Shown here: positions 1 to 64,000 of the stretch, piece by piece | Layout of the letters: every line of letters begins with the position of its first letter | How positions within the stretch are numbered: the first letter of the stretch is position 1 | NCBI RefSeq assembly: GCF_004341685.1 | Contig: NZ_SMAA01000010.1 | Location: forward strand, 1-64,000 | Length of the DNA: 64,000 nucleotides | From: Pectinatus cerevisiiphilus | Lineage (GTDB): Bacteria; Bacillota; Negativicutes; Selenomonadales; Selenomonadaceae | Reading direction: 5' to 3' | Notes under the pieces: model-generated | Seen by the model: the letters and a program-made list of their open reading frames with translations, nothing else | What the model was told of the DNA's origin: nothing | Databases searched by the model: none | Position numbers and translations under genes: made by a program

Positions 1-104
1 ATTACCTCAGGTTATATTTTTGATTAGACACCTAAATCATAACACGAGGTCACTATGGATTTTTATCTGTTCAATTTCATTTTACAATTAACCAACAAAA
101 ATTT

Positions 105-1217
105 TTATTGGATTTTTCGCACAAAGAAATCTTTATCATTGAGCAGACCTTCTAATGTATGAAAGTTTAAGCGTGTCAACAATTCTAAAACGTATGGATT
201 ATCAAGAGGTGTCTTATACACAGCAGCTTTACCATAAGCATTTACTTTATTGCGGGCGTCTTCTTTTTTTAGCAATGATTTGGGGCCGCCTACACAGCCA
301 CCTGCGCATCCCATTCCCTCAAAAAAATTGGCTTTACTGCTGCCGCTTACTAATTTATTTATCATTTCTCTGCAAGCTGGAATACCGTCTGCTTGTTGGG
401 CAGTTAAGGCAATTTCGCGATCAGGGTGAAGGCGTGCGAGCGTGGCTTTGACAGCAGTACTTACACCACCAGTGCGGGCGTAGATACGACCTGTCCCAGA
501 GGAAAATTCCTTTATGGAATCTGGTTGCTCCAAGAGATTGACCTGTAAAAGGTCAAAAATTTCCTGTGTTTCTTGGAAAGTTAGGACAAAATCGACTGCA
601 CCGGCAATATCCTTTTCTCTGGCTTCAGCTTTTTTGGCAATACATGGCCCTACAAATACAGTTATTGCATCTGGATGAAGTCTTTTTACAGTACGGCCGG
701 CTGCTATCATCGGCGATACGGATGGAGGCATATGCGGGACTAAATTAGTGTACATTTTCTTTATCATTGCCAACCACATTGGGCAGCAACAGCTTGTTAA
801 CATAAAATCTTGATTAGTGTGAATATTGCGGTCAAATTCTAGAGCTTCCCTTAAGGTAAGAATATCCGCGAATACAGCTACTTCGAGCAGGCCGTCAAAG
901 CCAATACTTTTAAATGCGGCCCTAATCATTCCCGGCTGTACTTTGTCACTGAATTGTCCTAAGAATGCCGGTGCAATCAAAACAAAAGCTGTTCTGTCTT
1001 TTTTTTCGGACAATGCCCGTAAGACAGCTGACGTGTCCCGGCTTACTGTTTTGCCGTCTTTGGTTTTATTGTCTGCGTTAATAATGTTATTAATATTCCA
1101 TGTAGGAATATTTTGTTCCGGGGTAAAAAGGCAGTCAAGCTGTTGCGGGTCATATGAAAAATTCTTTTTGCCAGTGGCCTCTAATGCCTTTTGATATAAA
1201 TCCTTAATTGTCTCCAT
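105..1217 (-). CDS. FeFe-hydrogenase H-cluster domain protein lacking a ferredoxin domain
   Basis: 370 aa. It carries the three H-cluster signatures of the iron-only hydrogenase large subunit: TSCCCPMW (Cys143-145), GPCIAKKAE (Cys192) and EGMGCAGGCVGG (Cys304, Cys308). All four cluster-ligating cysteines are therefore present, with the conserved Met before the third motif. The roughly 80 residues before the catalytic domain hold one cysteine and no CxxCxxC motif, so the electron-relay clusters of standard hydrogenases are missing. The first motif also has an additional Cys where a Ser is usual. Such minimal forms resemble regulatory or uncharacterised hydrogenase groups rather than bulk H2-producing enzymes. 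The start is ATG preceded by GGAAGGAG. The gene is monocistronic; no maturases or partner subunits are visible. H2 turnover is uncertain. Confidence 0.85.
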   Translation of the reverse strand: METIKDLYQKALEATGKKNFSYDPQQLDCLFTPEQNIPTWNINNIINADNKTKDGKTVSRDTSAVLRALSEKKDRTAFVLIAPAFLGQFSDKVQPGMIRAAFKSIGFDGLLEVAVFADILTLREALEFDRNIHTNQDFMLTSCCCPMWLAMIKKMYTNLVPHMPPSVSPMIAAGRTVKRLHPDAITVFVGPCIAKKAEAREKDIAGAVDFVLTFQETQEIFDLLQVNLLEQPDSIKEFSSGTGRIYARTGGVSTAVKATLARLHPDREIALTAQQADGIPACREMINKLVSGSSKANFFEGMGCAGGCVGGPKSLLKKEDARNKVNAYGKAAVYKTPLDNPYVLELLTRLNFHTLEGLLNDKDFFVRKIQ

Positions 1218-1447
1218 AAAAAGCTCCTTCCAAGAAATACGTAATGAGTAAAAATAGTAAATAGATTAAACTGTTTTAAGGTTTTAAATTTGGTAGAAGT
1301 AGTTGGTGGGGCAATGTTTTGTTGGTGTTTCCAACATTAATGAAATTTTTTAAAAAGCGATGCTTTATAAATATATTTTATACTTTTTTTAATATATCGG
1401 CAAATGTAAAATATGCAAGGGAAAATGTTTCTATATTTTTGCAATAG

Positions 1448-1536
1448 AAAAACCGCTCTCTAAAATTAAATTGTCTATCCATAAGTTGGCTTTCAGAGCC
1501 GACTTATGGAAGCACTGGATTTAGAAAGCGGTTTTT
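1448..1536 (-). terminator. nested double inverted repeat, terminator-like
   Basis: Outer arms (1448-1464 and 1520-1536) pair over 17 bp with one mismatch. Inside them is a second hairpin (1479-1491 and 1497-1509, 13 bp with one G-U). Both ends carry runs of A or T, so it could terminate in either direction. It lies downstream of the M20 hydrolase on the minus strand. The rest of the 1218-1571 gap holds only a short TGTTGG/CCAACA repeat at 1320-1336 upstream of the hydrogenase-like gene. Confidence 0.65.
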
Positions 1537-1571
1537 ATTTAAACAAATTTTTTACTGATAATAAACAAAGT

Positions 1572-2879
1572 CTATTTAATTGATTCCATGTATTCAAGAT
1601 AAGTTTTTTTGGTCATGATAGGAGTGTTTTCTGCTAGGATTGTTTCTAGTTCGGCAGCATTGTCGTAAAGCAGGTCGATTATCGTCATTGCCATCGCTTT
1701 TGGTGATTTGCTGTACGCGGTGTTCCTGTCAAATAAGTCGTACTGTGCGCTGTGCAATGCACCATGCACGCAGCCTACCCATGCATGTACTACCGGCATC
1801 AGATGGGATACGTCGCCCATATCGGTACTGCCGGCGGAATGTGTGCCGTCGTAAACATCGGCAGGAGCAAAAAGTTTGGTGCTGTTATTGCGTAAAAGGG
1901 AACTCATACCTTTATTGTTAAAAAGTGGCAGATAACCGGGCAGGTCTTTTATGATGCATTTGGCACCGATCGCGTCGGCACCGGCCTTCAAGGCACGGTT
2001 AACTTTTGTGTTGCTTTCTTTTAAGGCGTCTACGCTGGCTGCTCTGACATAACTTTCCATTTGGACGTAGTCAGGAACTACATTTACAAGGTCGCCGCCG
2101 CTGTTTATTATTGAATGAAAACGGACACAGTCAGATTCCTTAAAGGTTTCACGCAGGGCATTGACAGCCATTATGCCAAGCATAGCAGCATTCAAGGCAT
2201 TTATTCCTTCTGACGGGGAAAACGCTGCATGGGCAGCTTTACCTTTATACTCGATGATTTTAGCGATAAAGCCATTGTTGCTGCCGGCAACCTGTATTTC
2301 ACCATTGGTTTTTTTGGTAGGATTGACATGCATTTGCAGGGAGGCATCGATATCATCAAAGCCGCCTTGTGCGATGATTTCTTCTTTGCCGCCGAGATAT
2401 TTAATTTTACCTTTTTGGCGAAGAGTATTGCGAAAATCTATTTCTATACATTCTTCAGCGGGGACGGCAAATAATACTAGATCCCCATCAAGGTACTGCA
2501 TGGCATTAGTATCTTTAAACGCCATTGCGATAGCTGCCAGATTAGCAATCTGTACATTATGACCGCAGCAGTGCATGGCACCAGTTTCTTCATCAGCGTC
2601 AGGATGATTGCGGCATACAAGGGCATCTAGTTCGCCCAGCATGGCGACAGTACGTTTTGAAGTACGGCCTTTTAGGTGTCCCTTTACGCCGGTTATACCC
2701 CAGCCGGTGGTGTAATTTATCCCCAGCTTATCAAAAACGGCCTGTACTTTCGCAGATGTCTTATGCTCTTTATAGCCAAGCTCAGGTTCAGTATAAATAT
2801 TATCACCTAAAGCAGTGATATCCTTTTGACGCTTGTCAATGGCGGCACAGACAATTGCTTTTAATTCATCCTTAGTCAT
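1572..2879 (-). CDS. M20-family amidohydrolase/peptidase
   Basis: 435 aa zinc- or manganese-dependent hydrolase of the M20D/AbgB-like group, which cleaves N-acyl or aminobenzoyl-glutamate-type amides. Visible motifs are GELDAL (82-87), HCCGHN (103-108, the HxCGHD-type metal site), PAEE (140-143, catalytic Glu) and a late GTHSAGSTD segment contributing a metal His. An inserted dimerisation or lid domain separates the two halves. AGGAG precedes the ATG. It is the last gene of a three-gene operon with two membrane proteins (DUF3100 type and a small partner). This suggests that the membrane proteins import the substrate this enzyme hydrolyses. The exact substrate is not readable from sequence. 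Confidence 0.85.
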   Translation of the reverse strand: MTKDELKAIVCAAIDKRQKDITALGDNIYTEPELGYKEHKTSAKVQAVFDKLGINYTTGWGITGVKGHLKGRTSKRTVAMLGELDALVCRNHPDADEETGAMHCCGHNVQIANLAAIAMAFKDTNAMQYLDGDLVLFAVPAEECIEIDFRNTLRQKGKIKYLGGKEEIIAQGGFDDIDASLQMHVNPTKKTNGEIQVAGSNNGFIAKIIEYKGKAAHAAFSPSEGINALNAAMLGIMAVNALRETFKESDCVRFHSIINSGGDLVNVVPDYVQMESYVRAASVDALKESNTKVNRALKAGADAIGAKCIIKDLPGYLPLFNNKGMSSLLRNNSTKLFAPADVYDGTHSAGSTDMGDVSHLMPVVHAWVGCVHGALHSAQYDLFDRNTAYSKSPKAMAMTIIDLLYDNAAELETILAENTPIMTKKTYLEYMESIK

Positions 2880-2908
2880 CAGTCTACATCTCCTAGTTTA
2901 TTTTAACT

Positions 2909-3364
2909 TTAAAATATACCTTCTAAGTGTAACATGATTTCTGCCATTAAGGTAGCACAAACGAATGAGCCGGTAGATACTGCCAGGCATATGGGAACAA
3001 TGCGCCAGGACAATTTCTTGAACCCTTCTATTTCTTTACCGAGGGCAAGCCCGGCATACGCTAAAATAGGAGTAGTGGTTGCCAAAAAGTTGATATCTTT
3101 TGTTTTGGCAACTATCCATTCGGCACCCGGGACGCCGGGGACAGATAAAACTACGGCCAGGACGGACACCCAGAAAACAATGGGCAGTTTATTTAAAAGC
3201 GGCAGCCTTGCCAGAAAAACGCCACCGGCAGCTATTACTGCGAGTAATAATGCACCTATGAGATCGCGCTGGATACTTCCACCGTAACCTACTATGTTGG
3301 AAATAAGTACGAGAACAGCTGTAGTTATAAGAATAAAAATTATATCGGCCCATGTGTCTTTCAT
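2909..3364 (-). CDS. small four-to-five-helix membrane protein, DUF3100 partner
   Basis: 151 aa when started at the ATG at 3364, which has TAAGGAG just upstream; a 16-codon upstream extension overlaps the preceding gene and has no ribosome site. The protein is almost entirely hydrophobic helices with short loops and no catalytic motif. It contains a conserved-looking segment (ATTTPILAYAGLALGKEIEG) typical of transporter halves. It starts 13 bp after the DUF3100 gene and ends 29 bp before the M20 hydrolase, so the three are surely co-transcribed. Inference: together with the 257-aa protein it forms a two-subunit permease for the hydrolase substrate. Function unproven. Confidence 0.75.
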   Translation of the reverse strand: MKDTWADIIFILITTAVLVLISNIVGYGGSIQRDLIGALLLAVIAAGGVFLARLPLLNKLPIVFWVSVLAVVLSVPGVPGAEWIVAKTKDINFLATTTPILAYAGLALGKEIEGFKKLSWRIVPICLAVSTGSFVCATLMAEIMLHLEGIF

Positions 3365-3377
3365 GATGTTATGCTCC

Positions 3378-4151
3378 TTATTTAGTGTTTTTATTTCCAG
3401 TAATAAATTCATATACTTTAATAGTTACCGGCAGAGAAATAAACAAAGCAAAATAAACACCAATAACTGAAGTCATGAGGTTAGCGGCACCCGCATATGC
3501 TTGTATTTTTTCCACATCCGCTGGAAATGATGCTATTATTGAACCGGTCGCGGCTGCCATCATACTGGCACTGCCGATGCCGGCGCCCATAGCCAATGCA
3601 TAAGGATGGAATATGCCAAGTTTGGCAATAATACCGACCAAAATAGATATCCAGAGTGCACCGAACAATGTGCCACAGATGTACATGCCCATGACACCGC
3701 GGCCTTCTGGTGAAAAGACGCCAAACTTTTCGGCAATAATGGCGACATTTGGTTCACGGTCTATTGAGTAACAAGCACCAATTGCTTCACGCTTCATTTT
3801 TAATAAGAGTGCGACAGGCAGCCCAAAGAGCAATGTACCAAAGAAATGGCCAAATTCCTGCATGATAAGGGCTAAGCCGGAATTTAAAAGCATATGCAGA
3901 TTCGGTCCTATGCCAAGGCCAAGCTTTGCCATGAGGATCAGCATTGCTATAGGCATGAATTTGCCGGCTCTTTCCATATTGGCAGAGGATAATATTTTAA
4001 ATTTGGGGACACTTAAAATACCGCCTAATGCCAATGCATAAAATAAGGGAAGGAAAACTACCAAACCAAATTTTTGCATACCAATTTTTTCTGCTATAAT
4101 GACGAGCAATAAGGCCAGTACATGAATCTTCCAGTTTTTAATCAAGTCCAT
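3378..4151 (-). CDS. DUF3100-family membrane protein
   Basis: 257 aa, about seven to eight hydrophobic helices, with glycine-rich loops (MGAGIGSASMMAAATGSI) and a conserved charged loop reading CYSIDREPNVAIIAEKFG. I recognise it as DUF3100 family, whose function is not established. First gene of the operon with a small membrane partner and an M20 hydrolase. AAAAGGAG lies just upstream of the ATG. A perfect 8-bp inverted repeat sits 19 bp before the start codon and may be its operator. Likely role (inference): uptake of an amidated compound or peptide for the M20 enzyme. Confidence 0.7.
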   Translation of the reverse strand: MDLIKNWKIHVLALLLVIIAEKIGMQKFGLVVFLPLFYALALGGILSVPKFKILSSANMERAGKFMPIAMLILMAKLGLGIGPNLHMLLNSGLALIMQEFGHFFGTLLFGLPVALLLKMKREAIGACYSIDREPNVAIIAEKFGVFSPEGRGVMGMYICGTLFGALWISILVGIIAKLGIFHPYALAMGAGIGSASMMAAATGSIIASFPADVEKIQAYAGAANLMTSVIGVYFALFISLPVTIKVYEFITGNKNTK

Positions 4152-4169
4152 TGTTCTAACTCCTTTTTG

Positions 4170-4192
4170 TGTATAATGGTATCAATTATACA
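4170..4192 (-). promoter_or_regulatory. perfect inverted repeat, candidate operator of the DUF3100-M20 operon
   Basis: TGTATAAT - 7 nt - ATTATACA, 8/8 matched, between the ribosome site and the larA terminator. It overlaps possible -10 sequences. The binding protein is unknown; no regulator gene is adjacent. Confidence 0.5.
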
Positions 4193-4223
4193 TTATAAAA
4201 AATAATATAATTTCTGTTTAGAT

Positions 4224-4261
4224 ATAAAAAATGACACTTATCTTTAACGATAAGCGCCATT
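4224..4261 (-). terminator. intrinsic terminator, probably for larA
   Basis: On the minus strand a 12-bp stem (arms 4231-4242 and 4249-4260, two G-U pairs, 6-nt loop) is followed by six or seven U. It lies about 285 nt beyond the larA stop codon. The intervening 4262-4545 is AT-rich with no other feature seen. Confidence 0.7.
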
Positions 4262-4545
4262 GCCTAATCTAATGAGGTATATTATAAAATCCTTTTGTCG
4301 TTGTTGTCAAGTATACATTTATTTTCATATGTCCTTCAGAAAAATACAATACAATGGTTTTGTACTGAAATATTATAAACGTATATTAATCGAATAGCGA
4401 TATGCATTTGCCTTTAGAAATAAAAAGTTTATGCTGGATAAGGTTTAATTATCTTTATATAGCACTAAGATTTTTTTCAATATTACAAAAAAATGTATAC
4501 CGCTATTAAGTATCATGACAAATACAATTACAAAATTTTTTTATT

Positions 4546-5829
4546 TTATTCAACTATTACGGAAAGCCCGTCTGGAATGACTGTTATCTGTGCATCTTTT
4601 CCCTGGAGCTCAAAGGCTCTTGCTAAAGCTTGGTCAAAAGAAGTAGCTGTTTCCATATGCAAATTGTGGATAATCTGCGGATCAATCAAATCGGATACAA
4701 GTATTACATGATGGTGGACTAGTATTCTTGCTAGAATTTGGGAAGTCCATTGTTCTGGTACTGTTTCCTGCCGCGGAGTATTGATTGACTGCTGTAAAAA
4801 TGCTTCTGGGGTTTTGGCATCGGCGATATTTCGATAAAAACCTTCACCGCCATGTCCGTCGGCACAGCCTGCCACCATTATGATGACACCGCCTTCTTTA
4901 TTAGTGGCTTCAGCTGCGGTCATCCCTTTAACAGCCTGGTAGATGTTCTGGTCAAGCGGATAACCACCGTTAGTGGAGATAGCTATATCAGATATCTGTT
5001 TAGGGACTCTGGCCAAATCCTGTAAAAATTTACAGCCCTGTAAATGGGCCTTGTCACAATCACCGGCAAAAGAGGCGATGATCTTTTTTTCTTCGTTGAG
5101 CACTACATTTATTATAAATTTCAATTTAGCTGCTTTGGCAGCATAAATCATATCTTCATGGATAGGGTTATTTTGCAAGTTCCCTGTACGTGCCTTGTCT
5201 GAATCAATAAATTCCCCACAATGGTTTGCCATGATCGTCTTATATGAAGCAATCCCTGGTAATACAGATTTCCGTCCACCGGAAAAACCAGCGAAGAAAT
5301 GGGATTCAATAAAACCTTCGGCTATAAGCAGGTCAGCCTGTACGGCAAGCTTATTGATGATACATGGCCCGCCTGATGGCAATGTGCCGATTTGGGTCAT
5401 AGCAGTATCATCGTCCGATACATGTATTACTATCTTTTCGTTGTTTACTATTTGGGCACCGTATTTGGCAAGCAATTCTTCTTTTGTTGAGGCACGGTGG
5501 AATCCCGTAGCAACTAAAATCGTTATTTGGGCATCTGGTGCTGTTTTGCGGATACGGCGCAGTAAGATGGGCATAATTATTTTTGAGGGAACAGGTCTGG
5601 TATGGTCAGAACTGATGATGACAATGTTTTTCTTACCTTTTGCTAATTCCTCGAGGCGTGCTGACGCAATAGGTGCATCAAGTGATTGTTCAACGATGTC
5701 ATTTTCTGGTAAAGTGGCCTGAAAATCGGCGGCCTTGGAAGAAAGTATTCCCGCTATATTGGCCTTTTTAATTTTAGCGTCAATAATCTTTTTGTCATAA
5801 GGCAGTTTTATGTTTACATATTCATCCAT
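4546..5829 (-). CDS. larA: nickel-dependent lactate racemase LarA family
   Basis: 427 aa from the ATG at 5829, which has AGGAG upstream; the longer reading begins within that ribosome site. LarA interconverts L- and D-lactate or related hydroxyacids using a nickel-pincer nucleotide (NPN). Residues matching the Lactobacillus plantarum enzyme are present with identical spacing: His111 (ATGFHR), His177 (IESHFF), Lys187 (GGRKSVLPG; NPN attachment) and His203 (MANH, nickel ligand), each three residues later than the reference positions 108/174/184/200. DHTRP lies at 75-79. No larB, larC or larE (cofactor synthesis) lies in the window, so NPN must be made elsewhere. A Co/Ni ECF transporter is encoded at 46.9-49.4 kb. 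Exact substrate may differ from lactate, as the family is broad. Confidence 0.88.
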   Translation of the reverse strand: MDEYVNIKLPYDKKIIDAKIKKANIAGILSSKAADFQATLPENDIVEQSLDAPIASARLEELAKGKKNIVIISSDHTRPVPSKIIMPILLRRIRKTAPDAQITILVATGFHRASTKEELLAKYGAQIVNNEKIVIHVSDDDTAMTQIGTLPSGGPCIINKLAVQADLLIAEGFIESHFFAGFSGGRKSVLPGIASYKTIMANHCGEFIDSDKARTGNLQNNPIHEDMIYAAKAAKLKFIINVVLNEEKKIIASFAGDCDKAHLQGCKFLQDLARVPKQISDIAISTNGGYPLDQNIYQAVKGMTAAEATNKEGGVIIMVAGCADGHGGEGFYRNIADAKTPEAFLQQSINTPRQETVPEQWTSQILARILVHHHVILVSDLIDPQIIHNLHMETATSFDQALARAFELQGKDAQITVIPDGLSVIVE

Positions 5830-5959
5830 CTTTGATTCAACTCCTATCATTTTTATTTTTTGGCAGCATGAGAAATAGACATTATCATTTCAATAATGCT
5901 TTTTGCTATGTACTCTATTTAATGTACACTTTTAGTATAAAGGTAGACACTTGCACTGT

Positions 5960-6002
5960 AAAGAAAAAAGAAAAACAGACATACCATGTGCATGCCTGTT
6001 TT
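5960..6002 (-). terminator. intrinsic terminator of the metallophosphoesterase gene
   Basis: Minus-strand stem of 11 bp with one G-U (arms 5972-5982 and 5992-6002), followed by a broken U-rich run, 24 bp after the stop codon. Confidence 0.75.
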
Positions 6003-6026
6003 GTATCGTTTATTTATAATGAAAAG

Positions 6027-7751
6027 TTATTTTACTAAAAATAATATGTTGAGAGAAGGATCATAGCGGTTGTCAAATTTCAGTAGACTTTTTAAATCAT
6101 CAGCGGCAATCATTGGTGTATCTTTTACAAGTTTTACAGGATGCGTCAGGGAAAGGGTATTATTGTTTAAGATAGCAGCATTGCTGTCCGTCTTTAAAGT
6201 GATTTTGTCTTTTTTATAGATAAGTGCCAGCGTGTTATCCTTTATATCCATATCACCGCCTATGAAATCAATGAAACTGCTTAGTGGTAGGTACCAAACA
6301 TTTTCTATTTGCTGTGGAGGAACGGGAATAAGCGGTGTTTGTAAAAGGTTTCCCCATATCGCCAGCCGGGTATAATTGGCTTTCCCCGGTAAAATCGTGC
6401 GCGGTGAATCCGTCTTGGCCACTTTGTCTATAGTATATACATCTATGCAGCTGCCGCTTTGTGTATAGGCGGAAATAACCAGCTTTGGCCCGTTTACTGT
6501 CACGACCACATAGTTGGGTTCTGCCTGTGGATCATGGAAGAAAGCATCCCATACTTTTTGTGAGAGGTCTGTATAATATTTGTTGCCGCTGCGGCCGGTA
6601 ACGAGATAGACGGTACCTTTATCCGGGCTGCCCACAAATTCATCATTATAAATAGGATATGTGCGTGAATAGCCGTGGTCATGGCCATTTATTACCACGT
6701 CGACATGATGCTTATCAATGACAGGGGCAAAGGCTTTTTTTACATTTTCGTTTGACCGTTCAGCTTTATTGTAATAAGGGGTCTTATGGAAAAAGACGAG
6801 TTTCCAGGTTTGCTTGGATGATGCCAAATCTTTATCCAGCCAATCCGCTTCTTTTTTCAGCATGTTTTCGATATAGGAACCTTCTTCGTTTTCCTGGCTG
6901 TCAAGAACAGCAAAATGGACATTGCCATAATCAAAAGAATAAACTTGTCCTTTTAATTCTTCAGGGCCGTTGAGCGGTAAAGAAATTTGTTTTTTGAAAT
7001 ACACAGGCAGCACGGAATGGTCTTCCTTCGGTACGTCGTATGTTTCGTGGTTACCGGTTACTGCCATGCCGGGAATTTTTTCAAGCACATTTGCGGCGGC
7101 AGCATACCAGTTTTTCCAATGGGCATAATCCTGCCCTATTTCCACAAGGTCACCGATATTCATAAAAAAAGCCGCATCTGTATTTGCTGCATATGCGCTT
7201 TCTATTGTTTTTTGCCATGGTTTATATTCGGGATTGGCAGGTATACCGCTTTGCGAGTCGCCAAATATGAGAAATTTGAATTTGGATAAATTATCCGCTT
7301 CAGTTGAAAAAGACTGCGGATCGCTCCATTCGGAACCGTAGCCTACGCGGTAAGTATACGCTGTACCCGGCTTGAGCTTTTGGGCAGTAGCGTAGTGCAA
7401 GCGTACATAATCTGTATTGGCGTCGAATTCTTCTGTATCAGCCTGCACAGAAAGGGCATTTTGCCAACCAGTTTTTTTATAAGCTTGTGTATCAATATAT
7501 TGCAAAGTCCCTTTGTCTGCCGCTACTGATGTAGTCCAGGCAAGGGTTTGCGTAGTTCGGGGATCAAGCGTCCATGTCAGCGTAGTATGTGCGGGCTGTC
7601 TGGAAAACGCATCGGCGGCAAAGACTTTTGTTAGATTGACCGGCATACTTGCTACAGCTAATGCCGCACCGCAGCTCTGTAAAAAAAGGCGGCGGCTTAT
7701 ACCATGATTTTTTTCTTTAAATAGGTCAAGAATACTTTTTTTCTCTTCCAC
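6027..7751 (-). CDS. Tat-exported purple-acid-phosphatase-like metallophosphoesterase
   Basis: 574 aa from a GTG start with GGAGGGG upstream. A twin-arginine signal (SRRLFLQ, Arg20-21, then a hydrophobic stretch ending near VFAAD) predicts folded export. Residues ~55-155 form a fibronectin-like purple acid phosphatase N-domain. The catalytic domain shows the metallophosphoesterase blocks FGDSQSG, NIGDLVEIG, GNHETYD, FFHKTPYY and NGHDHGYSRTYP, i.e. all metal ligands. The last ~110 residues resemble the copper-amine-oxidase N-terminal-like (stalk) domain seen in Firmicute surface proteins, with repeated LPLSSF/IAADDL-type segments. Likely a periplasmic or surface phosphomonoesterase or diesterase. 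It stands alone with its own terminator. Confidence 0.85.
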   Translation of the reverse strand: MEEKKSILDLFKEKNHGISRRLFLQSCGAALAVASMPVNLTKVFAADAFSRQPAHTTLTWTLDPRTTQTLAWTTSVAADKGTLQYIDTQAYKKTGWQNALSVQADTEEFDANTDYVRLHYATAQKLKPGTAYTYRVGYGSEWSDPQSFSTEADNLSKFKFLIFGDSQSGIPANPEYKPWQKTIESAYAANTDAAFFMNIGDLVEIGQDYAHWKNWYAAAANVLEKIPGMAVTGNHETYDVPKEDHSVLPVYFKKQISLPLNGPEELKGQVYSFDYGNVHFAVLDSQENEEGSYIENMLKKEADWLDKDLASSKQTWKLVFFHKTPYYNKAERSNENVKKAFAPVIDKHHVDVVINGHDHGYSRTYPIYNDEFVGSPDKGTVYLVTGRSGNKYYTDLSQKVWDAFFHDPQAEPNYVVVTVNGPKLVISAYTQSGSCIDVYTIDKVAKTDSPRTILPGKANYTRLAIWGNLLQTPLIPVPPQQIENVWYLPLSSFIDFIGGDMDIKDNTLALIYKKDKITLKTDSNAAILNNNTLSLTHPVKLVKDTPMIAADDLKSLLKFDNRYDPSLNILFLVK

Positions 7752-7853
7752 TTAAAAATCCCCTCCAAAATAAAAACAATGTTTTAGTTTTATTTTAGAT
7801 GAGTGGCTGGTACATACTGTTATGCCTTTATTAATTTTATGTTATTTTTTAAA

Positions 7854-8210
7854 TTATGATTGTGCCCTATGTACTTCTATTCTTGTTTTGCCCCATTCGT
7901 TTATGATTTCAAGGGCGGGAAGAAGTGCCTGGCAATCTGCTGTGATTGAGTATTCAACATGGGGTGGTATTTGGCCGTAATCCGTCCTATTTATTAAATG
8001 ATGCTGCTCCAAAACTTGCAGTGATCGGGTTAACATAATATTGGTAATTCCGTCAATGTGGCGTTTCAATTCATTATAACGCAGGCTTTTATAGTGGGAA
8101 AGTTCCCAGATGATTGCCAAGCGCCATTTGCCCCCTAAAATTTCCAATGCTTTTATGACTGGGCATTTTTCTGAATAATACGGCCTTATAATATTGGCAT
8201 TTCCCTTCAT
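7854..8210 (-). CDS. HxlR-family transcriptional regulator
   Basis: 118 aa from the ATG at 8210, chosen over an upstream GTG because GGAGAAGGAG precedes it. Family hallmarks are CPVIKALEILGGKWRL near the N-terminus, the winged-helix segment NELKRHIDGITNIMLTRSL and the wing PHVEYSIT. The single cysteine (Cys16) sits at the position used by redox-sensing HxlR/HypR-type regulators. It is divergently transcribed from a nitroreductase 141 bp away. It therefore probably controls that gene and possibly the flavoenzymes beyond in response to electrophile or thiol stress (inference). Confidence 0.88.
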   Translation of the reverse strand: MKGNANIIRPYYSEKCPVIKALEILGGKWRLAIIWELSHYKSLRYNELKRHIDGITNIMLTRSLQVLEQHHLINRTDYGQIPPHVEYSITADCQALLPALEIINEWGKTRIEVHRAQS

Positions 8211-8350
8211 AAAAACTCCTTCTCCTATGGGCACAAAAATGTGCGTACTTAAATTTTTAATCCTTATTACTTATAATAACATAGTAGGAAAGAAAGAGAA
8301 AAGTAATTACCATATTGTTTTAGGGGAAAATATTGTCTGGAGGAAAAGCA

Positions 8351-8884
8351 ATGGACTATGAAGGACTCATTAACTCAAGGTATTCCGTTCGGAATTACAG
8401 CGGCCAACAGGTAGAAAAGGAGAAACTGGACAAAATATTAGAAGCCGGCAGGATTGCGCCCACGGCGGGAAATAGGCAGCCGCAACGAATTGTTGTTATT
8501 CAGGATGAAAATGCACGGGCAAAGATAAAGCAGTGCACGCCCTGTCATTTTGATGCGCCATTAGTATTTTTGGTGTGTTATGACAAATCCGTAGAAAACA
8601 ATAACCATTATGGCGATAAACGGCCATACGGGCGGGTCGATGCCAGTATCGTCTTGACACATATGATGCTGGAAGCACATAACTTAGGGCTTGGTGCTGT
8701 TTGGGTAGGGCTTTTTAATCCCGAATTGTTAAAAAAGAATTTTAGCATTCCGGATAATTATGAAATTTTGGGTTTGATGCCGCTGGGATATCCATCCACC
8801 CAGGCGAAACCAAGTAAAATGCATAGTGAAAAATTCCCAATTGAACATACAGTATGGTATAATTCCTTCGCAACGGAAGGATAA
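8351..8884 (+). CDS. nitroreductase-family flavoprotein
   Basis: 177 aa from the ATG at 8351 with GGAGG seven bases upstream (a TTG six codons earlier is less likely). FMN-binding nitroreductase fold: SRYSVRNYS near the N-terminus, RIAPTAGNRQPQ for FMN phosphate contact, and the C-terminal GLGAVWVGLF and LMPLGYP segments. It reduces quinones, nitro compounds or similar electrophiles using NAD(P)H. Divergent from the HxlR regulator, as is typical for this pair. Confidence 0.88.
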   Translation: MDYEGLINSRYSVRNYSGQQVEKEKLDKILEAGRIAPTAGNRQPQRIVVIQDENARAKIKQCTPCHFDAPLVFLVCYDKSVENNNHYGDKRPYGRVDASIVLTHMMLEAHNLGLGAVWVGLFNPELLKKNFSIPDNYEILGLMPLGYPSTQAKPSKMHSEKFPIEHTVWYNSFATEG

Positions 8885-9051
8885 TTACTATAAAATTGCA
8901 GGGTTAATTTTTATATATGATATACAAGTTTTTGCATATTAAAGAGAGTTAGAAAACCAATAATTGACGCAGTTGATAGCAGAAAATTTTACTAAGCAAT
9001 ATTTTCTGTGATAGATGTGCATATAAAAGGGTATAAAAGGGGAGTATATTC

Positions 9052-9660
9052 ATGAAAGTTTTATTAATTAATGGCAGTCCACATAAAGAAGGTTGCACCT
9101 ATACAGCGTTAAACGAAGTTGCAGGGCAACTGGCAAAAGAAAAGATTGAGACAGAAATTTTTCATATAGGTAATAAACCGGTACATGGGTGTATAGACTG
9201 CCGGCGCTGTTTTTCGTTAGAAAAATGCGTATTTGATGATGATGCGGCTAATAGTATTTTGGCAAAGATGAAAACGGCGGATGGAATTGTCGTCGGCTCA
9301 CCAGTATATTATGCAGCACCTAATGGTGCCTTATGCGCGCTTTTGGATCGGGTATTTTATGCGGGCGGTAAGTTTATTGCAGGCAAACCGGCTGCTGCTG
9401 TCGTAAGCTGCCGCCGTGGTGGTGCGAGTGCTGCCTTTGACCGGCTTAATAAATATTTTACGATTAACCAGATGCCAGTGGTTACATCACAGTACTGGAA
9501 TTCTGTGCATGGTTTTACACCGGCAGACGTGAAAAAAGATTTGGAAGGCTTGCAGACAATGCGGGTGCTGGGACATAATATGGCATGGCTGTTGCGCAGC
9601 ACGGCCAATTCTTTTTCGGCATTACAGGAAGAACGTATCATGACAAATTTTGTCCGTTAA
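9052..9660 (+). CDS. iron-sulfur-flavoprotein-like NAD(P)H:FMN oxidoreductase
   Basis: 202 aa flavodoxin-like fold. The N-terminal FMN phosphate loop reads INGSPHKEGCTYTAL; GSPVYYAAPNGALCALLDRV binds the flavin ring. Between them is Cys47-x2-Cys50-x2-Cys53-x5-Cys59, the compact spacing that binds a 4Fe-4S cluster in archaeal iron-sulfur flavoprotein (Isf). In many bacterial homologues it is uncertain whether the cluster is present. GGGGAG is upstream of the ATG. It sits in a run of redox flavoenzymes (nitroreductase before, NamA after), pointing to reduction of electrophiles, quinones or O2. Confidence 0.82.
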   Translation: MKVLLINGSPHKEGCTYTALNEVAGQLAKEKIETEIFHIGNKPVHGCIDCRRCFSLEKCVFDDDAANSILAKMKTADGIVVGSPVYYAAPNGALCALLDRVFYAGGKFIAGKPAAAVVSCRRGGASAAFDRLNKYFTINQMPVVTSQYWNSVHGFTPADVKKDLEGLQTMRVLGHNMAWLLRSTANSFSALQEERIMTNFVR

Positions 9661-9841
9661 ATATAAGCAATTTTTTGTTAGCTGTCGTCGCAAAAGCCAA
9701 TGATAATTGGCGTATTGAATTTTAAATATCATAGATATATAATAGGAACGAGCAGCTAATTGAGAGCTTTTTTCAAAAGGCTGAAAATTTTGCATTCTGT
9801 TTTATGCTTTGGAAACAAATATTGTGAAAGTGGTGATGTGT

Positions 9842-10864
9842 GTGAAGTTGTTTACCGAATTTGCTCTCAAAAATATGCCCCTGAAAAACAGAATAGTAAT
9901 GCCGCCAATGTGTATGTATTCCGCTGCATCTGATGGTAAGGCCAACGATTTTCATCTCGTCCATTATGCTTCAAGGGCTGTTGGGGGAGCTGGGCTTATA
10001 ATTGTAGAGGCAACAGGAGTCAGCCCGATAGGACGTATTTCCGATAATGATTTGGGCCTTTGGGATGATGCACAGATTCCTGGCTTGAAAAAAGTAGTTG
10101 ATGGCTGCCATCTTGGGGGAGCAAAAATAGCATTGCAAATAAGCCACGCGGGGCGCAAGAGCCAATCTGTCAGCGGGCAGCCTTTAGCACCGAGCGCATT
10201 GCAATTTAGCAGTGAGTACAGACAGCCTGCACAGCTGACTAAAGAACAATTGGCCGATGTTATAGAAGCTTTTAAGCAAGCGGCGGTTCGCGCTGATAAA
10301 GCCGGCTTTGATGGATTAGAGGTACATGCGGCGCATGGTTATCTGCTTCACGAATTTTTATCACCGCTTACTAATAAACGCACTGATGAATACGGCGGCA
10401 GCCTGAACAATCGTGTCCGTTTTTTGCGGGAAGTTTTAGAGAAGGTGCGCACGGTCTGGCCGGCACAAAAACCTATATGGATAAGGGTATCCGCATCTGA
10501 TTACAATGAAGGCGGCATCGATGAAAATATGATGGTAGAAATAATCAATTCTATAAAACCGCTTATTGATATGGTACATGTCAGCTCCGGTGGTTTGCTC
10601 CCTTCCCCGGTCACATCTTATCCGGGATATCAGGTTCCGTTTGCGAAGGTAATAAAAGAAAAATGCCAGATACCGGTAGTTGCTGTCGGACTTTTAAATG
10701 ATGCCGATATAGCGGAAGCTGCATTGCGAAATGATGATATAGATCTCATTGCTTTTGGCAGGGAACTTTTACGTAATCCATATTTTGCTCTTCAGGCAGC
10801 ATTGCGCTACAATATAGACGGATGTATTCCCAAAGCTTATGAAAGGGCATATCATCACCACTGA
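9842..10864 (+). CDS. namA: NADPH dehydrogenase, old yellow enzyme (NamA/YqjM type)
   Basis: 340 aa if started at the GTG at 9842, where GGTGAT, a good match to the 16S tail, lies four bases upstream; an ATG two codons earlier is possible. FMN-dependent ene-reductase acting on activated C=C bonds. Diagnostic features: PMCMYS with the redox-tuning Cys24, the [11 protein letters not shown] substrate-loop segment, [16 protein letters not shown] (active-site His pair), and the C-terminal [13 protein letters not shown] phosphate-binding region. Followed 35 bp later by gpmA on the same strand. Confidence 0.9.
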
Positions 10865-10899
10865 TTGCTATAATAAAATTTATGAAAAGAAGGGATACA

Positions 10900-11640
10900 A
10901 TGAAATTAGTATTAATAAGACATGGTGAAAGTGAATGGAACCAGAAGAATCTTTTTACGGGTTGGACAGATGTAGAACTTACGGAAAAAGGGCGTAAAGA
11001 AGCGCATACGGCAGGTGTATGGCTCAAGGAAAAAGGGTTTGATTTTGATGTATGCTATACATCGTATTTGAAAAGAGCCATACATACACTCGACATCGTG
11101 TTGAGTGAACTCGATAGAGTATGGCTGCCTGTTACTAAAACATGGAAACTCAATGAACGTCATTATGGTGCTTTACAGGGCTTAAATAAATCAGAAACAG
11201 CTGCGAAATATGGCGAAGCCCAGGTTAAGATCTGGCGTCGTTCTTTTGATGTGCAGCCGCCCTTGCTCAAAGCAACAGATGAAAGAAATCCGGCACTGCT
11301 CTCTGCTTATAGAAAAGTTGATAAAAATGAACTGCCTTTGGGAGAAAGCTTAAAAGATACTATCGCCAGAGTAGTTCCTTATTATCAGGATAATATCCTG
11401 CGTGATATGAAGGCTGGTAAAAAGGTAGTTGTTGCTGCTCATGGTAATTCACTCAGAGCATTGGTAAAGATTCTTGATAATCTGTCTGCCGAAGAAATTG
11501 TAGGTGTTAATATTCCAACAGGTGTACCGCTTGTTTATGAATTTGATGAAAAATGGCAGGTTAAAAACAAGTATTATTTAGGGGACGAAGCTGCTATTAA
11601 AGCTAAAATTAATAGTGTTGCCGCACAAGGGAAAGCTTAA
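10900..11640 (+). CDS. gpmA: 2,3-bisphosphoglycerate-dependent phosphoglycerate mutase
   Basis: 246 aa from the ATG at 10900, preceded by AGAAGGGA. Catalyses 3-phosphoglycerate to 2-phosphoglycerate in glycolysis and gluconeogenesis. It shows the histidine phosphatase signature RHGESEWN (phosphorylated His8), the substrate loop [13 protein letters not shown], and the second catalytic His in [10 protein letters not shown]. Length equals that of cofactor-dependent mutases. A strong terminator follows, so it closes the flavoenzyme run. Confidence 0.95.
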
Positions 11641-11732
11641 ACCGATAATATTTTCTGGAAGGCATAGGCTTTTAACATGTGCGTGCGTTGACTGTAAATA
11701 CAGAGTTTGAATGATAGGCTTATCTTAATTAA

Positions 11733-11780
11733 GCTAAAAAAGGTACGATGCAGATATCTCCGCATCGTACCTTTTTTAGC
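11733..11780. terminator. bidirectional terminator between gpmA and cstA
   Basis: Perfect 19-bp inverted repeat (11733-11751 and 11762-11780), GC-rich core with A and T tracts at both ends, serving the two convergent genes. Confidence 0.9.
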
Positions 11781-11787
11781 ATTGTTT

Positions 11788-13632
11788 TTATTTGACTGTA
11801 GCTATTTGTCCTTCTTTTTGCAGTTCAGCTTTCGTTTCGGCTTCTAATTCTGCCTGTGTACGATAATCCTGTTTTACTGTTTGCGCGTAACGAATCCAGC
11901 TGCGTATAGCTTCTACCATTACGACGGCAACCAATACAAACATGATCGTACTAATGGCTACAAGCAGCCATTTTCCGCTTGGTACATAACTGCCAAAGAT
12001 ATTTAAATAGTCGGCATAACAGGTGATGAAGGCCATAAATATACAGGGAACCATTGTTACCCATGCATAGCGGCCGCGGCCTGTATGGTAAATATACGAT
12101 GTCCCTATTGCTAAAGTAACAGTACCTAAAAGCTGGTTGGATACACCGAATAGCGGCCATATTTCACCGATATTCCCTTGCAGTACAAGGTAACCCCAGC
12201 ATATACTGATCAGGGCACTGCAGAAAATAATTCCCGGCCACCATTCTGTATCGCTGAATGGTTTATAGACTCTGCCCAGAAGTTCCTGAAGAAGATAACG
12301 ACCTACGCGTGAACCAGCATCAATTAATGTTAAAATAAACAAGGCTTCAAACATTATGCAGAAATGGTACCAGAAGCCCATGAATTGCGCCATAAAAGGA
12401 ATTTTCGAGAAAACATCGGCCATGCCAACAGCAAGTGAAACTGCACCGCCTGGTCTGTGCATAAGACTTTCACCGACCATACTGGACAGCATCGGTAAGT
12501 CTTGTACATTAATTCCCAGTGCACTAAATGCCTGCTGTGTTGAATTTATGGCAAAATAGTCGGATGGATGCAGGCTTGTTGCGGCAATAAGTGCCATCAT
12601 GGAGATAAATGCTTCGGTAAGCATGGCACCATACCCTATAGGGAGAATCTGGCGTTCATTGACAAGCATTTTGGGTGTGGTTCCTGTAGCGATAATTGTG
12701 TGGAAACCAGATAAAGCACCGCAAGCGATAGTAATAAAGACAAAGGGAATTACCGAGCCTGTGATTACAGGGCCGCCTCCCCAGAGAAATTGGGATGTGG
12801 CTGGCATACGGATTGCCGGTGCAACAATAAGTATACCAAGAGCCAATGCTGCGATAGTGCCTATTTTCATATAGGTGCTTAAATAGTCACGTGGAGCAAG
12901 CAAAAGCCATACGGGCAATACGGAAGCAAAGAAACCGTAAACGGCAATCGCTATTTCTATTTGTACTACGCTAAATGTAAAATATGGTGCCAGTGTGGTA
13001 GAAGCTTTTATGTAAGGACCGACACCAACGGCTAATAATATTAAACCAACACCTATGATAGTGGCTTCGCGGATTTTACCGGGACGTAAGAATTTAAGAT
13101 AAAGACCAATAAATATTGCGATAGGAATAGTAGAACCTACAGTAAAGGCACCCCAAGGGCTGTTAAAAAGGGAATTAGCCACGACAACGGCCATGCCTGC
13201 TTCAGTTATAATCAGTAAGAATAATGTTGCCCATAAGGCACTTGTTCCGGCTAACTTACTTATTTCGGCTTTCGCTATTTCAGCGATGGATTTGCCGTTG
13301 TGTCTGACAGAGGCTAAGAGGATTACCATATCATGGACTGCTCCGGCAAATACTGAACCGAATAAAATCCACATCATGCCTGGCAAATAACCGAATTGGG
13401 CGGCAATAACCGGACCTACCAGAGGACCGGCACCGGCGATAGCAGCAAAATGGTGCCCAAATACTACCCATTTATTAGTAGGTACATAATCGTGGCCATC
13501 CTCTAAGCGAATAGACGGTGGTACTTTAAATTCATTTAAAGTGAGCACCTTCGCGGCAATAAAGGCGCCGTAAAACCGATAGGCCAAAATGAGAAAACAA
13601 GCTGTAATAATAACAAGATATACTCCGTTCAT
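11788..13632 (-). CDS. cstA: CstA-family peptide/pyruvate transporter
   Basis: 614 aa, about 16 or more membrane helices. CstA family motifs include the N-terminal YRFYGAFI segment, the cytosolic loop DGHDYVPTNKWVVFGHHFAAIAGAGPLVGP (described here in parts: DGHDYVPT then FGHHFAAI) and the CstA C-terminal domain. Members carry out proton-coupled pyruvate uptake (BtsT) or peptide uptake (CstA) during carbon limitation. GGAGGG precedes the ATG. Its position beside hydroxyacid dehydrogenases fits pyruvate handling, but the substrate cannot be fixed by sequence alone. Confidence 0.92.
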   Translation of the reverse strand: MNGVYLVIITACFLILAYRFYGAFIAAKVLTLNEFKVPPSIRLEDGHDYVPTNKWVVFGHHFAAIAGAGPLVGPVIAAQFGYLPGMMWILFGSVFAGAVHDMVILLASVRHNGKSIAEIAKAEISKLAGTSALWATLFLLIITEAGMAVVVANSLFNSPWGAFTVGSTIPIAIFIGLYLKFLRPGKIREATIIGVGLILLAVGVGPYIKASTTLAPYFTFSVVQIEIAIAVYGFFASVLPVWLLLAPRDYLSTYMKIGTIAALALGILIVAPAIRMPATSQFLWGGGPVITGSVIPFVFITIACGALSGFHTIIATGTTPKMLVNERQILPIGYGAMLTEAFISMMALIAATSLHPSDYFAINSTQQAFSALGINVQDLPMLSSMVGESLMHRPGGAVSLAVGMADVFSKIPFMAQFMGFWYHFCIMFEALFILTLIDAGSRVGRYLLQELLGRVYKPFSDTEWWPGIIFCSALISICWGYLVLQGNIGEIWPLFGVSNQLLGTVTLAIGTSYIYHTGRGRYAWVTMVPCIFMAFITCYADYLNIFGSYVPSGKWLLVAISTIMFVLVAVVMVEAIRSWIRYAQTVKQDYRTQAELEAETKAELQKEGQIATVK

Positions 13633-13841
13633 AAATACAGGTCCCTCCTTTTTATACCACTAATTTAGCACAAATATTCTTAATTGTCTAGAATAAATTA
13701 AACATTATGCAAATTATTATACAATAAGTATAGATTATTAAAAGTAATTATATTTAATAATTTGCAAATAAAAAAAGTGTTTGCGGATATTTCGGCGAAT
13801 TATGATATATTGCCCAGAAAATAGATCAGGGAGGCGCTTAT

Positions 13842-14771
13842 ATGCTAGCGTGTATCTTTTTAGATGAAGTCGATGAATTAACTGAGCGGCTTGTCCGCCA
13901 GGCTGCGCCTAAAAATGCGCAAGTCTTATTTTTGAGCGAAATAGAAGAAAACAAACGAGCTGAATATCTTGAAAAGGCAGATGCTCTTCTAACGGCAACA
14001 TATATTGTTGATGAAAAATTGCTCAGACAATGTAAGAATTTGAAAATAGTCCAAAAGACCGGTGTAGGTACAGATAACATTGATAAGAAAGCAGCGGCTG
14101 CACTTGATATAAAAGTGGACAATGTTCCCGGTGGTAATGCCAATGGTGTGGCTGAACTGACAATGGGGCTTATTTTAGCCATTTATCGCAACCTTATTCC
14201 CTTGGCGGCACTGGGACACCGTGGCAAATGGGCCATGTGGGAATATCGCGGCGCATCCTTTGAAATACGGGGCAAGGTACATGGTATTGTCGGTTTTGGA
14301 CATATAGGGAAAAGGACGGCACAACTATCTAGGGTTTTTGGTGCAAAGCTTATTTATTACAATCGGACAAGGCAGGCGGAGGACATTGAACGCGAATATG
14401 CTGTTAAATATGTACCGCTTGATGTTTTATTACAAAAAGCCGATATTATAAGCATTCATCTGCCGCTGACCAAGGAAACAAAAAATCTCATTGATGCAAA
14501 GCGGCTTAAATTGCTTAAGGATAATGCCGTAATTGTCAATGTGGGACGCGGTGGTATTATCAACGAAGAGGCACTTTATGAAGAAATGAAAAAAGGACGG
14601 TTTGCAGGGGCTGGCATTGATGTGTGGGCTAAAGAACCTTTTGATTCGCAGAATAAACTCATAACCCTGCCTAATGTTATTGCTACACCGCATGTCGGTG
14701 CCGGCACATTGGATACTATGCGGGAAGTATATAGACTGTGTTTTGAGAAAATAATAGCAGCATGTGATTAG
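13842..14771 (+). CDS. D-isomer-specific 2-hydroxyacid dehydrogenase
   Basis: 309 aa NAD-dependent enzyme of the D-hydroxyacid or phosphoglycerate dehydrogenase family. It shows the Rossmann motif GIVGFGHIGKRTA, catalytic Arg in VNVGRGGIINE, Glu in AKEPF and His in TPHVGAGT. The N-terminal substrate domain contains QKTGVGTDNID and NVPGGNANGVAELT. No ACT domain, so not a typical SerA. GGGAGG is upstream of the ATG. The substrate could be hydroxypyruvate, glyoxylate or another 2-oxoacid. Adjacent to CstA but divergent from it. Confidence 0.88.
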   Translation: MLACIFLDEVDELTERLVRQAAPKNAQVLFLSEIEENKRAEYLEKADALLTATYIVDEKLLRQCKNLKIVQKTGVGTDNIDKKAAAALDIKVDNVPGGNANGVAELTMGLILAIYRNLIPLAALGHRGKWAMWEYRGASFEIRGKVHGIVGFGHIGKRTAQLSRVFGAKLIYYNRTRQAEDIEREYAVKYVPLDVLLQKADIISIHLPLTKETKNLIDAKRLKLLKDNAVIVNVGRGGIINEEALYEEMKKGRFAGAGIDVWAKEPFDSQNKLITLPNVIATPHVGAGTLDTMREVYRLCFEKIIAACD

Positions 14772-14799
14772 CAGCATTGAATCAAATAAAGTTATCAGC

Positions 14800-14842
14800 A
14801 TTTAAAAGTACATATACAAAGAGCGTATATGTACTTTTAAAT
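14800..14842. terminator. bidirectional terminator, 18-bp perfect inverted repeat
   Basis: Arms 14800-14817 and 14825-14842 with a 7-nt loop, AT-rich with A/T tracts at both ends. It lies between the convergent dehydrogenase and TonB-receptor genes. Confidence 0.8.
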
Positions 14843-14902
14843 TAAAGGAAATATTGTATTGTAAGATGGCAAAGAATATTATCTAGTAAAAATTTAATCT
14901 AT

Positions 14903-16900
14903 TTAAAAATTATAATTTGCTTTTAGCCAAAAAGTTCTGCCTGGTTCGTTGACCCGTACCGTTGCAGGCTGATCGACGGTAGTTATATCCACGCCGCCGC
15001 GGCTTACAAATTCAGCATAATTTTTATTGAGAATGTTGTCTACGCCAGCAGCAATGGTCCAGTCCTTATTGGGGCGGTATGAAGTATTGAGTGATAAAAT
15101 ACCGAAGCCTCCTGACGGACCTATATCAGTACCGATTTCATTGCCTTCACCTACTGAATATCTTGTTTGGGATGCTACGAGGCGCCACAGTAATCCTGCT
15201 TCCCATTTGTCAGTGAACTTTGAGTTTAGGCTGAAGGTCGCTTCAAAAGGCGCTATTTGCGGCAACGGCCGGCCATTTGTTTTATTGCGGCCATACGTAT
15301 AGGCTAAAGATGTTCCTGCTGACCATTTATCCGAAAATTTGTAAGTGTAGTTAGCTTCGCCGCCGTATAAAGCAGCATCAATATTTTTTACTGCATTTCC
15401 GGCATCAGTAACTAAAATAAAATCATCTATATTTGAATAAAAAAGTGATACATCGGCATGTGTTTTGTTCTTATGGTAAAGCCAGCCTACGTCTAACTGT
15501 GTGTTTTTTTCTGGGGATGCGGACATTCCGCCTGTCTTTTTGCGTTCCCACCAATCAGCCGGCCGTTCTGCATGACCGATTCCCACGTACGAAGTAACAG
15601 GTATATGTTTAGAATCATGTTCATACCGGAGGAAAGCGGCATATGTTTTATCATGGTCATCTTTTCCGGGATATTTTGCATATTTAACAGTAAGGTCATC
15701 AAAACGCACACCGCTTAAAAGTCGGCTGTTAGCGTCAACATAAGTTTTAAAATCAGCAAAAACACCATAGTTGGTAAATGTCATATCTGGGGTCAATGGT
15801 TGGGCAGAATAATCTTTAACGCCCATGATCATGTTTCCCGAATGTTTATTTTTTTGGTAATCCAGCCCAAATACTGCTGAAGATTTGGGGGACATATTAA
15901 ATTCAAATGCCATCCGCCCACTTGTAGTAGTCCTCTTTACTTCCATAGAAGCCGGCATGGTTCCCGGTTCTAAAGGACGCAATGTATAATTGTCCATAAT
16001 ATGGTCAATTTTGTTGTGGGAAAAATTAATTTTTATATTTTTCAATACATTGGAAATATTCCTTTTTTCAAACCGTACATTATAGCTGTCACGATCAAAT
16101 TGGGTACCATCAACAGTGCGGTCCGCATAGTCGGCTTTACCCGAACTTGTGTCGAAAGAGAATTCCAATAATGTATTTTCATCTGGCGTAAAACCAATTA
16201 TACCGGTCGTACTATTACGTAGATAGGCAGAATGGACATAATTGCCATTGCCGTCTCTATAGTCACCGGCTTTGTTTTTGGTCCTGATTACACGCACGTA
16301 ACCTTTTTTGTCACCTTGGGTAATATCGAATAATTGATCTCTACGGTTATCACTGCCAAAGAGGAGACTGGTATTCAGTCTTGTCCCGGCTTCGGCAAAA
16401 GGAGCGGTATCCCGTTCAAATAAAATTGACCCTGCCACACTGCTGCCGTATTCTACACTTTCTGGTCCTTTCAAGACCGTAATTTTGCTGAAAGTTTCGG
16501 GAAAGATGTAAGCAGTGGTTGGGTCCATGCGATTGGGGCAGCCTCCTAAAATATAACCGCCATTCATAACTATATTCAGCCGGCTGCCACCTAGTCCCCT
16601 AAAAATAGGGTCGCCGCCTGTTCCACCTTTTCTGACCATAGAAAAGCCTGGAATGTTTTTTAAATAGCCTGCACCGTCTGCCGCTGGGACAGGCTGTCGC
16701 GGATGCTTTGGATCCGTTTCCACTTTTAACGGTTCCTTTGTTTTGGGAGCAGTTACAACTACTTCTTCTAAAGTGAAGTTTTGTTCCTTTTCCGGTTTTG
16801 CTGGTTTATCTTCTGCTTTATCGGCTGCAGCTGCTGTAGAGATAGAGGATAAAAAGAATAAGAGAGTATAGATCGATACATGTTTAAAGCACTTTCGCAA
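14903..16900 (-). CDS. TonB-dependent outer-membrane receptor, OprC/NosA-like copper receptor
   Basis: 665 aa from an inferred TTG at 16900 preceded by a GGGGGG tract; upstream in-frame starts fall inside the promoter. A signal peptide (RKCFKHVSIYTLLFFLSSIS then AAAA) is followed by a Lys/Glu linker and a TonB box (EEVVVTAP). The plug domain contains FRGLGGSRLNIVMNGG, and the barrel ends in an aromatic residue (NYNF), as OmpA-like barrels do. It has GGCPNRM (Cys121-xxx-Met125) and DHIM (His300-x-Met302). OprC of Pseudomonas aeruginosa binds Cu through CxxxM plus HxM about 180 residues apart, and the spacing here is 179. This makes a copper receptor likely. Unusually, the promoter carries a Fur-like palindrome. 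No TonB or ABC genes are adjacent. Confidence 0.85.
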   Translation of the reverse strand: MRKCFKHVSIYTLLFFLSSISTAAAADKAEDKPAKPEKEQNFTLEEVVVTAPKTKEPLKVETDPKHPRQPVPAADGAGYLKNIPGFSMVRKGGTGGDPIFRGLGGSRLNIVMNGGYILGGCPNRMDPTTAYIFPETFSKITVLKGPESVEYGSSVAGSILFERDTAPFAEAGTRLNTSLLFGSDNRRDQLFDITQGDKKGYVRVIRTKNKAGDYRDGNGNYVHSAYLRNSTTGIIGFTPDENTLLEFSFDTSSGKADYADRTVDGTQFDRDSYNVRFEKRNISNVLKNIKINFSHNKIDHIMDNYTLRPLEPGTMPASMEVKRTTTSGRMAFEFNMSPKSSAVFGLDYQKNKHSGNMIMGVKDYSAQPLTPDMTFTNYGVFADFKTYVDANSRLLSGVRFDDLTVKYAKYPGKDDHDKTYAAFLRYEHDSKHIPVTSYVGIGHAERPADWWERKKTGGMSASPEKNTQLDVGWLYHKNKTHADVSLFYSNIDDFILVTDAGNAVKNIDAALYGGEANYTYKFSDKWSAGTSLAYTYGRNKTNGRPLPQIAPFEATFSLNSKFTDKWEAGLLWRLVASQTRYSVGEGNEIGTDIGPSGGFGILSLNTSYRPNKDWTIAAGVDNILNKNYAEFVSRGGVDITTVDQPATVRVNEPGRTFWLKANYNF

Positions 16901-16933
16901 GATAAAGACGCCCCCCTGTATAAAATAAAATAT

Positions 16934-16996
16934 AATGATAATAATTATCATTAGCATTACTGACTCATTATATATGACGGATTGAAAATATGTCAA
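16934..16996 (-). promoter_or_regulatory. sigma-A promoter with overlapping downstream Fur-box palindrome
   Basis: Minus strand: TTGACA (16991-16996), 18-bp spacer, TATAAT (16967-16972). Just downstream is AATGATAAT-A-ATTATCATT (16934-16952), a perfect 9-1-9 palindrome matching the Fur consensus family and placed to block initiation. It drives the TonB receptor. Confidence 0.85.
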
Positions 16997-17325
16997 GTTA
17001 TGCTTTTTCGGTACTGCCTTGAAAACAAACGGGGATATTCAGGCTCAATACCTGAATATCCCTGTCTGCAGTGTTCTGCTCAACGTAGTATTTAATTGAT
17101 GAAACATAGTATATTATAATTCAGCTTTAGTGTAAGTCGTTTTGGTGACAATAAAAAAAGTGATTAATATAGATTTAAAATGGCAAAATAGATTAATTTT
17201 GCATTTCCTCAATTTTTTTGTCTTCTTATCTAATGACATTCAACAGCTTTTGCTGTCATTCTAAATGGAATGTTAATGAGTAGATAAAGACTGCCTACCA
17301 TAAAATACATATTAAATACTTGCTG

Positions 17326-17375
17326 AATAAAAACGCCCTTTTCCCTTGTTATAAGAGCAGCAAGAAAAAGGGCGC
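17326..17375 (-). terminator. intrinsic terminator downstream of tcyP
   Basis: Minus-strand GC-rich stem (arms ~17334-17348 and 17361-17374, imperfect centre) followed by TTTTTATT. A second small hairpin lies at 17383-17410 nearer the stop codon. The rest of 17001-17325 is AT-rich with no other feature seen. Confidence 0.75.
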
Positions 17376-17426
17376 CGGTTTGGTATTTTTGCAATAAAGG
17401 GCAATACCATATAAAAATCCGTTTAT

Positions 17427-18764
17427 TTATAGATTGGGTTTTTGGATTATCCGTTCAGTGATAATGGCAGTTACCATGGCATCACTTACGTTGAGTGCTG
17501 TACGGCCCATATCAATCAAAGGTTCAATTGCTATAAGCAGGCCGACAAGACCGACTGGCAGTCCCATGGTGGATAGGACAATTAGTGCGGCAAACGTGGC
17601 ACCACCACCGACACCGGCAATCCCTAAGGAACCAAGCGCAGTAACGAAAACAAGCTTTACTAAAAATGGTAGCGTAAAAGGGTCAATACCAACAGTAGGT
17701 GCTATCATGACAGCAAGCATAGCTGGATAGACACCGGCACAACCGTTCTGGCCTATGCTTATGCCAAAGGAAGCTGCCAGATTGGCGATACCTTTTGATA
17801 CACCCATCTTATTTTCCAGTGCATTGACTGTGAGCGGCAGAGTGCCGGCACTAGTTCTTGAGATGAAAGCAAAAGACAATACTGGAAAAGCATCCTGTAT
17901 ATAGTGTAATGGATTGTATTTTGCCAGAGCCAGCAGCAAGAGGTGAATAATGAACATCACGATAATTGCTGTATAAGAGGCAGCCACAAAGGAAAGCAAT
18001 TTGAGAATACTGCCAAAATCACTTGTGGCAATAAATTTAACAATAAGGGCTAAAATACCATAAGGAGTGATGCGCAAAATAAAATCGACCACTTCCATGA
18101 CTATATCTTGTACAGCCAGTATAAATTTTTCTAAAAGGGCGGCGGAATCTGGTTTGTATTGACGGATTTTTAGGATGCTTATGCCAATAAGAGCCGCGAT
18201 AAAGACTACAGATAGCGTGTCAGCACTGTTTTGCCCTGTGAATGCATAAAATATATTGGTCGGAATGATTTCAACGAGTTGTTCCTGGACGGGTTTAGTT
18301 TGAAAGCTGTCAAGCTTTGTTTCTATCTTTTGGCCGGCGGTGATTTCATTGTCACCGACAGGCATACCCACTGCTGATAAATTATAACCAAGTGCTGAAA
18401 ATGCACCGACCGAAGCAGCTATAACAGTAGTGCATAATAATATACCAATGATGAGAAGACCTGTCGTGCGAAAAGTTTTCAGATCTTTTATTTTGAGGAT
18501 AGAAGATGCGATAGAAACCAAGACTAAAGGAATGACAATCAACTGGAGCATTCTTATATAGCCATTACCAACTATATTCGTCCAACTGAGAGTAGCTTTT
18601 ACTATGGGGGATTGGATACCATAGGCCATTTGGTATACTGTACCGATGACGATACCTATACACAGCGCTAGTAGAACGCGTTTGCCGAAGGATACTTTTT
18701 TGCGTTCTAAGTAAAATAACAAAATAAACATTAATATAATGAAGAGTAGATTAAACAATACCAT
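17427..18764 (-). CDS. tcyP: TcyP-like L-cystine/dicarboxylate:cation symporter
   Basis: 445 aa, about eight to ten helices plus re-entrant hairpins, of the DAACS (glutamate transporter-like) family. Signature stretches are the serine-rich SRTSAGTLPLTVNALE re-entrant loop and the C-terminal GLLIAIEPLIDMGRTALNVSD substrate and cation site. Whole-protein appearance is closest to the sodium-dependent cystine importer TcyP/YhcL. A weak ribosome site precedes the ATG. Monocistronic with its own terminator. No S-box or T-box was seen upstream. Confidence 0.82.
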   Translation of the reverse strand: MVLFNLLFIILMFILLFYLERKKVSFGKRVLLALCIGIVIGTVYQMAYGIQSPIVKATLSWTNIVGNGYIRMLQLIVIPLVLVSIASSILKIKDLKTFRTTGLLIIGILLCTTVIAASVGAFSALGYNLSAVGMPVGDNEITAGQKIETKLDSFQTKPVQEQLVEIIPTNIFYAFTGQNSADTLSVVFIAALIGISILKIRQYKPDSAALLEKFILAVQDIVMEVVDFILRITPYGILALIVKFIATSDFGSILKLLSFVAASYTAIIVMFIIHLLLLALAKYNPLHYIQDAFPVLSFAFISRTSAGTLPLTVNALENKMGVSKGIANLAASFGISIGQNGCAGVYPAMLAVMIAPTVGIDPFTLPFLVKLVFVTALGSLGIAGVGGGATFAALIVLSTMGLPVGLVGLLIAIEPLIDMGRTALNVSDAMVTAIITERIIQKPNL

Positions 18765-18855
18765 AATTGTGATACCTGCCTTTCTGGTGTAATTCCTAGC
18801 GTATTGATAGGCATTGATAATGGGTATACTGTAACATAAATAGAATAGATAATCA

Positions 18856-18898
18856 ATAAAAATCCGCGAGACTGTATATACTGTCCCGCGGATTTTCC
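18856..18898 (-). terminator. intrinsic terminator of fumC
   Basis: Minus-strand stem AAAATCCGCG/CGCGGATTTT (18859-18868 and 18887-18896) with a partly paired centre and a U run, 26 bp after the fumC stop. Confidence 0.85.
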
Positions 18899-18923
18899 AG
18901 TAAATATTGTATTATAAAATGAT

Positions 18924-20312
18924 TTATGCTTCTGGTTTTATGAGGCGTTCAGGATTCATATAGAAATCAAAATCTTTTTCCGATACATAGCCAGACGCAA
19001 GTGCGGCTTCTTTAAGGGTAATGTTTTGTTTGGCTGCTTTTTTGCCAATTTCTGCGGCTTTGTCATAACCAATTAAAGGAACTAATCCAGTAACGAGTAT
19101 CAGACAATTTTTTAAATGTTCCTTGATTCTGGGCAGATTAGGCTGGATGCCAACAACACATTTATGGTTAAAGGAAGTTATGGCATCAGATAGCAAGCGT
19201 ATGCTTTGTACCATATTATAAGCTATGACGGGCATGAATACATTCAGCTGGAAATTCCCCTGGCTGGCAGCAAATCCTATTGTCGCGTCGTTGCCCATTA
19301 TTTGTACAGCTACCATGGTCAGTGCTTCTGCTTGGGTCGGGTTAACTTTGGAGGGCATTATCGAACTGCCGGGTTCATTGGCAGGAATTGTTATTTCACC
19401 AATACCGCAGCGTGGGCCACTGGCAAGCCAGCGAGTATCATTTGCTATCTTCATGAGATCTGCGGCTAATGCTTTTAATAATCCATGGACAGCAGCAAGT
19501 TCGGCTTTACTTGACAGGGCTTGGAACTTATTAGGTGCCGTTTCAAATTTTTCACCAGTAAGTTCGCTTATAGCAGCTGCTACGCGCACTGCAAATTCTG
19601 GATGTGTATTTATACCGGTACCCACTGCGGTACCACCCATTGCCAAATAATGAATGTATTCTAATCCTTGCTGTAAAATGGCACGGTCTCTTTTTATCAT
19701 ACCAGCCCAGCCGCTTATTTCCTGACCAAGTGTAAGCGGTGTAGCATCCATCAAATGTGTGCGGCCAATTTTTATTATATCTTTAAAAGCATCCACTTTT
19801 TTGTCTAATTCAATGATGAAATCATCCATCGCAGGAAACAATTCTTTCTTTAACAAAGTCGTTGTCAGTACATGTAATGATGTCGGGAAAATATCATTTG
19901 AACTCTGCGAATGGTTAACATGGTCATTAGGATGAACTTTTATGTCTTTGCCGGCTTCGTGCAAAATCTGTGTAGCACGATGGGCAATTACTTCGTTCAT
20001 GTTCATATTAAATTGGGTACCGCTGCCGGTCTGCCAAACAGCGAGGGGAAAGTTGTCATCCCACTTGCCCGCATATATTTCATCGCATGCCTTTGTAATA
20101 GCTTCAGCACGTTCAGGGTCAATCAGTTTTAAATCCAGATTTACTTTAGCAGCAGCTTTTTTCAGGCGGGAAAAGACTCTGACCATTTCTATAGGAATTT
20201 TCTCCGTTCCTATTTTAAAATTTTCATAGCTTCGTTGTGTCTGCGCTCCCCACAGTTTATCACATGGAACCTTTATTTCTCCTATAGAATCCTTTTCAAT
20301 ACGATATTGCAT
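18924..20312 (-). CDS. fumC: class II fumarate hydratase
   Basis: 462 aa from the ATG at 20312, which has AGGAGGG directly upstream; an upstream in-frame extension lacks a ribosome site. Interconverts fumarate and L-malate without an Fe-S cluster, unusual-looking but known among anaerobes. Motifs: WGAQTQRS, TGSGTQFNMNMNEV, HPNDHVNHSQSSND, GRTHLMDATPLTLGQE, and the superfamily signature GSSIMPSKVNP carrying the catalytic Ser loop. Monocistronic. It fits a reductive C4-dicarboxylate branch toward succinate or propionate. Confidence 0.95.
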   Translation of the reverse strand: MQYRIEKDSIGEIKVPCDKLWGAQTQRSYENFKIGTEKIPIEMVRVFSRLKKAAAKVNLDLKLIDPERAEAITKACDEIYAGKWDDNFPLAVWQTGSGTQFNMNMNEVIAHRATQILHEAGKDIKVHPNDHVNHSQSSNDIFPTSLHVLTTTLLKKELFPAMDDFIIELDKKVDAFKDIIKIGRTHLMDATPLTLGQEISGWAGMIKRDRAILQQGLEYIHYLAMGGTAVGTGINTHPEFAVRVAAAISELTGEKFETAPNKFQALSSKAELAAVHGLLKALAADLMKIANDTRWLASGPRCGIGEITIPANEPGSSIMPSKVNPTQAEALTMVAVQIMGNDATIGFAASQGNFQLNVFMPVIAYNMVQSIRLLSDAITSFNHKCVVGIQPNLPRIKEHLKNCLILVTGLVPLIGYDKAAEIGKKAAKQNITLKEAALASGYVSEKDFDFYMNPERLIKPEA

Positions 20313-20583
20313 GTAAATCCCTCCTGTTAATGTTTCGATCGGTGATACTTTAAAATCGAAGAAAATTTGTGATTTATCACTCACTATTAAATATTTCTAT
20401 ATAAATGGTAAAACTCCTTGCATATTTGAAACTAAGTTTACAAAAAAGTGCATAAATTATGTATATAATACTCTTTAATAATATATAATAGTACAAAATA
20501 ATAGTATAAGTGATAAATAAATCTCTGGGGAATTGCAGCATTGGCAAAATGTCTTATCTTATTTCTCGAAGTAAGATAATGGG

Positions 20584-20943
20584 TTACTTCTTTTGGGGAG
20601 AAGTTTTCTTTGTTTTTAAATAGTCGAGATATTGTCTGATTTCGATATTTATTTCATCGTCAGCAGAAATTATTTCATGAATGAGGGTTTTCTTTAGCAA
20701 CGAGAGTTTATGGGATTTAGGGGTATTTATTGAGATATCATCATTACCCATTAAATAATCAGTACTTACATTATAAAACCTTGCAAGTAGAATTATGGTG
20801 TCTATATCTGGTTCATTCCTTCCTGTTTCGTAATGATTGTATTTTGTATAGCCGATATGCAATCTTTTGGCAGCCTCTCTTTGTGTTAAACCTTTACGCT
20901 CACGAACCTCTCTAAGCCTTGATGTAAATAGGCATTTTAGCAT
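20584..20943 (-). CDS. XRE-family helix-turn-helix regulator
   Basis: 119 aa. Residues ~8-65 form an HTH_3 domain (LREVRERKGLTQREAAKRL, then YNHYETGRNEPDIDTIILLA, VSTDYLMG). The C-terminal ~45 residues are a charged tail that may dimerise. GGAGGG precedes the ATG. It stands alone between fumC and a long non-coding stretch. No target gene is evident. A hairpin (20554-20579) lies downstream, without a good U run. Confidence 0.85.
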   Translation of the reverse strand: MLKCLFTSRLREVRERKGLTQREAAKRLHIGYTKYNHYETGRNEPDIDTIILLARFYNVSTDYLMGNDDISINTPKSHKLSLLKKTLIHEIISADDEINIEIRQYLDYLKTKKTSPQKK

Positions 20944-21245
20944 AAAATCCCTCCCTACACCAAAAAGTTTAATCTACGTATTATGGAAAAACAATTGAAT
21001 CTAGTAAATGTATACTTTGAATTGACGAAGTTATATATATAAGCTATTATTTAAATAATAAATATACATTGTGTAGATATAGATATGGCAAAAATATGTA
21101 AATTCTGTTTTGCATGTTTATTTTTTTTAGGAGGGTATTTTATAAGATAAATGACAAATTTTTTTTAAAATGAATAAGCTTAATAAGCAAACTAGGCAGG
21201 TATTTTTTTTGTTTTAGATAATAAAATAATATATAGTAATTTAGC

Positions 21246-21279
21246 GTTACAGTGTTTTATAGATAGACAGCACTGTAAC
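21246..21279. repeat. perfect 9-bp inverted repeat in a 660-bp gap
   Basis: GTTACAGTG (21246-21254) and CACTGTAAC (21271-21279) with a 16-nt loop, inside the AT-rich gap 20944-21604 that separates the XRE and GGDEF/EAL genes. It could be an operator or a hairpin in a leader. Nothing else recognisable was seen in this gap. Confidence 0.4.
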
Positions 21280-21604
21280 TATTGATGTGTTTTTATATGT
21301 ACTAAGTGTTTTATAAGCTGAACTGGATACCATTTGTAAAATATTTAGAAAATAATGCAACATAGGGTAAGTGATGATGGGGAAGAATATAAAGTAAATA
21401 TGCTATTTTATGTTTTAAAAATATATTTTAAAAATTAGAGAGAAACAGCGGCTTGATGGAATTATAGTACTTGCCCGCGTCTTTTTTACAGCATTATTAT
21501 GTGGATATAGGGTTGAAGTATCTAAGCATTTTTACAGATTGTAGTATGGCAAAATTCATATGGATAGTATTGCCATATTTTAGATGGAAAAGTGGAGGTA
21601 TTTT

Positions 21605-24511
21605 ATGAAATCAGATCAGCTGCTTATTTTGACAGAAAAACTTATAACCGGATTTTACAATTTGGGCAGAGTGGAAGATATTGTATCATTGTTGGCATGT
21701 CCAGTAGCAGAGCTTTCCAGTTGTCATTCTTCCCGGTATGCACTTGGGAAAAAAGCAGTTTCTGATTTGCTGCGTAAGGAATATGATTGTGTAAAACCGT
21801 GTAAAATAGTTGATATACGTTTTTATGAAGAAAATATTAGTGCGAAAGATACCACGGTCAGAAGTGATCTTGTTTTATATATGCATGACAATTTAGTTCC
21901 CCAAGATTATCATATCTTTTTTAAGTATGATACGGTACAGCCACAGATCGCGATAAGGGGATTACGTATTGTTGCAGCAAGCAATGAAATAAATGCATGT
22001 TTTAGTCATGTATGTGAGACGGTTGGAGATACGCATATAGCATATGATAAAAATTTTGAGCCAAACAGTATTAGGCAGGGACATGTTATCTATGCTATTG
22101 GTGATAAAAATGACATCCATTATCATGATAAGACATTTGCCAATATTTTAGGGTATAACCGTTCGCTTAAACTGTCGGCCATAGATGATTTGATAGCTGC
22201 TGGAGATATTGCTGCTATACGCAATGAACAGAAAGCACAGCTGCGGAAAAACAATACTTATCAGTTGCGGTACAAACTAAAAGATAGAAATAATAAACCT
22301 ATTTCTGTAATAGAGTCCGGTTACTGCATGTTAAAAAAGGAAAATTATTTTATTCTCAACAGTATAATTATTGATATTAGTCCATTACAGAAAATTAATG
22401 AATATTTTCTGACCAGTTTGTTTTATGATGATTTGACGGGTATTTATAATAATGAAACATTTTACAAAAAAGCACGTATACTCATAACGGAAAATAGTGA
22501 TACAGTATTTGAAATTATGTGTGTGGATGTAGAACGATTTAAAATAATAAACGAAATTTTTGGCAAAGAGGCAGGCAACCAACTGCTTCGTCAAATAGGC
22601 AGATGTTTGGGCGATTGTCTGATAAAACCATTAGTTTATGGAAGATTGTATGCAGATAAATTTGCTTTATGTTATCCGTCAAGTAAAGAAAACAGGCAGC
22701 AGGTAATGGCGTCACTTAATAAAGTGGCCGCAGAATTCAAACATAATTACAAGGTCATATTATCTTTTGGGGTATACGTTGTCAGTGATAAGAATATACA
22801 CATAAGTGCAATGTGTGATAAAGCTAATCTCGCATTGAAAAAAGTAAAAGGCCATTATTTGGTAGCCTGCGGTGAATATGACGAAAGTATGCACCAGCGT
22901 TTACTGGATGAGCAGTCTTTTATAAATGGCATGAATGAGGCCTTGAAAAATAGGGAATTCTTATTTTACCTTCAGCCTAAATACGAATTGGCTGGTGGTA
23001 AAATAATTGGAGCGGAGGCACTTGTTCGCTGGCTTCATCCACAAAAAGGCTTTATCGGGCCAAATCGATTTATCCCCATTTTTGAACAAAATGGTTTTAT
23101 TTTAAATCTTGATAAATATATATGGGAAGAAGTATGTAAATTATTGCGCAGCTGGATGGATGAAGGCAGGCAAATCCAGCCGATATCAGTAAATATTTCG
23201 CGTGTAGATCTTTATGATAATGACCTTGTCGGTTTTTTTGCCAGACTTGTTAAAAAATATGATGTTCCACCGCGTCTTTTGGAACTTGAACTTACTGAAA
23301 GTGCTTATATCGATAATCCTGAGAAAATTGTTGAGATTACCCAGAGATTACAGGAAATGGGTTTTATAATTCTTATGGATGATTTTGGTAGTGGTTATTC
23401 TTCCCTAAACATGCTTAAGGACGTAAATGTAAATGTCCTAAAAGTAGATCTGAAATTTCTGCAAAATACGAACCATAATAATCGCAGCGGCCAAATACTC
23501 AATTCAGTAGTGCATATGGCGAAATGTCTTGAGCTGCCGATTATTGTAGAGGGAGTAGAAACATTACAACAGTCGGAGTTCCTACGGTCTATCGGCTGTA
23601 ATTGGGTACAGGGCTATTACTATTCTAAACCTGTGCCTATAGAGACGTATGAGAAACTTATTGAACAAATGGACGGCGCAAAAGATGTGGAAGAAAGTGC
23701 AGAAATTTGTCATTCGCAACGAAGGGTGCAGATAGAAGACTTCTTTAATCCCAATGCCAAATTTAATATATTGTTTAATAGCATGACATGTTGCATAGGT
23801 ATTTATGAATTTAGCAAAGAAAATCTAAAACTCTTGCGGGCTAATGCTAGTTATTTTAACGTATTTAGGCATGATGTGGAACATTTTTATGCCACTAACA
23901 AAAATATTTTTGAGTATGTACATAGAGATGATAGAGCCAATTTGCGGCAAACTATCACTAAAGCATGCCAGGATGGAAGCGTAATGGATTGCTCAATACG
24001 CCGGTATACGGCGGAAGGTCAATTGCTGCATCTATTGGTACATGTTAATTGCATTGTCAAGGAAGATGATTGCTATATTGTTTATTTAGCCTTAGAAAGA
24101 ATTGTACACCAAAACGATATATGTGGGGAAGTGCAGAACGTATTTAACAATATGCCTGTGGCATTAGGCATATTTGAACTATGCGATGGTGAGGTATGGG
24201 TAAGACAGATAAGCAAGGAGTTTAGTAAGCTGACAGATTATTCACCAGAACTGTTTATGAAGCTCACTGGGGGGAATATGAAAAACTTTTTGGATAAGAA
24301 AAATTTGGCTGCGTTGAAAAAAGCAATTTTAAGTGCCTATAGAGAAAAAAATACGATAACGTTGACAGAAATACTCACAACCCGTATGCACAAAAGACTT
24401 ATTATTAAAGCTGCGATTAATGTAGTAAAATCAAATACGGGAACGTTGTTGTGTTATATGCATGTATGCGGCAAATTTTATAAATTAAGGAAAAGTAATT
24501 ATATAAGTTGA
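21605..24511 (+). CDS. PAS-GGDEF(degenerate)-EAL-PAS-PAS cyclic-di-GMP phosphodiesterase
   Basis: 968 aa from the ATG at 21605 with GGAGG upstream. Order: N-terminal ~160 residues of unknown fold, a PAS-like segment (~165-270), a GGDEF domain (~274-430) whose signature is degenerate (LYADKF instead of GGDEF, residue ~348), then an EAL domain (~440-690). The EAL domain keeps EALVRW, VNIS, LELTES, MDDFGSGYSS, KVD, EGVET and QGYYYSKP, so catalytic metal and substrate residues are intact. After it come two further PAS-like modules (~720-835 and ~845-960). Hydrolysis of c-di-GMP is expected, with the dead GGDEF perhaps binding GTP as an activator. No transmembrane segment, so cytosolic. C-terminal sensors after EAL are uncommon. 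Confidence 0.88.
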   Translation: MKSDQLLILTEKLITGFYNLGRVEDIVSLLACPVAELSSCHSSRYALGKKAVSDLLRKEYDCVKPCKIVDIRFYEENISAKDTTVRSDLVLYMHDNLVPQDYHIFFKYDTVQPQIAIRGLRIVAASNEINACFSHVCETVGDTHIAYDKNFEPNSIRQGHVIYAIGDKNDIHYHDKTFANILGYNRSLKLSAIDDLIAAGDIAAIRNEQKAQLRKNNTYQLRYKLKDRNNKPISVIESGYCMLKKENYFILNSIIIDISPLQKINEYFLTSLFYDDLTGIYNNETFYKKARILITENSDTVFEIMCVDVERFKIINEIFGKEAGNQLLRQIGRCLGDCLIKPLVYGRLYADKFALCYPSSKENRQQVMASLNKVAAEFKHNYKVILSFGVYVVSDKNIHISAMCDKANLALKKVKGHYLVACGEYDESMHQRLLDEQSFINGMNEALKNREFLFYLQPKYELAGGKIIGAEALVRWLHPQKGFIGPNRFIPIFEQNGFILNLDKYIWEEVCKLLRSWMDEGRQIQPISVNISRVDLYDNDLVGFFARLVKKYDVPPRLLELELTESAYIDNPEKIVEITQRLQEMGFIILMDDFGSGYSSLNMLKDVNVNVLKVDLKFLQNTNHNNRSGQILNSVVHMAKCLELPIIVEGVETLQQSEFLRSIGCNWVQGYYYSKPVPIETYEKLIEQMDGAKDVEESAEICHSQRRVQIEDFFNPNAKFNILFNSMTCCIGIYEFSKENLKLLRANASYFNVFRHDVEHFYATNKNIFEYVHRDDRANLRQTITKACQDGSVMDCSIRRYTAEGQLLHLLVHVNCIVKEDDCYIVYLALERIVHQNDICGEVQNVFNNMPVALGIFELCDGEVWVRQISKEFSKLTDYSPELFMKLTGGNMKNFLDKKNLAALKKAILSAYREKNTITLTEILTTRMHKRLIIKAAINVVKSNTGTLLCYMHVCGKFYKLRKSNYIS

Positions 24512-24695
24512 GTAGCTTAGTCGATATAAGCTAAAGCAGCTCTTTGGTCTGTAGTTATAAATGTATATTGCACATTGGTGTGTTATAAAATATATTTCTT
24601 CCAATGAATATATGAATATATAATCTGGTTTATAAAGAATATAGTCGTAAAGGGGATAAGAAATCTATAAAATTAACAATTGTATATTATTTTAG

Positions 24696-24776
24696 TAAGC
24701 ATAAAACATCAATCTTTTCTTTTGTTACAGAAACTTTAATTGTAACAGATTCCTTGTTTTGTGCTTATTTTTTTAC
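24696..24776 (+). terminator. long nested hairpin terminator
   Basis: Outer arms 24696-24708 and 24755-24767 (13 bp, one G-U), a middle AATCT/AGATT pairing, and an inner TGTTACA/TGTAACA hairpin, followed by a seven-T run. It lies 185 bp beyond the GGDEF/EAL stop. The remainder of 24512-24940 is AT-rich. It contains GGAGG followed eight bases later by ATG-TAA at 24864-24869 and nothing else recognisable. Confidence 0.65.
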
Positions 24777-24940
24777 ATATTTTAAGATAAAACGCTAATA
24801 TAAGATTTCTGCAGCGGTTGCATTGCAAAGAAAAGCTCACCTTAATTTTGTGGGAGGTACATTAATGTAATATATCATTTTAAGGGAAAAATAAGATTTT
24901 GCTTTTGCGGGCAAGTGATAGGAATTAATTCGAAGAAAAA

Positions 24941-26518
24941 TTAATTAGTATTTTTTTCAGCCAGTATATTTTGCAAGGATTCGATTTGATTTTCATGGAT
25001 CAATATATACATATAATCACCAGACTGAAGCCGTGTTTGGCCGTCTGGAATAATTTCTGTTTCGCCGCGTTTTAGGCTGACGATAAGACTGTGGGCAGGC
25101 CATTCAATGGAATGGATGAGTTTGCCATCGGCAGAGCTGCCATTGCCGACAACCCTTTCTAAGAGGACGCGCTTATAATGCAGATGTGCTTTAATCTTGG
25201 GATGATTGCGCAGTGAGCGGTTTAAGAGGGCATCATAAACAGGTTTTCCTTTTAATAAATCGGTTACGACATAAGCTGTCATAGACACACAGATTAATGC
25301 CAGCATATGTTGGAAAGAGCCGGTCATTTCCATAATTAATATGCTGCCTGTTATGGGTGCTTTGACTACAGCTGCAAAATATGCGGCCATACCAAAAACA
25401 ATAAAATTAGTTGCATAAAAAGCAGCGTTAGCGTTCAGGATTATTGCAAAATGATTGAAAATGCCACCCCCAATAGCACCAAGTACAAGCATGGGGAGAA
25501 AAATTCCGCCAGGCACACCAGAACCAAATGACATAGCAGTGAATAGAAGCTTACCAATATAGAGTATACATAAAAATGCCAGTCCGTAATTTTCTTTTAT
25601 TAAAATATCTACTAAATGGTTTCCACCACCCAATATCTGAGGAAGAATAAAACCGAGAATGACTGCCGTAAATAACGGCAGGGCTGGTTTCCACATTTTT
25701 TTCAGCAAGGTCTGTTTTTCGAAACAGTCCATAGCTTTAAAGAGTGAAGTGTTGAAACATATGCCTAGAAGGGCAACAAAAGCACCCAATAAAAATAAAA
25801 AACCATACATGTTCATTGGTAGTACTTGAAGGCTGCCAGTATGAAATACAGGTGTATTCCCAAAAAATATATCCGTAACAGCGGCTGCTGTCACGGAAGC
25901 TGCTGCTGTGCCCATGAGCACTAATGGAGAAAAATTTTTGTATAATTCTTCAAAACCGAAAATAATTCCAGCAAGCGGTGCGTTAAATGCAGCAGACAGA
26001 CCGGCGCAGGCACCGCTAGTCAATAAAAAGCGTTCTTCCATGCGTGAGCGTTTCCTGCTGCGACTGACACCCTGTGCGAGTGCTGCGCCTAATTGTACAC
26101 TGGGGCCTTCGCGGCCTAAGGACAGGCCTGCACCTATGGCAATAACACCGCCGATAAATTTACAGATTAATACCCTTAGCCAATTCATGTGCATTTTCCC
26201 TAAAAGAATGCCTTTTATTTGCGGGATACCACTGCCGGTACAAAGTGGTTCTTTTTTTATTAACCAGTAAAGGAAAAATGAAAAGAATAGAATAAGGGCA
26301 CAATAGGCCACAAAAAAAGGCCAATGAGGTAAAGTGAAGTAGCTGTATAACCATGGCCGTAAAATCTCTGAACCTTCCAGTAACCCTCTATAGGCAGATA
26401 TAACTAGGCCGGTAAGTGCACCAATAATGATTCCTTCGATGCAAAGCTGTAAACGGAAATAACGACTGCGATTACCTTCTAAAGTGTTTAAAACATTTAC
26501 TATTTTTGTTTGTTTCAT
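24941..26518 (-). CDS. ClC-family chloride/proton antiporter with RCK-C domain
   Basis: 525 aa. The ClC membrane domain (about 1-430) carries the three anion-site motifs GSGIPQ (95-100), GREGP (135-139, gating Glu137) and GSGVPGGIFLP. A Glu pair near 190-191 corresponds to the internal proton glutamate, so exchange rather than channel activity is expected. The C-terminal ~85 residues form a TrkA-C/RCK-C regulatory domain (SLIVSLKRGETEIIPDG then GDYMYILI). The GREGP motif is of the chloride type rather than the fluoride-exporter clade. AAGGA precedes the ATG. Monocistronic. Confidence 0.92.
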   Translation of the reverse strand: MKQTKIVNVLNTLEGNRSRYFRLQLCIEGIIIGALTGLVISAYRGLLEGSEILRPWLYSYFTLPHWPFFVAYCALILFFSFFLYWLIKKEPLCTGSGIPQIKGILLGKMHMNWLRVLICKFIGGVIAIGAGLSLGREGPSVQLGAALAQGVSRSRKRSRMEERFLLTSGACAGLSAAFNAPLAGIIFGFEELYKNFSPLVLMGTAAASVTAAAVTDIFFGNTPVFHTGSLQVLPMNMYGFLFLLGAFVALLGICFNTSLFKAMDCFEKQTLLKKMWKPALPLFTAVILGFILPQILGGGNHLVDILIKENYGLAFLCILYIGKLLFTAMSFGSGVPGGIFLPMLVLGAIGGGIFNHFAIILNANAAFYATNFIVFGMAAYFAAVVKAPITGSILIMEMTGSFQHMLALICVSMTAYVVTDLLKGKPVYDALLNRSLRNHPKIKAHLHYKRVLLERVVGNGSSADGKLIHSIEWPAHSLIVSLKRGETEIIPDGQTRLQSGDYMYILIHENQIESLQNILAEKNTN

Positions 26519-26706
26519 AACGTATTCCTTAGGGAAGGATTTTCTCCTTATAATGATATTTTTAATTATTTTGTTCCTTTTTTATATGTAACCATATTAT
26601 TTTTATCTTCAAAAGTCAATTAGAAAACTGGTATTAAATAATTGCACTCAGAATTAAGAAGACTGCAGATGGAAGTTTTTTGTATAAAAAGATTATTAAT
26701 AATTAA

Positions 26707-26745
26707 ATCCTGTACAATAGAATTATAAACACTACTGTACAGGAT
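26707..26745. repeat. 10-bp perfect inverted repeat in the ClC-GntP intergenic gap
   Basis: ATCCTGTACA (26707-26716) and TGTACAGGAT (26736-26745), 19-nt loop. The gap 26519-27000 is otherwise AT-rich with no ORF or RNA recognised; the ClC promoter should lie near 26525-26640. Confidence 0.4.
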
Positions 26746-27000
26746 GAAGTTAGGTATTACTACTGAGGAGTATATTAAGAAATTCAGCATATGTATTTTA
26801 GGGATATTTGAATTATGTATAATTTTTGCTAGTAAAAATTAGAATTACATTAACAAGTCCAGAAACGTATCATTTATGAGCTAGAACATAAATAGTAATT
26901 TTACTACCTAAAAATACGAGCAAATCATTTTTATAATAAAATTATCGTTAATGTGTGATTATAAAATAAACATTAAAATATAGAGAACTTAAGATTAACT

Positions 27001-27038
27001 AAAAAGTAGAAGAAAAGGAATTACTTTTCTTCTACTTT
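27001..27038 (-). terminator. terminator of the sugar-acid operon
   Basis: Perfect 15-bp stem (27003-27017 and 27024-27038, 6-nt loop) followed on the minus strand by TTTTT, 28 bp after the permease stop codon. Confidence 0.88.
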
Positions 27039-27065
27039 GGTAAACCAAAATACATATATAATTAT

Positions 27066-28403
27066 TTAAAAACTGATTTTAGATAAGAGTGTAGTGATAA
27101 TGATTGCTGTTACAGAAGCTATGCAAGTGGCTAATGTATATGATTTTAGTGCACCTTCTACAGTAAGGTTAAAATACTCTTTAACTATCCAAAAACCTGA
27201 ATCTGTAACATGTGAAAAACAGATAGCACCAGAACCAACTGCTAGTGCAACTATGGCAGGATCAAGCCCCGGATATTGTGCGAGCATGGGGGAGACAATA
27301 CCTGCTGCAGTCATCATGGCAACTGTAGCAGAACCAACAGAAAATCGCATGACAGCAGCTACTACCCAAGCCAAAAGCAAAGGGCTCATGTCTAGGGATG
27401 TTAGTATATCACCTAGTTTTATACCTAGACCGCTATCGATAAGAACCTTATTAAAAGCTCCACCGGCACCGATAACTAATAATATTCCAGCCACAGGGGC
27501 AAAAGATTGGTCAGTGAATTTGAGCAGGTCACGCATAGAAAAACCTCTATTTAGACCAAGTGACCAATAGGCAAAGAATGCTGATATTAAAAGAGCTACT
27601 ATAGGATTGCCGATAAAGTTTACAAGTTCAGTATATTGAGAATTTTCAGTAGCACTTAAATCAAATAAAGTTTTTGAAACCATAATAAGCATTGGTAATA
27701 GAACGGTAAATAAAGTTATTCCAAAATGTGGTAGATCTGCGTCGGCAGTCTGTTTTCTTGTTCTTGATAATGAGGCCATGTCTGTTTTAACATATTTTTT
27801 AATAAAACTTGTCCAAATAGGGCCGGCGACTGTTGCGGCAATTATACAGACAATAAGGCCTAAAATAATTACTTTACCTATATCTGCATGTAAAGTTGCA
27901 GCAATAGCCATTGCTGCTGGATGGGGAGGTAACATACAGTGTACAATTTGGAGGGATACACCTATTGGAACACCAATTGCGACAATAGAAAGACCAGTTG
28001 CTCTGGCTACACTTATAATGAGTGGGATGAGTAGGACAAGGCCAACCTGAAAAAATACAGGTATGCCAGTAATCAAACCTACTACCATCATTGCCCAATT
28101 GGCACGCCGTTTACCAAATGCGTTAATAAGTGTGCGGGCAAGTCTTTCTGCCCCACCAGAAGTTTCCAACATTTTCCCTAAAATACTGCCAAGTCCGAGT
28201 ACTGTAGCTAAAAAACCGAGGGTGCTACCCATGCCAGCCTCTATAGAAGCACATATTTTTGATAAAGGCATACTTGTTATGAGACCAACATACAGACAGG
28301 CAACAATGAGACTGATAAAGGCATGTAGACGGATCTTCATGATTAAAAATACAACTAATAGAATTGCACTAAACAGAGTGCCAACTAAAAAGGCAGTTTC
28401 CAT
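27066..28403 (-). CDS. GntP-family gluconate/sugar-acid permease
   Basis: 445 aa, about 12 helices. GntP family features include GLGSILGKMLETSGGAERLA near residue 70, the conserved LPPHPAAMAIA motif near 160, and a C-terminal FSHVTDSGFW segment. Imports gluconate-like acids by proton symport. It is the last gene of the operon dehydrogenase-kinase-aldolase-permease, 16 bp after the aldolase, with GGAGG before its ATG. The cargo is probably the four-carbon or related sugar acid catabolised by those enzymes. Confidence 0.92.
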   Translation of the reverse strand: METAFLVGTLFSAILLVVFLIMKIRLHAFISLIVACLYVGLITSMPLSKICASIEAGMGSTLGFLATVLGLGSILGKMLETSGGAERLARTLINAFGKRRANWAMMVVGLITGIPVFFQVGLVLLIPLIISVARATGLSIVAIGVPIGVSLQIVHCMLPPHPAAMAIAATLHADIGKVIILGLIVCIIAATVAGPIWTSFIKKYVKTDMASLSRTRKQTADADLPHFGITLFTVLLPMLIMVSKTLFDLSATENSQYTELVNFIGNPIVALLISAFFAYWSLGLNRGFSMRDLLKFTDQSFAPVAGILLVIGAGGAFNKVLIDSGLGIKLGDILTSLDMSPLLLAWVVAAVMRFSVGSATVAMMTAAGIVSPMLAQYPGLDPAIVALAVGSGAICFSHVTDSGFWIVKEYFNLTVEGALKSYTLATCIASVTAIIITTLLSKISF

Positions 28404-28419
28404 TTATTTTCCTCCTGAA

Positions 28420-29289
28420 TTATTTCCTAATAAAATTACATTTTGTAAAAGTAAACCAATCAATATATCGTTCTACTACAGCAGTCATTCTTTCTTCGGA
28501 AAATTTTGTCATTGTTTCAAATCTTGTATTTGGATCAGTATGTTGTGCTAAAAATTCTCTTGCTGCTTTTATACCAGTGGTAGATATTTCTGTGTTAATG
28601 TTTATTTTTCGAATTCCTAGATGGATTGCTTCTTGCAAAGCATTTTTTGATATTCCTGAACTACCGTGTAACACAAGTGGGAGTTTTACGGCAGCATGTA
28701 TTTCCTGCAAACGCGTAAAATCAAGTAAGGGGACTCCTTTGTAAATACCATGTGCATTTCCTATAGCTATTGCCAAGGCATCTGCATCTGATTCAGTAGC
28801 ATACGTTTTTGCTGATGATACAGTTGTATAATCATGTTGGCGTACTTCTTTTTTGGCATCAGAACCGTCTTCTTCATTCATGTACCCCAGTTCACCTTCG
28901 ACACTGGCGCCGATGGTATGTGCTAAAGAACAGATTGCTTTGGTTTGAGCTATATTATTCTGTAATGTTTCAGCGGAGCCATCATACATTACGGAAGTGA
29001 AGCCGCATTTAAGTGCTCTTTCTATGGTTTCTATATGTCGACTATGATCAAGATGCAGCACGAATTGTCGATCTTTATCTTTGGTATAAAATTTTACTAG
29101 TTCAGCCATTGCCTCTAGTGGCATATGTTTATCGTAGGCTTCACCAAATGCAAGTATTGTTGGTGCAATTGTTTTTGTAGAACCCTGCATTACAGCTTGC
29201 AGGGATTCTACGTTATAAACATTAAATGAACCTATAGCAATATTTTGTTCTTCAGCAAAATGAAGAGCTTGTTTTAAATTGATCAGCAT
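28420..29289 (-). CDS. class II (zinc) ketose-bisphosphate aldolase family protein
   Basis: 289 aa of the FbaA/GatY/KbaY family. Visible motifs: GSFNVYN (20-26), HLDHS (79-83, zinc His82 and catalytic Asp81), MYDGS (101-105), EGELG (131-135), GNAHGIYKG (zinc His180), LHGSSGI (zinc His ~208) and KININT for phosphate binding. Its operon neighbours are a HIBADH-type dehydrogenase and a DUF1537 kinase. In the characterised tetronate pathways that place is taken by the unrelated OtnC decarboxylase. I infer that this aldolase forms DHAP (or an equivalent enediolate product) from the phosphorylated oxo-acid. It is not expected to be the glycolytic aldolase. Confidence 0.88.
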   Translation of the reverse strand: MLINLKQALHFAEEQNIAIGSFNVYNVESLQAVMQGSTKTIAPTILAFGEAYDKHMPLEAMAELVKFYTKDKDRQFVLHLDHSRHIETIERALKCGFTSVMYDGSAETLQNNIAQTKAICSLAHTIGASVEGELGYMNEEDGSDAKKEVRQHDYTTVSSAKTYATESDADALAIAIGNAHGIYKGVPLLDFTRLQEIHAAVKLPLVLHGSSGISKNALQEAIHLGIRKININTEISTTGIKAAREFLAQHTDPNTRFETMTKFSEERMTAVVERYIDWFTFTKCNFIRK

Positions 29290-29307
29290 ATTTTCACCTA
29301 AAACCTT

Positions 29308-30732
29308 TCAGTGAGTACTGAGCATATCAACAACTTGGCGCAGGGTATCTACAGCACCTACATTACCAGGGAAAATGATATATGACATACCGGGGAATTT
29401 ACTTTCCTTGCCTGTTTTCCATACAGGAATACCAGGAGCTACCTGCCCGAGAACAAGCGCTCTTTTAACGGATAAGCCTTTGGTTCCAACATCACTTGAT
29501 GTGATGCCGCCCTTTGCGATAAGAAAACTTGGTTGAACAGATAAACGACCTACAATACTTGTAATAGCTTCTGAAATTTTTACAGAAATACGCAAGGATT
29601 CTTCTTCCGATCCAGCATCAAAACGTTTCCGGCCTGTAAAAACAGTGACCGTTTCCCCTTTTTTGATGAAATCTTCAGTGCTTTTAATAATTTTGGTAAG
29701 TTCTGTTGCTAATTTTGTGGGATTGAGTACTAAGAGATGATTGAATTCAATAAATTTTATATGGGGATTTTTCATTAATTCATTAAGTTGATCAGTAGTT
29801 TTTTGTACATGTGAGCCAACAATAATAAGACCACCATTTTTATTTTCAGTAGCAACTAGTTCACTTCGACGTAAGAGTGGTTTGTCAGGTATGTTACCAA
29901 TCACTTTTGTAAAAGCTGCTGCCGTACGAAACATAAAGTTTTTTCCAGCTTTCATTGCTTGTATAAGTGCAGCTGCAAATATCTTAACATCTACATAATC
30001 AACAGCATTGACGATAATTTTATTAAAATTATTAACTTGCATGAGTTGATTACAAATAGAATCTATTTTAAGATTACGTAAATCATCAAGAGAAATACAT
30101 GTTGTGTCTGCTGCTTTATATTCACCGTGTGTCTTTTCTTCAACATATGCGCACATGTCTGAAGCATTATAAGCAAAAGTTTTATCTTTAGCAAATTCTG
30201 TTTCACCAGCAGGAATAAGATAATCACCTTCCTGTACGTAATGAATATTTCCAATGGTGAAACGCCCACCTTCTTTAAAGAAGGGCATAAGTATTTCTCC
30301 ATCAATTTTTGTTTTTGTATTTTTCTCAAGAGTATTTCGCAGTGTTTTTGTTTCGAGTGGATAATGTCCGCGTAAAGTGGAATCACTACGGCTGATAATC
30401 ATGAAATCCTTACCACAACGCTGGCTTTCTTTTACTATGCGTGATGCTATTTCTTCATGGACTTTTTCAGTATATTCGGCAGAAAAAGCACGTGAATTGG
30501 TTAAAATAAAAAACATGGAGCGATTTTCTGCAAACCCTGCAGCTATACTCTTATCAGACCAGTCTGTATATACAGAAATATCATGTATAGTTTGTACTCC
30601 GGTCGGATCATCATCGAGGACAATAATTTTTTTGTTAAATCCGTGAAATGCTTTAGCAAGGAGTTTATCAACTTCTGGCTCACTAACTAATGGAATCTCT
30701 TTAAAAATATTATTTTTCAGTATTTTCACCAT
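29308..30732 (-). CDS. DUF1537-family four-carbon acid-sugar kinase
   Basis: 474 aa, OtnK/DtnK-like. The N-terminal sugar-acid-binding domain starts with LDDDPTGVQT (Asp40-42) and includes SRSDSTLRGHYPLE. The C-terminal nucleotide-binding domain has AKGGITSSDVGTKGL and FPGNVGA loops. Characterised relatives phosphorylate 3-oxo-tetronate or threonate. The DDDPTG variant, rather than ADDFTGA, marks a distinct subgroup. AGGAGA lies upstream of the ATG. Gaps of 18 bp to the aldolase and 37 bp to the dehydrogenase indicate one transcript. Substrate here is inferred only. Confidence 0.88.
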   Translation of the reverse strand: MVKILKNNIFKEIPLVSEPEVDKLLAKAFHGFNKKIIVLDDDPTGVQTIHDISVYTDWSDKSIAAGFAENRSMFFILTNSRAFSAEYTEKVHEEIASRIVKESQRCGKDFMIISRSDSTLRGHYPLETKTLRNTLEKNTKTKIDGEILMPFFKEGGRFTIGNIHYVQEGDYLIPAGETEFAKDKTFAYNASDMCAYVEEKTHGEYKAADTTCISLDDLRNLKIDSICNQLMQVNNFNKIIVNAVDYVDVKIFAAALIQAMKAGKNFMFRTAAAFTKVIGNIPDKPLLRRSELVATENKNGGLIIVGSHVQKTTDQLNELMKNPHIKFIEFNHLLVLNPTKLATELTKIIKSTEDFIKKGETVTVFTGRKRFDAGSEEESLRISVKISEAITSIVGRLSVQPSFLIAKGGITSSDVGTKGLSVKRALVLGQVAPGIPVWKTGKESKFPGMSYIIFPGNVGAVDTLRQVVDMLSTH

Positions 30733-30769
30733 AATGAAATTCTTCTCCTATTTTTCCAAATATTTTCAG

Positions 30770-31663
30770 TCATTCTTGGGATTTTACTATAACATCAGAT
30801 ATTTTTTCATAAAATTGAACTATACCGCTATGGTCATCCATAATATGACCATTAGCTTTCAAACTGAGCATAATCTGTTGTAAAGAACTTGTAAGGATTA
30901 ATGGGACATTCAGACTTTTGGCGGTGTCCATAACATTGGTAATATCTTTGAGATTGATAGCGAGAGTTCCGCCTGGTTTAAAATTGCGACTATACATCAT
31001 TGGGGCTTTGGCGTCTAGTACAGTGCTGCCGGCTAAACCACCACGAACTGCTTCATATACTTTTTTGGGATCAGCACCTGCTTTTTGGGCTAATACTAGT
31101 GCTTCCGATACTGCAGCAATATTGAGATTTACCATGATTTGATTTGCTAATTTTGCAACTGAACCACTACCATTAGGTCCTACAACTGTTATAGATTTAC
31201 CCATTGCTTCAAAAATATATTTGATTTTTTCAACAGTTTTTTCTTCTCCGCCAATCATGAAGGCTAATGTTCCATCAATAGCACCTGGTTCTCCACCACT
31301 TACTGGTGAGTCGAGGAAAGGACAATTTTTTTCAGCAGCAAGTTTGGCAAATTCTTGCGAAGCCACAGGAGATACCGAACTCATATCGACAATTACTGTT
31401 CCTGGACATGCACCAGCAAGAATACCATCTTGACCTTCTAAAAGACTCTTAACAATGGCCGCATTTGGCACCATCGTAATCACTACGTCTTTATTAGAAG
31501 CTACTTCTTTTGGTGAAGTGGCTGTTTTTGCGCCCTCTTTTGCTAATATTGCCATAGCATTTTCACTGATATCGTAAACAGTGGTATCAATGCCAGCTTG
31601 CAGTAAATTTTTTACCATTGGTTTTCCCATAATTCCTAATCCAATAAATCCTACTTTTGACAT
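30770..31663 (-). CDS. HIBADH-family dehydrogenase (LtnD/GarR-like), first gene of sugar-acid operon
   Basis: 297 aa beta-hydroxyacid dehydrogenase. NAD(P) motif GFIGLGIMGKPM at the N-terminus, substrate-binding DSPVSGGEPGA (~117-127) and the catalytic Lys in GSVAKLANQ (~170). Homologues oxidise L-threonate (LtnD) or reduce tartronate semialdehyde (GarR). Context with a DUF1537 kinase favours an LtnD-like oxidation of a tetronate-type acid. AAGGAGG precedes the ATG. A candidate GntR operator lies 28-47 bp upstream. Confidence 0.9.
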   Translation of the reverse strand: MSKVGFIGLGIMGKPMVKNLLQAGIDTTVYDISENAMAILAKEGAKTATSPKEVASNKDVVITMVPNAAIVKSLLEGQDGILAGACPGTVIVDMSSVSPVASQEFAKLAAEKNCPFLDSPVSGGEPGAIDGTLAFMIGGEEKTVEKIKYIFEAMGKSITVVGPNGSGSVAKLANQIMVNLNIAAVSEALVLAQKAGADPKKVYEAVRGGLAGSTVLDAKAPMMYSRNFKPGGTLAINLKDITNVMDTAKSLNVPLILTSSLQQIMLSLKANGHIMDDHSGIVQFYEKISDVIVKSQE

Positions 31664-31690
31664 ATTAAGTCCTCCTTAAAATAATATATT

Positions 31691-31710
31691 GCATGTAGCA
31701 TGTTACATAC
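31691..31710 (-). promoter_or_regulatory. candidate GntR operator of the sugar-acid operon
   Basis: Contains TGTAGCATGTTACA-type symmetry. It shares ATGTAGCAT (31693-31701) exactly with the promoter of the adjacent gntR gene (32443-32451). Position just upstream of the dehydrogenase ribosome site fits repression. Confidence 0.55.
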
Positions 31711-31713
31711 TAG

Positions 31714-31771
31714 TTAATGCAAAATCAATGGCATATTAAAATCAATTAATATGCCATTGATTTTGCATTAA
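31714..31771. repeat. 25-bp perfect inverted repeat overlapping the gntR 3' end
   Basis: Arms 31714-31738 and 31747-31771 with an 8-nt loop. The right arm encodes the final codons (NAKSMAY) and most of the stop codon of the GntR gene. There is no U run after it on the minus strand, so it is not a classical terminator. It lies directly before the operon promoter/operator. Confidence 0.8.
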
Positions 31772-32420
31772 AACATGTTTTTAGAATATTTCCTGTTATT
31801 AGCATGTGCTCATTGAAAATGCTTTCAGCTTTTTGTCCATCACCACTACAAATACCTTGAAAAATTTTTTGATGTTCAGCCAATGCATCTTTATGGCGAT
31901 TTTTGAAAGTTAATGAATTTACAGTAATTTGTTCCAATTTACTTCTCATTTGATCAACAGTCTTGATAAAATACGTATTTTGAGTGAAATGAACAATAAT
32001 ACCATGAAATTCAATATCAGCTTTCATGTATTTATAATGACTAGCATTGTCGGCAAGAAAATTTTTAGTTTCATTTAAACAATTCTGCATTTGTTGAAGT
32101 GCTTTTTGACCTTCAACGGTATGGATATGTTCTGTGAGGTATTTAACGCTATAACCTTCTATTGCTGTTCGAGCTTGTAAGATTTGATTTATATCATCAA
32201 GTGAGATTGGTTTTACGCTGATACCTCGATTGTTATAAATTTCAACAAAGCCTTCATGTTTGAGTTGAAGGATGGCTTCTCTTACCGGAGTACGTGAAAC
32301 TTCTAGTTGATTAGCAAACATTTGTTCAGAGTAGATTTCTCCAGGATTAAGGTCACCTTTGACAATTAACTGTTTTAAATGTTGATAAACTTGATCTTTA
32401 TATGAAATTTTTTTTATCAT
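31746..32420 (-). CDS. GntR-family (FadR/FCD-type) transcriptional regulator
   Basis: 224 aa. N-terminal winged helix (YKDQVYQHLKQLIVKGDLNP, then YSEQMFANQLEVSRTPVREAI and LKHEGFVEI) and an all-helical FCD ligand-binding domain containing ADIEFHGIIV and a late EHQKIF segment with the usual metal-binding His positions. It is transcribed in the same direction as the sugar-acid operon and ends 82 bp before it. Shared sequence motifs in both promoters suggest autoregulation and control of the operon, with a sugar acid or catabolic intermediate as inducer (inference). Confidence 0.9.
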   Translation of the reverse strand: MIKKISYKDQVYQHLKQLIVKGDLNPGEIYSEQMFANQLEVSRTPVREAILQLKHEGFVEIYNNRGISVKPISLDDINQILQARTAIEGYSVKYLTEHIHTVEGQKALQQMQNCLNETKNFLADNASHYKYMKADIEFHGIIVHFTQNTYFIKTVDQMRSKLEQITVNSLTFKNRHKDALAEHQKIFQGICSGDGQKAESIFNEHMLITGNILKTCFNAKSMAY

Positions 32421-32440
32421 TTAAAATTCCTTTCTCCCTG

Positions 32441-32475
32441 ATATGTAGCATACTATTCTTATTTTCAAAAGTCAA
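32441..32475 (-). promoter_or_regulatory. gntR promoter with overlapping operator
   Basis: Minus strand: TTGACT (32470-32475), 17-bp spacer, TATGCT (32447-32452). The -10 region is inside the ATGTAGCAT motif shared with the downstream operon, so binding would block initiation. Confidence 0.55.
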
Positions 32476-32658
32476 TTAAAAATTTAATTCTAGTATGATA
32501 ATTAAACTAAAAAATGTAAATTATTATGAGCTTGTTTTTAAAAATGAAGAAAAGATATGAATTAAGTGAGCTTTTTTTCAAAACTGAAAAAGAAGATACT
32601 GACAAATATTCTCTATATTAATATATTATAATTATCAAAGGTGAAAGGAATTTTTAAA

Positions 32659-32872
32659 ATGCAATGGTTTGATATTAATATTGGCTGCCAGTTTTAAAAA
32701 CGCGCAGCAAGTACAGGCACTTTGTGAATATGGAATCGGTGCGGCTACTGTTGCACCAGTTGTTTTACATGGACTTTTGCAAAATGATTCTGTTTCTGCG
32801 GCGGTAAAGGCATTTACAGCTGATTTTACGAAACTCTGTGGTGAAGGAAGCACTATGGCAAATTGTAAATAA
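32659..32872 (+). pseudogene. remnant of a transaldolase / fructose-6-phosphate aldolase
   Basis: A 67-codon frame (32669-32872) reads ILAASFKNAQQVQALCEYG and then GAATVAPVVLHGLL, with a C-terminus MANC. This matches the last third of transaldolase-family proteins (usually 215-240 aa), where the AASFKN strand follows the catalytic barrel half. The Schiff-base lysine half is missing. An ATG at 32659 with an AAAGGA ribosome site opens in another frame, so the original 5' end appears joined to the 3' third by a deletion with frame loss. No product is expected. It may be a relic of a sugar pathway once placed next to this GntR locus. Confidence 0.65.
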
Positions 32873-32952
32873 AATAATGTAACCGTTAAATTGATTTTGA
32901 TTGTAATATTTTTTTAGTGCTCTATGAAGTGTTATGTTATTAAATATATTAC

Positions 32953-32982
32953 TTGACAGGTATTATATTGATCAGTTATAAT
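32953..32982 (+). promoter_or_regulatory. sigma-A promoter of the Mn riboswitch/TerC unit
   Basis: TTGACA (32953-32958), 18-bp spacer, TATAAT (32977-32982); transcription should begin near 32989, just before the aptamer. Confidence 0.8.
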
Positions 32983-32993
32983 TTAAATGTAAT

Positions 32994-33125
32994 TAAAAGG
33001 GAGTAACTTTAACATCGTTGTCAACAACACTGATGCAATTGTATTATGCGTCTGGCAGCGGCGTCGTGAATAGCGAAAGTGAGACTTTTAATGTGTATTT
33101 TATGCGCATTGAAAGTCTTTTTTTT
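32994..33125 (+). ncRNA. yybP-ykoY manganese riboswitch with terminator
   Basis: The leader begins AAAAGGGAGTAAC and contains the GTTGTCAACAAC segment, CGAAAGTGAGAC and a closing 3' strand, matching the yybP-ykoY class. Its 3' end forms an intrinsic terminator: stem 33082-33095 with 33105-33118, then an eight-T run to 33125. The next gene is a TerC-family exporter, the classic target of this Mn2+-sensing switch. Mn binding is expected to prevent the terminator and allow export. Confidence 0.85.
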
Positions 33126-33167
33126 GTGCATAAATAAAAATTTAGTGAGAGTGAAAAGGGGAAAATA

Positions 33168-33818
33168 ATGGATTTTATTACTGCATTAGGAACAATAATA
33201 ATTTTGGATCTCGTTTTGGCTGGAGACAACGCTGTAGTGATTGCCTTGGCTTCACGTAATTTACCACAGAATATGCGGCAAAAAGCAATCTATGTAGGAA
33301 CTGCAGGGGCAATAGGCATAAGAATAGTGATGACTGTTTTAGCGGCATATTTGTTGACAATTTCTTATATACAGGCTATTGGTGGACTGTTGCTGTTGCC
33401 AATTGCGATAAAGTTGCTTAAGCCGTCTGAAGGAACAGGCGAAATAAGTGTTGCGGCTAATTTTAGCAGCGCAGTAAAGACGATAATAGTTGCTGATGCT
33501 GCCATGGGGATAGATAATGTCTTAGCTATAGCGGGAGCCGCGCATGGTAATCTTACCTTGGTGGTAGTAGGACTTTTGATAAGCGTGCCTATAATTATCT
33601 GGGGCAGCAGCTTGATAGCAAAATGTATGGATAAATTTCCCATGCTTATTACCTTGGGAGCGGCCATTTTAGCTTACACTTCAGCGACTATGATAATTGG
33701 TGATAAGGTGATAGGCAGTCTGCTTTTAGATTTGAATGAATATATACGGTATATACTGCCTGTAATTTTTGTAGTTGGTGTAGTTTCTTCCCCTTATTTC
33801 TTTAGGAAAAAGGCATAA
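33168..33818 (+). CDS. TerC-family (YjbE/YkoY type) membrane protein, probable Mn exporter
   Basis: 216 aa, seven hydrophobic helices. It has the paired acidic membrane motifs DLVLAGDNAVVIALAS (~14-29) and AAMGIDNVLAIAG (~111-123) of the TerC superfamily. Relatives in Bacillus export manganese or metallate exoenzymes. It is governed by the yybP-ykoY riboswitch immediately upstream, which strongly supports a manganese role. AAAAGGGG precedes the ATG. Monocistronic, with a strong terminator after it. Confidence 0.9.
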   Translation: MDFITALGTIIILDLVLAGDNAVVIALASRNLPQNMRQKAIYVGTAGAIGIRIVMTVLAAYLLTISYIQAIGGLLLLPIAIKLLKPSEGTGEISVAANFSSAVKTIIVADAAMGIDNVLAIAGAAHGNLTLVVVGLLISVPIIIWGSSLIAKCMDKFPMLITLGAAILAYTSATMIIGDKVIGSLLLDLNEYIRYILPVIFVVGVVSSPYFFRKKA

Positions 33819-33869
33819 ATTGCTTATGTATAACTGATTATTTTTGGATATCATAAGTGTTGCATTAAT

Positions 33870-33901
33870 AAAAGCCCGCTTCAATTTTGAAGCGGGCTTT
33901 T
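33870..33901. terminator. terminator between terC and the secreted repeat protein
   Basis: Perfect 15-bp repeat (33870-33884 and 33887-33901) with A/T tails on both sides, serving convergent genes. Confidence 0.9.
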
Positions 33902-33931
33902 ATTAAAAAGGATATCAATTACACAGAAAAA

Positions 33932-34744
33932 TTAATTATTATTTTCGGCAGGAGCATCGGCATTTGCATCGGCAGGTGCTTGTGCGGCATTGGTATTTGC
34001 ATCAGTAGGTGCTTGTGCAGCATTAGCATTTGCATCAGTAGGTGCTACTGGTGTAGCATTAGCGTTTGCATTAGCGGGTGTTCCCTGTATGGCATTTGCA
34101 TTAGCGTTTGCATTAGCGGGTGTTCCCTGTATGGCATTTGCATCAGCAGGCAATTCTTTGAAGGATATCAAACCGTTTTGATAATCGGTGCTGTCCTGAG
34201 TAGTCATTTCGCCTGACTTAAAAAATACGATGACATAATTTGTTTTTTGGCCAGGAATATAAGTTTCGATACGTTGGCTGACATTGCCTTTTACTGCATC
34301 GGCTTTTTCTTTTTTATTTGCATCAACATATACATCCTGTTGACCAACCGCATATAATACTTTATGGCCGTTTAACGGAATAAATAACACGGTCTGGTAT
34401 CTGCCGTTACTATTCATTACAAAGTTAGCGGCATATTGTTGCGATTCTTTATCTGTCATTTTATCAAAATTGGGAATCTGTGATGAATCAAAAGCATTGG
34501 TAGCGATTATCCATCCTTCTAGGATATTATACCCGTCATTTTTAAAAACGAGTACTTCACCTTTTTGGTTAGGATCTATGAGCGGGATAACCCCAAGTGG
34601 TTTTTGTGGACAGTCAATGCTGTAGCCATAATCTTTACTGGTATAAGTATAGGCAGCAGATGCCTGCTTAGGCTGCATTAATCCTATAGACATGGAAACG
34701 GCAAAAATTCCCGCAAATATTTTCAACATATTTATCATTCTCAT
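33932..34744 (-). CDS. secreted protein with Asn-Ala-rich C-terminal repeats
   Basis: 270 aa with GGAGGG before the ATG. A signal peptide (LKIFAGIFAVSMSIGLM, cleavage near QASA-AY) leads to a ~170-residue domain of unknown function rich in Tyr, Lys and Asp (begins YTYTSKDYGYSIDCP). It somewhat resembles the PsbP/MOG1-like lipoprotein domains of Negativicutes. The last ~75 residues are low-complexity NANA/ADANA repeats, including two identical 14-residue units (NAIQGTPANANANA). I do not recognise a specific function; periplasmic or cell-surface location is likely. Confidence 0.8.
   Translation of the reverse strand: MRMINMLKIFAGIFAVSMSIGLMQPKQASAAYTYTSKDYGYSIDCPQKPLGVIPLIDPNQKGEVLVFKNDGYNILEGWIIATNAFDSSQIPNFDKMTDKESQQYAANFVMNSNGRYQTVLFIPLNGHKVLYAVGQQDVYVDANKKEKADAVKGNVSQRIETYIPGQKTNYVIVFFKSGEMTTQDSTDYQNGLISFKELPADANAIQGTPANANANANAIQGTPANANANATPVAPTDANANAAQAPTDANTNAAQAPADANADAPAENNN
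34059..34142. repeat. two perfect 42-bp tandem repeats in coding sequence
   Basis: 34059-34100 and 34101-34142 are identical 42-mers, embedded in a wider degenerate repeat tract (~33960-34150) that encodes the Asn-Ala tail. The period is a multiple of three, so copy-number changes would keep the frame. Confidence 0.9.
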
Positions 34745-34763
34745 TATTGTTCCCTCCTATTAC

Positions 34764-34777
34764 ATAATGTACATTAT
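34764..34777 (-). promoter_or_regulatory. 14-bp perfect palindrome upstream of the secreted protein gene
   Basis: ATAATGTACATTAT, 6 bp before the GGAGGG ribosome site; possible operator or promoter element. Confidence 0.35.
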
Positions 34778-34789
34778 ATCGTATTTCCA

Positions 34790-34834
34790 CAAAAAAATAT
34801 AGGGATGTATTGTAATAACATCTACATCCCTATA
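34790..34834 (-). terminator. terminator of the RND efflux operon
   Basis: Perfect 11-bp stem (34799-34809 and 34823-34833) followed on the minus strand by a seven-U run. Confidence 0.85.
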
Positions 34835-34894
34835 TCGAGGCAAACTATATCCATATATTAAAACATTTATTTTAGCCCATTAGAAGCATATGAA

Positions 34895-37800
34895 TCACAT
34901 GTATTCGTCAGGACTCTTCTTTTTATGACTTTGCTTTTTATTTGTAAAGAAAGCAGCAATTTTTTCTACGACTACAAACAGGACTGGAATGAGGAATATC
35001 CCAAACAGTGTAGCTATAAACATACCACCGACAACGGCGATACCCATATTATTACGTGCGCCCGCACCGGCACCAGTCGCAATAGCAAGTGGTAAACAAC
35101 CGATGATGAAGGCTAGTGACGTCATCAATATAGGGCGCAGACGAAGATGTGCAGCTTCTAGTGCAGCTTTTACAATAGGCATACCTGCATCAGTTCTGAC
35201 TTTAGCAAATTCAACAATAAGAATTGCATTCTTAGCAGCCAGACCGATAAGCATGATGATCCCAATCTGCATATAAACACTGTTTTGCTGACTCATTATC
35301 ATTTCTGATAACAATGCACCGAAGATACCAGTTGGTACGGAAAGAAGTACCGCATAAGGTACGCTCCAGCTTTCGTAAAGAGCTGCCAAGCACAGGAAGA
35401 CGAAGACTAATGCCAGGATCATTACCTGCGTTGTCGTATTGCCTGCTTTTGCTTCTTCACGGCTTTGGCTGGACCATTCTGTTTCAAACCCTGATGGAGC
35501 TGCTTGTTTAACAACTTCTTGGATGGCATCCATAGCCTGTCCAGAACTGTAACCGGCTTTTGCGCTCCCTTGGATGGTTATACTCTTGGCAGCGTTAAAC
35601 CTTGTTACAATAGTAGGCGCTGATTCCAATTGAGGTTTGAGCAAGGTATTTAACGGAATCATTTCGCCCGCGGAGTTCTTTACGTAAATAAATCTTGTGG
35701 AATCGACATTACCGCGGAAGCCTGTATCAGCCTGTAGCATGACCTTGTATGTCTTACCAAATTTGTTGAAGTCATTTACAGGATAACCACCGAAATTGAC
35801 CTGCAGAGCATTGAACACATCACTTAAGCTTACACCGAGTTGTTTTACTTTATCTCTATCAATATTAAATTGATAGTTAGGTGTATTTATTTGGAATGTG
35901 GTATAGACACTTTGCAGTTCAGGACGCTGGTTAGCTGTCGCAGTGATTTTTTGTGCTATTTCATTCAACTCTTCATCACTATGTCCACTCATATCCTGCA
36001 ATTGCAGGTTAAACCCGCCTAATGTACCTAAACCAGGTAAGGATGGTGGATTCATCGCTATGATAGAAGCTTGTGGGAATTGCGCACCGGTTTTAATGGC
36101 GGCACCTATTTCTGCACCGATTTGTGTTTCAGCAGTTTTGCGGTCTTCCCATGGAGAGAGACCAACGAACAGAGTACCGGCACTTGATTTGCTTGCGCTT
36201 GTCAGAATATCATAACCGGTTATGGCCATTACATTTTTCATTCCCGGTAATTTCTGGATTGTATCGGCATATTCATTAACCGTTTTTTCTGTCTGGTTGG
36301 CTGACGTACCTTCCGGCATATTGACAGAAGCGATAAGAAAGCCTTGGTCTTCATCAGGAATAAAAGTCGAAGGCAATGTCTTAAACAGCCATCCCATCAG
36401 ACCGATAACTACGGCTAGAAAAATAAGGCTTAGTTTAGATTTATTAATGAACCGGCTGACATTTTTTACATAACCGCGATTCATTTTATCAAAACCATTA
36501 TTGAAGACGGCAAAGAATTTAGCTAGTTTGCCAGAATGAGCATTAGGATCATGCGGTTTTAAGAGTATGCCGCACAATGCCGGTGTCAGAGATAAGGCTA
36601 CGAAGGCTGACAAAGCCATAGAAATAGCTATGGTCAGAGCGAACTGCCTGTACAAAATCCCTGTCATGCCGCCTAAAAAGGCTACTGGTAAAAATACTGA
36701 AGCCAAGGTGAAAGCTATGGCGACTACCGGTCCGGATACTTCATCCATAGCACGGCGGGTGGCTTCTTTAGGGTCGAGTTTGTCCTCGGTGATATGTCGT
36801 TCAACATTTTCAATAACGACAATCGCATCGTCGACAACCAGCCCTATGGCTAGCACCATAGCAAAAAGTGTAAGCGTATTTATCGAAAAGCCTAATACCA
36901 CGAAGGCGGCAAATGCACCAACTAAGGATACTGGTACAGCCAGCATCGGGATAAGTGTAGCACGCCAGCTTTGCAGGAAGATAAACATGATGATCATGAC
37001 TAGGACCAGTGCTTCAACGAAGGTCTTGACAACTTCAGTAACAGATTCTCTTATAAAATCGGTTTTATCTACTATCGTTGTATAAGTAAGGTCTGGTGGG
37101 AAGTCAAGGGAAGCATCTTCGAGGACTTTTTTTACACCTGCTACGGTGTCCATGGCGTTAGCAGTTTCAGTTAACTGGATTGCCATATTAACGCTGTCCC
37201 GACCATTGAAAACGCCAGACATGCTGTTATCTTTTTTGCCAGTTTCTACACGGGCTACATCTTTAAGTCTTACCAGAGAACCATCGCTGTTGACTTTGAT
37301 GATTACATTCTGGAAGTCTTCTATGCTTTCAAGACGACCCTGGACTTTACCTGTATATTGGATTTCCTGGTCGTTGGAAGCTGGCCGGCCGCCAATTGTT
37401 CCTGCCGGTGCCTGTTGGTTCTGTTCCTGGATGAGCGTTATTATGTCATTGGCAGTAAGTCCAAGTTCCGATAATTTATCAGGGTTCAGCCAGATACGCA
37501 TGGCATAGTCAGAGCCGAAAACCGTTACATCACCGACGCCGGCGACACGCTTGATTTTATCTGTTAAGTAAACATCTGCATAATTTTTAACGAATGTACT
37601 GTCATATGTGCCATTAGGAGAATACAAGGAAAATACCATGGCCATATCAGTTGATGATTTGGTAGTTGTAACACCATTAGTCTGGACGTTTGAAGGCAGA
37701 CTGGGATTTGCTGCGGCAACTTTATTTTGAACCTTTACTGAGTCTATATCGCCGTCAGAGCCGACATTAAAGACGACCTGCAGGCTGTATGAACCATTAT

Positions 37801-38050
37801 CGCTTGATGTGGCGGACATATAGTCCATGCCTTCAACACCGTTTACCTGTGCTTCTATTACCTGCGCAACAGTTTCGTTTATGACATTCGCACTTGCCCC
37901 GTTATAGGTGGCGCTGACGCGGATTGTCGGTGGCGATATCTGCGGGTATTGGGCTATAGGCAGGCTAAACATGGATATGAGACCCACTAGGACGATAATG
38001 ATTGATATAACAATGGCGAAAATCGGCCTGTTAATAAAAAATCTTGCCAA
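34895..38050 (-). CDS. RND multidrug efflux transporter (AcrB/HAE1 type)
   Basis: 1051 aa inner-membrane proton antiporter, full length for the HAE1 family. N-terminal FFINRPIFAIVISIIIVLVG, TM4 proton-relay pair in GLVVDDAIVVIEN, and the TM10 lysine in GLAAKNAILIVEFA. Two large periplasmic loops carry the usual pore and docking sequences (e.g. GVEGMDYMSATSSDNGSYSL). It starts with TTG behind AAGGGGTGAG, 13 bp after the adaptor gene. Works with the membrane-fusion lipoprotein encoded upstream. No outer-membrane channel gene is in the operon, so a TolC-like protein must come from elsewhere. Confidence 0.95.
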   Translation of the reverse strand: MARFFINRPIFAIVISIIIVLVGLISMFSLPIAQYPQISPPTIRVSATYNGASANVINETVAQVIEAQVNGVEGMDYMSATSSDNGSYSLQVVFNVGSDGDIDSVKVQNKVAAANPSLPSNVQTNGVTTTKSSTDMAMVFSLYSPNGTYDSTFVKNYADVYLTDKIKRVAGVGDVTVFGSDYAMRIWLNPDKLSELGLTANDIITLIQEQNQQAPAGTIGGRPASNDQEIQYTGKVQGRLESIEDFQNVIIKVNSDGSLVRLKDVARVETGKKDNSMSGVFNGRDSVNMAIQLTETANAMDTVAGVKKVLEDASLDFPPDLTYTTIVDKTDFIRESVTEVVKTFVEALVLVMIIMFIFLQSWRATLIPMLAVPVSLVGAFAAFVVLGFSINTLTLFAMVLAIGLVVDDAIVVIENVERHITEDKLDPKEATRRAMDEVSGPVVAIAFTLASVFLPVAFLGGMTGILYRQFALTIAISMALSAFVALSLTPALCGILLKPHDPNAHSGKLAKFFAVFNNGFDKMNRGYVKNVSRFINKSKLSLIFLAVVIGLMGWLFKTLPSTFIPDEDQGFLIASVNMPEGTSANQTEKTVNEYADTIQKLPGMKNVMAITGYDILTSASKSSAGTLFVGLSPWEDRKTAETQIGAEIGAAIKTGAQFPQASIIAMNPPSLPGLGTLGGFNLQLQDMSGHSDEELNEIAQKITATANQRPELQSVYTTFQINTPNYQFNIDRDKVKQLGVSLSDVFNALQVNFGGYPVNDFNKFGKTYKVMLQADTGFRGNVDSTRFIYVKNSAGEMIPLNTLLKPQLESAPTIVTRFNAAKSITIQGSAKAGYSSGQAMDAIQEVVKQAAPSGFETEWSSQSREEAKAGNTTTQVMILALVFVFLCLAALYESWSVPYAVLLSVPTGIFGALLSEMIMSQQNSVYMQIGIIMLIGLAAKNAILIVEFAKVRTDAGMPIVKAALEAAHLRLRPILMTSLAFIIGCLPLAIATGAGAGARNNMGIAVVGGMFIATLFGIFLIPVLFVVVEKIAAFFTNKKQSHKKKSPDEYM

Positions 38051-38063
38051 ATTGTCTCACCCC

Positions 38064-39278
38064 TTACTGGTTTTGTCCGGAGCTTGAAGAATCATCATTT
38101 GAACTTGCCTGTGAATCTGCTGATGAGTCGGCACTTGCATCCATCGAAAGACCTAGTTGATCACTTGTAACCATTGTCACACTGAGTGGAACACCTTCAC
38201 GTAATTTTGTCAGGCCTTCGACGACAACATTATCACCAGGATTTATACCGTCTTCGATGATATAGTAACTGCCAATTTTAGGTCCTAATTTTACTACACG
38301 AGAAACAGATTTGTTATCATCACCCACGACCATAACAAAGGATTTATCTAAAAGTTGTTGTACGGCCCGCTGTGGTACAAGTACAGCATTTGGAACCGTT
38401 TCACCAGTCATTTTCACACGTGCAAACATACCTGGTAAAAGGAGGTTGTCCGGGTTATCAAAGATGGCTTTGACTGTTAGGGAACCGGAATCATTAGGCA
38501 TGGAACGGTCTACCTGGTCTATTTTACCGGTGACTGGATATTCGCTGCCATCACTGAGCGTAATGTTTACTTCTTTACCGATAAAATTACCGTTAAATAT
38601 TTTGTTGAAGTTCAGGTATTCGTTTTCACTTATACTGAACTGTACATAGACAGGATTGATTGCACCCAGCGAAACTAAGGTTGTATTTCCTGCTGTTGCA
38701 TAAACACCAGTAGCAACATCATTGACATCAAGCCGCCCGGAAATAGGTGCGCGAACAATAGTATCGCTCAAATCTTTCTCTGCTTTGCTGACCTGTGCCA
38801 GGTTTGCTTCTACAGCTGCTTGGTAAGAAGCCACTGTCTGCTGCTGATTGGTATACTGCTGATCGGAAATGGCATTATTATTTATGAGCTGTGCATAGCG
38901 GGACAAATCCTGCTGGGCATTACTGAGCTGTGCCTGTGATTGGGCAAGTGTTGCCTTTGCTTGGTTTAATGCGCTTACATAATTGCCATCGTCAACTTTG
39001 TATAATGCCTGTCCTGCGGAGACTTCCTCACCGCCATGAATGTATTTAGTCACGACAGAGCCTGAAACGCGCGCCTGTACATTCACCTCGTTGGTGCCTT
39101 TTACTTCACCTGCATATTCAAAAGAAAGCGGCGCATCCTGTTGAATTGCGGCGATCGCTTTTACCTGCGCTTCTGCCGGAGCCTGTTGCTGTTTTGCACC
39201 ACAGCCGAACAGCAGGACCGGCATCGTCAGAAGAACAGAAAAAGCACAAATCGTTTTTGTCCAGCTTTTTGCTAACAA
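38064..39278 (-). CDS. RND efflux periplasmic adaptor lipoprotein (AcrA type)
   Basis: 404 aa from a TTG start preceded by GGAGGT. A type II signal peptide ends in the lipobox LLFGCGAK (Cys26). Then come the barrel-sandwich hybrid (NVQARVSGSVVTKYIHGGEEV), a coiled-coil hairpin rich in Ala/Gln (~100-170), the return lipoyl half (IVRAPISGRLDVNDV), beta-barrel and membrane-proximal domains, and a Ser/Asp-rich tail (~375-404). It links the RND pump to an outer-membrane duct. First gene of the pump operon; the divergent MarR gene is the likely regulator. Confidence 0.93.
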   Translation of the reverse strand: MLAKSWTKTICAFSVLLTMPVLLFGCGAKQQQAPAEAQVKAIAAIQQDAPLSFEYAGEVKGTNEVNVQARVSGSVVTKYIHGGEEVSAGQALYKVDDGNYVSALNQAKATLAQSQAQLSNAQQDLSRYAQLINNNAISDQQYTNQQQTVASYQAAVEANLAQVSKAEKDLSDTIVRAPISGRLDVNDVATGVYATAGNTTLVSLGAINPVYVQFSISENEYLNFNKIFNGNFIGKEVNITLSDGSEYPVTGKIDQVDRSMPNDSGSLTVKAIFDNPDNLLLPGMFARVKMTGETVPNAVLVPQRAVQQLLDKSFVMVVGDDNKSVSRVVKLGPKIGSYYIIEDGINPGDNVVVEGLTKLREGVPLSVTMVTSDQLGLSMDASADSSADSQASSNDDSSSSGQNQ

Positions 39279-39450
39279 TTCGTTCTACCTCCATACGTGC
39301 GATAATGTTAAAATATCAAAATAAAAAGGGGAATTTAGAAGAAATATATCACTATTATATAGTAATCTTGAAATATATTCTACATTAAATAGGTATTCTT
39401 ATGTAATGAATAAGCATTCTATGTAAGCTAATCAAACCTAGTATCAAATT

Positions 39451-39513
39451 GTTCGTAAATAAACATTTACTATCAATGAACATTATAGTATAGTATATTT
39501 ATTGAAAAGTCAA
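39451..39513 (-). promoter_or_regulatory. RND operon promoter with palindromic operator
   Basis: Minus strand TTGACT (39508-39513), 17-bp spacer, TACTAT (39485-39490). Immediately downstream is GTAAAT-4-ATTTAC (39455-39470), flanked by TGTTC and GAACA (39450-39482). The site lies between divergent pump and marR genes and is the natural MarR target. The remainder of 39279-39722 shows nothing else recognisable. Confidence 0.5.
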
Positions 39514-39722
39514 GACTTTACTGTGTGCAATGCCTGACAAATGGATGCATGTAAAACTGGTTTTTTTAATAACAAAAAATTTTTTTTGTGGCAAAATAGC
39601 CACTTGATAATAATAAAAAGAAATTATTTTATCGAAAGTGTATATAATAAAATATAAAATGTAAAAATTGGAGATTTTTAATATATACGTTTGATGTAAT
39701 TTGCAATGAAAGGAACAATAAC

Positions 39723-40154
39723 ATGTCTGATAAGAAGAAGATTTCCAATGATTTTTTAGAAGTACTTTTTTTGATGCGTCACCGCATCTTTCGCCATATT
39801 TCCATGCCGATACCGATTAACCAATTTGCAGTGATGGTACTCCTCAGTGATGAGGGGAGTCTGACTTTTTCTGAAATAGGAGAGCGGCTTTCCATAATAA
39901 AGCAGCAATTATCACCATTGATTGACCGGCTGGAAAACGGTGGTTTTGTTAGAAGGGTTTCAGATACGAAAGACCGTCGCCGGGTAAGAATAAAGATGAC
40001 AACAAAGGGCAGACAGTTTATTAATAATCATCAACAACTGATAAAAGTCCGTTTGGAAACAACTTTAGCGACGCTTTCTGAAGAAGAAATTGTGGAATTT
40101 GGTAATTCGCTACATACTTTGGCAAAATTATTTGGTAAAATATCAATGATATAG
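39723..40154 (+). CDS. MarR-family transcriptional regulator
   Basis: 143 aa winged-helix protein: FAVMVLLSDEGSLTFSEIGERL, then QQLSPLIDRLENGGFVRRV and the wing DTKDRRRVRIKMTTKG. Terminal helices form the dimer interface. Divergent from the RND pump with palindromes in between, so it probably represses the pump and responds to a small toxic ligand. A second gene (LDH family) follows after 34 bp and could be co-transcribed. Confidence 0.9.
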   Translation: MSDKKKISNDFLEVLFLMRHRIFRHISMPIPINQFAVMVLLSDEGSLTFSEIGERLSIIKQQLSPLIDRLENGGFVRRVSDTKDRRRVRIKMTTKGRQFINNHQQLIKVRLETTLATLSEEEIVEFGNSLHTLAKLFGKISMI

Positions 40155-40188
40155 TGTTAAATATTTATTTTCAAAAGGAGTAATTATA

Positions 40189-41142
40189 TTGCAAAAAAAT
40201 AAACTTGCGATCATTGGAATGGGCAACGTAGGCTCAGCGGTTTTGGTACAGGCTGTAGCACAGCAATTGGCGGCAGAAATAGTCTGCATTGATATTAATG
40301 AACAGAAAGCACATGGAGAAGCATTAGATATGACACATGCGACTCCGGCTGGATGCAGCCCAGATGTTAAAATATATTCCGGTGGTTTTGAAGAATGCAA
40401 GGATGCTAGTATCATAATCTGCGCAGGCGGCCCTAGCATTATGCCTGATGAAAAACATGAACGGCTTATTCTTGCCAAACGAAACATAAAAGTTATTGGC
40501 GATATTATGAAGGAAGTAACTTCGTATACGCGGGATGCGGCTTTTATAATGATAACTAATCCTTTAGATGTTACAACATACCTTGCTGTTACTAGATTTG
40601 ATTATGCGCCAGGAAAGCTTTTCGGTACGGGAACCACGCTGGAAACGCTGAGATTTAAACGCATAATAGCCAATCATTATAATGTAAACGCAAAAGATGT
40701 ACAGGGGTTTATGCTCGGCGAACATGGTAATTCCGCTTTTCCAGCATGGAGTACTGTCAGTATAGGCGGCGTGCGTCTTAATGAGCTTGATAAATATTAT
40801 GACTACAATGAACCCTTTGATAAGGAAAAGATTGCTAATACGGTTGTAAAGACGGCGTATGATGTGCTTGAATCCAAAGGCTGGACTAATACCGGTATCG
40901 CTATGGGTGCCTGCTACCTTGCTAAAGCAGTTTTACTGAATACACGTTGCGTGACGCCGGTATCAATACCATTGACGGGTGAATACGGATTGAACGATGT
41001 GGCGTTAAGCCTGCCAAGTATAATAGGTGAAAATGGCGTAGAAAAGCGTCTGGCTATTCAGTTCCCTGATAGTGAACTGGAAGCGTTGCACAAAAGTGCT
41101 GAAAGTATAAAATCAATACTGCGCGCTAATTCGCTTATTTAA
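40189..41142 (+). CDS. L-lactate/malate dehydrogenase-family L-2-hydroxyacid dehydrogenase
   Basis: 317 aa from a TTG start with AAAAGGAG upstream. NAD motif IIGMGNVGSAV, ITNPLDVTTYL, GTGTTLETLRFKR (substrate Arg) and catalytic His in LGEHGNS. The mobile loop reads GPSIMPDEKHERL rather than the usual LDH GETR or MDH pattern, so the preferred 2-oxoacid is uncertain (lactate, hydroxyisocaproate or similar). Could supply or drain the pool acted on by LarA. Follows marR closely. Confidence 0.85.
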   Translation: MQKNKLAIIGMGNVGSAVLVQAVAQQLAAEIVCIDINEQKAHGEALDMTHATPAGCSPDVKIYSGGFEECKDASIIICAGGPSIMPDEKHERLILAKRNIKVIGDIMKEVTSYTRDAAFIMITNPLDVTTYLAVTRFDYAPGKLFGTGTTLETLRFKRIIANHYNVNAKDVQGFMLGEHGNSAFPAWSTVSIGGVRLNELDKYYDYNEPFDKEKIANTVVKTAYDVLESKGWTNTGIAMGACYLAKAVLLNTRCVTPVSIPLTGEYGLNDVALSLPSIIGENGVEKRLAIQFPDSELEALHKSAESIKSILRANSLI

Positions 41143-41160
41143 GATAGTTACATAATAACG

Positions 41161-41202
41161 TGCCCCCAGCATGAGCAAATATATGCGCTCTGTCTGGGGG
41201 CA
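41161..41202. terminator. terminator between convergent LDH-family and HIBADH-family genes
   Basis: TGCCCCCAG (41161-41169) pairs with CTGGGGGCA (41194-41202), with further GAGC/GCTC pairing inside; T-rich flank on the plus strand. Confidence 0.75.
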
Positions 41203-41227
41203 ATTTATTGTAAGCAGAAGATAAAGG

Positions 41228-42097
41228 TTAAGCATTATCTTTATAATATTTTATTAAACTTTGAGTTCCTTTTTCTGACAGTCCTTTTTCTGCAAGTTCC
41301 TTCGCTTCGAGCAGCACCTGTTTTAAAACTGGCATGTCTACGGAAAAGGCTTCGCCGGTTTGGACACCAATTTGCATATCTTTGATGAAATGTTTGAGCA
41401 TAAAACCAGGTTCAAAATTACCTTTGAGCGCATTGGCAACCACATTTGTCATCTGGAAACTGCCGGCAGCCCCTTGGGAAATGGCAGAAAAGACTTTGCT
41501 GACATCAAGCCCTGCTGCTTTGGCGTACGAAAAGGCTTCACATGCTCCAGCCAGTGCACCAGCTATGGCAATCTGGTTGCAGGCCTTTGTTTTTTGCCCT
41601 GCGCCTGCGCTGCCTTCATATATAATATTGCTGCCCATTTTTTCTAAAAGTGGTTTTACTGCAGAAAAAGCATCTTCATCACCACCAACCAATATACAGA
41701 GTGTACCTTTTTGGGCACCGATATCACCACCGGTTACAGGCGCGTCGATGGCATAAATGCCCTTCTTTTTTGCTGTTGCGTATATTTCTTGGGCGAGTAT
41801 AGGAGAAGAAGTAGTCATATCTATGACATAAGCTCCTTTTTTGGCATTAGCCAAAATGCCATCAGCGCCAAGGTATGTTTCTTCCACATCTTTAGGATAG
41901 CCGACTATACTTATGATCGCATCTTGTCCGCGGGCACACGCACCGGCATTGTCGCACCATTTTGCGCCTTTAGCCAACAGGGCAGTGGCCTTTTCTTTGG
42001 TTCTGTTATAGACGCTCAGTTCGTATCCGGCAGCGAGCAGGTGTTCTGCCATCGCACTACCCATTATTCCTGTACCAATAAACCCGATTTTTTTCAT
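41228..42097 (-). CDS. HIBADH-family reductase (tartronate semialdehyde reductase-like)
   Basis: 289 aa from the ATG at 42097 with AGGAGG upstream. NAD(P) motif GFIGTGIMGSAM, substrate motif DAPVTGGDIGA and catalytic Lys in GQKTKACNQ. The family includes GarR/GlxR and 3-hydroxyisobutyrate or succinic-semialdehyde reductases. Only about half the residues seem shared with the paralogue at 30770-31663, so the two are not a recent duplication. Divergent from acetolactate synthase. The pairing superficially recalls gcl-glxR, but the neighbour is not glyoxylate carboligase. Confidence 0.88.
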   Translation of the reverse strand: MKKIGFIGTGIMGSAMAEHLLAAGYELSVYNRTKEKATALLAKGAKWCDNAGACARGQDAIISIVGYPKDVEETYLGADGILANAKKGAYVIDMTTSSPILAQEIYATAKKKGIYAIDAPVTGGDIGAQKGTLCILVGGDEDAFSAVKPLLEKMGSNIIYEGSAGAGQKTKACNQIAIAGALAGACEAFSYAKAAGLDVSKVFSAISQGAAGSFQMTNVVANALKGNFEPGFMLKHFIKDMQIGVQTGEAFSVDMPVLKQVLLEAKELAEKGLSEKGTQSLIKYYKDNA

Positions 42098-42212
42098 TTC
42101 TTTCCTCCTACACAAATTTTTTTACTTAATTATAGCATGAATGAAATCGTATAATTCATTATTTATTTACAAATTTATTGTAATTTTTTATTGATAAATT
42201 TTTGTTTAATGG

Positions 42213-42231
42213 GTATCATTGAACATGATAT
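42213..42231. promoter_or_regulatory. inverted repeat upstream of alsS
   Basis: TATCAT-5-ATGATA (42214-42219 and 42225-42230) in the divergent intergenic region; a possible operator for alsS. Confidence 0.35.
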
Positions 42232-42259
42232 CAATTATATTTTTGCAGGAGTTAATAAC

Positions 42260-43918
42260 ATGAGTGAAAAAAGTAAGCGGTGTACCGCTGATTTATTAGT
42301 AGAATGTCTTGAAGAAGAAGGGGTAAAGTATATTTTTGGGATTCCCGGTGAAGAAAATCTAGCTATTATGAATGCACTTGAAAACTCAAAAATACAGTTT
42401 ATAACTGTTCGGCATGAACAAGGCGCAGCTTTTATGGCTGATGTTTATGGCAGACTTACAGGAAGAGCTGGTGTATGTCTAGCAACATTGGGACCGGGCG
42501 CGACAAATCTCGTAACAGGTGTTGCCGATGCTGACAGCGATGGTGCACCGCTTGTTGCCATAACGGGACAGGTAGGTACTGACCGGATGCATATTACTTC
42601 GCATCAATTCCTCGACTTGACGAAAATGTTTGAACCGATAACACGCCGCACTAAAATGGTAGTAAGACCTGATACCGTGAATGAAATAGTCCGTTTAGCC
42701 TTTAAGTATGCTGAACGGGAAAAACCAGGCGCATGCCATATTGATTTACCTGTTAATATAGGATTGATGCCTATTGCAGCTTCGGAACGTCCCTTGCAAA
42801 AACAGTATCCGATCAGTGAATATGCTTCTGTTCATACAATAGATGAAGCCGCAGAAATGATTTCTTATGCTAAAAGTCCGGTCATTCTTGCTGGCAGCGG
42901 AGTTATCCGGTCACATGCGGCGAAGGAATTGACGGCTTTTGCGGAAAAACTTAAAATACCGGTAATAAATACCATGATGGCAAAAGGTGCCATTCCGTTT
43001 GATAATAAATATGCGATGTGGACTGTAGGAATACCTTTCCCTGATTATCAGAATAAGTTACTGGAAAAGGCAAGCCTTGTAATAGCAGTTGGCTATGATA
43101 TAATTGAATATGCACCATCTAAATGGAACAAAAGCGGTGACGTGGATATAATCCATATAGATGCGTCTCCTGCTGACATCAATAAGCTGTATCAGGCTAA
43201 TATAGAAGTAGTCGGCGATATACCTGACTCGTTGAAACGCATTAAACAAAAAGCCGCACGTCTCCAGGAACCTAAGGAAGCACTGGCAATGCGTAAAAAA
43301 ATGGTGGCTGAACATGAAAGTTATGCTGCTGATGATGCTTTCCCGATGAAACCACAGCGCATTCTCAATGATGTACGTAAAATCATGGGACCGGATGATA
43401 TAGTCATTTCAGATGTTGGAGCTAATAAAGTTTGGATAGCGCGCCACTATAACTGCTATAAACCGAATACCTGCATTATTTCTAATGGATTCGCCACAAT
43501 GGGGATAGCAGTACCGGGGGCTATCGCGGCAAAACTTGTTAATCCTGATAAAAAGATATTGGCAATAACGGGTGATGGCGGTTTTATGATGAATTGCCAG
43601 GAATTTGAAACGGCAACTCGTCTGGGAACGAATTTTGTGACATTGATATTTAATGACAGCAGCTATGGACTTATAAAATGGAAACAGCAAGCTCAATATA
43701 ACCATACTTATGGTGTTGATTTTACAAATCCTGATTTTGTGAAATTTGCTGAAAGCGTGCATGCTGTCGGTTTCCGCATCAAAAAAGCAGATGAACTGAT
43801 CCCTACCTTGAAAAAAGCGTTTAGTTTGGATACACCGGCAATTATTGATTGCCAGGTAGATTACAGTGAAAATATGAAACTCACAGAACATCTGCAAAAA
43901 ATTATGAATGAAATTTGA
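42260..43918 (+). CDS. alsS: acetolactate synthase, catabolic AlsS type
   Basis: 552 aa from the ATG at 42260 with CAGGAG upstream; an earlier in-frame ATG has no ribosome site. Thiamine-diphosphate enzyme joining two pyruvates to 2-acetolactate. It has the catalytic Glu in VRHEQGAAFMA, the LGPGATNLVTGVADADSDGAP segment, and the ThDP/Mg motif GDGGFMMNCQE followed by NDSSYG. The retained Glu excludes glyoxylate carboligase. No regulatory small subunit and no alsD decarboxylase gene is adjacent, so the destination (acetoin versus branched-chain amino acids) is open. Confidence 0.88.
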   Translation: MSEKSKRCTADLLVECLEEEGVKYIFGIPGEENLAIMNALENSKIQFITVRHEQGAAFMADVYGRLTGRAGVCLATLGPGATNLVTGVADADSDGAPLVAITGQVGTDRMHITSHQFLDLTKMFEPITRRTKMVVRPDTVNEIVRLAFKYAEREKPGACHIDLPVNIGLMPIAASERPLQKQYPISEYASVHTIDEAAEMISYAKSPVILAGSGVIRSHAAKELTAFAEKLKIPVINTMMAKGAIPFDNKYAMWTVGIPFPDYQNKLLEKASLVIAVGYDIIEYAPSKWNKSGDVDIIHIDASPADINKLYQANIEVVGDIPDSLKRIKQKAARLQEPKEALAMRKKMVAEHESYAADDAFPMKPQRILNDVRKIMGPDDIVISDVGANKVWIARHYNCYKPNTCIISNGFATMGIAVPGAIAAKLVNPDKKILAITGDGGFMMNCQEFETATRLGTNFVTLIFNDSSYGLIKWKQQAQYNHTYGVDFTNPDFVKFAESVHAVGFRIKKADELIPTLKKAFSLDTPAIIDCQVDYSENMKLTEHLQKIMNEI

Positions 43919-44046
43919 GTTAAAAATATCGTTGGACTGAAATCGTTATAAAACAGGGAATACATATACTGCGAGAAAACGATTTGGTTTTGCCTATTTT
44001 AGGTGGGGTATTTTAATTCTAGTAAGCTGTATTGTATTGAAAGAAT

Positions 44047-44078
44047 ATGGACAAGGTCAATTTTAAAGCCTTGTCCAT
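44047..44078. terminator. 10-bp hairpin after alsS
   Basis: ATGGACAAGG (44047-44056) and CCTTGTCCAT (44069-44078), 12-nt loop. No strong U run on either strand; possible weak terminator for alsS, 130 bp after its stop. Confidence 0.45.
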
Positions 44079-44148
44079 TATATAAAACTGTAAGATTTGT
44101 AAAAAGTATAGTGATGAAGCTGCACAGGGATATAGAGATAAAAAAAGA

Positions 44149-44177
44149 TAAAAAAAAACCTTGCTATAAAAGCAAGG
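44149..44177 (-). terminator. second terminator of the riboswitch transcription unit
   Basis: Minus strand: CCTTGCT/AGCAAGG stem (44171-44177 with 44159-44165) followed by nine U. It can only serve a minus-strand transcript, and the only minus-strand promoter seen upstream is that of the cobalamin riboswitch. Confidence 0.85.
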
Positions 44178-44263
44178 CCCTGCTATTGCAGTGTTTAAGA
44201 GGAAGTAAAACTCTATGAGCAATCCCCTATGTATTAGCTGAAGATACAAAGGGGCTGAAAACA
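44178..44263 (-). ncRNA. candidate riboswitch-gated small RNA
   Basis: 86 nt between two minus-strand terminators. It contains a hairpin (44224-44234 with 44244-44254, CCCC/GGGG base) and no ORF with a ribosome site; an 81-codon frame crosses it but also runs through the terminator. It would be made only when the upstream cobalamin riboswitch allows read-through. The function is unknown. A small regulatory RNA is an inference. Confidence 0.4.
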
Positions 44264-44302
44264 AAATAAAACCCTTTTCAAGGCGAACGCCAAGAAAAGG
44301 GT
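44264..44302 (-). terminator. expression-platform terminator of the cobalamin riboswitch
   Basis: Minus strand stem ACCCTTTTC-aa-GGCG paired with CGCC-aa-GAAAAGGGT (44271-44285 and 44288-44302) followed by UUUUAUUUU. It lies about 85 nt after the aptamer. Confidence 0.85.
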
Positions 44303-44384
44303 AAACTATACTAAAATTATTTATTCAATAATCTCCTTCCCATCGCTCGCAGGTACTATACAAATTAATGTATAACGGTGACTG

Positions 44385-44530
44385 TCAATCAGGTAGTTCT
44401 CCTGGCTTCACATCATTGCCTTACCGCTCCTTCTCAGAATAAAAATTCCAATGGAAAAACTGCGGGGTTGCTTCGTGTTACAGTGGCGGGACCGCACCGG
44501 ACTAAAAAAAATACCGGTTTCCCTATTAAG
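44385..44530 (-). ncRNA. cobalamin (B12) riboswitch aptamer, apparently orphan
   Basis: Read on the minus strand: TAATAGGGAAACCGGT at the 5' end, GCGGTCCCGCCACTGTAA core, the CCATTGGAA segment, GGAGCGGTAAGGCAATGATG, and the B12 box GAAGCCAGGAGAACTACCTG (44390-44409). These are all the conserved blocks of the cobalamin class in order. A promoter lies upstream and a terminator downstream, yet no minus-strand gene follows until 42097. Confidence 0.92.
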
Positions 44531-44571
44531 TCATTGCTGACGCCTGATTCTTCAATATTTAATTGTATATT

Positions 44572-44600
44572 ATGATAACACTCAAAAAAATTTTTGTCAA
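44572..44600 (-). promoter_or_regulatory. promoter of the cobalamin riboswitch
   Basis: Minus strand TTGACA (44595-44600), 17-bp spacer, TATCAT (44572-44577), giving a start near 44565, just before the aptamer. Confidence 0.75.
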
Positions 44601-44672
44601 CCTTGCAATAATCTTTGATAAAGGGTATATTAAATACATATCGCAACAGCTATTGCTAAAAAGGAGGAAAAC

Positions 44673-44987
44673 ATGCCGCAGTTATATACTGAGCAGAATT
44701 TTGAAAAGGAAGTTCTGCAATCGTCAGTGCCTGTGCTTGTGCATTTTAGAGCTGACTGGTGTGTGCCGTGCCAAAAGTTTGCGCCTATAATAAACGAGAT
44801 GGAAGCTAATGCCTTGGGAAAATATAAGGTGGGAAGCGTGGATGTCGATAAATCACGCGAATTAATAAAGCGTTATAACGTGAATACGATTCCTACTATT
44901 ATCATATTTAAAAACGGCCGGTCGGCAGCCCAAATAACCGGAGCCGTTTCAAGAGAAGACTTGTGTCATATGATGCTCAATGATTAA
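44673..44987 (+). CDS. thioredoxin-family protein
   Basis: 104 aa single thioredoxin fold. The active site is WCVPC (Cys30, Cys33) instead of WCGPC. The cis-proline is in NTIPTIIIF (~73), and the conserved Asp-bearing strand reads VDVDKSRELI. GGAGG precedes the ATG. No signal peptide, so cytosolic. The Gly-to-Val change in the CxxC motif should alter redox potential. It is divergent from the riboswitch unit and is not followed by thioredoxin reductase. Confidence 0.9.
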   Translation: MPQLYTEQNFEKEVLQSSVPVLVHFRADWCVPCQKFAPIINEMEANALGKYKVGSVDVDKSRELIKRYNVNTIPTIIIFKNGRSAAQITGAVSREDLCHMMLND

Positions 44988-45095
44988 TCCTGTACGTGAT
45001 GTTAGGAATACAGCAGGGCTTGCAATGAAAAATTATGCAAATGCGCGAACACTGCTATGTTAGCTTTGGAATAAACTGCACTGTCCAAAATGAGA

Positions 45096-45125
45096 ACTCT
45101 ATTGATGAAATAGAGTCTTATTTTA
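45096..45125 (+). terminator. terminator of the thioredoxin gene
   Basis: ACTCTATT/AATAGAGT stem (45096-45103 and 45109-45116) with a U-rich tail CTTATTTTATTT. Confidence 0.7.
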
Positions 45126-45168
45126 TTTGGCAGATTGTTCAGATTAAATATAAAGGGGTGCGGTTGTC

Positions 45169-46050
45169 ATGAAAATAATTGACGCACATATGCATTTTTC
45201 GGTTATAGGTAATTTTGTGGAAACAGCGGCAAACATAAACTGCGAATGCGATATTCCTACGTTGAAAAGAGAATTTGACAAATGTGGAGTCGTTTTGGGA
45301 GTGGGAATGGGAGTAGATCCGTCCAATATGGTTGAAGGCAGCATAAATCCGCAAATAATAACGCATGGATTTACTAAATTTCCACCGTATCTGGCGCAAT
45401 GCCTTGGCATCGCAACAGACATGATAACTGCTGAAAACCGTGAACAAACACTTGCTGCCTATGAAAAATTACTACAGGAACCGTCTAGCCTAGGCTTTAA
45501 AATTTACGCTGGCTACCAACATTATTTTGTCGACGACGAGATCTATCATCCGTTTTTTAAAATGGCAGAAAAGTATGATGTACCTGTCGTGATCCACACA
45601 GGAGATACAGCCAGCAGCCATGGTAAGCTCAAATATGCCCATCCGCTCACAGTTGATGAAGCAGCCGTTGATTTTCCCAAGGTTCGTTTCGTAATAGCCC
45701 ATTGTGGGAACCCGTGGATAATAGATGCAACTGAAGTAGCTATGAAAAATCCAAATGTTTATCTTGATATGTCAGGTTTGATAGAAGGGCTTGTTGATTC
45801 GACTGAATTTTTGCGTGAAAGGGCAGGCTACATAGAACATTTGAAAACATGGCTTAATTATATGGATCGTTATGATAAGGTTATGTACGGTTCCGATTGG
45901 CCGCTTGCTGATATGAAAAATTATATTGAAATAATAAAAGCCGTTATTCCCAAAAAATATCATCAGGCTGTATTTTATGATAATGCTTTGAATGTTTTTC
46001 GTAAATTAAAAGATTATTTACCACGTGAAAAGGCAGTAAGGATAGATTAA
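45169..46050 (+). CDS. amidohydrolase-2 family metal-dependent hydrolase
   Basis: 293 aa TIM-barrel enzyme of the ACMSD/2-pyrone-4,6-dicarboxylate/4-oxalomesaconate hydrolase group. It shows the N-terminal metal motif DAHMHF, GFKIYAGYQ, PVVIHTGDT, FVIAHCGNPW (metal His) and YGSDWPL (catalytic Asp). Reaction may be hydrolysis or non-oxidative decarboxylation; the substrate cannot be told. A DUF2284 protein follows 27 bp later on the same strand. Confidence 0.85.
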   Translation: MKIIDAHMHFSVIGNFVETAANINCECDIPTLKREFDKCGVVLGVGMGVDPSNMVEGSINPQIITHGFTKFPPYLAQCLGIATDMITAENREQTLAAYEKLLQEPSSLGFKIYAGYQHYFVDDEIYHPFFKMAEKYDVPVVIHTGDTASSHGKLKYAHPLTVDEAAVDFPKVRFVIAHCGNPWIIDATEVAMKNPNVYLDMSGLIEGLVDSTEFLRERAGYIEHLKTWLNYMDRYDKVMYGSDWPLADMKNYIEIIKAVIPKKYHQAVFYDNALNVFRKLKDYLPREKAVRID

Positions 46051-46077
46051 TTTAAAAAACATTTTATACCGAGGAAA

Positions 46078-46695
46078 ATGAGGGACAAAATGTATACGTT
46101 GAAGATTACTGGCAGGGATGCTTTTTTGGATGATGTGTTGGCGCATTACCAAAATAGGGAAAAATTCTTAAAATACTGCATGGCTTGTAAAAAATATAAT
46201 ACATGCTGGTCATGTCCGCCGTTAAACTTTAATATAGACGAATATCTCCATGCTTATAAATATATATACTTTTGGGGTATCCAAATTTTTTATGCGAAGG
46301 AAATAATAGCAAATGTCACTGAAAAGGGAAAAATTTGGGGAATATCCATGCGGACAACGGAAACGGTGAAAAAACAAGTGAATAATATCTTGCTTTCGGC
46401 CGAGAAAAAAATACCGGATACGCTGTCATTATCTTCGGGAGGATGCAGCTTTTGCCGCAAGTGCTCCAGAATAAATAATGAGGTGTGTTGTAAACCAGAG
46501 AAGATGCGGTATTCGTTAGATGCTTTTGGTATTGATTTGGGAGGCCTTTCGGAAGACTTTTTGCGAATAAAATTACTTTGGAGTAAGGATAGACTGCCGC
46601 AATATCATACGCTTATTCATGCATTGCTCAGTAAAGATAAAATAAGTGAACAGGCAATGCAAACTGTTTTCAATGAATTGCAGGCACTTTCGTGA
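46078..46695 (+). CDS. DUF2284-family cysteine-rich metal-binding protein
   Basis: 205 aa (an ATG four codons later is an equally possible start). Two cysteine clusters are visible: YCMACKKYNTCWSCPP (~34-49) and GGCSFCRKCSRINNEVCCKP (~141-160), typical of DUF2284 and suggestive of Fe-S binding. No transmembrane segment. Members occur in anaerobes, and their role is not established. Placed directly after an amidohydrolase, probably co-transcribed. Confidence 0.82.
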   Translation: MRDKMYTLKITGRDAFLDDVLAHYQNREKFLKYCMACKKYNTCWSCPPLNFNIDEYLHAYKYIYFWGIQIFYAKEIIANVTEKGKIWGISMRTTETVKKQVNNILLSAEKKIPDTLSLSSGGCSFCRKCSRINNEVCCKPEKMRYSLDAFGIDLGGLSEDFLRIKLLWSKDRLPQYHTLIHALLSKDKISEQAMQTVFNELQALS

Positions 46696-46726
46696 GAGCA
46701 TAAATTTCCACCAATGAATAATACCA

Positions 46727-46756
46727 ATAAAAAAAGGGATAAGCTATTTTATCCCA
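46727..46756 (-). terminator. minus-strand terminator beyond tRNA-Gly
   Basis: GGGATAA/TTATCCC stem (46736-46742 and 46749-46755) with a seven-U run on the minus strand only. It would end minus-strand transcripts from the ECF operon after they cross the tRNA gene in antisense. Confidence 0.6.
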
Positions 46757-46812
46757 GGTGTAAAAAAGAATTGCATATAGAAAACTATTGTGGTAAAATT
46801 ATTGAGTGTTCT

Positions 46813-46886
46813 GCGGGCGTAGTTCATTGGTAGAATATGAGCTTCCCAAGCTTAAGAGGTGGGTTCGATTCCCATCGCCCGCTCCA
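46813..46886 (+). tRNA. tRNA-Gly (anticodon CCC), CCA encoded
   Basis: 74 nt. Acceptor GCGGGCG/CGCCCGC, D-arm GTTC...GAAT, anticodon arm TGAGC-TTCCCAA-GCTTA (anticodon CCC), T-arm GTGGG-TTCGATT-CCCAT, discriminator T and genomic CCA. Confidence 0.95.
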
Positions 46887-46900
46887 GAATAGAAATGTTT

Positions 46901-46926
46901 GAGCTGCTTAAAAGGCAGCTCTTTTT
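46901..46926 (+). terminator. terminator of tRNA-Gly
   Basis: GAGCTGC/GCAGCTC stem (46901-46907 and 46915-46921) followed by TTTTT. Confidence 0.85.
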
Positions 46927-46947
46927 AGTTTGTAAAATTAGCTGGAG

Positions 46948-47622
46948 TCATAAAACAAGCTGGTGTTTTTCGTTAAATTTAAGCATTTTTATATGCTGTC
47001 TGGCCAGTAGTTCCTTTTCGTGGCTTGCGATCAACATCGTTTTCCCCGCAGACGAAAAATCTGTTATAAAATTTTCTATCCAGATTCTTGCTTTTTCGTC
47101 GAGGCCGTTTAACGGTTCATCCATCATTAAAATATCAGGATTAAGTGCCAATACCGCGGCGATGGAAACTTTTTTCTTTTCACCACCGCTAAGGTGGTAA
47201 GGTGCTCTGTCACGCAGATTTTCAATTTGCAGGAAATCCAGCAACGATTCTACACGTTCATTTACAGCCGCTTCGCTAAATTGCAGCTGTCTTGGCCCAA
47301 AAGCGATTTCATCATAAACCGTAGGATTAAAGAGCTGGGCGTCTGGGTTTTGAAATACATAGCCTATTCTTTTATGGAATTTTTTAGCTTCGCTATTATT
47401 TTTTAACAGCTGCGGTGTAATTTCTTGTTCGTCAAAAATATATTTTCCTTTTGATGGGAAAATAAGGCCATTGAGTAATTTGAAAAGGGTGGATTTGCCA
47501 CAGCCATTAGGCCCTACCAGCAGGATGAGCTCACCAGTATTTATCTTAAAGGAGATATCCTGTAAGGCTATAACACCATCATAACCATATTCTACATGGG
47601 AAAGTTCTATTAATGGAACCAT
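46948..47622 (-). CDS. cbiO: ECF cobalt/nickel transporter ATPase
   Basis: 224 aa ABC ATPase: Walker A GPNGCGKST, Q-loop FQNPDAQLFNPTV (the NPDxQ form typical of ECF ATPases), signature LSGGEKKKV, Walker B ILMMDEPLNGLD and H-loop SHEKEL. It overlaps the CbiQ gene by 13 bp, so translation is coupled. Energises metal uptake through CbiQ and CbiM. Third gene of the operon. Confidence 0.93.
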   Translation of the reverse strand: MVPLIELSHVEYGYDGVIALQDISFKINTGELILLVGPNGCGKSTLFKLLNGLIFPSKGKYIFDEQEITPQLLKNNSEAKKFHKRIGYVFQNPDAQLFNPTVYDEIAFGPRQLQFSEAAVNERVESLLDFLQIENLRDRAPYHLSGGEKKKVSIAAVLALNPDILMMDEPLNGLDEKARIWIENFITDFSSAGKTMLIASHEKELLARQHIKMLKFNEKHQLVL

Positions 47623-48416
47623 GTCGCTAAATATCCTTCTGTATATAAAAATATAATAAGTAAAAATAATGTTACCAATACATACAATACGTGTTTTTTC
47701 TGGAAGTGATGGTGTTGAGCCACATGATATTCACCAGTGAAACATCGGCACAACATCGCGTTATATGTTTCAGCAGCATATTCTTGGGATTTTATAAATG
47801 TCATTCCCATTATACCGCCAAGACTTTGGTATTTTCGCTTATTTTTACCGACTGATCGCAGTTTTAAGGCGATCAGCAGGTCATAAGCTGTATTACCGAG
47901 CAGAGCGATATATCTTACAGCTATATCTATTGCCATTATAAACAATCCGGGAATATGCATACCTCCCATCGCCTTTGTAAGCAGGTAAAAGGGAGTATTG
48001 TATGCCAAGAGGGCAACTATTACAGTGGTTAGAAAAACTTTAAAGGGCAGTACCCATAAGCTGGACATACCCCAAAAAGCAGCCGGCAGCATAATCAACA
48101 AACAAAACAATGCAGCTGCTAGTGCCGGTTTTAATATAGCTAAAAGGCGATGCCCGCTTAAAAAGCATAGATAAATAAGCACAACAGCCAAGACTATCAG
48201 CAGGAAAAGCAGCGATCTTGCCAGCGATATCAAAAAAATCAGTAATAGTACAAAAAAGAATTTAAAAGATGCACTTACGAAACTTTTCTTTGAACCAATC
48301 GCATTTTCTCGAAAAATTATCATTTTGGCGATGATGGATAATAGGGTCTTATTGAGAAAATTTTCTGTGCTATGTCCAGGTTGGTAGTAGTCTTTTTGCA
48401 ATAACCATGCGGGCAT
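47610..48416 (-). CDS. cbiQ: ECF cobalt/nickel transporter transmembrane T-component
   Basis: 268 aa from the ATG at 48416, which has AAGGA upstream; a GTG 18 codons earlier would overlap cbiM. Four to five hydrophobic helices and the cytosolic coupling region ending in ALKLRSVGKNKRKY and a SLGGIMGMTF-type segment, as expected for CbiQ coupling helices. Links the ATPase to the S-component CbiM. Confidence 0.9.
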   Translation of the reverse strand: MPAWLLQKDYYQPGHSTENFLNKTLLSIIAKMIIFRENAIGSKKSFVSASFKFFFVLLLIFLISLARSLLFLLIVLAVVLIYLCFLSGHRLLAILKPALAAALFCLLIMLPAAFWGMSSLWVLPFKVFLTTVIVALLAYNTPFYLLTKAMGGMHIPGLFIMAIDIAVRYIALLGNTAYDLLIALKLRSVGKNKRKYQSLGGIMGMTFIKSQEYAAETYNAMLCRCFTGEYHVAQHHHFQKKHVLYVLVTLFLLIIFLYTEGYLATWFH

Positions 48417-48447
48417 TTTGTTACGTCCTTGTCCTGCTGGACAATGC

Positions 48448-49443
48448 TTAAGCTGTTTTATTCGCTCCACCTAGCATACTTCCTATTATTTTAAATATTA
48501 TTATCAAAAGTGCTGTACCTATCACTGCTGATAAAATATATCCGGCGGCATCAGGAATGCCACTGACCGCATAGTCAGGGAAAAGTGCATCATAGCTAAA
48601 GCCGTTAGCCATTTTATCAGGTATATAGCCCAACATCATGCCCAGTGAATTGTCTGCGGCTATTTCATCAGCACCCCATTCACCCCAGGCTGTTCCGCTC
48701 GCAAGCAAGCCTAAAGGTGAAGCCAAAATTAATACTAAGATAAGCGCAAAAATCGGATTAAGTTTCATCTTTTTACTGTTATGAACGATTCCTGGTGATA
48801 CTTTGATAATGAATTCATATATTGCTAAAGTGAAAACAGCTTCAGCGATACCGGCGATTAGCAGATGCGCCATAAGCATTGCGGGCACCGAAACATTCAG
48901 TGGATATGGGCAGTAAAGGGCATGTCCTGCGGCATCGGTAAACAGCAAAGGCTGTATGCCAAACTCTACAGCTGCGAAAAGGGCAGCCATATTGATACCT
49001 ATATAGGCACCTATTAATATAGCTATTTTATTTCCTAATGCAGAAGGCCAAATATTTTTTATAAGGCGGAAAATATAATATCCGGTGAAAGGGAGAATAA
49101 ATGCCATGTTAAAGGCATTGGCGGCAAATGCCAAAAGCCCTCCATCACCAAAAACGACGGCTTGTATCAGCAATGCTACACTGATGGCTATGCAGGCTGC
49201 ATAAGGCCCCAGTAGAATGGCTATCAGTGTTCCACCCACAGCATGGGCAGTTGTACCTCCTGGGATGGGTAGGTTAAACATCATCATCAGAAAGGAAAAG
49301 GCTGCACCTACACCAATGAGCGGTATTTTATCTTTAGGCAGTTCTTCTTTTACTTTTTTTATTGAATAATACCATAAGGGAAGCATCGCGACAGCAAATA
49401 CGCCGCAGGTAGAAGGACTTAAATAGTTATCAGGAATATGCAT
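48448..49443 (-). CDS. cbiM: cobalt/nickel substrate-binding component CbiM fused to a PDGLE/CbiN-like domain
   Basis: 331 aa. It starts MHIPDNYLS; in CbiM/NikM the free N-terminus and His2 form the metal site. About residues 1-215 are the CbiM core with PIPGGTTAHAVGG and FAANAFNMAF. The C-terminal ~110 residues (after KLNPIFALILVLILASPLGLLA) form a PDGLE-type domain replacing separate CbiN/NikN. Cobalt versus nickel cannot be decided. The genome has potential users of both (LarA, cobalamin). There is no riboswitch in the short leader; a TATAAT-6-ATTATA repeat covers the -10 region. Confidence 0.9.
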   Translation of the reverse strand: MHIPDNYLSPSTCGVFAVAMLPLWYYSIKKVKEELPKDKIPLIGVGAAFSFLMMMFNLPIPGGTTAHAVGGTLIAILLGPYAACIAISVALLIQAVVFGDGGLLAFAANAFNMAFILPFTGYYIFRLIKNIWPSALGNKIAILIGAYIGINMAALFAAVEFGIQPLLFTDAAGHALYCPYPLNVSVPAMLMAHLLIAGIAEAVFTLAIYEFIIKVSPGIVHNSKKMKLNPIFALILVLILASPLGLLASGTAWGEWGADEIAADNSLGMMLGYIPDKMANGFSYDALFPDYAVSGIPDAAGYILSAVIGTALLIIIFKIIGSMLGGANKTA

Positions 49444-49458
49444 GACAAAACCTCCTTT

Positions 49459-49476
49459 TATAATGGGCTTATTATA
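49459..49476 (-). promoter_or_regulatory. cbiM promoter -10 region with inverted repeat
   Basis: TATAAT-6-ATTATA (49459-49464 and 49471-49476). One copy is a consensus -10 with TTCTTC about 17 bp upstream; the symmetry may be an operator for a metal regulator. Confidence 0.45.
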
Positions 49477-49587
49477 GCATCTATTTATATTTAGAAGAAG
49501 CCTGTACCTGGGGATAAACGATACAGACTGATAATACAGTATTGTACGAAATTGGTATATGGGGGGGATAGGGGAATTAGCACCATT

Positions 49588-49625
49588 AAAATGCCCGGCA
49601 GTCTTTATAGGCTGCCGGGCATTTT
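49588..49625 (-). terminator. terminator after the gyrA-DUF2905 unit
   Basis: 14-bp stem AAAATGCCCGGCAG/CTGCCGGGCATTTT (49588-49601 and 49612-49625), U run on both strands. Confidence 0.9.
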
Positions 49626-49632
49626 TATCAGT

Positions 49633-49848
49633 TTAACGTCGAAAAAACACGTTTATTAGCACAGTAAGCAATATGCTTATTATTATGGATGAAGCTAAGG
49701 GAAAATAGATACCGAATCCACTGGTTTCCCATTTAAAATCACCAGGCAGACGACCCAATGGTATAAACTTTCCACCAAAATACAACAGGCAGCCAATTAC
49801 TGTCAATACGATACCTGCGTATATCATCATTTTACCAAGTTCATTCAT
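49633..49848 (-). CDS. DUF2905-family small membrane protein
   Basis: 71 aa, two hydrophobic helices (~8-24 and ~50-67) separated by a conserved loop IPLGRLPGDFKWE. Recognised as DUF2905; function unknown. Follows gyrA by 43 bp in the same direction and shares its terminator, so probably co-transcribed. Confidence 0.9.
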   Translation of the reverse strand: MNELGKMMIYAGIVLTVIGCLLYFGGKFIPLGRLPGDFKWETSGFGIYFPLASSIIISILLTVLINVFFRR

Positions 49849-49891
49849 ATGCCATTCCTCTTCGAAAGAATATCAGTATTTTTCTAAAATA

Positions 49892-52390
49892 CTATTCTTC
49901 ACCCGCATCATGGTCAAAAACCGCCATTGCTGCAACACTGTCATTAATTTCTGTTTTCATGAGTTTTACGCCTTGGGTATTGCGGCTAATGATCGAAATA
50001 CCGCTGACGTCCGAACGTATTACAATGCCGTCATTGGTAATCAGCATAAATTCCTGATCTTCACGGACTACCTTAATACCGACGACTTCGCCGGTCTTCG
50101 GTGTCACTTTAATATTGATAATGCCTTTACCGCCACGTGCCTGTCTGCGGTATTCGCCGACAGCAGTGCGTTTGCCATAACCATTTTGTGTTGCTGTAAG
50201 TACAGTCGCACCGCGGTGCAAATTATCCATACCCACAACTTCATCGTCTTTGCGCAGAGAAATGCCTCTGACGCCGCGTGTGTTACGGCCCATAGAACGG
50301 ACATCGCTTTCTTTAAAAGAAATGGCCAGTCCCTTTTTAGTACCGATGATTACCTGCCGGTCACCGTCTGTAAGTTTTACAGCGATGAGTTCATCGTCAT
50401 CATCAAGTGACAACGCAATAAGGCCTGTCTTTTTGCGGGCTGTATCATATTCCGGCAATGCAGTCTTTTTCACGACACCTTTTTTAGTAGTCATAAACAA
50501 GTATTTGTTATCGTCAAATTTATCAATTGGGATAACTGCGGTAATTTTTTCGCCCTGTTCTACCGGTAAGAGATTGACAACAGCAGTCCCCTTGGCAGTG
50601 CGTCCTGACTCAGGTATTTCGTAACCTATAAGCTGATAAACACGGCCTCTGTTTGTAAAGAAAAGCATTGTTTTATGGGTAGAAGTGATTATCATGTTTT
50701 CCACAAAATCTTCTTCTTTTGTTCCCATGCCCGTTATCCCGCGGCCACCACGTTTTTGGCTTCTATAAACATCAACAGGCTGCCGTTTCACATAATTATT
50801 GTGGGTCATAGTCACAACAATATCTTCTTCGGCAATCAAATCTGCCATATTTAATTCGGAGGTATCCTGTGTTATCTGGGTGCGGCGTTCATCGTTGAAT
50901 TTACGTTTAACTTCCGTAAGTTCTTCTTTTATGATGTTAAGTATCTTTTTTTCATCAGCTAAAATATCTGTTAAATCTTTGATTGTTTGCAGTACCTGCT
51001 GATATTCATTTTCAATTTTTTCCTGTTCTAAGCCTGTCAACCGTTGCAGACGCAGATCTAAGATTGCTTGAGCCTGCTTGTCTGACAAACCGTAGTTTGT
51101 AGTCAGCGCTTCTTTAGCAATATCTGCTGTACGTGAACCTCTGATTGCGGCAATGACTGCATCAAGATTTTCCAAAGCGATGGTCAGACCTTCTAGGATA
51201 TGTGCCCGTGCTTTAGCTTTTTCAAGATCATATTTAGTACGTCGTGTTACAACATCTTCTTGATGCTTTATATAATAGTTGAGTATCTGCGGCAATGTCA
51301 GAATACGTGGCTGCCCGTCAACCAAGGCAAGCATAATTACACCAAATGTATCCTGTAATTGTGTATGCCGATAAAGCTGGTTTAAAATGACATCCGGATT
51401 TACGTCTCTGCGCAAGTCAATAACGACGCTCATTCCCTTACGGTCAGATTCATCGTTTAATCCGGTTATTCCTTCAATTGTTTTATCGCGGACAAGCTGG
51501 GCTATTTTTTCTACTAATCTAGCTTTATTTACTTGGTAAGGCAGTTCAGTAACGATAATGCGTGATTTGCCGTTCGCTTTTTCTTCGACATGTGCACAGG
51601 CCCGCATCTTTACCGCACCACGACCTGTAGTATATGCAGAGATAATTCCTTCCCTGCCCATAATAAGTCCCCCAGTAGGGAAATCAGGTCCTTTTATAAC
51701 TGTCATCAGTTCATCTACTGTGACTTCCGGGTTATCAATCATCATTAAAATACCATCGATAACTTCACCTAGATTATGCGGAGGGATGTTTGTTGCCATT
51801 CCTACGGCGATACCAGCTGAACCATTGACAAGGAGGTTAGGCATCTTTGCAGGAAGGACTGTAGGTTCTTTTAACGATTCATCATAGTTAGGCATGAACT
51901 CTACAGTATCTTTATCTATGTCAGAGAGCATTATTTCTGCAATCTTCGACATGCGCACTTCGGTATAACGCATTGCTGCCGCTGAATCGCCGTCGACGGA
52001 ACCAAAGTTCCCATGTCCGTCAGCAAGCATATAGCGATAAGAGAAATTCTGTGCCATGCGCACTATAGTATCATATACGGAAGTATCACCATGGGGGTGA
52101 TATTTACCTAAAACTTCCCCAACGATACGTGCCGATTTTTTATACGGCTTATTGGATGCCATACCGGCTTCCTGCATCGCATAAAGTATACGGCGGTGCA
52201 CAGGCTTCAACCCGTCGCGGACGTCAGGCAGCGCTCTCATAACAATTACGCTCATTGCATAATCAATATAAGAGTTTTTCATTTCTTCTTCAAGCTTTAC
52301 AGGGATAACTTTGCCTAAATTACCGAGCTGCCATGAACCGTTCTGCCCGGAATTTTTAGCATCATCCTTTTTATCAAAATCGTCTGCCAC
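49892..52390 (-). CDS. gyrA: DNA gyrase subunit A
   Basis: 832 aa from a GTG start with GAGGTGAG upstream. N-terminal breakage-reunion domain: [19 protein letters not shown], the quinolone region [16 protein letters not shown], catalytic Tyr in [10 protein letters not shown]. The C-terminal beta-pinwheel has a GyrA box (QARGGKG), identifying gyrase rather than topoisomerase IV. At the E. coli Ser83 position there is Thr, and at Ala84 Ser; Asp87 is kept. gyrB is not in the window. Confidence 0.97.
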
Positions 52391-52561
52391 TTTCTCACCT
52401 CAAATATATAATAAACGGTGTAAAAACCGTCTGAAAGCATAGATATACACATACATATTAACATTTTTCGGTTTAAAAGTCCAATTTTGGACAAGTATGT
52501 TTATACAAGCCAATTTTATCATTAATAATTCAAGTAATTGTGTAAAGTAAAATACGCTTTA

Positions 52562-53350
52562 TCAGAATATAGGTCTATGCAGTAACTGCTTTGCACGCAT
52601 CAAATAAGGAAAATGAAGATTTAACCAAAATTTGAAGAATGTGTGCTTGCGTATTTGGAAAACAGGTACCCTGTTTAAGGTATACACGTCATCGCTTGCT
52701 GCATCATCGCCTAAATTTACGGTGAACGCTGCCCGGTAGCCATATTCTTTTACTAATGAAATTACGTGTTGGTCATAATCGCCATATGGGTATGCAAGGT
52801 AGTCTACTTGATAACTAAGATGATTTTGTAAGTCGATCTTAGAATCGTGCAGTTGTCTTTTTAGTTCATTGTCGTCTTTTACTTTGCTTAACTGTGGATG
52901 GTCGTAAGTATGTCCTTCAAATGTAATGTTGTTATTTTGCATTTCGTTTATTTCCGGCCATGTAAGGTAGCCTTGCCAACCAATATAATGAGATATCAGG
53001 AAAATAGTAGCATTGAGGCCATACTGTTTTAATACCGGATACGCGTTAGTGTAATTGTCTACGTACCCATCGTCAAAGGTTATTAAAACTGGATTGTCAG
53101 GAAGTGGTTTTCCCTTCTGCATATAATCCAATAATTGATCAGGGGTAATAGAATTATAATTATGTTCCTTAAGATATTTCATCTGCGCGGTAAATTCATC
53201 AGTAGTTACTGCTAATGGTGAATGCTTATCATTATTGATCTCATGGTAATTTAAAACAGGAATTTCTTTTTTGTTGATTATTTTTATGGCAGAAAAACTG
53301 CAAAGCAATAGTAAAACTATGATGATGTAAAATTTTTTATTTTTCAGCAT
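52562..53350 (-). CDS. membrane-anchored polysaccharide deacetylase
   Basis: 262 aa. An N-terminal hydrophobic anchor (~7-24) is followed by a NodB domain: VLITFDDGYVDNYTNAY (catalytic Asp-Asp), EGHTYDHPQL (metal His pair) and LAYPYGDYD. Removes N-acetyl (or related) groups from a surface polysaccharide outside the cytoplasmic membrane. AGGAGA precedes the ATG. Separate from gyrA. Confidence 0.88.
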   Translation of the reverse strand: MLKNKKFYIIIVLLLLCSFSAIKIINKKEIPVLNYHEINNDKHSPLAVTTDEFTAQMKYLKEHNYNSITPDQLLDYMQKGKPLPDNPVLITFDDGYVDNYTNAYPVLKQYGLNATIFLISHYIGWQGYLTWPEINEMQNNNITFEGHTYDHPQLSKVKDDNELKRQLHDSKIDLQNHLSYQVDYLAYPYGDYDQHVISLVKEYGYRAAFTVNLGDDAASDDVYTLNRVPVFQIRKHTFFKFWLNLHFPYLMRAKQLLHRPIF

Positions 53351-53521
53351 TTAATACCAGAATCTCCTTATCTTAAATAATATGTATAGGATACATGTAT
53401 AATATGAAATTTTTCTGATAAAATGCCGTATTATTTATTGTGCGTTTATGAGTGAACAACTTTTATAGCTATGGCTCTGCCAAGCTGTTTTGGGCACCTA
53501 AATTTAGTAAAAGAGGTTAGC

Positions 53522-54868
53522 TCAGTGTCTGCTTTTTTTCACCCTATAGCCGGCATAAATACATAAAAGCCAAATTGGGCACAGGTATACAGCCAACCGA
53601 TAATCAGGCATGGCAGCCATTGTTATGCCAATTGAAAGGAAATATATTATTCCTGCGTAATTTAGTAGAGGAAATAAAGGCATTTTGTAAGATAACTTTT
53701 TTGCCTTTAAGCCTATTTTTTGTCGGAATTTTATCTGTGTATATAAAATCATTATCCAATTTATGAGCGCCGCTATTGTAGCGATGGACATTACGTAATT
53801 AAAAACTTCTTTAGGGGCAAGATATGTGATAATAACAACTATCCCTACAAATAGTGAAGAAAACAATACAGCTGCTCTTGGCACACCATCAGATGAGAGT
53901 TTCTTTAAAAACGCCGGCGCGTTGTTTTGTAAGGCAAGTCCATGCAGCATCCTGGCATTGCTGTATAAGCAGCTGTTGTAAGCTGAAAAAACACCTGTCA
54001 ATACTATTATGTTGAGTATTGAAGCAGCCGCAGGAAACCCAATCGCTGAAAAAATTTCTACAAACGGGCTGCCATTCATTCCTACCTTATCCCAAGGGTA
54101 TATGGTCACTAAGACAAACATTGAACCTACATAAAATATTAAGATACGGCCTATGATCAGGTTTATCGCCTTAGGGATGGTTTTTACTGGGTTTTCAGCC
54201 TCACCTGCTGTTATACCAATTAATTCAGTTCCACCAAAAGAAAAGGTAACGACAACAAAAGAGAGCATCATACCTGTTAGACCTTTAGGGAAAAAACCAC
54301 CGTTGTCGAAAAGATTTTTAAGTCCGATAGGAGCGTCAGCACCTACCCCAAAAAAGATCATCAAGATACCGAAAATTATCATAAGTAAGATGGCAACGAC
54401 TTTTACTATCGCACCCCAAAATTCGATTTCGCCAAATGAACGCACATTAACGAGGTTTATGATATTGACGATTACAAATAAAACTAAACCGGATACCCAC
54501 ATTGGCAGCGTAGGAAACCAATGCTGCATATAAATGCCTATTACTGAAACCTCTACCATCGATACAGCTACATAATTGAACCAGTAGTTCCAGCCTGATA
54601 GAAATCCGGGGAATTCACCCCAATAATCGTAAGCATAAGCACTAAAGGAACCAGATATAGGATTATCGACGGACATCTCGCCCAAAGCCCTGACGACAAA
54701 GTAAATGAATATACCGCCTATCAAATAGGACAGCATAACAGCGGGACCAACCATCTTAATCGTACTAGCTGAGCCGTAAAAAAGTCCTGTGCCGATAGCA
54801 CAGCCCAGCGCTATCATTTGAATATGGCGGTCTTTAAGACGGCGTTGTAATTTTTTATCTTCTTCCAA
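53522..54868 (-). CDS. APC-family amino acid permease (AAT group)
   Basis: 448 aa, about 12 helices. N-terminal KDRHIQMIALGCAIGTGLFYG is the APC helix-1 signature. FVVVTFSFGGTELIGITAGE and NPVKTIPKAIN follow near 215-245. Resembles AroP/GabP/ProY-type proton symporters; the substrate amino acid is not identifiable. The start is a TTG with only a weak ribosome site, so the true N-terminus could be a few residues different. Confidence 0.9.
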   Translation of the reverse strand: MEEDKKLQRRLKDRHIQMIALGCAIGTGLFYGSASTIKMVGPAVMLSYLIGGIFIYFVVRALGEMSVDNPISGSFSAYAYDYWGEFPGFLSGWNYWFNYVAVSMVEVSVIGIYMQHWFPTLPMWVSGLVLFVIVNIINLVNVRSFGEIEFWGAIVKVVAILLMIIFGILMIFFGVGADAPIGLKNLFDNGGFFPKGLTGMMLSFVVVTFSFGGTELIGITAGEAENPVKTIPKAINLIIGRILIFYVGSMFVLVTIYPWDKVGMNGSPFVEIFSAIGFPAAASILNIIVLTGVFSAYNSCLYSNARMLHGLALQNNAPAFLKKLSSDGVPRAAVLFSSLFVGIVVIITYLAPKEVFNYVMSIATIAALINWIMILYTQIKFRQKIGLKAKKLSYKMPLFPLLNYAGIIYFLSIGITMAAMPDYRLAVYLCPIWLLCIYAGYRVKKSRH

Positions 54869-54897
54869 AATAATTAATCCATTTCTTTAATATGTTT

Positions 54898-55815
54898 CTA
54901 TTTTTTTCCATTGTCGATAATCTGGTCATAAATAAAACCTTCACGCATCCCTGTATCACTATAAGTCAAACATTCAGCGCTAAAATGCTGGCAGATAGTA
55001 TTGATCAGTACTATTCCTGGTATTATTGTTTGTAATCTGTCTGGTGCGGTTTTCAACAGCATAATAATGTCTTTTTCCGTTGGTTGATTATCGCGTACAT
55101 AACGCTGTATCAGTTCAGAAAATTCTTTTACCTGCATGTGCATATTATCAGCAGGGCAGGCGAAGAGCTTATTGTATAGTAGCCGTAGGCTTTTAGCAGT
55201 GCCGCCTATACCACAAATATTAGCGGTTTTTATATTGGTAAAATCTTTTGCTGAATCCAAGAAAGAGTTTATTTCTTTTTTCATGTCGGTAATTTCATCA
55301 TTGCTAGGCAGAAAATCTTCCACATATTTCGTATGCAGCAAAAGCGCACCGAGCGGTATGCTGGTTTTTTTTATGATGGTTGAATTTTCGTAGTGAATAA
55401 TTTCGGTACTACCGCCGCCTACATCGATAATAATGCCTGTTTTTGAATCGATTTCCCGCATGACGCCGATAAAGTCAAACTTGGCTTCTTCTTCACCGGT
55501 TATAATCCGTATGGGAATATGTGTGCGCCGCTGTAATTCTTCGATAACTGCATTACTGTTTTTAGCATTGCGGATAGCAGCCGTGGTGAAGGCGGATACA
55601 TTTTCTATCTTGAAATCGTGTAGAAAATCCCGAAATTCATTTAAAATAGTACAGGTTTTATCTATTCCCTGTTGCTTGAGAATGCCGTTTTCCACATATG
55701 CGGCCAGTCCCAGCGTATGCTTTTTTTTCATGAGCATTTCTATTTTGCCGTAGTTTATATTGTATATAGCCATTCGTACTGTACTTGAGCCAATATCAAT
55801 TATTGCATAAAGCAT
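54898..55815 (-). CDS. Ppx/GppA-family phosphatase (exopolyphosphatase)
   Basis: 305 aa, the short form without a C-terminal HD domain. Actin-like fold with phosphate-1 motif AIIDIGSSTVRMAIY, TTAAIRNAKNS, ITGEEEAKFDFIGV, the second phosphate motif IIDVGGGSTEII and ICGIGGTAKSL. Hydrolyses polyphosphate and/or (p)ppGpp pentaphosphate. GGAGG precedes the ATG. Neighbouring polyphosphate kinase not seen. Confidence 0.9.
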   Translation of the reverse strand: MLYAIIDIGSSTVRMAIYNINYGKIEMLMKKKHTLGLAAYVENGILKQQGIDKTCTILNEFRDFLHDFKIENVSAFTTAAIRNAKNSNAVIEELQRRTHIPIRIITGEEEAKFDFIGVMREIDSKTGIIIDVGGGSTEIIHYENSTIIKKTSIPLGALLLHTKYVEDFLPSNDEITDMKKEINSFLDSAKDFTNIKTANICGIGGTAKSLRLLYNKLFACPADNMHMQVKEFSELIQRYVRDNQPTEKDIIMLLKTAPDRLQTIIPGIVLINTICQHFSAECLTYSDTGMREGFIYDQIIDNGKK

Positions 55816-55871
55816 CTACTTATTCCTCCAAATTCCCAATTGATGTGTAGTTATGACAAATTTACGATATC

Positions 55872-56630
55872 TTATTTAAATAAATCCCATACTTGTTTGC
55901 CAATAAGCAGCACGGTCATTAGGACAAAGAGCGGTTTGACATAGGAAGCACCATGTGACATAGCTGTCCGTGTTCCACAGTAAGCGCCCAATACCATAGC
56001 TAATCCCATGGGGATAGCATAATGAAAATAAATCTGGCCCAGATAGGCAAAAGTCACTACAGCAGCCAAATTGCTGGCGAAATTGAGAACTCTGGCATTT
56101 GCGGCAGAACCGACAAAATCAAACCCCATACATAAAAAAGCAAACATGAGAAATGATCCGGCTCCCGGGCCGAAGAAACCATCGTAAAAACCAATACCCA
56201 AAGCAAGGCCAATACCGCCTATAAGGATTTTAGGCGTTCTTCCTTTATATACTGCTGCTTGTCCCCAATTTTTTCTACATAAAGTATAAATAGTAATAAG
56301 CACAAGCAATACGACTACAAGGGGCCGTAAAAAATCGGCAGGTATCCGGTGCACAACAATTACGCCTACAAATGAGCCTATTAGCGATAACGGAAATAAA
56401 TATTTGACAAGATTAATGTCTACCTTTTTATTTCGTATAAAAGTAAATGAACTGGTAAAAGATCCCATGACCGAAGCCATCTTGTTGGTTGCTAAGGCCG
56501 CTACAGGATTAATACCGGTAAAAAGAATAACTGGCAGCGAGATTATTCCACCTCCACCAGCTATGGAATCAACAAAGCCAGAAATAAATCCGCCGCAAAT
56601 TAAAAAAAGTATGGTAAAAATATCATCCAA
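55872..56630 (-). CDS. TauE/SafE (TSUP) family membrane permease
   Basis: 252 aa, seven to eight helices arranged as an inverted repeat. First half SGFVDSIAGGGGIISLPVIL, second half GFYDGFFGPGAGSFLMFAF: the twin GGG/GxGxG motifs of sulfite/sulfoacetate/anion exporters. TTG start, with GGAGG about 11 bases upstream. Exports or imports an organosulfonate or anion; which one is not evident. Confidence 0.88.
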   Translation of the reverse strand: MDDIFTILFLICGGFISGFVDSIAGGGGIISLPVILFTGINPVAALATNKMASVMGSFTSSFTFIRNKKVDINLVKYLFPLSLIGSFVGVIVVHRIPADFLRPLVVVLLVLITIYTLCRKNWGQAAVYKGRTPKILIGGIGLALGIGFYDGFFGPGAGSFLMFAFLCMGFDFVGSAANARVLNFASNLAAVVTFAYLGQIYFHYAIPMGLAMVLGAYCGTRTAMSHGASYVKPLFVLMTVLLIGKQVWDLFK

Positions 56631-56823
56631 AAAATATAGGCCTCCAATATTATCTTTTTAAAATAAAAATACATCCTTTGTATATTGTAATCAAGCCTCT
56701 TTAAAAATAAAAGTGTTTTATTAAAAAAATATTAAATCGCTTTATTAATAATGATTTTTTAAGTAAATAAACACCTTTTTTTAGATGAAAAGCTTTATTT
56801 ATATATTTTTTTTTAAAATGCAT

Positions 56824-56852
56824 TTGACAAATCGCTTTATTTTCTGTATACT
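56824..56852 (+). promoter_or_regulatory. promoter of tRNA-Pro
   Basis: TTGACA (56824-56829), 17-bp spacer, TATACT (56847-56852), ending 10 bp before the tRNA. The remaining 56631-56823 is AT-rich with no other feature. Confidence 0.85.
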
Positions 56853-56862
56853 ATTTAACGTT

Positions 56863-56939
56863 CGGGGCATGGCTCAGTTTGGTAGAGCACCTGGCTTGGG
56901 ACCAGGGGGTCGCAGGTTCGAATCCTGCTGCTCCGACCA
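56863..56939 (+). tRNA. tRNA-Pro (anticodon TGG), CCA encoded
   Basis: 77 nt. Acceptor CGGGGCA/TGCTCCG, anticodon arm CCTGG-CTTGGGA-CCAGG (anticodon TGG), T-arm CAGG-TTCGAAT-CCTG, genomic ACCA end. Confidence 0.95.
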
Positions 56940-56951
56940 ATTAAAAAAATA

Positions 56952-57013
56952 AGCTGTCTTTTGTGACAGCATTTCTTTTTACCCTCTTATCTGTTAGATA
57001 AGAGGGTTTTTCT
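56952..57013 (+). terminator. tandem terminators after tRNA-Pro
   Basis: First hairpin GCTGTC/GACAGC (56953-56958 and 56965-56970) with a U-rich tail. Second hairpin CCCTCTTATC/GATAAGAGGG (56982-56991 and 56997-57006) followed by TTTTT. Confidence 0.85.
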
Positions 57014-57017
57014 TATT

Positions 57018-57806
57018 TTATTTAAGATTGTCTAACAACATCTCAGCAACGCTGCCATATATCTTGTTGGCACATTGCTTCACCTCTGCACAGGCAGAAG
57101 TGATTGTAAAACCTTCAAATCCTTTTATCATAGGTAAATCGTTCAAACCGTCGCCAATGGTTAAGACTTCATTGTCCGCCCATTTATTAGCTTGTAAGAT
57201 GCTATTTAAACCAGCCGCTTTATTTACATCGGTCCTGACTATGTCAATCGCTTGGACATTACGGTAAGCAGTAACACCAAGTTGTAAATTATTTATTTCG
57301 TTGACAGCGGCTGCCGCTGTTTCTTCATCTTCATATTGCAAACTGATTTGGCAGATCCCCTTTAGGCATTGTGCAGTGAAAAAATCAATCTGCGTGAAGG
57401 CTATTGGTTTGGCAAGCGTTCTAAACCATGAGGTTTCTGACTGCACACAGATATACGCTGCGTAGGCTGTAAGGCAGGCAATGTGACAGCTATGCTGTAA
57501 AATTGGCAGAGAAATCACTTTCCTGCTAATGGTATTATCTATAGCGCTTTGTGATATTAAACCACCAGTTTTATCATATATTGCCGCGCCTGTAAGACAA
57601 ACCGCGAAATCATAATGCAGCGGGCTGTCCTTTACACCATGTAACAGCATCTGATAACTTCTGCCCGTAACGATACCAAAATGGTGACCTGCCGCGTGCC
57701 ATGTGTCAACAGCAGCCATATCTGTTTGGGCGATACCGTTTTTATCTGGAAAATGTTCTTTGGGGAAAAATAAAGTACGGTCAAAATCACTTGCTGCAAT
57801 TTTCAT
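57018..57806 (-). CDS. HAD-superfamily Cof-type phosphatase
   Basis: 262 aa: motif I SDFDRTLFF (Asp7 and Asp9), GIVTGRS for motif II, a C2-type cap domain (~85-190) and motif III/IV LTIGDGLNDLPMI. Cof-like phosphatases act on sugar or nucleotide phosphates. The gene starts 9 bp after the lysA stop, so it belongs to the lysA transcript. It ends just before the tRNA-Pro terminators. Confidence 0.88.
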   Translation of the reverse strand: MKIAASDFDRTLFFPKEHFPDKNGIAQTDMAAVDTWHAAGHHFGIVTGRSYQMLLHGVKDSPLHYDFAVCLTGAAIYDKTGGLISQSAIDNTISRKVISLPILQHSCHIACLTAYAAYICVQSETSWFRTLAKPIAFTQIDFFTAQCLKGICQISLQYEDEETAAAAVNEINNLQLGVTAYRNVQAIDIVRTDVNKAAGLNSILQANKWADNEVLTIGDGLNDLPMIKGFEGFTITSACAEVKQCANKIYGSVAEMLLDNLK

Positions 57807-57815
57807 TTTATGCCT

Positions 57816-59075
57816 CTAAATTATGCTTCCTTTAAAACCCCTGAGTGTAGCGAAATAATCATCAATCGTTTCCGCTCTGCGTATAAGTTCGACGGAGCCG
57901 TCTTCTTTTAGTAAAAGTTCCGCACTGCGCAGCTTTCCGTTATAATTGAAACCCATTGAATGCCCATGTGCGCCCGTATCGAAGATTATTACTCTATCAC
58001 CAATAGCAATTTTCGGCAATTTCCGGTCAACCGCAAATTTATCACAGTTTTCGCATAGGGAGCCCGTCACGTCATAGGTATATGTAGATGGTTCATTTTC
58101 TTTTCCGGCGATGACAAGGTGATGATATGCCCCGTACATTCCTGGACGCATCAAATTGGCCATTGAGGCATCAAGTCCAATATAGTCTTTATAGGTCTTT
58201 TTTTCATGTAATACAGTGGCTACTAGATAACCGTATGGGCCTGTTATCGCCCTGCCGGATTCAAAAGCTATTTCTGTCTTGTTAAGGCCTGCCGGTAACA
58301 TGATTTTTTCATAAAGTTTTTTAATATTTGCACTGATTGCTTCTAAATTAACTTCGTTTTCCTCTGGTCTGTATGGAATACCGATACCGCCGCCTAAATT
58401 TATAAATTCCATAGCGATACCCAATTTTTCTTTTAGTTCTACGGCTAATTTGAACATCATTTCCGCTGTGGTGGAAAATGCATTTTCATGGAGCTCATTT
58501 GATATGACCATAGTATGTAAACCGAAACGTTTGATCCCTTTTTCCTTCATAATTGCATAAGCTGCAAACATTTGTTCACGTGTCAAACCATATTTTGCTT
58601 CTTCTGGTTTGCCGATTATGTCATTGCCTTCTATTACCGAACCGGGATTGTAACGAAACGAAATCACCTTAGGCAATCCGGCATTTGCTTCCAAGTAATC
58701 TATGTGGGAAATGTCATCCAGATTTATTATTGCGCCTAGTTCGATAGCTTTTTGAAATTCATCTGCTGGGGTGTCGTTTGAAGTCAGCATAATTTTTTCA
58801 CCAGTTATACCTGTCTTCGCCGCAAGAATAAGTTCAGGCAGGGAACTACAGTCAGCTCCGGCACCTTCTGATTTTAATATTTGCAGTAAGCGCGGATTGG
58901 GTGCTGCCTTTACAGCGTAATATTCACGAAAACCAGGAGCCCAGGCAAAAGCTTTAAACAATCGTTTCATGTTGGCACGGATAGCCTTTTCATCATAAAT
59001 ATGGAAAGGTGTAGGATATTTTTCAATAATTTTTTCAAGTTCATCAGCCTGCAACGGAAAAATTTTCTTTGACAT
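57816..59075 (-). CDS. lysA: PLP-dependent diaminopimelate decarboxylase family protein
   Basis: 419 aa from the ATG at 59075 with GGAGG upstream. Fold III decarboxylase: PLP-lysine in YYAVKAAPNPRLL, GADCSSLPELILA, glycine-rich GGGIGIPYRPEE, ESGRAITGPYG, and the CENCDKFAVDR catalytic-Cys region near the C-terminus. Converts meso-diaminopimelate to lysine in the usual family role. Related ornithine/carboxynorspermidine decarboxylases share the fold, so some doubt on substrate remains. The leader has mutually exclusive pairings around the ribosome site. Co-transcribed with a HAD phosphatase. Confidence 0.82.
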   Translation of the reverse strand: MSKKIFPLQADELEKIIEKYPTPFHIYDEKAIRANMKRLFKAFAWAPGFREYYAVKAAPNPRLLQILKSEGAGADCSSLPELILAAKTGITGEKIMLTSNDTPADEFQKAIELGAIINLDDISHIDYLEANAGLPKVISFRYNPGSVIEGNDIIGKPEEAKYGLTREQMFAAYAIMKEKGIKRFGLHTMVISNELHENAFSTTAEMMFKLAVELKEKLGIAMEFINLGGGIGIPYRPEENEVNLEAISANIKKLYEKIMLPAGLNKTEIAFESGRAITGPYGYLVATVLHEKKTYKDYIGLDASMANLMRPGMYGAYHHLVIAGKENEPSTYTYDVTGSLCENCDKFAVDRKLPKIAIGDRVIIFDTGAHGHSMGFNYNGKLRSAELLLKEDGSVELIRRAETIDDYFATLRGFKGSII

Positions 59076-59082
59076 TAAACTA

Positions 59083-59195
59083 TTCCTCCAATTAATCAAT
59101 CTCCGATGATGAAGTTCCTGATTCAGGAGGAACCTATCGCAGCCGGGATTTAAAATCATCAGCTATAGCGCCAAACAACAGTATAACCAATATGT
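59083..59195 (-). promoter_or_regulatory. structured lysA leader with anti-ribosome-site sequence
   Basis: Minus strand: UUCCUCC (59126-59132 on the plus map) is exactly complementary to the ribosome site GGAGGAA (59083-59089). It can instead form an 8-bp hairpin with AGGAACUU (59112-59119). A longer-range GATGAT/ATCATC pairing surrounds it. This is the layout of a translational switch. It does not match the lysine riboswitch or a T-box that I know. Confidence 0.5.
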
Positions 59196-59200
59196 GGATA

Positions 59201-59230
59201 ATTATACCATTGTATAAAAAAATATGTCAA
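59201..59230 (-). promoter_or_regulatory. lysA promoter
   Basis: Minus strand TTGACA (59225-59230), 18-bp spacer, TATAAT (59201-59206), start near 59195. Confidence 0.8.
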
Positions 59231-59318
59231 TTCCGAACAATGTTATCTTGTAAATATAGAAAGTGGCCAATAAACTGTACACTCGTTGAATTATGGGGTA
59301 AACCACATGATTTTTCAT

Positions 59319-59351
59319 ATAAAAAGCAGCAGGACAAAGTCTCTGCTGCTT
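59319..59351 (-). terminator. terminator of the L-fucose operon
   Basis: Perfect 9-bp stem AAGCAGCAG/CTGCTGCTT (59324-59332 and 59343-59351) with a U run on the minus strand, about 80 bp after the permease stop. Confidence 0.85.
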
Positions 59352-59432
59352 GAACCGCTTTTATTGATAATAAATATTAACAGTAAACGAATTTATTAAA
59401 AAAAATTACTGTAATTTGGAGAGGAATATTTA

Positions 59433-60755
59433 TTATATAGTGCCTAGCTTGCGGTCTTCCTGAATTTCGGTATAAAAGAACCAGGCTATAACTGCAAAAC
59501 AAATTAAAGGGATTATGAAAGCTATATGCATAATACCCGTTATATCGATGGCTAAGCCTAAAATTGCAGGGAATATAGCGCCACCGATTATAGACATAAC
59601 CATCGCTGCGGCGGCAGCTTCACGATAAGATGGGGCAACGTTTTGCAGAGATTTTGCATAAATGGTTGGATAACCAGGCCCCATGCACGCACTAGATAAA
59701 ACCACTGCATACATTACAGAAAAGTTGGGAATAAATACAACATATGCTAAACATAAACAACCGCATAATGAATACCACCATAAAACCTTGCTTGATGATA
59801 TTTTACTTAACAATGCACTGGCTAATATTCTGCCCACGAAAAATATAATAAAACTTGCTATCATATAATTTGCTGCTGTACGTTCGTTAATAGAAGCATC
59901 CATTGATAAGGCTAATCTGATAGTAAAGGACCATATTGCCGTTTGCATACCATTATAAAGAAACATGGCTAAAAGACCACGTCTGAATCTTTTTACACTG
60001 AACATGTACTTTATTGTATTTAGTGAAAATAATTTTACTGGTTTTTCTTCGCTATTGTTATTTGCATTTATGATTGGTTTACATTTTGGAAATTTAACGA
60101 ATACGAATAATAAAAATAATACTAATAAAATGCATACAATAATTTTATATGGAGTCAACGTGTATTGTAACATGTCCAATCGAAAAGCATGTATCTGCTC
60201 TGTTGACATTTGCGCCATTTTAGTAGAAAGACTATCACCTTCTTGGAAAATAAGATATTTTCCCAACAGTATTCCGCAAATATTGCCAATAGGTGTAAAT
60301 GTCTGGCTTAAATTAATTCGAAAAGTTGAATATTTTTCTGGACCAAGCAACGTGCTATAAGTGTTAGCTGATGTTTCCAGAAAGCTTAGTCCAAGAGCAA
60401 TAGCAAATATTGCTACTAAAAACATGTTATACGTAGCCATATGCGAAGCAGGGAAAAATAAAATACAGCCAATAATATAAAAGATTAATCCTGCTAAAAT
60501 TGCAGATACGTATGATTTTTTCTTCATTAGCATTGCCGCAGGAATTGCCATGATAAAATATCCACCGAAAAATGCACTTTGCACTAATGCACTAGCGAAG
60601 TTGCTTAGCTCAAAAACACTTTTAAATTGCGTTATCAATACATCATTTAATGCATTTGCAATACTCCATAAGGGAAATAGCATCGTCATTAAAATAAATT
60701 GCATAATAGGAGTACTGGTTAAATAACCATTAGATAATTGTTTCCATTTTGCCAT
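59433..60755 (-). CDS. fucP: FucP-like L-fucose:H+ symporter (MFS)
   Basis: 440 aa, 12 helices, FGHS subfamily of the major facilitator superfamily. QSAFFGGYFIMAIPAAMLMKK near residue 60 and LSFLETSANTYSTLLGPE near 125 are characteristic of FucP (Glu in the ETSAN motif is the proton/sugar residue). Third gene after a lactonase and an aldo-keto reductase, so the operon imports and oxidises a deoxy-sugar, most likely L-fucose. GGA-type ribosome site. Confidence 0.88.
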   Translation of the reverse strand: MAKWKQLSNGYLTSTPIMQFILMTMLFPLWSIANALNDVLITQFKSVFELSNFASALVQSAFFGGYFIMAIPAAMLMKKKSYVSAILAGLIFYIIGCILFFPASHMATYNMFLVAIFAIALGLSFLETSANTYSTLLGPEKYSTFRINLSQTFTPIGNICGILLGKYLIFQEGDSLSTKMAQMSTEQIHAFRLDMLQYTLTPYKIIVCILLVLFLLFVFVKFPKCKPIINANNNSEEKPVKLFSLNTIKYMFSVKRFRRGLLAMFLYNGMQTAIWSFTIRLALSMDASINERTAANYMIASFIIFFVGRILASALLSKISSSKVLWWYSLCGCLCLAYVVFIPNFSVMYAVVLSSACMGPGYPTIYAKSLQNVAPSYREAAAAAMVMSIIGGAIFPAILGLAIDITGIMHIAFIIPLICFAVIAWFFYTEIQEDRKLGTI

Positions 60756-60838
60756 TGTTTTAACGTCCTTTCATTACGTACTATTTACGACGTTTTGAAA
60801 ATTTATTCAATATAAAATGAATTTGGTAAATTATTTTA

Positions 60839-61831
60839 TTAATATATATCAATAGCTGCTAAATCTTGCCAAAGTTCATCGGGAATATCCCATTGAGCCC
60901 ATTCATAATTCTTTTTTACCTGTGAAGTAGACGTTACACCGCAAACAACAGAAACAACGTTTTTATTTCTAAGTGGAAATTGCAAGGCAGCCGCTCCAAT
61001 AGGAACGCCGTGATTATCACAGATTTTAGAGATTTCTTGAATCCTTTTAAAGACTTGGGGAGTAATTTTCCCATATTCATAATGACCTTCTGTAATGCTT
61101 TTTTTCACCAATGCTCCAGATGCAAATACTGCTGCCGCTGCAACAGAAACATTATATTTTGCACACTTTGCAAAAAATTCCTCTTTCCGTGGTTCGAGTA
61201 AGTTGTAGCGTTGTGCCAACAATACTATATCCAAATTGGCATAATCCATTGCTTCTAACATAATTTCTGTTTCATTAGCACCTATTCCATAGGCTTTTAT
61301 TTGTCCGTTTTTCTTGAGTTCTTCTAAGGCTTTAAAACCAGATTCACATAATGTTTTAAAATATTTTCTTTCTTCTGGTGTTGCACCATGTGCATATTTA
61401 CCAATATCATGTACATATAATATATCAATGCGGCGAGTTCCCAAACGACGTATTGAATCTTCATAAGAACGCATTATGCCGTCGTATGAATAATCATAAA
61501 CACGATTAAAAGGATTTTCGTCATAAAATTCATTACCGTTTTGTAGACCGTCTTCAGTACGAGGCATTAAAAGACGACCGACCTTTGTGGATAAAATAAA
61601 ATCGTTTCTTTTGAGATTACGTAGAGCGAGTCCCAATCTGAGTTCTGCTAAACTACTGCCATAATGCGGAGCAACATCAAAGGAACGCCAACCCATTTTT
61701 ATGGCTTCTTCTACGACATTTATGGCTTCCGTATTGGACAGCCGATGATATAAATTACCTATACCAGAGCAGCCAAGTGTTAATGATGGAATATTAGTCC
61801 CAGTGCTTTTGATTATGTTTGTTTTTATCAT
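60839..61831 (-). CDS. aldo/keto reductase, probable L-fucose (D-threo-aldose) dehydrogenase
   Basis: 330 aa from the ATG at 61831 with GGAGG upstream. AKR TIM-barrel with the catalytic tetrad visible: Asp and Tyr in FDVAPHYGSS, Lys in LSTKVGR, His in ILYVHDIG; C-terminal cofactor loop VVCGVTSTSQVKKN. Resembles D-threo-aldose 1-dehydrogenase, which oxidises L-fucose to fuconolactone. The neighbouring lactonase and FucP permease agree with this. Confidence 0.85.
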   Translation of the reverse strand: MIKTNIIKSTGTNIPSLTLGCSGIGNLYHRLSNTEAINVVEEAIKMGWRSFDVAPHYGSSLAELRLGLALRNLKRNDFILSTKVGRLLMPRTEDGLQNGNEFYDENPFNRVYDYSYDGIMRSYEDSIRRLGTRRIDILYVHDIGKYAHGATPEERKYFKTLCESGFKALEELKKNGQIKAYGIGANETEIMLEAMDYANLDIVLLAQRYNLLEPRKEEFFAKCAKYNVSVAAAAVFASGALVKKSITEGHYEYGKITPQVFKRIQEISKICDNHGVPIGAAALQFPLRNKNVVSVVCGVTSTSQVKKNYEWAQWDIPDELWQDLAAIDIY

Positions 61832-61920
61832 GGAATATTTCCTCCAATTTTTATGCATATCATATCTCATAAATAAATTTTTGTTATATCTGTTATAATT
61901 GTAATGTATAGATAAATTTC

Positions 61921-62778
61921 TTAATAAAGATGGTAGACTTTTATCGCGTTTTCGAAAAAAAGTTTATCAGGATTTACTTCTTGATGCCTAGATAACCAGT
62001 TGTGCAAAATATTAACTACTTGTGAATATTTTGCAGCTGTTAAAGAAACAGGCCAATCGGAGCCAAACATGATTCTATTTTCACCAAAGAATTTATAAAT
62101 AGTATCTATATATGGGTCAAAATCAGCTTGCTGCCAATTATGCCAGTCGGCTTCTGTGACCATACCGGATATTTTACAGTATATTTTGTCGGAAACAGCA
62201 GCTAATTTTTTTATGTTTTTCTGCCATAAAGAAATGTCATGTTTTTTAATAGCAGGTTTTGCGATATGTTCTAGTACGAATGTAACATCAGGGCATTTTT
62301 CAACTAAGCGGATAGCATAGGGAAGCTGATCAGTGGTTACAAGTAACTCATAAACAAGATTATTTCTACCGACCGTACGACACCCAGCTATAAAATTTGG
62401 TTCTAGTAAGTGATTGCCAGGTAATCCTTGTGACATAAAACGTATGCCCTTTAAAAATGTTCCTTTGCTTTTTAAATTATCTATAGACATCTGGACAATT
62501 TCAGGACCTTTGCTTATATCACACCAACCGATAACACCTTTTATTAATTCTTCTTTTTGCGCCAATGCCAATAATTTTTCCGATTCTTCTGTTACAGCGA
62601 TAGCTTGCACTAATATAGAACCAGAAATATCATTAGCAGCTAATACTTTTTGTAAATCTTGAAAACCAAAATCTCTTCTTAGACAATCCATACCTTCTTT
62701 TATCCAGGAAAAATTATCATTATTCTCAAACTTCCATAGATGATTATGCGTGTCAATTATTTTTTGAACTACAGCCAC
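61921..62778 (-). CDS. amidohydrolase, probable L-fucono-1,5-lactonase
   Basis: 285 aa from a GTG with GAGGTG upstream. Amidohydrolase barrel: IDTHNHLWKF (metal His pair), LKGIRFMSQG, FVLEHIAKP, MFGSDWPVS (catalytic Asp). Family members hydrolyse L-fuconolactone or L-rhamnonolactone. First gene of the lactonase-dehydrogenase-permease operon. The later enzymes (fuconate dehydratase, KDF dehydrogenase and hydrolase or aldolase) are not in the window. Confidence 0.85.
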   Translation of the reverse strand: MAVVQKIIDTHNHLWKFENNDNFSWIKEGMDCLRRDFGFQDLQKVLAANDISGSILVQAIAVTEESEKLLALAQKEELIKGVIGWCDISKGPEIVQMSIDNLKSKGTFLKGIRFMSQGLPGNHLLEPNFIAGCRTVGRNNLVYELLVTTDQLPYAIRLVEKCPDVTFVLEHIAKPAIKKHDISLWQKNIKKLAAVSDKIYCKISGMVTEADWHNWQQADFDPYIDTIYKFFGENRIMFGSDWPVSLTAAKYSQVVNILHNWLSRHQEVNPDKLFFENAIKVYHLY

Positions 62779-63739
62779 CTTTTACACCTCGAATTATTTT
62801 TTTATTGCATGTGGTTTGTCGTGCCAATTGATGGTGATTTCAGAGTTAACTTGTAAAAATGGTACTAAGCTTGAGAAATGAGGATAATTGTATGCTAAAT
62901 GCACCTAAATGATTTCACAAAATACTAATGGAATATTAAAAAAATTTTGGATTTTGCTCTCGATAGGTTTGTTTAGGCATAGAATACCCATCAAATGCCT
63001 CCCTTGCTTAATGGATTTTATAATTGGCTTGTTATAAACATATTGCTTAAAGTGAACAAATATTAATTATTGTTATCTGCAGATGGAATGTAATGTGTTC
63101 AAGCAGATGAAATCAATTGTTTGAATTCTTAGGAATTGTCATGAATTTGATGGATCACTATCAACTCGACACGCATGCACATACTCTTTTATTGCAATTC
63201 TTGTGCCAATAATTAATTACTTTCGTAAATGTGCTTAAATATCAACTTGCATTAGGGTTACATTGATTAATTATATAATTTTTTTTAAAATATTGTAGTC
63301 AATATTTTTTCAATATTGCATTTCATAAATTTCTATTATGAAACAATAAAAACACTACATAAAGTGAACTTTTTATTTACCGTTAGTTTTTTGCTAATAA
63401 GTATATTTTTAAGGTTACTTTTCCAGAAAGTAAATGTATAAATTTTAAATTTACTAATAAGCTTTTAAATTTATGGAGCGATTTAAATTTAAAAATGTCT
63501 TTTTTATTACGTATAATTTGCATATAGTTTAAAACTTAAGCGTTCTGCTGGTAGGTATTTCTTATTGTGTTATCTTGTAAATTTAAAAGTCTAAATAATA
63601 TCTTTACACTATTTACAGTTTCTTGCCTATTTACAGTCATTGCATAAAAAGATTGCACTAAAGAAAAACAGAATTTATAATATAAGATAGTTTTTTTATG
63701 GGCATTAAACTAAATTATATGATTATTGGAGTATTCACT
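62779..63739. other. long AT-rich intergenic region, no gene recognised
   Basis: 961 bp. I see no RNA gene, clear terminator or mobile element. Directly upstream of the lactonase on the minus strand, a 36-codon open stretch ends in TAA at about 62797 (its end reads INWHDKPHAIKK). It could be a remnant or chance. Promoters for the fucose operon (minus) and LCP gene (plus) should lie here. Confidence 0.6.
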
Positions 63740-64000
63740 ATGCATAAAAAGAAAAGAAAGTATTTACCAATAGTAATACTGTTGCTGGTCTTTCTGGTTG
63801 CAGCCGGGTGCGGCGCCATATTCGCCGGCTTTTTGGACGATGATAAAACAACTGAGGTCAATCAGGACAGCGGCATGCTGGATTCAGCAGATAAAGCCAC
63901 TGTTATGATTATGGGTGTCGATGCCAGGCATGACGACGTAGGCAGAAGTGATACACTAATGATCGCAACAATTGATCCGAAGAAAAATCAGGCTGCACTT
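63740..64000 (+). CDS. LytR-CpsA-Psr (LCP) family protein, 5' part
   Basis: First 87 codons; the gene runs off the window. A short Lys/Arg-rich cytosolic tail, one transmembrane helix (~9-32) and the beginning of the LCP domain: VMIMGVDARHDDVGRSDTLM (conserved Asp and Arg residues for pyrophosphate-lipid binding). LCP enzymes attach polymers to peptidoglycan outside the membrane. TTGGAG lies upstream of the ATG. Local GC is higher than the preceding gap. Confidence 0.9.
   Translation, partial: MHKKKRKYLPIVILLLVFLVAAGCGAIFAGFLDDDKTTEVNQDSGMLDSADKATVMIMGVDARHDDVGRSDTLMIATIDPKKNQAAL

Follow-up and report, generated by a model that had tools for sequence, protein, structure and literature searches.

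In iron-sparing systems of the RyhB type, shortage of a cofactor induces an sRNA that silences the mRNAs of enzymes using that cofactor, and RyhB itself is controlled by the Fur protein. Regulatory RNAs can also derive from riboswitches: SreA of Listeria is a terminated SAM riboswitch that itself acts in trans, and EutX of Enterococcus is a B12-riboswitch RNA that sequesters EutV. To our knowledge, riboswitches that gate regulatory RNAs are few, and the B12 cases we can name (Rli55, EutX and AspocR) work through protein sequestration or on an overlapped gene. In Listeria, the B12-riboswitch RNA Rli55 uses an ANTAR element to sequester EutV, whereas AspocR, ~1,400 nt long, is a riboswitch-controlled antisense RNA to pocR and is thought to hinder translation initiation (PMC8079631).

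The unit described here lies on the minus strand of a 64,000-nt stretch of the Pectinatus cerevisiiphilus genome (the window). A preliminary description had seen it as an orphan cobalamin riboswitch ahead of a non-coding segment, and this view holds up: the segment is conserved, and the unit stands beside alsS in all five Pectinatus genomes compared. Its parts, their conservation and the complementarity of the tail core to the start region of mcmA, a methylmalonyl-CoA mutase gene elsewhere in the genome, are visible in every one of these genomes. In the literature that we searched, which covers subscription journals and bioRxiv only sparsely, we found no earlier report of this RNA.

We propose, with a probability that we put slightly above one half, that the unit is a cobalamin-riboswitch-gated Pectinatus sRNA, made at low cobalamin, that represses mcmA in trans. 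With cobalamin bound, a first terminator would halt transcription and the tail would not be made. When cobalamin is scarce, an antiterminator would form instead, and RNA polymerase would continue through the ~90-nt tail to a second terminator. The core of the tail would then pair in trans, in two blocks, with mcmA mRNA, covering the Shine-Dalgarno site and the start codon, and the paired tail would block translation. The cell would avoid making an abundant B12 enzyme, or would spare scarce cobalamin from methylmalonyl-CoA mutase. We infer the direction of the switch, the existence of the transcript, its pairing in the cell and the repression of mcmA.

Like Rli55 and EutX, the Pectinatus unit has a cobalamin riboswitch and terminator ahead of a non-coding RNA that would be produced at low B12, and its predicted purpose is likewise to couple a B12 enzyme to cofactor supply. 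Unlike them, it shows no ANTAR hairpin pair, its tail is predicted to pair with an mRNA rather than to bind a protein, and a mutase of the propionate pathway takes the place of eut as the predicted target. As with AspocR, a cobalamin riboswitch would gate an RNA that acts on an mRNA, but AspocR is ~1,400 nt long and overlaps its target, whereas the Pectinatus tail of ~90 nt overlaps no gene and its candidate target is elsewhere. The likeness to Rli55 and AspocR is one of logic, and the expectation of a different circuit in the preliminary description is supported. The proposed chain from cofactor shortage through an sRNA to a silenced cofactor-using enzyme is that of RyhB, except that the sensor would be a riboswitch in the same transcript instead of the Fur protein. 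Pairing of a riboswitch-derived RNA with an mRNA in trans is also predicted here, as in SreA, although the pairing region sits in the read-through tail and not in the terminated riboswitch.

If the proposal is correct, a B12 switch gates an sRNA whose pairing partner is the mRNA of a B12-dependent enzyme encoded far away. This would be a vitamin counterpart of the iron-sparing sRNAs in which a riboswitch replaces the protein sensor, and it would place the propionate pathway of a beer-spoilage genus under vitamin control. The prediction is a sharp one, with two short blocks, one mRNA and one ligand.

Layout of the riboswitch unit

We compared the window's own genome (G000) with four other Pectinatus genomes (G001-G004). 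The promoter that the preliminary description had placed at 44572-44600 is of sigma-70 type (TTGACA-17-TATCAT, minus strand), matches the consensus at 11 of 12 positions, and is the best of 15 promoter-like sites in a consensus scan of positions 43000-46000. Because such sites are not clearly commoner than in shuffled sequence (mean 11.3, sd 3.6), support for the promoter rests on the invariance of TTGACA and TATnAT in 5/5 genomes. The aptamer (44375-44562, minus strand), which had been read as complete from the letters, indeed matches the Rfam cobalamin model RF00174 over its full length (1-189), scoring 95.1 bits where the gathering score is 31.5. RF00174 exceeds its gathering score at the same place in 5/5 genomes.

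Both terminators claimed earlier on the minus strand are kept in all five genomes. Terminator 1, the presumed riboswitch attenuator (44264-44302), contains an inverted repeat at 44271-44302 with 15-nt arms that are 87% complementary, followed by a T-rich tract; hairpin and tract recur in every genome, and the element is absent from the output of the consensus scan. Upstream of it, at 44333-44350 on the minus strand, lies a conserved purine-rich segment, GCGAGCGATGGGAAGGAG, which we propose, from fold pairings, as the antiterminator strand. In folding calculations the 5' arm of terminator 1 can pair with the conserved segment GCGAGCG..GGGAAGGAG, displacing terminator 1. This pairing is the minimum-energy fold of the platform in G003; the four remaining genomes favour the terminator form as their minimum, and related pairings appear in their shortened folds.

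Leaders of this kind usually terminate at high cobalamin and read through at low cobalamin, and we assume this direction here. That the element binds cobalamin and switches expression we likewise infer, from its match to the aptamer model and its alternative folds. The Negativicutes cobalamin riboswitches tested in a published study are reported to be predominantly promiscuous for corrinoids (PMC9600662), and the same may hold for the Pectinatus riboswitch.

An 86-nt segment separates terminator 1 from terminator 2, and a folding energy of -31.5 kcal/mol (z -3.39) is computed for positions 44262-44145. Hairpin 1 of the tail (44224-44254, minus strand) carries a 9-nt loop, CUUCAGCUA. The core that we predict to be the mRNA-pairing region follows (44192-44222, minus strand), then a small hairpin 2, CUGC-AAUA-GCAG (44180-44191, minus strand), which offers no covariation because its stem is invariant in 5/5 genomes. 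Terminator 2, the predicted 3' end of the sRNA, occupies 44149-44181 on the minus strand (hairpin 44181-44155 plus T run). It is one of two terminator-like sites in the consensus scan, against a shuffle average of 2.1, so support for it is its conservation in 5/5 genomes. In an Rfam search of 44140-44374, the best E-values were 0.064 and higher, all far under the gathering scores.

As had been claimed, no gene follows: the ORF list of the window contains no ORF with a credible ribosome site downstream of the riboswitch, and the nearest downstream minus-strand gene begins at 42115, ~2.0 kb away. A small protein encoded in the tail itself is extremely improbable. A frame reading Leu/Met-LIEFYFLLNTA... 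is open in 4/5 genomes, but a frameshift interrupts it in G001, and the other four genomes show no synonymous change over 11 codons. It lacks a ribosome site at suitable spacing and enters the terminator, and plus-strand frames in this region span 8, 8, 23, 76 and 24 codons. No reading frame of the tail is conserved, and we conclude that the tail is probably a conserved non-coding RNA.

Conservation and distribution in Pectinatus

The unit adjoins alsS, in convergent orientation, in 5/5 genomes. On the promoter side the neighbour is trxA in four; G001 has no listed trxA ORF there and carries another gene instead. G002 has an additional gene between alsS and the riboswitch element. No B12-related gene directly behind the unit, which would have suggested a simple deletion in P. 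cerevisiiphilus, was found in the four sister genomes. Two further observations concern G001: terminator 1 and the sRNA tail are separated by some 75 additional nt, and a c-di-GMP-I riboswitch (69.9 bits, L044:9998-10084) lies ~4 kb from the element.

The preliminary description had also considered an antisense RNA running toward the alsS 3' end; in the manner of AspocR, read-through past terminator 2 would make RNA antisense to alsS. The convergent orientation of alsS in 5/5 genomes speaks for such an RNA, but the plus-strand alsS gene ends at 43918, the predicted transcript end is 231 nt short of its stop codon, and the terminator that sets this end is kept throughout. Moreover, a gene intervenes in G002, and what is conserved is the nearly invariant 31-nt core, which antisense action on alsS leaves unexplained. 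We give this reading very little credence.

Conservation peaks in this core, between the hairpins. Across the five genomes, 29 of the 31 positions at 44222-44192 are invariant, with a pairwise identity of 0.93. For the four-fold degenerate sites of alsS the identity is 0.34 and 5/185 are invariant, which is near saturation. These figures bear on whether the unit is a relic, a decaying riboswitch of a lost B12 gene with a functionless tail. The present leader is the only one of the ten cobalamin leaders in G000 without a gene, whereas ORFs follow the other nine, as expected of such a remnant. Against this, promoter, aptamer, both terminators and core are all kept in five species whose alsS silent sites are near saturation, and decay is a highly improbable account.

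A search for covariation in relatives, suggested earlier for the segment 44149-44263, found that segment in all five genomes. Across the tail as a whole, four base pairs are maintained although both partners have changed, where shuffles give 1.4 (a value as high was reached in 4 of 500), and three of these four fall in hairpin 1. Because only five related sequences contribute, the covariation evidence for a tail structure is modest.

The position of the conservation peak between the hairpins also speaks against a decoy of the Rli55/EutX kind, in which the tail would sequester an ANTAR response regulator at low cobalamin. The layout of B12 riboswitch, terminator and tail is the same, and all five genomes encode an ANTAR regulator (PF03861; L129, L130-L133), in G000 directly behind a kinase-like gene. 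The ANTAR-binding motif is a pair of hairpins whose hexaloops carry A1 and G4. In the tail, however, G000 and G001 each have one 3-bp candidate for an A1/G4 hexaloop hairpin and the three other genomes none, and elsewhere downstream of the aptamer there are only weak candidates that overlap terminator 1. We consider such a decoy very unlikely.

Outside the genus the unit seems to be missing. Pectinatus belongs to the Selenomonadaceae, and among 189 genomes of this family (30 genera) a covariance model of the tail matched only the five Pectinatus (0/184 others). Over 380 genomes of the class it gave one added match, in G292 (38.9 bits), at a locus without RF00174 or any other Rfam match, which we judged to be chance. 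Both searches applied strict filters and scored few candidates in each genome, and more distant relatives could have escaped them. Exact matches to the tail core in a genome collection came from P. brassicae, P. frisingensis and P. haikarae (the query's own genome may have been omitted), and the core pattern had no match in viral contigs. The flanks of alsS orthologues in other genera contained no RF00174 element (0/5 loci, three genera). Given these flanks and the restriction of the tail model to Pectinatus, the unit looks specific to the genus.

Predicted pairing with the mcmA start region

Read as its reverse complement, the core resembles a Shine-Dalgarno site followed by AUG. Target prediction for the 86-nt RNA, recommended in the preliminary description, yielded a concrete candidate: among 83 sampled start sites of G000 ranked on duplex energy, the top one belonged to the methylmalonyl-CoA mutase gene in L092, here called mcmA. 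L092 was in the sample on account of this third mutase gene; a prior was therefore present, though the gene had not yet been chosen as target. The duplex between the core and the mcmA start region has an energy of -23.6 to -24.9 kcal/mol in 5/5 genomes.

Two blocks make up this predicted pairing. In block 1 (44213-44221, minus strand), UGCUCAUAG faces CUAUGAGCA at the mcmA start codon, with 9 complementary bases in 4/5 genomes; in one of these four, G002, one of the pairs is G-U (CUAUGAGUA). In block 2 (44199-44204, minus strand), UUCCUC faces GAGGAA at the mcmA Shine-Dalgarno site, and both strings occur in 5/5 genomes, although the lowest-energy duplex in G000, G002 and G004 uses a neighbouring register, CUUCCU/AGGAGG, with one wobble. 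The core differences of G001 lie mostly between or beside the two blocks. On sequence, then, the unit has what is expected of a trans-acting sRNA, namely its own promoter, a terminator, a conserved pairing region and conserved complementarity to a target ribosome site.

Dinucleotide-shuffled cores rarely pair equally well: of 5000, the numbers that did so were 1 in G000, 2 in G001, 1 in G002, 0 in G003 and 0 in G004. Other start sites were sampled from about one fifth of G000 and ~110 kb of each other genome. When the cost of opening the target was added to the duplex energy, no sampled start was as good as mcmA in G001-G004 (0/75, 0/61, 0/70 and 0/64, respectively). In G000, 3 of 329 sampled starts equalled or beat it, which places mcmA 4th of 330 on a background without mcmA and mutA; on a 324-start background it ranks 4th on duplex energy and 5th once opening energy is included. 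We rely on these larger backgrounds rather than on the set of 83. By duplex energy alone, three starts in G000 and one in G002 are as good as mcmA. Five B12-linked genes were scored as targets, which entails some multiple testing.

We also scanned the five whole genomes for the pattern GAGGA-N3-16-TATGAGYA, which gave 36 matches against 6 for the reversed control. Five of these are the sRNA locus and five are mcmA, one per genome, and only these two are common to all five genomes. Loci were translated for 30 of the 36 matches, and the mcmA match in G002 was placed by coordinates. As we settled on this pattern once mcmA was already known, the scan tests the uniqueness of the site and not its discovery.

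Two other searches for targets were rejected. A straight complement to 18 nt of the core, with up to 3 mismatches, occurred at 18 sites in the five genomes against 63 for the reversed control; 4 of the 18 were the sRNA locus, and the other 14 held no shared target. The complement pattern AGAGGAAN{0,1}GTN{2,12}ATG gave 53 sites against 39 for the control, and outside the sRNA locus no string recurred in more than two genomes (30 of 53 sites translated). As candidate targets, metH, nrdJ and a B12-radical-SAM gene were mostly at background level.

The same anti-Shine-Dalgarno core could instead serve a cobalamin-gated pairing sRNA whose main target or targets are other than mcmA, which we regard as rather unlikely. 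sRNAs often have several targets. In G000 some other starts, among them those in L243, L252 and L237, do at least as well as mcmA, and mutA is slightly better there by total energy. A translational GTPase gene (typA-like by eye) carries the pattern at its start in 3/5 genomes (L205, L208, L227) and is a possible secondary target, judging by this match. However, mcmA is the sole start matching in 5/5 genomes and outranks all other sampled starts in 4/5, whereas mutA, a good partner in G000, G002 and G004, is poor in G001 and G003 and was rejected.

Some points count against mcmA as the target. A cross-species pairing matrix is flat, with no preference for each species' own sRNA-mcmA pair; the paired blocks hardly vary, and the matrix therefore gives no compensatory evidence. 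The sister-species sequences are moreover not independent of each other. Predicted accessibility calls for caution. In the isolated tail the anti-Shine-Dalgarno block is mostly unpaired in four genomes (0.70-0.84; 0.13 in G001), but it is mostly paired in full-transcript folds of all five (unpaired 0.12-0.29), which suggests that processing or tertiary structure of the aptamer may matter.

The two mutases and the cobalamin leaders

In G000 the genes on the mcmA strand are, successively, those for succinyl-CoA:acetate CoA-transferase, mutase large subunit (550 aa), B12-binding small subunit (136 aa), MeaB, methylmalonyl-CoA epimerase, a methylmalonyl-CoA decarboxylase alpha-type protein and a biotin-carrier protein, of which the final two stay under the NCBIfam cut-offs for their named families. 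The operon is that of the succinate-to-propionate pathway, and the small subunit adjoins the large one in 5/5 genomes. The best-scoring chain for the large subunit is the 2-hydroxyisobutyryl-CoA mutase 4r3u, which has isoleucine where a tyrosine stands in the query. In an alignment with the solved mutase 1req, this tyrosine (RQYAG / RMYAG) and an arginine (PSMR), two residues with a role in substrate choice, are retained in the query. We therefore assign the gene to the large subunit of the adenosylcobalamin-dependent methylmalonyl-CoA mutase and name it mcmA.

A second B12-dependent mutase, mutAB, which matches PF01642, lies behind its own cobalamin riboswitch in 5/5 genomes (L098, G000:C22:1-900; L094-L097), and two terminator-like hairpins, recognized by eye, follow that riboswitch. 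We count this against the model in which mcmA is shut down, as a riboswitch on mutAB fits poorly with the idea that B12 enzymes are simply turned off when B12 is low. If the mutAB riboswitch is an OFF switch, a B12 enzyme would be made at low B12, and the opposite regulation of the two mutases would amount to an isoenzyme swap rather than a simple shut-down. Tentatively, and at clearly less than even odds, we suggest a B12-sparing circuit with RNA as both sensor and effector, in which the sRNA silences the fermentative mcmA, the riboswitch-led mutAB is regulated separately, and the genus may swap mutase isoenzymes according to vitamin supply.

G000 carries 12 cobalamin aptamers in its 10 leaders. 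Besides mutAB, the products encoded behind the nine gene-bearing leaders are, by eye, outer-membrane receptors, BtuCDF-type transport, a cobaltochelatase cluster, a PepSY-type membrane protein and large surface proteins. Two leaders hold tandem aptamers ~150 nt apart (L086, G000:C2:67336-67839; L091, G000:C19:22161-22664). The second aptamer of each pair is much weaker (58.9 and 46.4 bits), and the pairs precede a 1,700-aa surface-like protein and a TonB-receptor-like protein.
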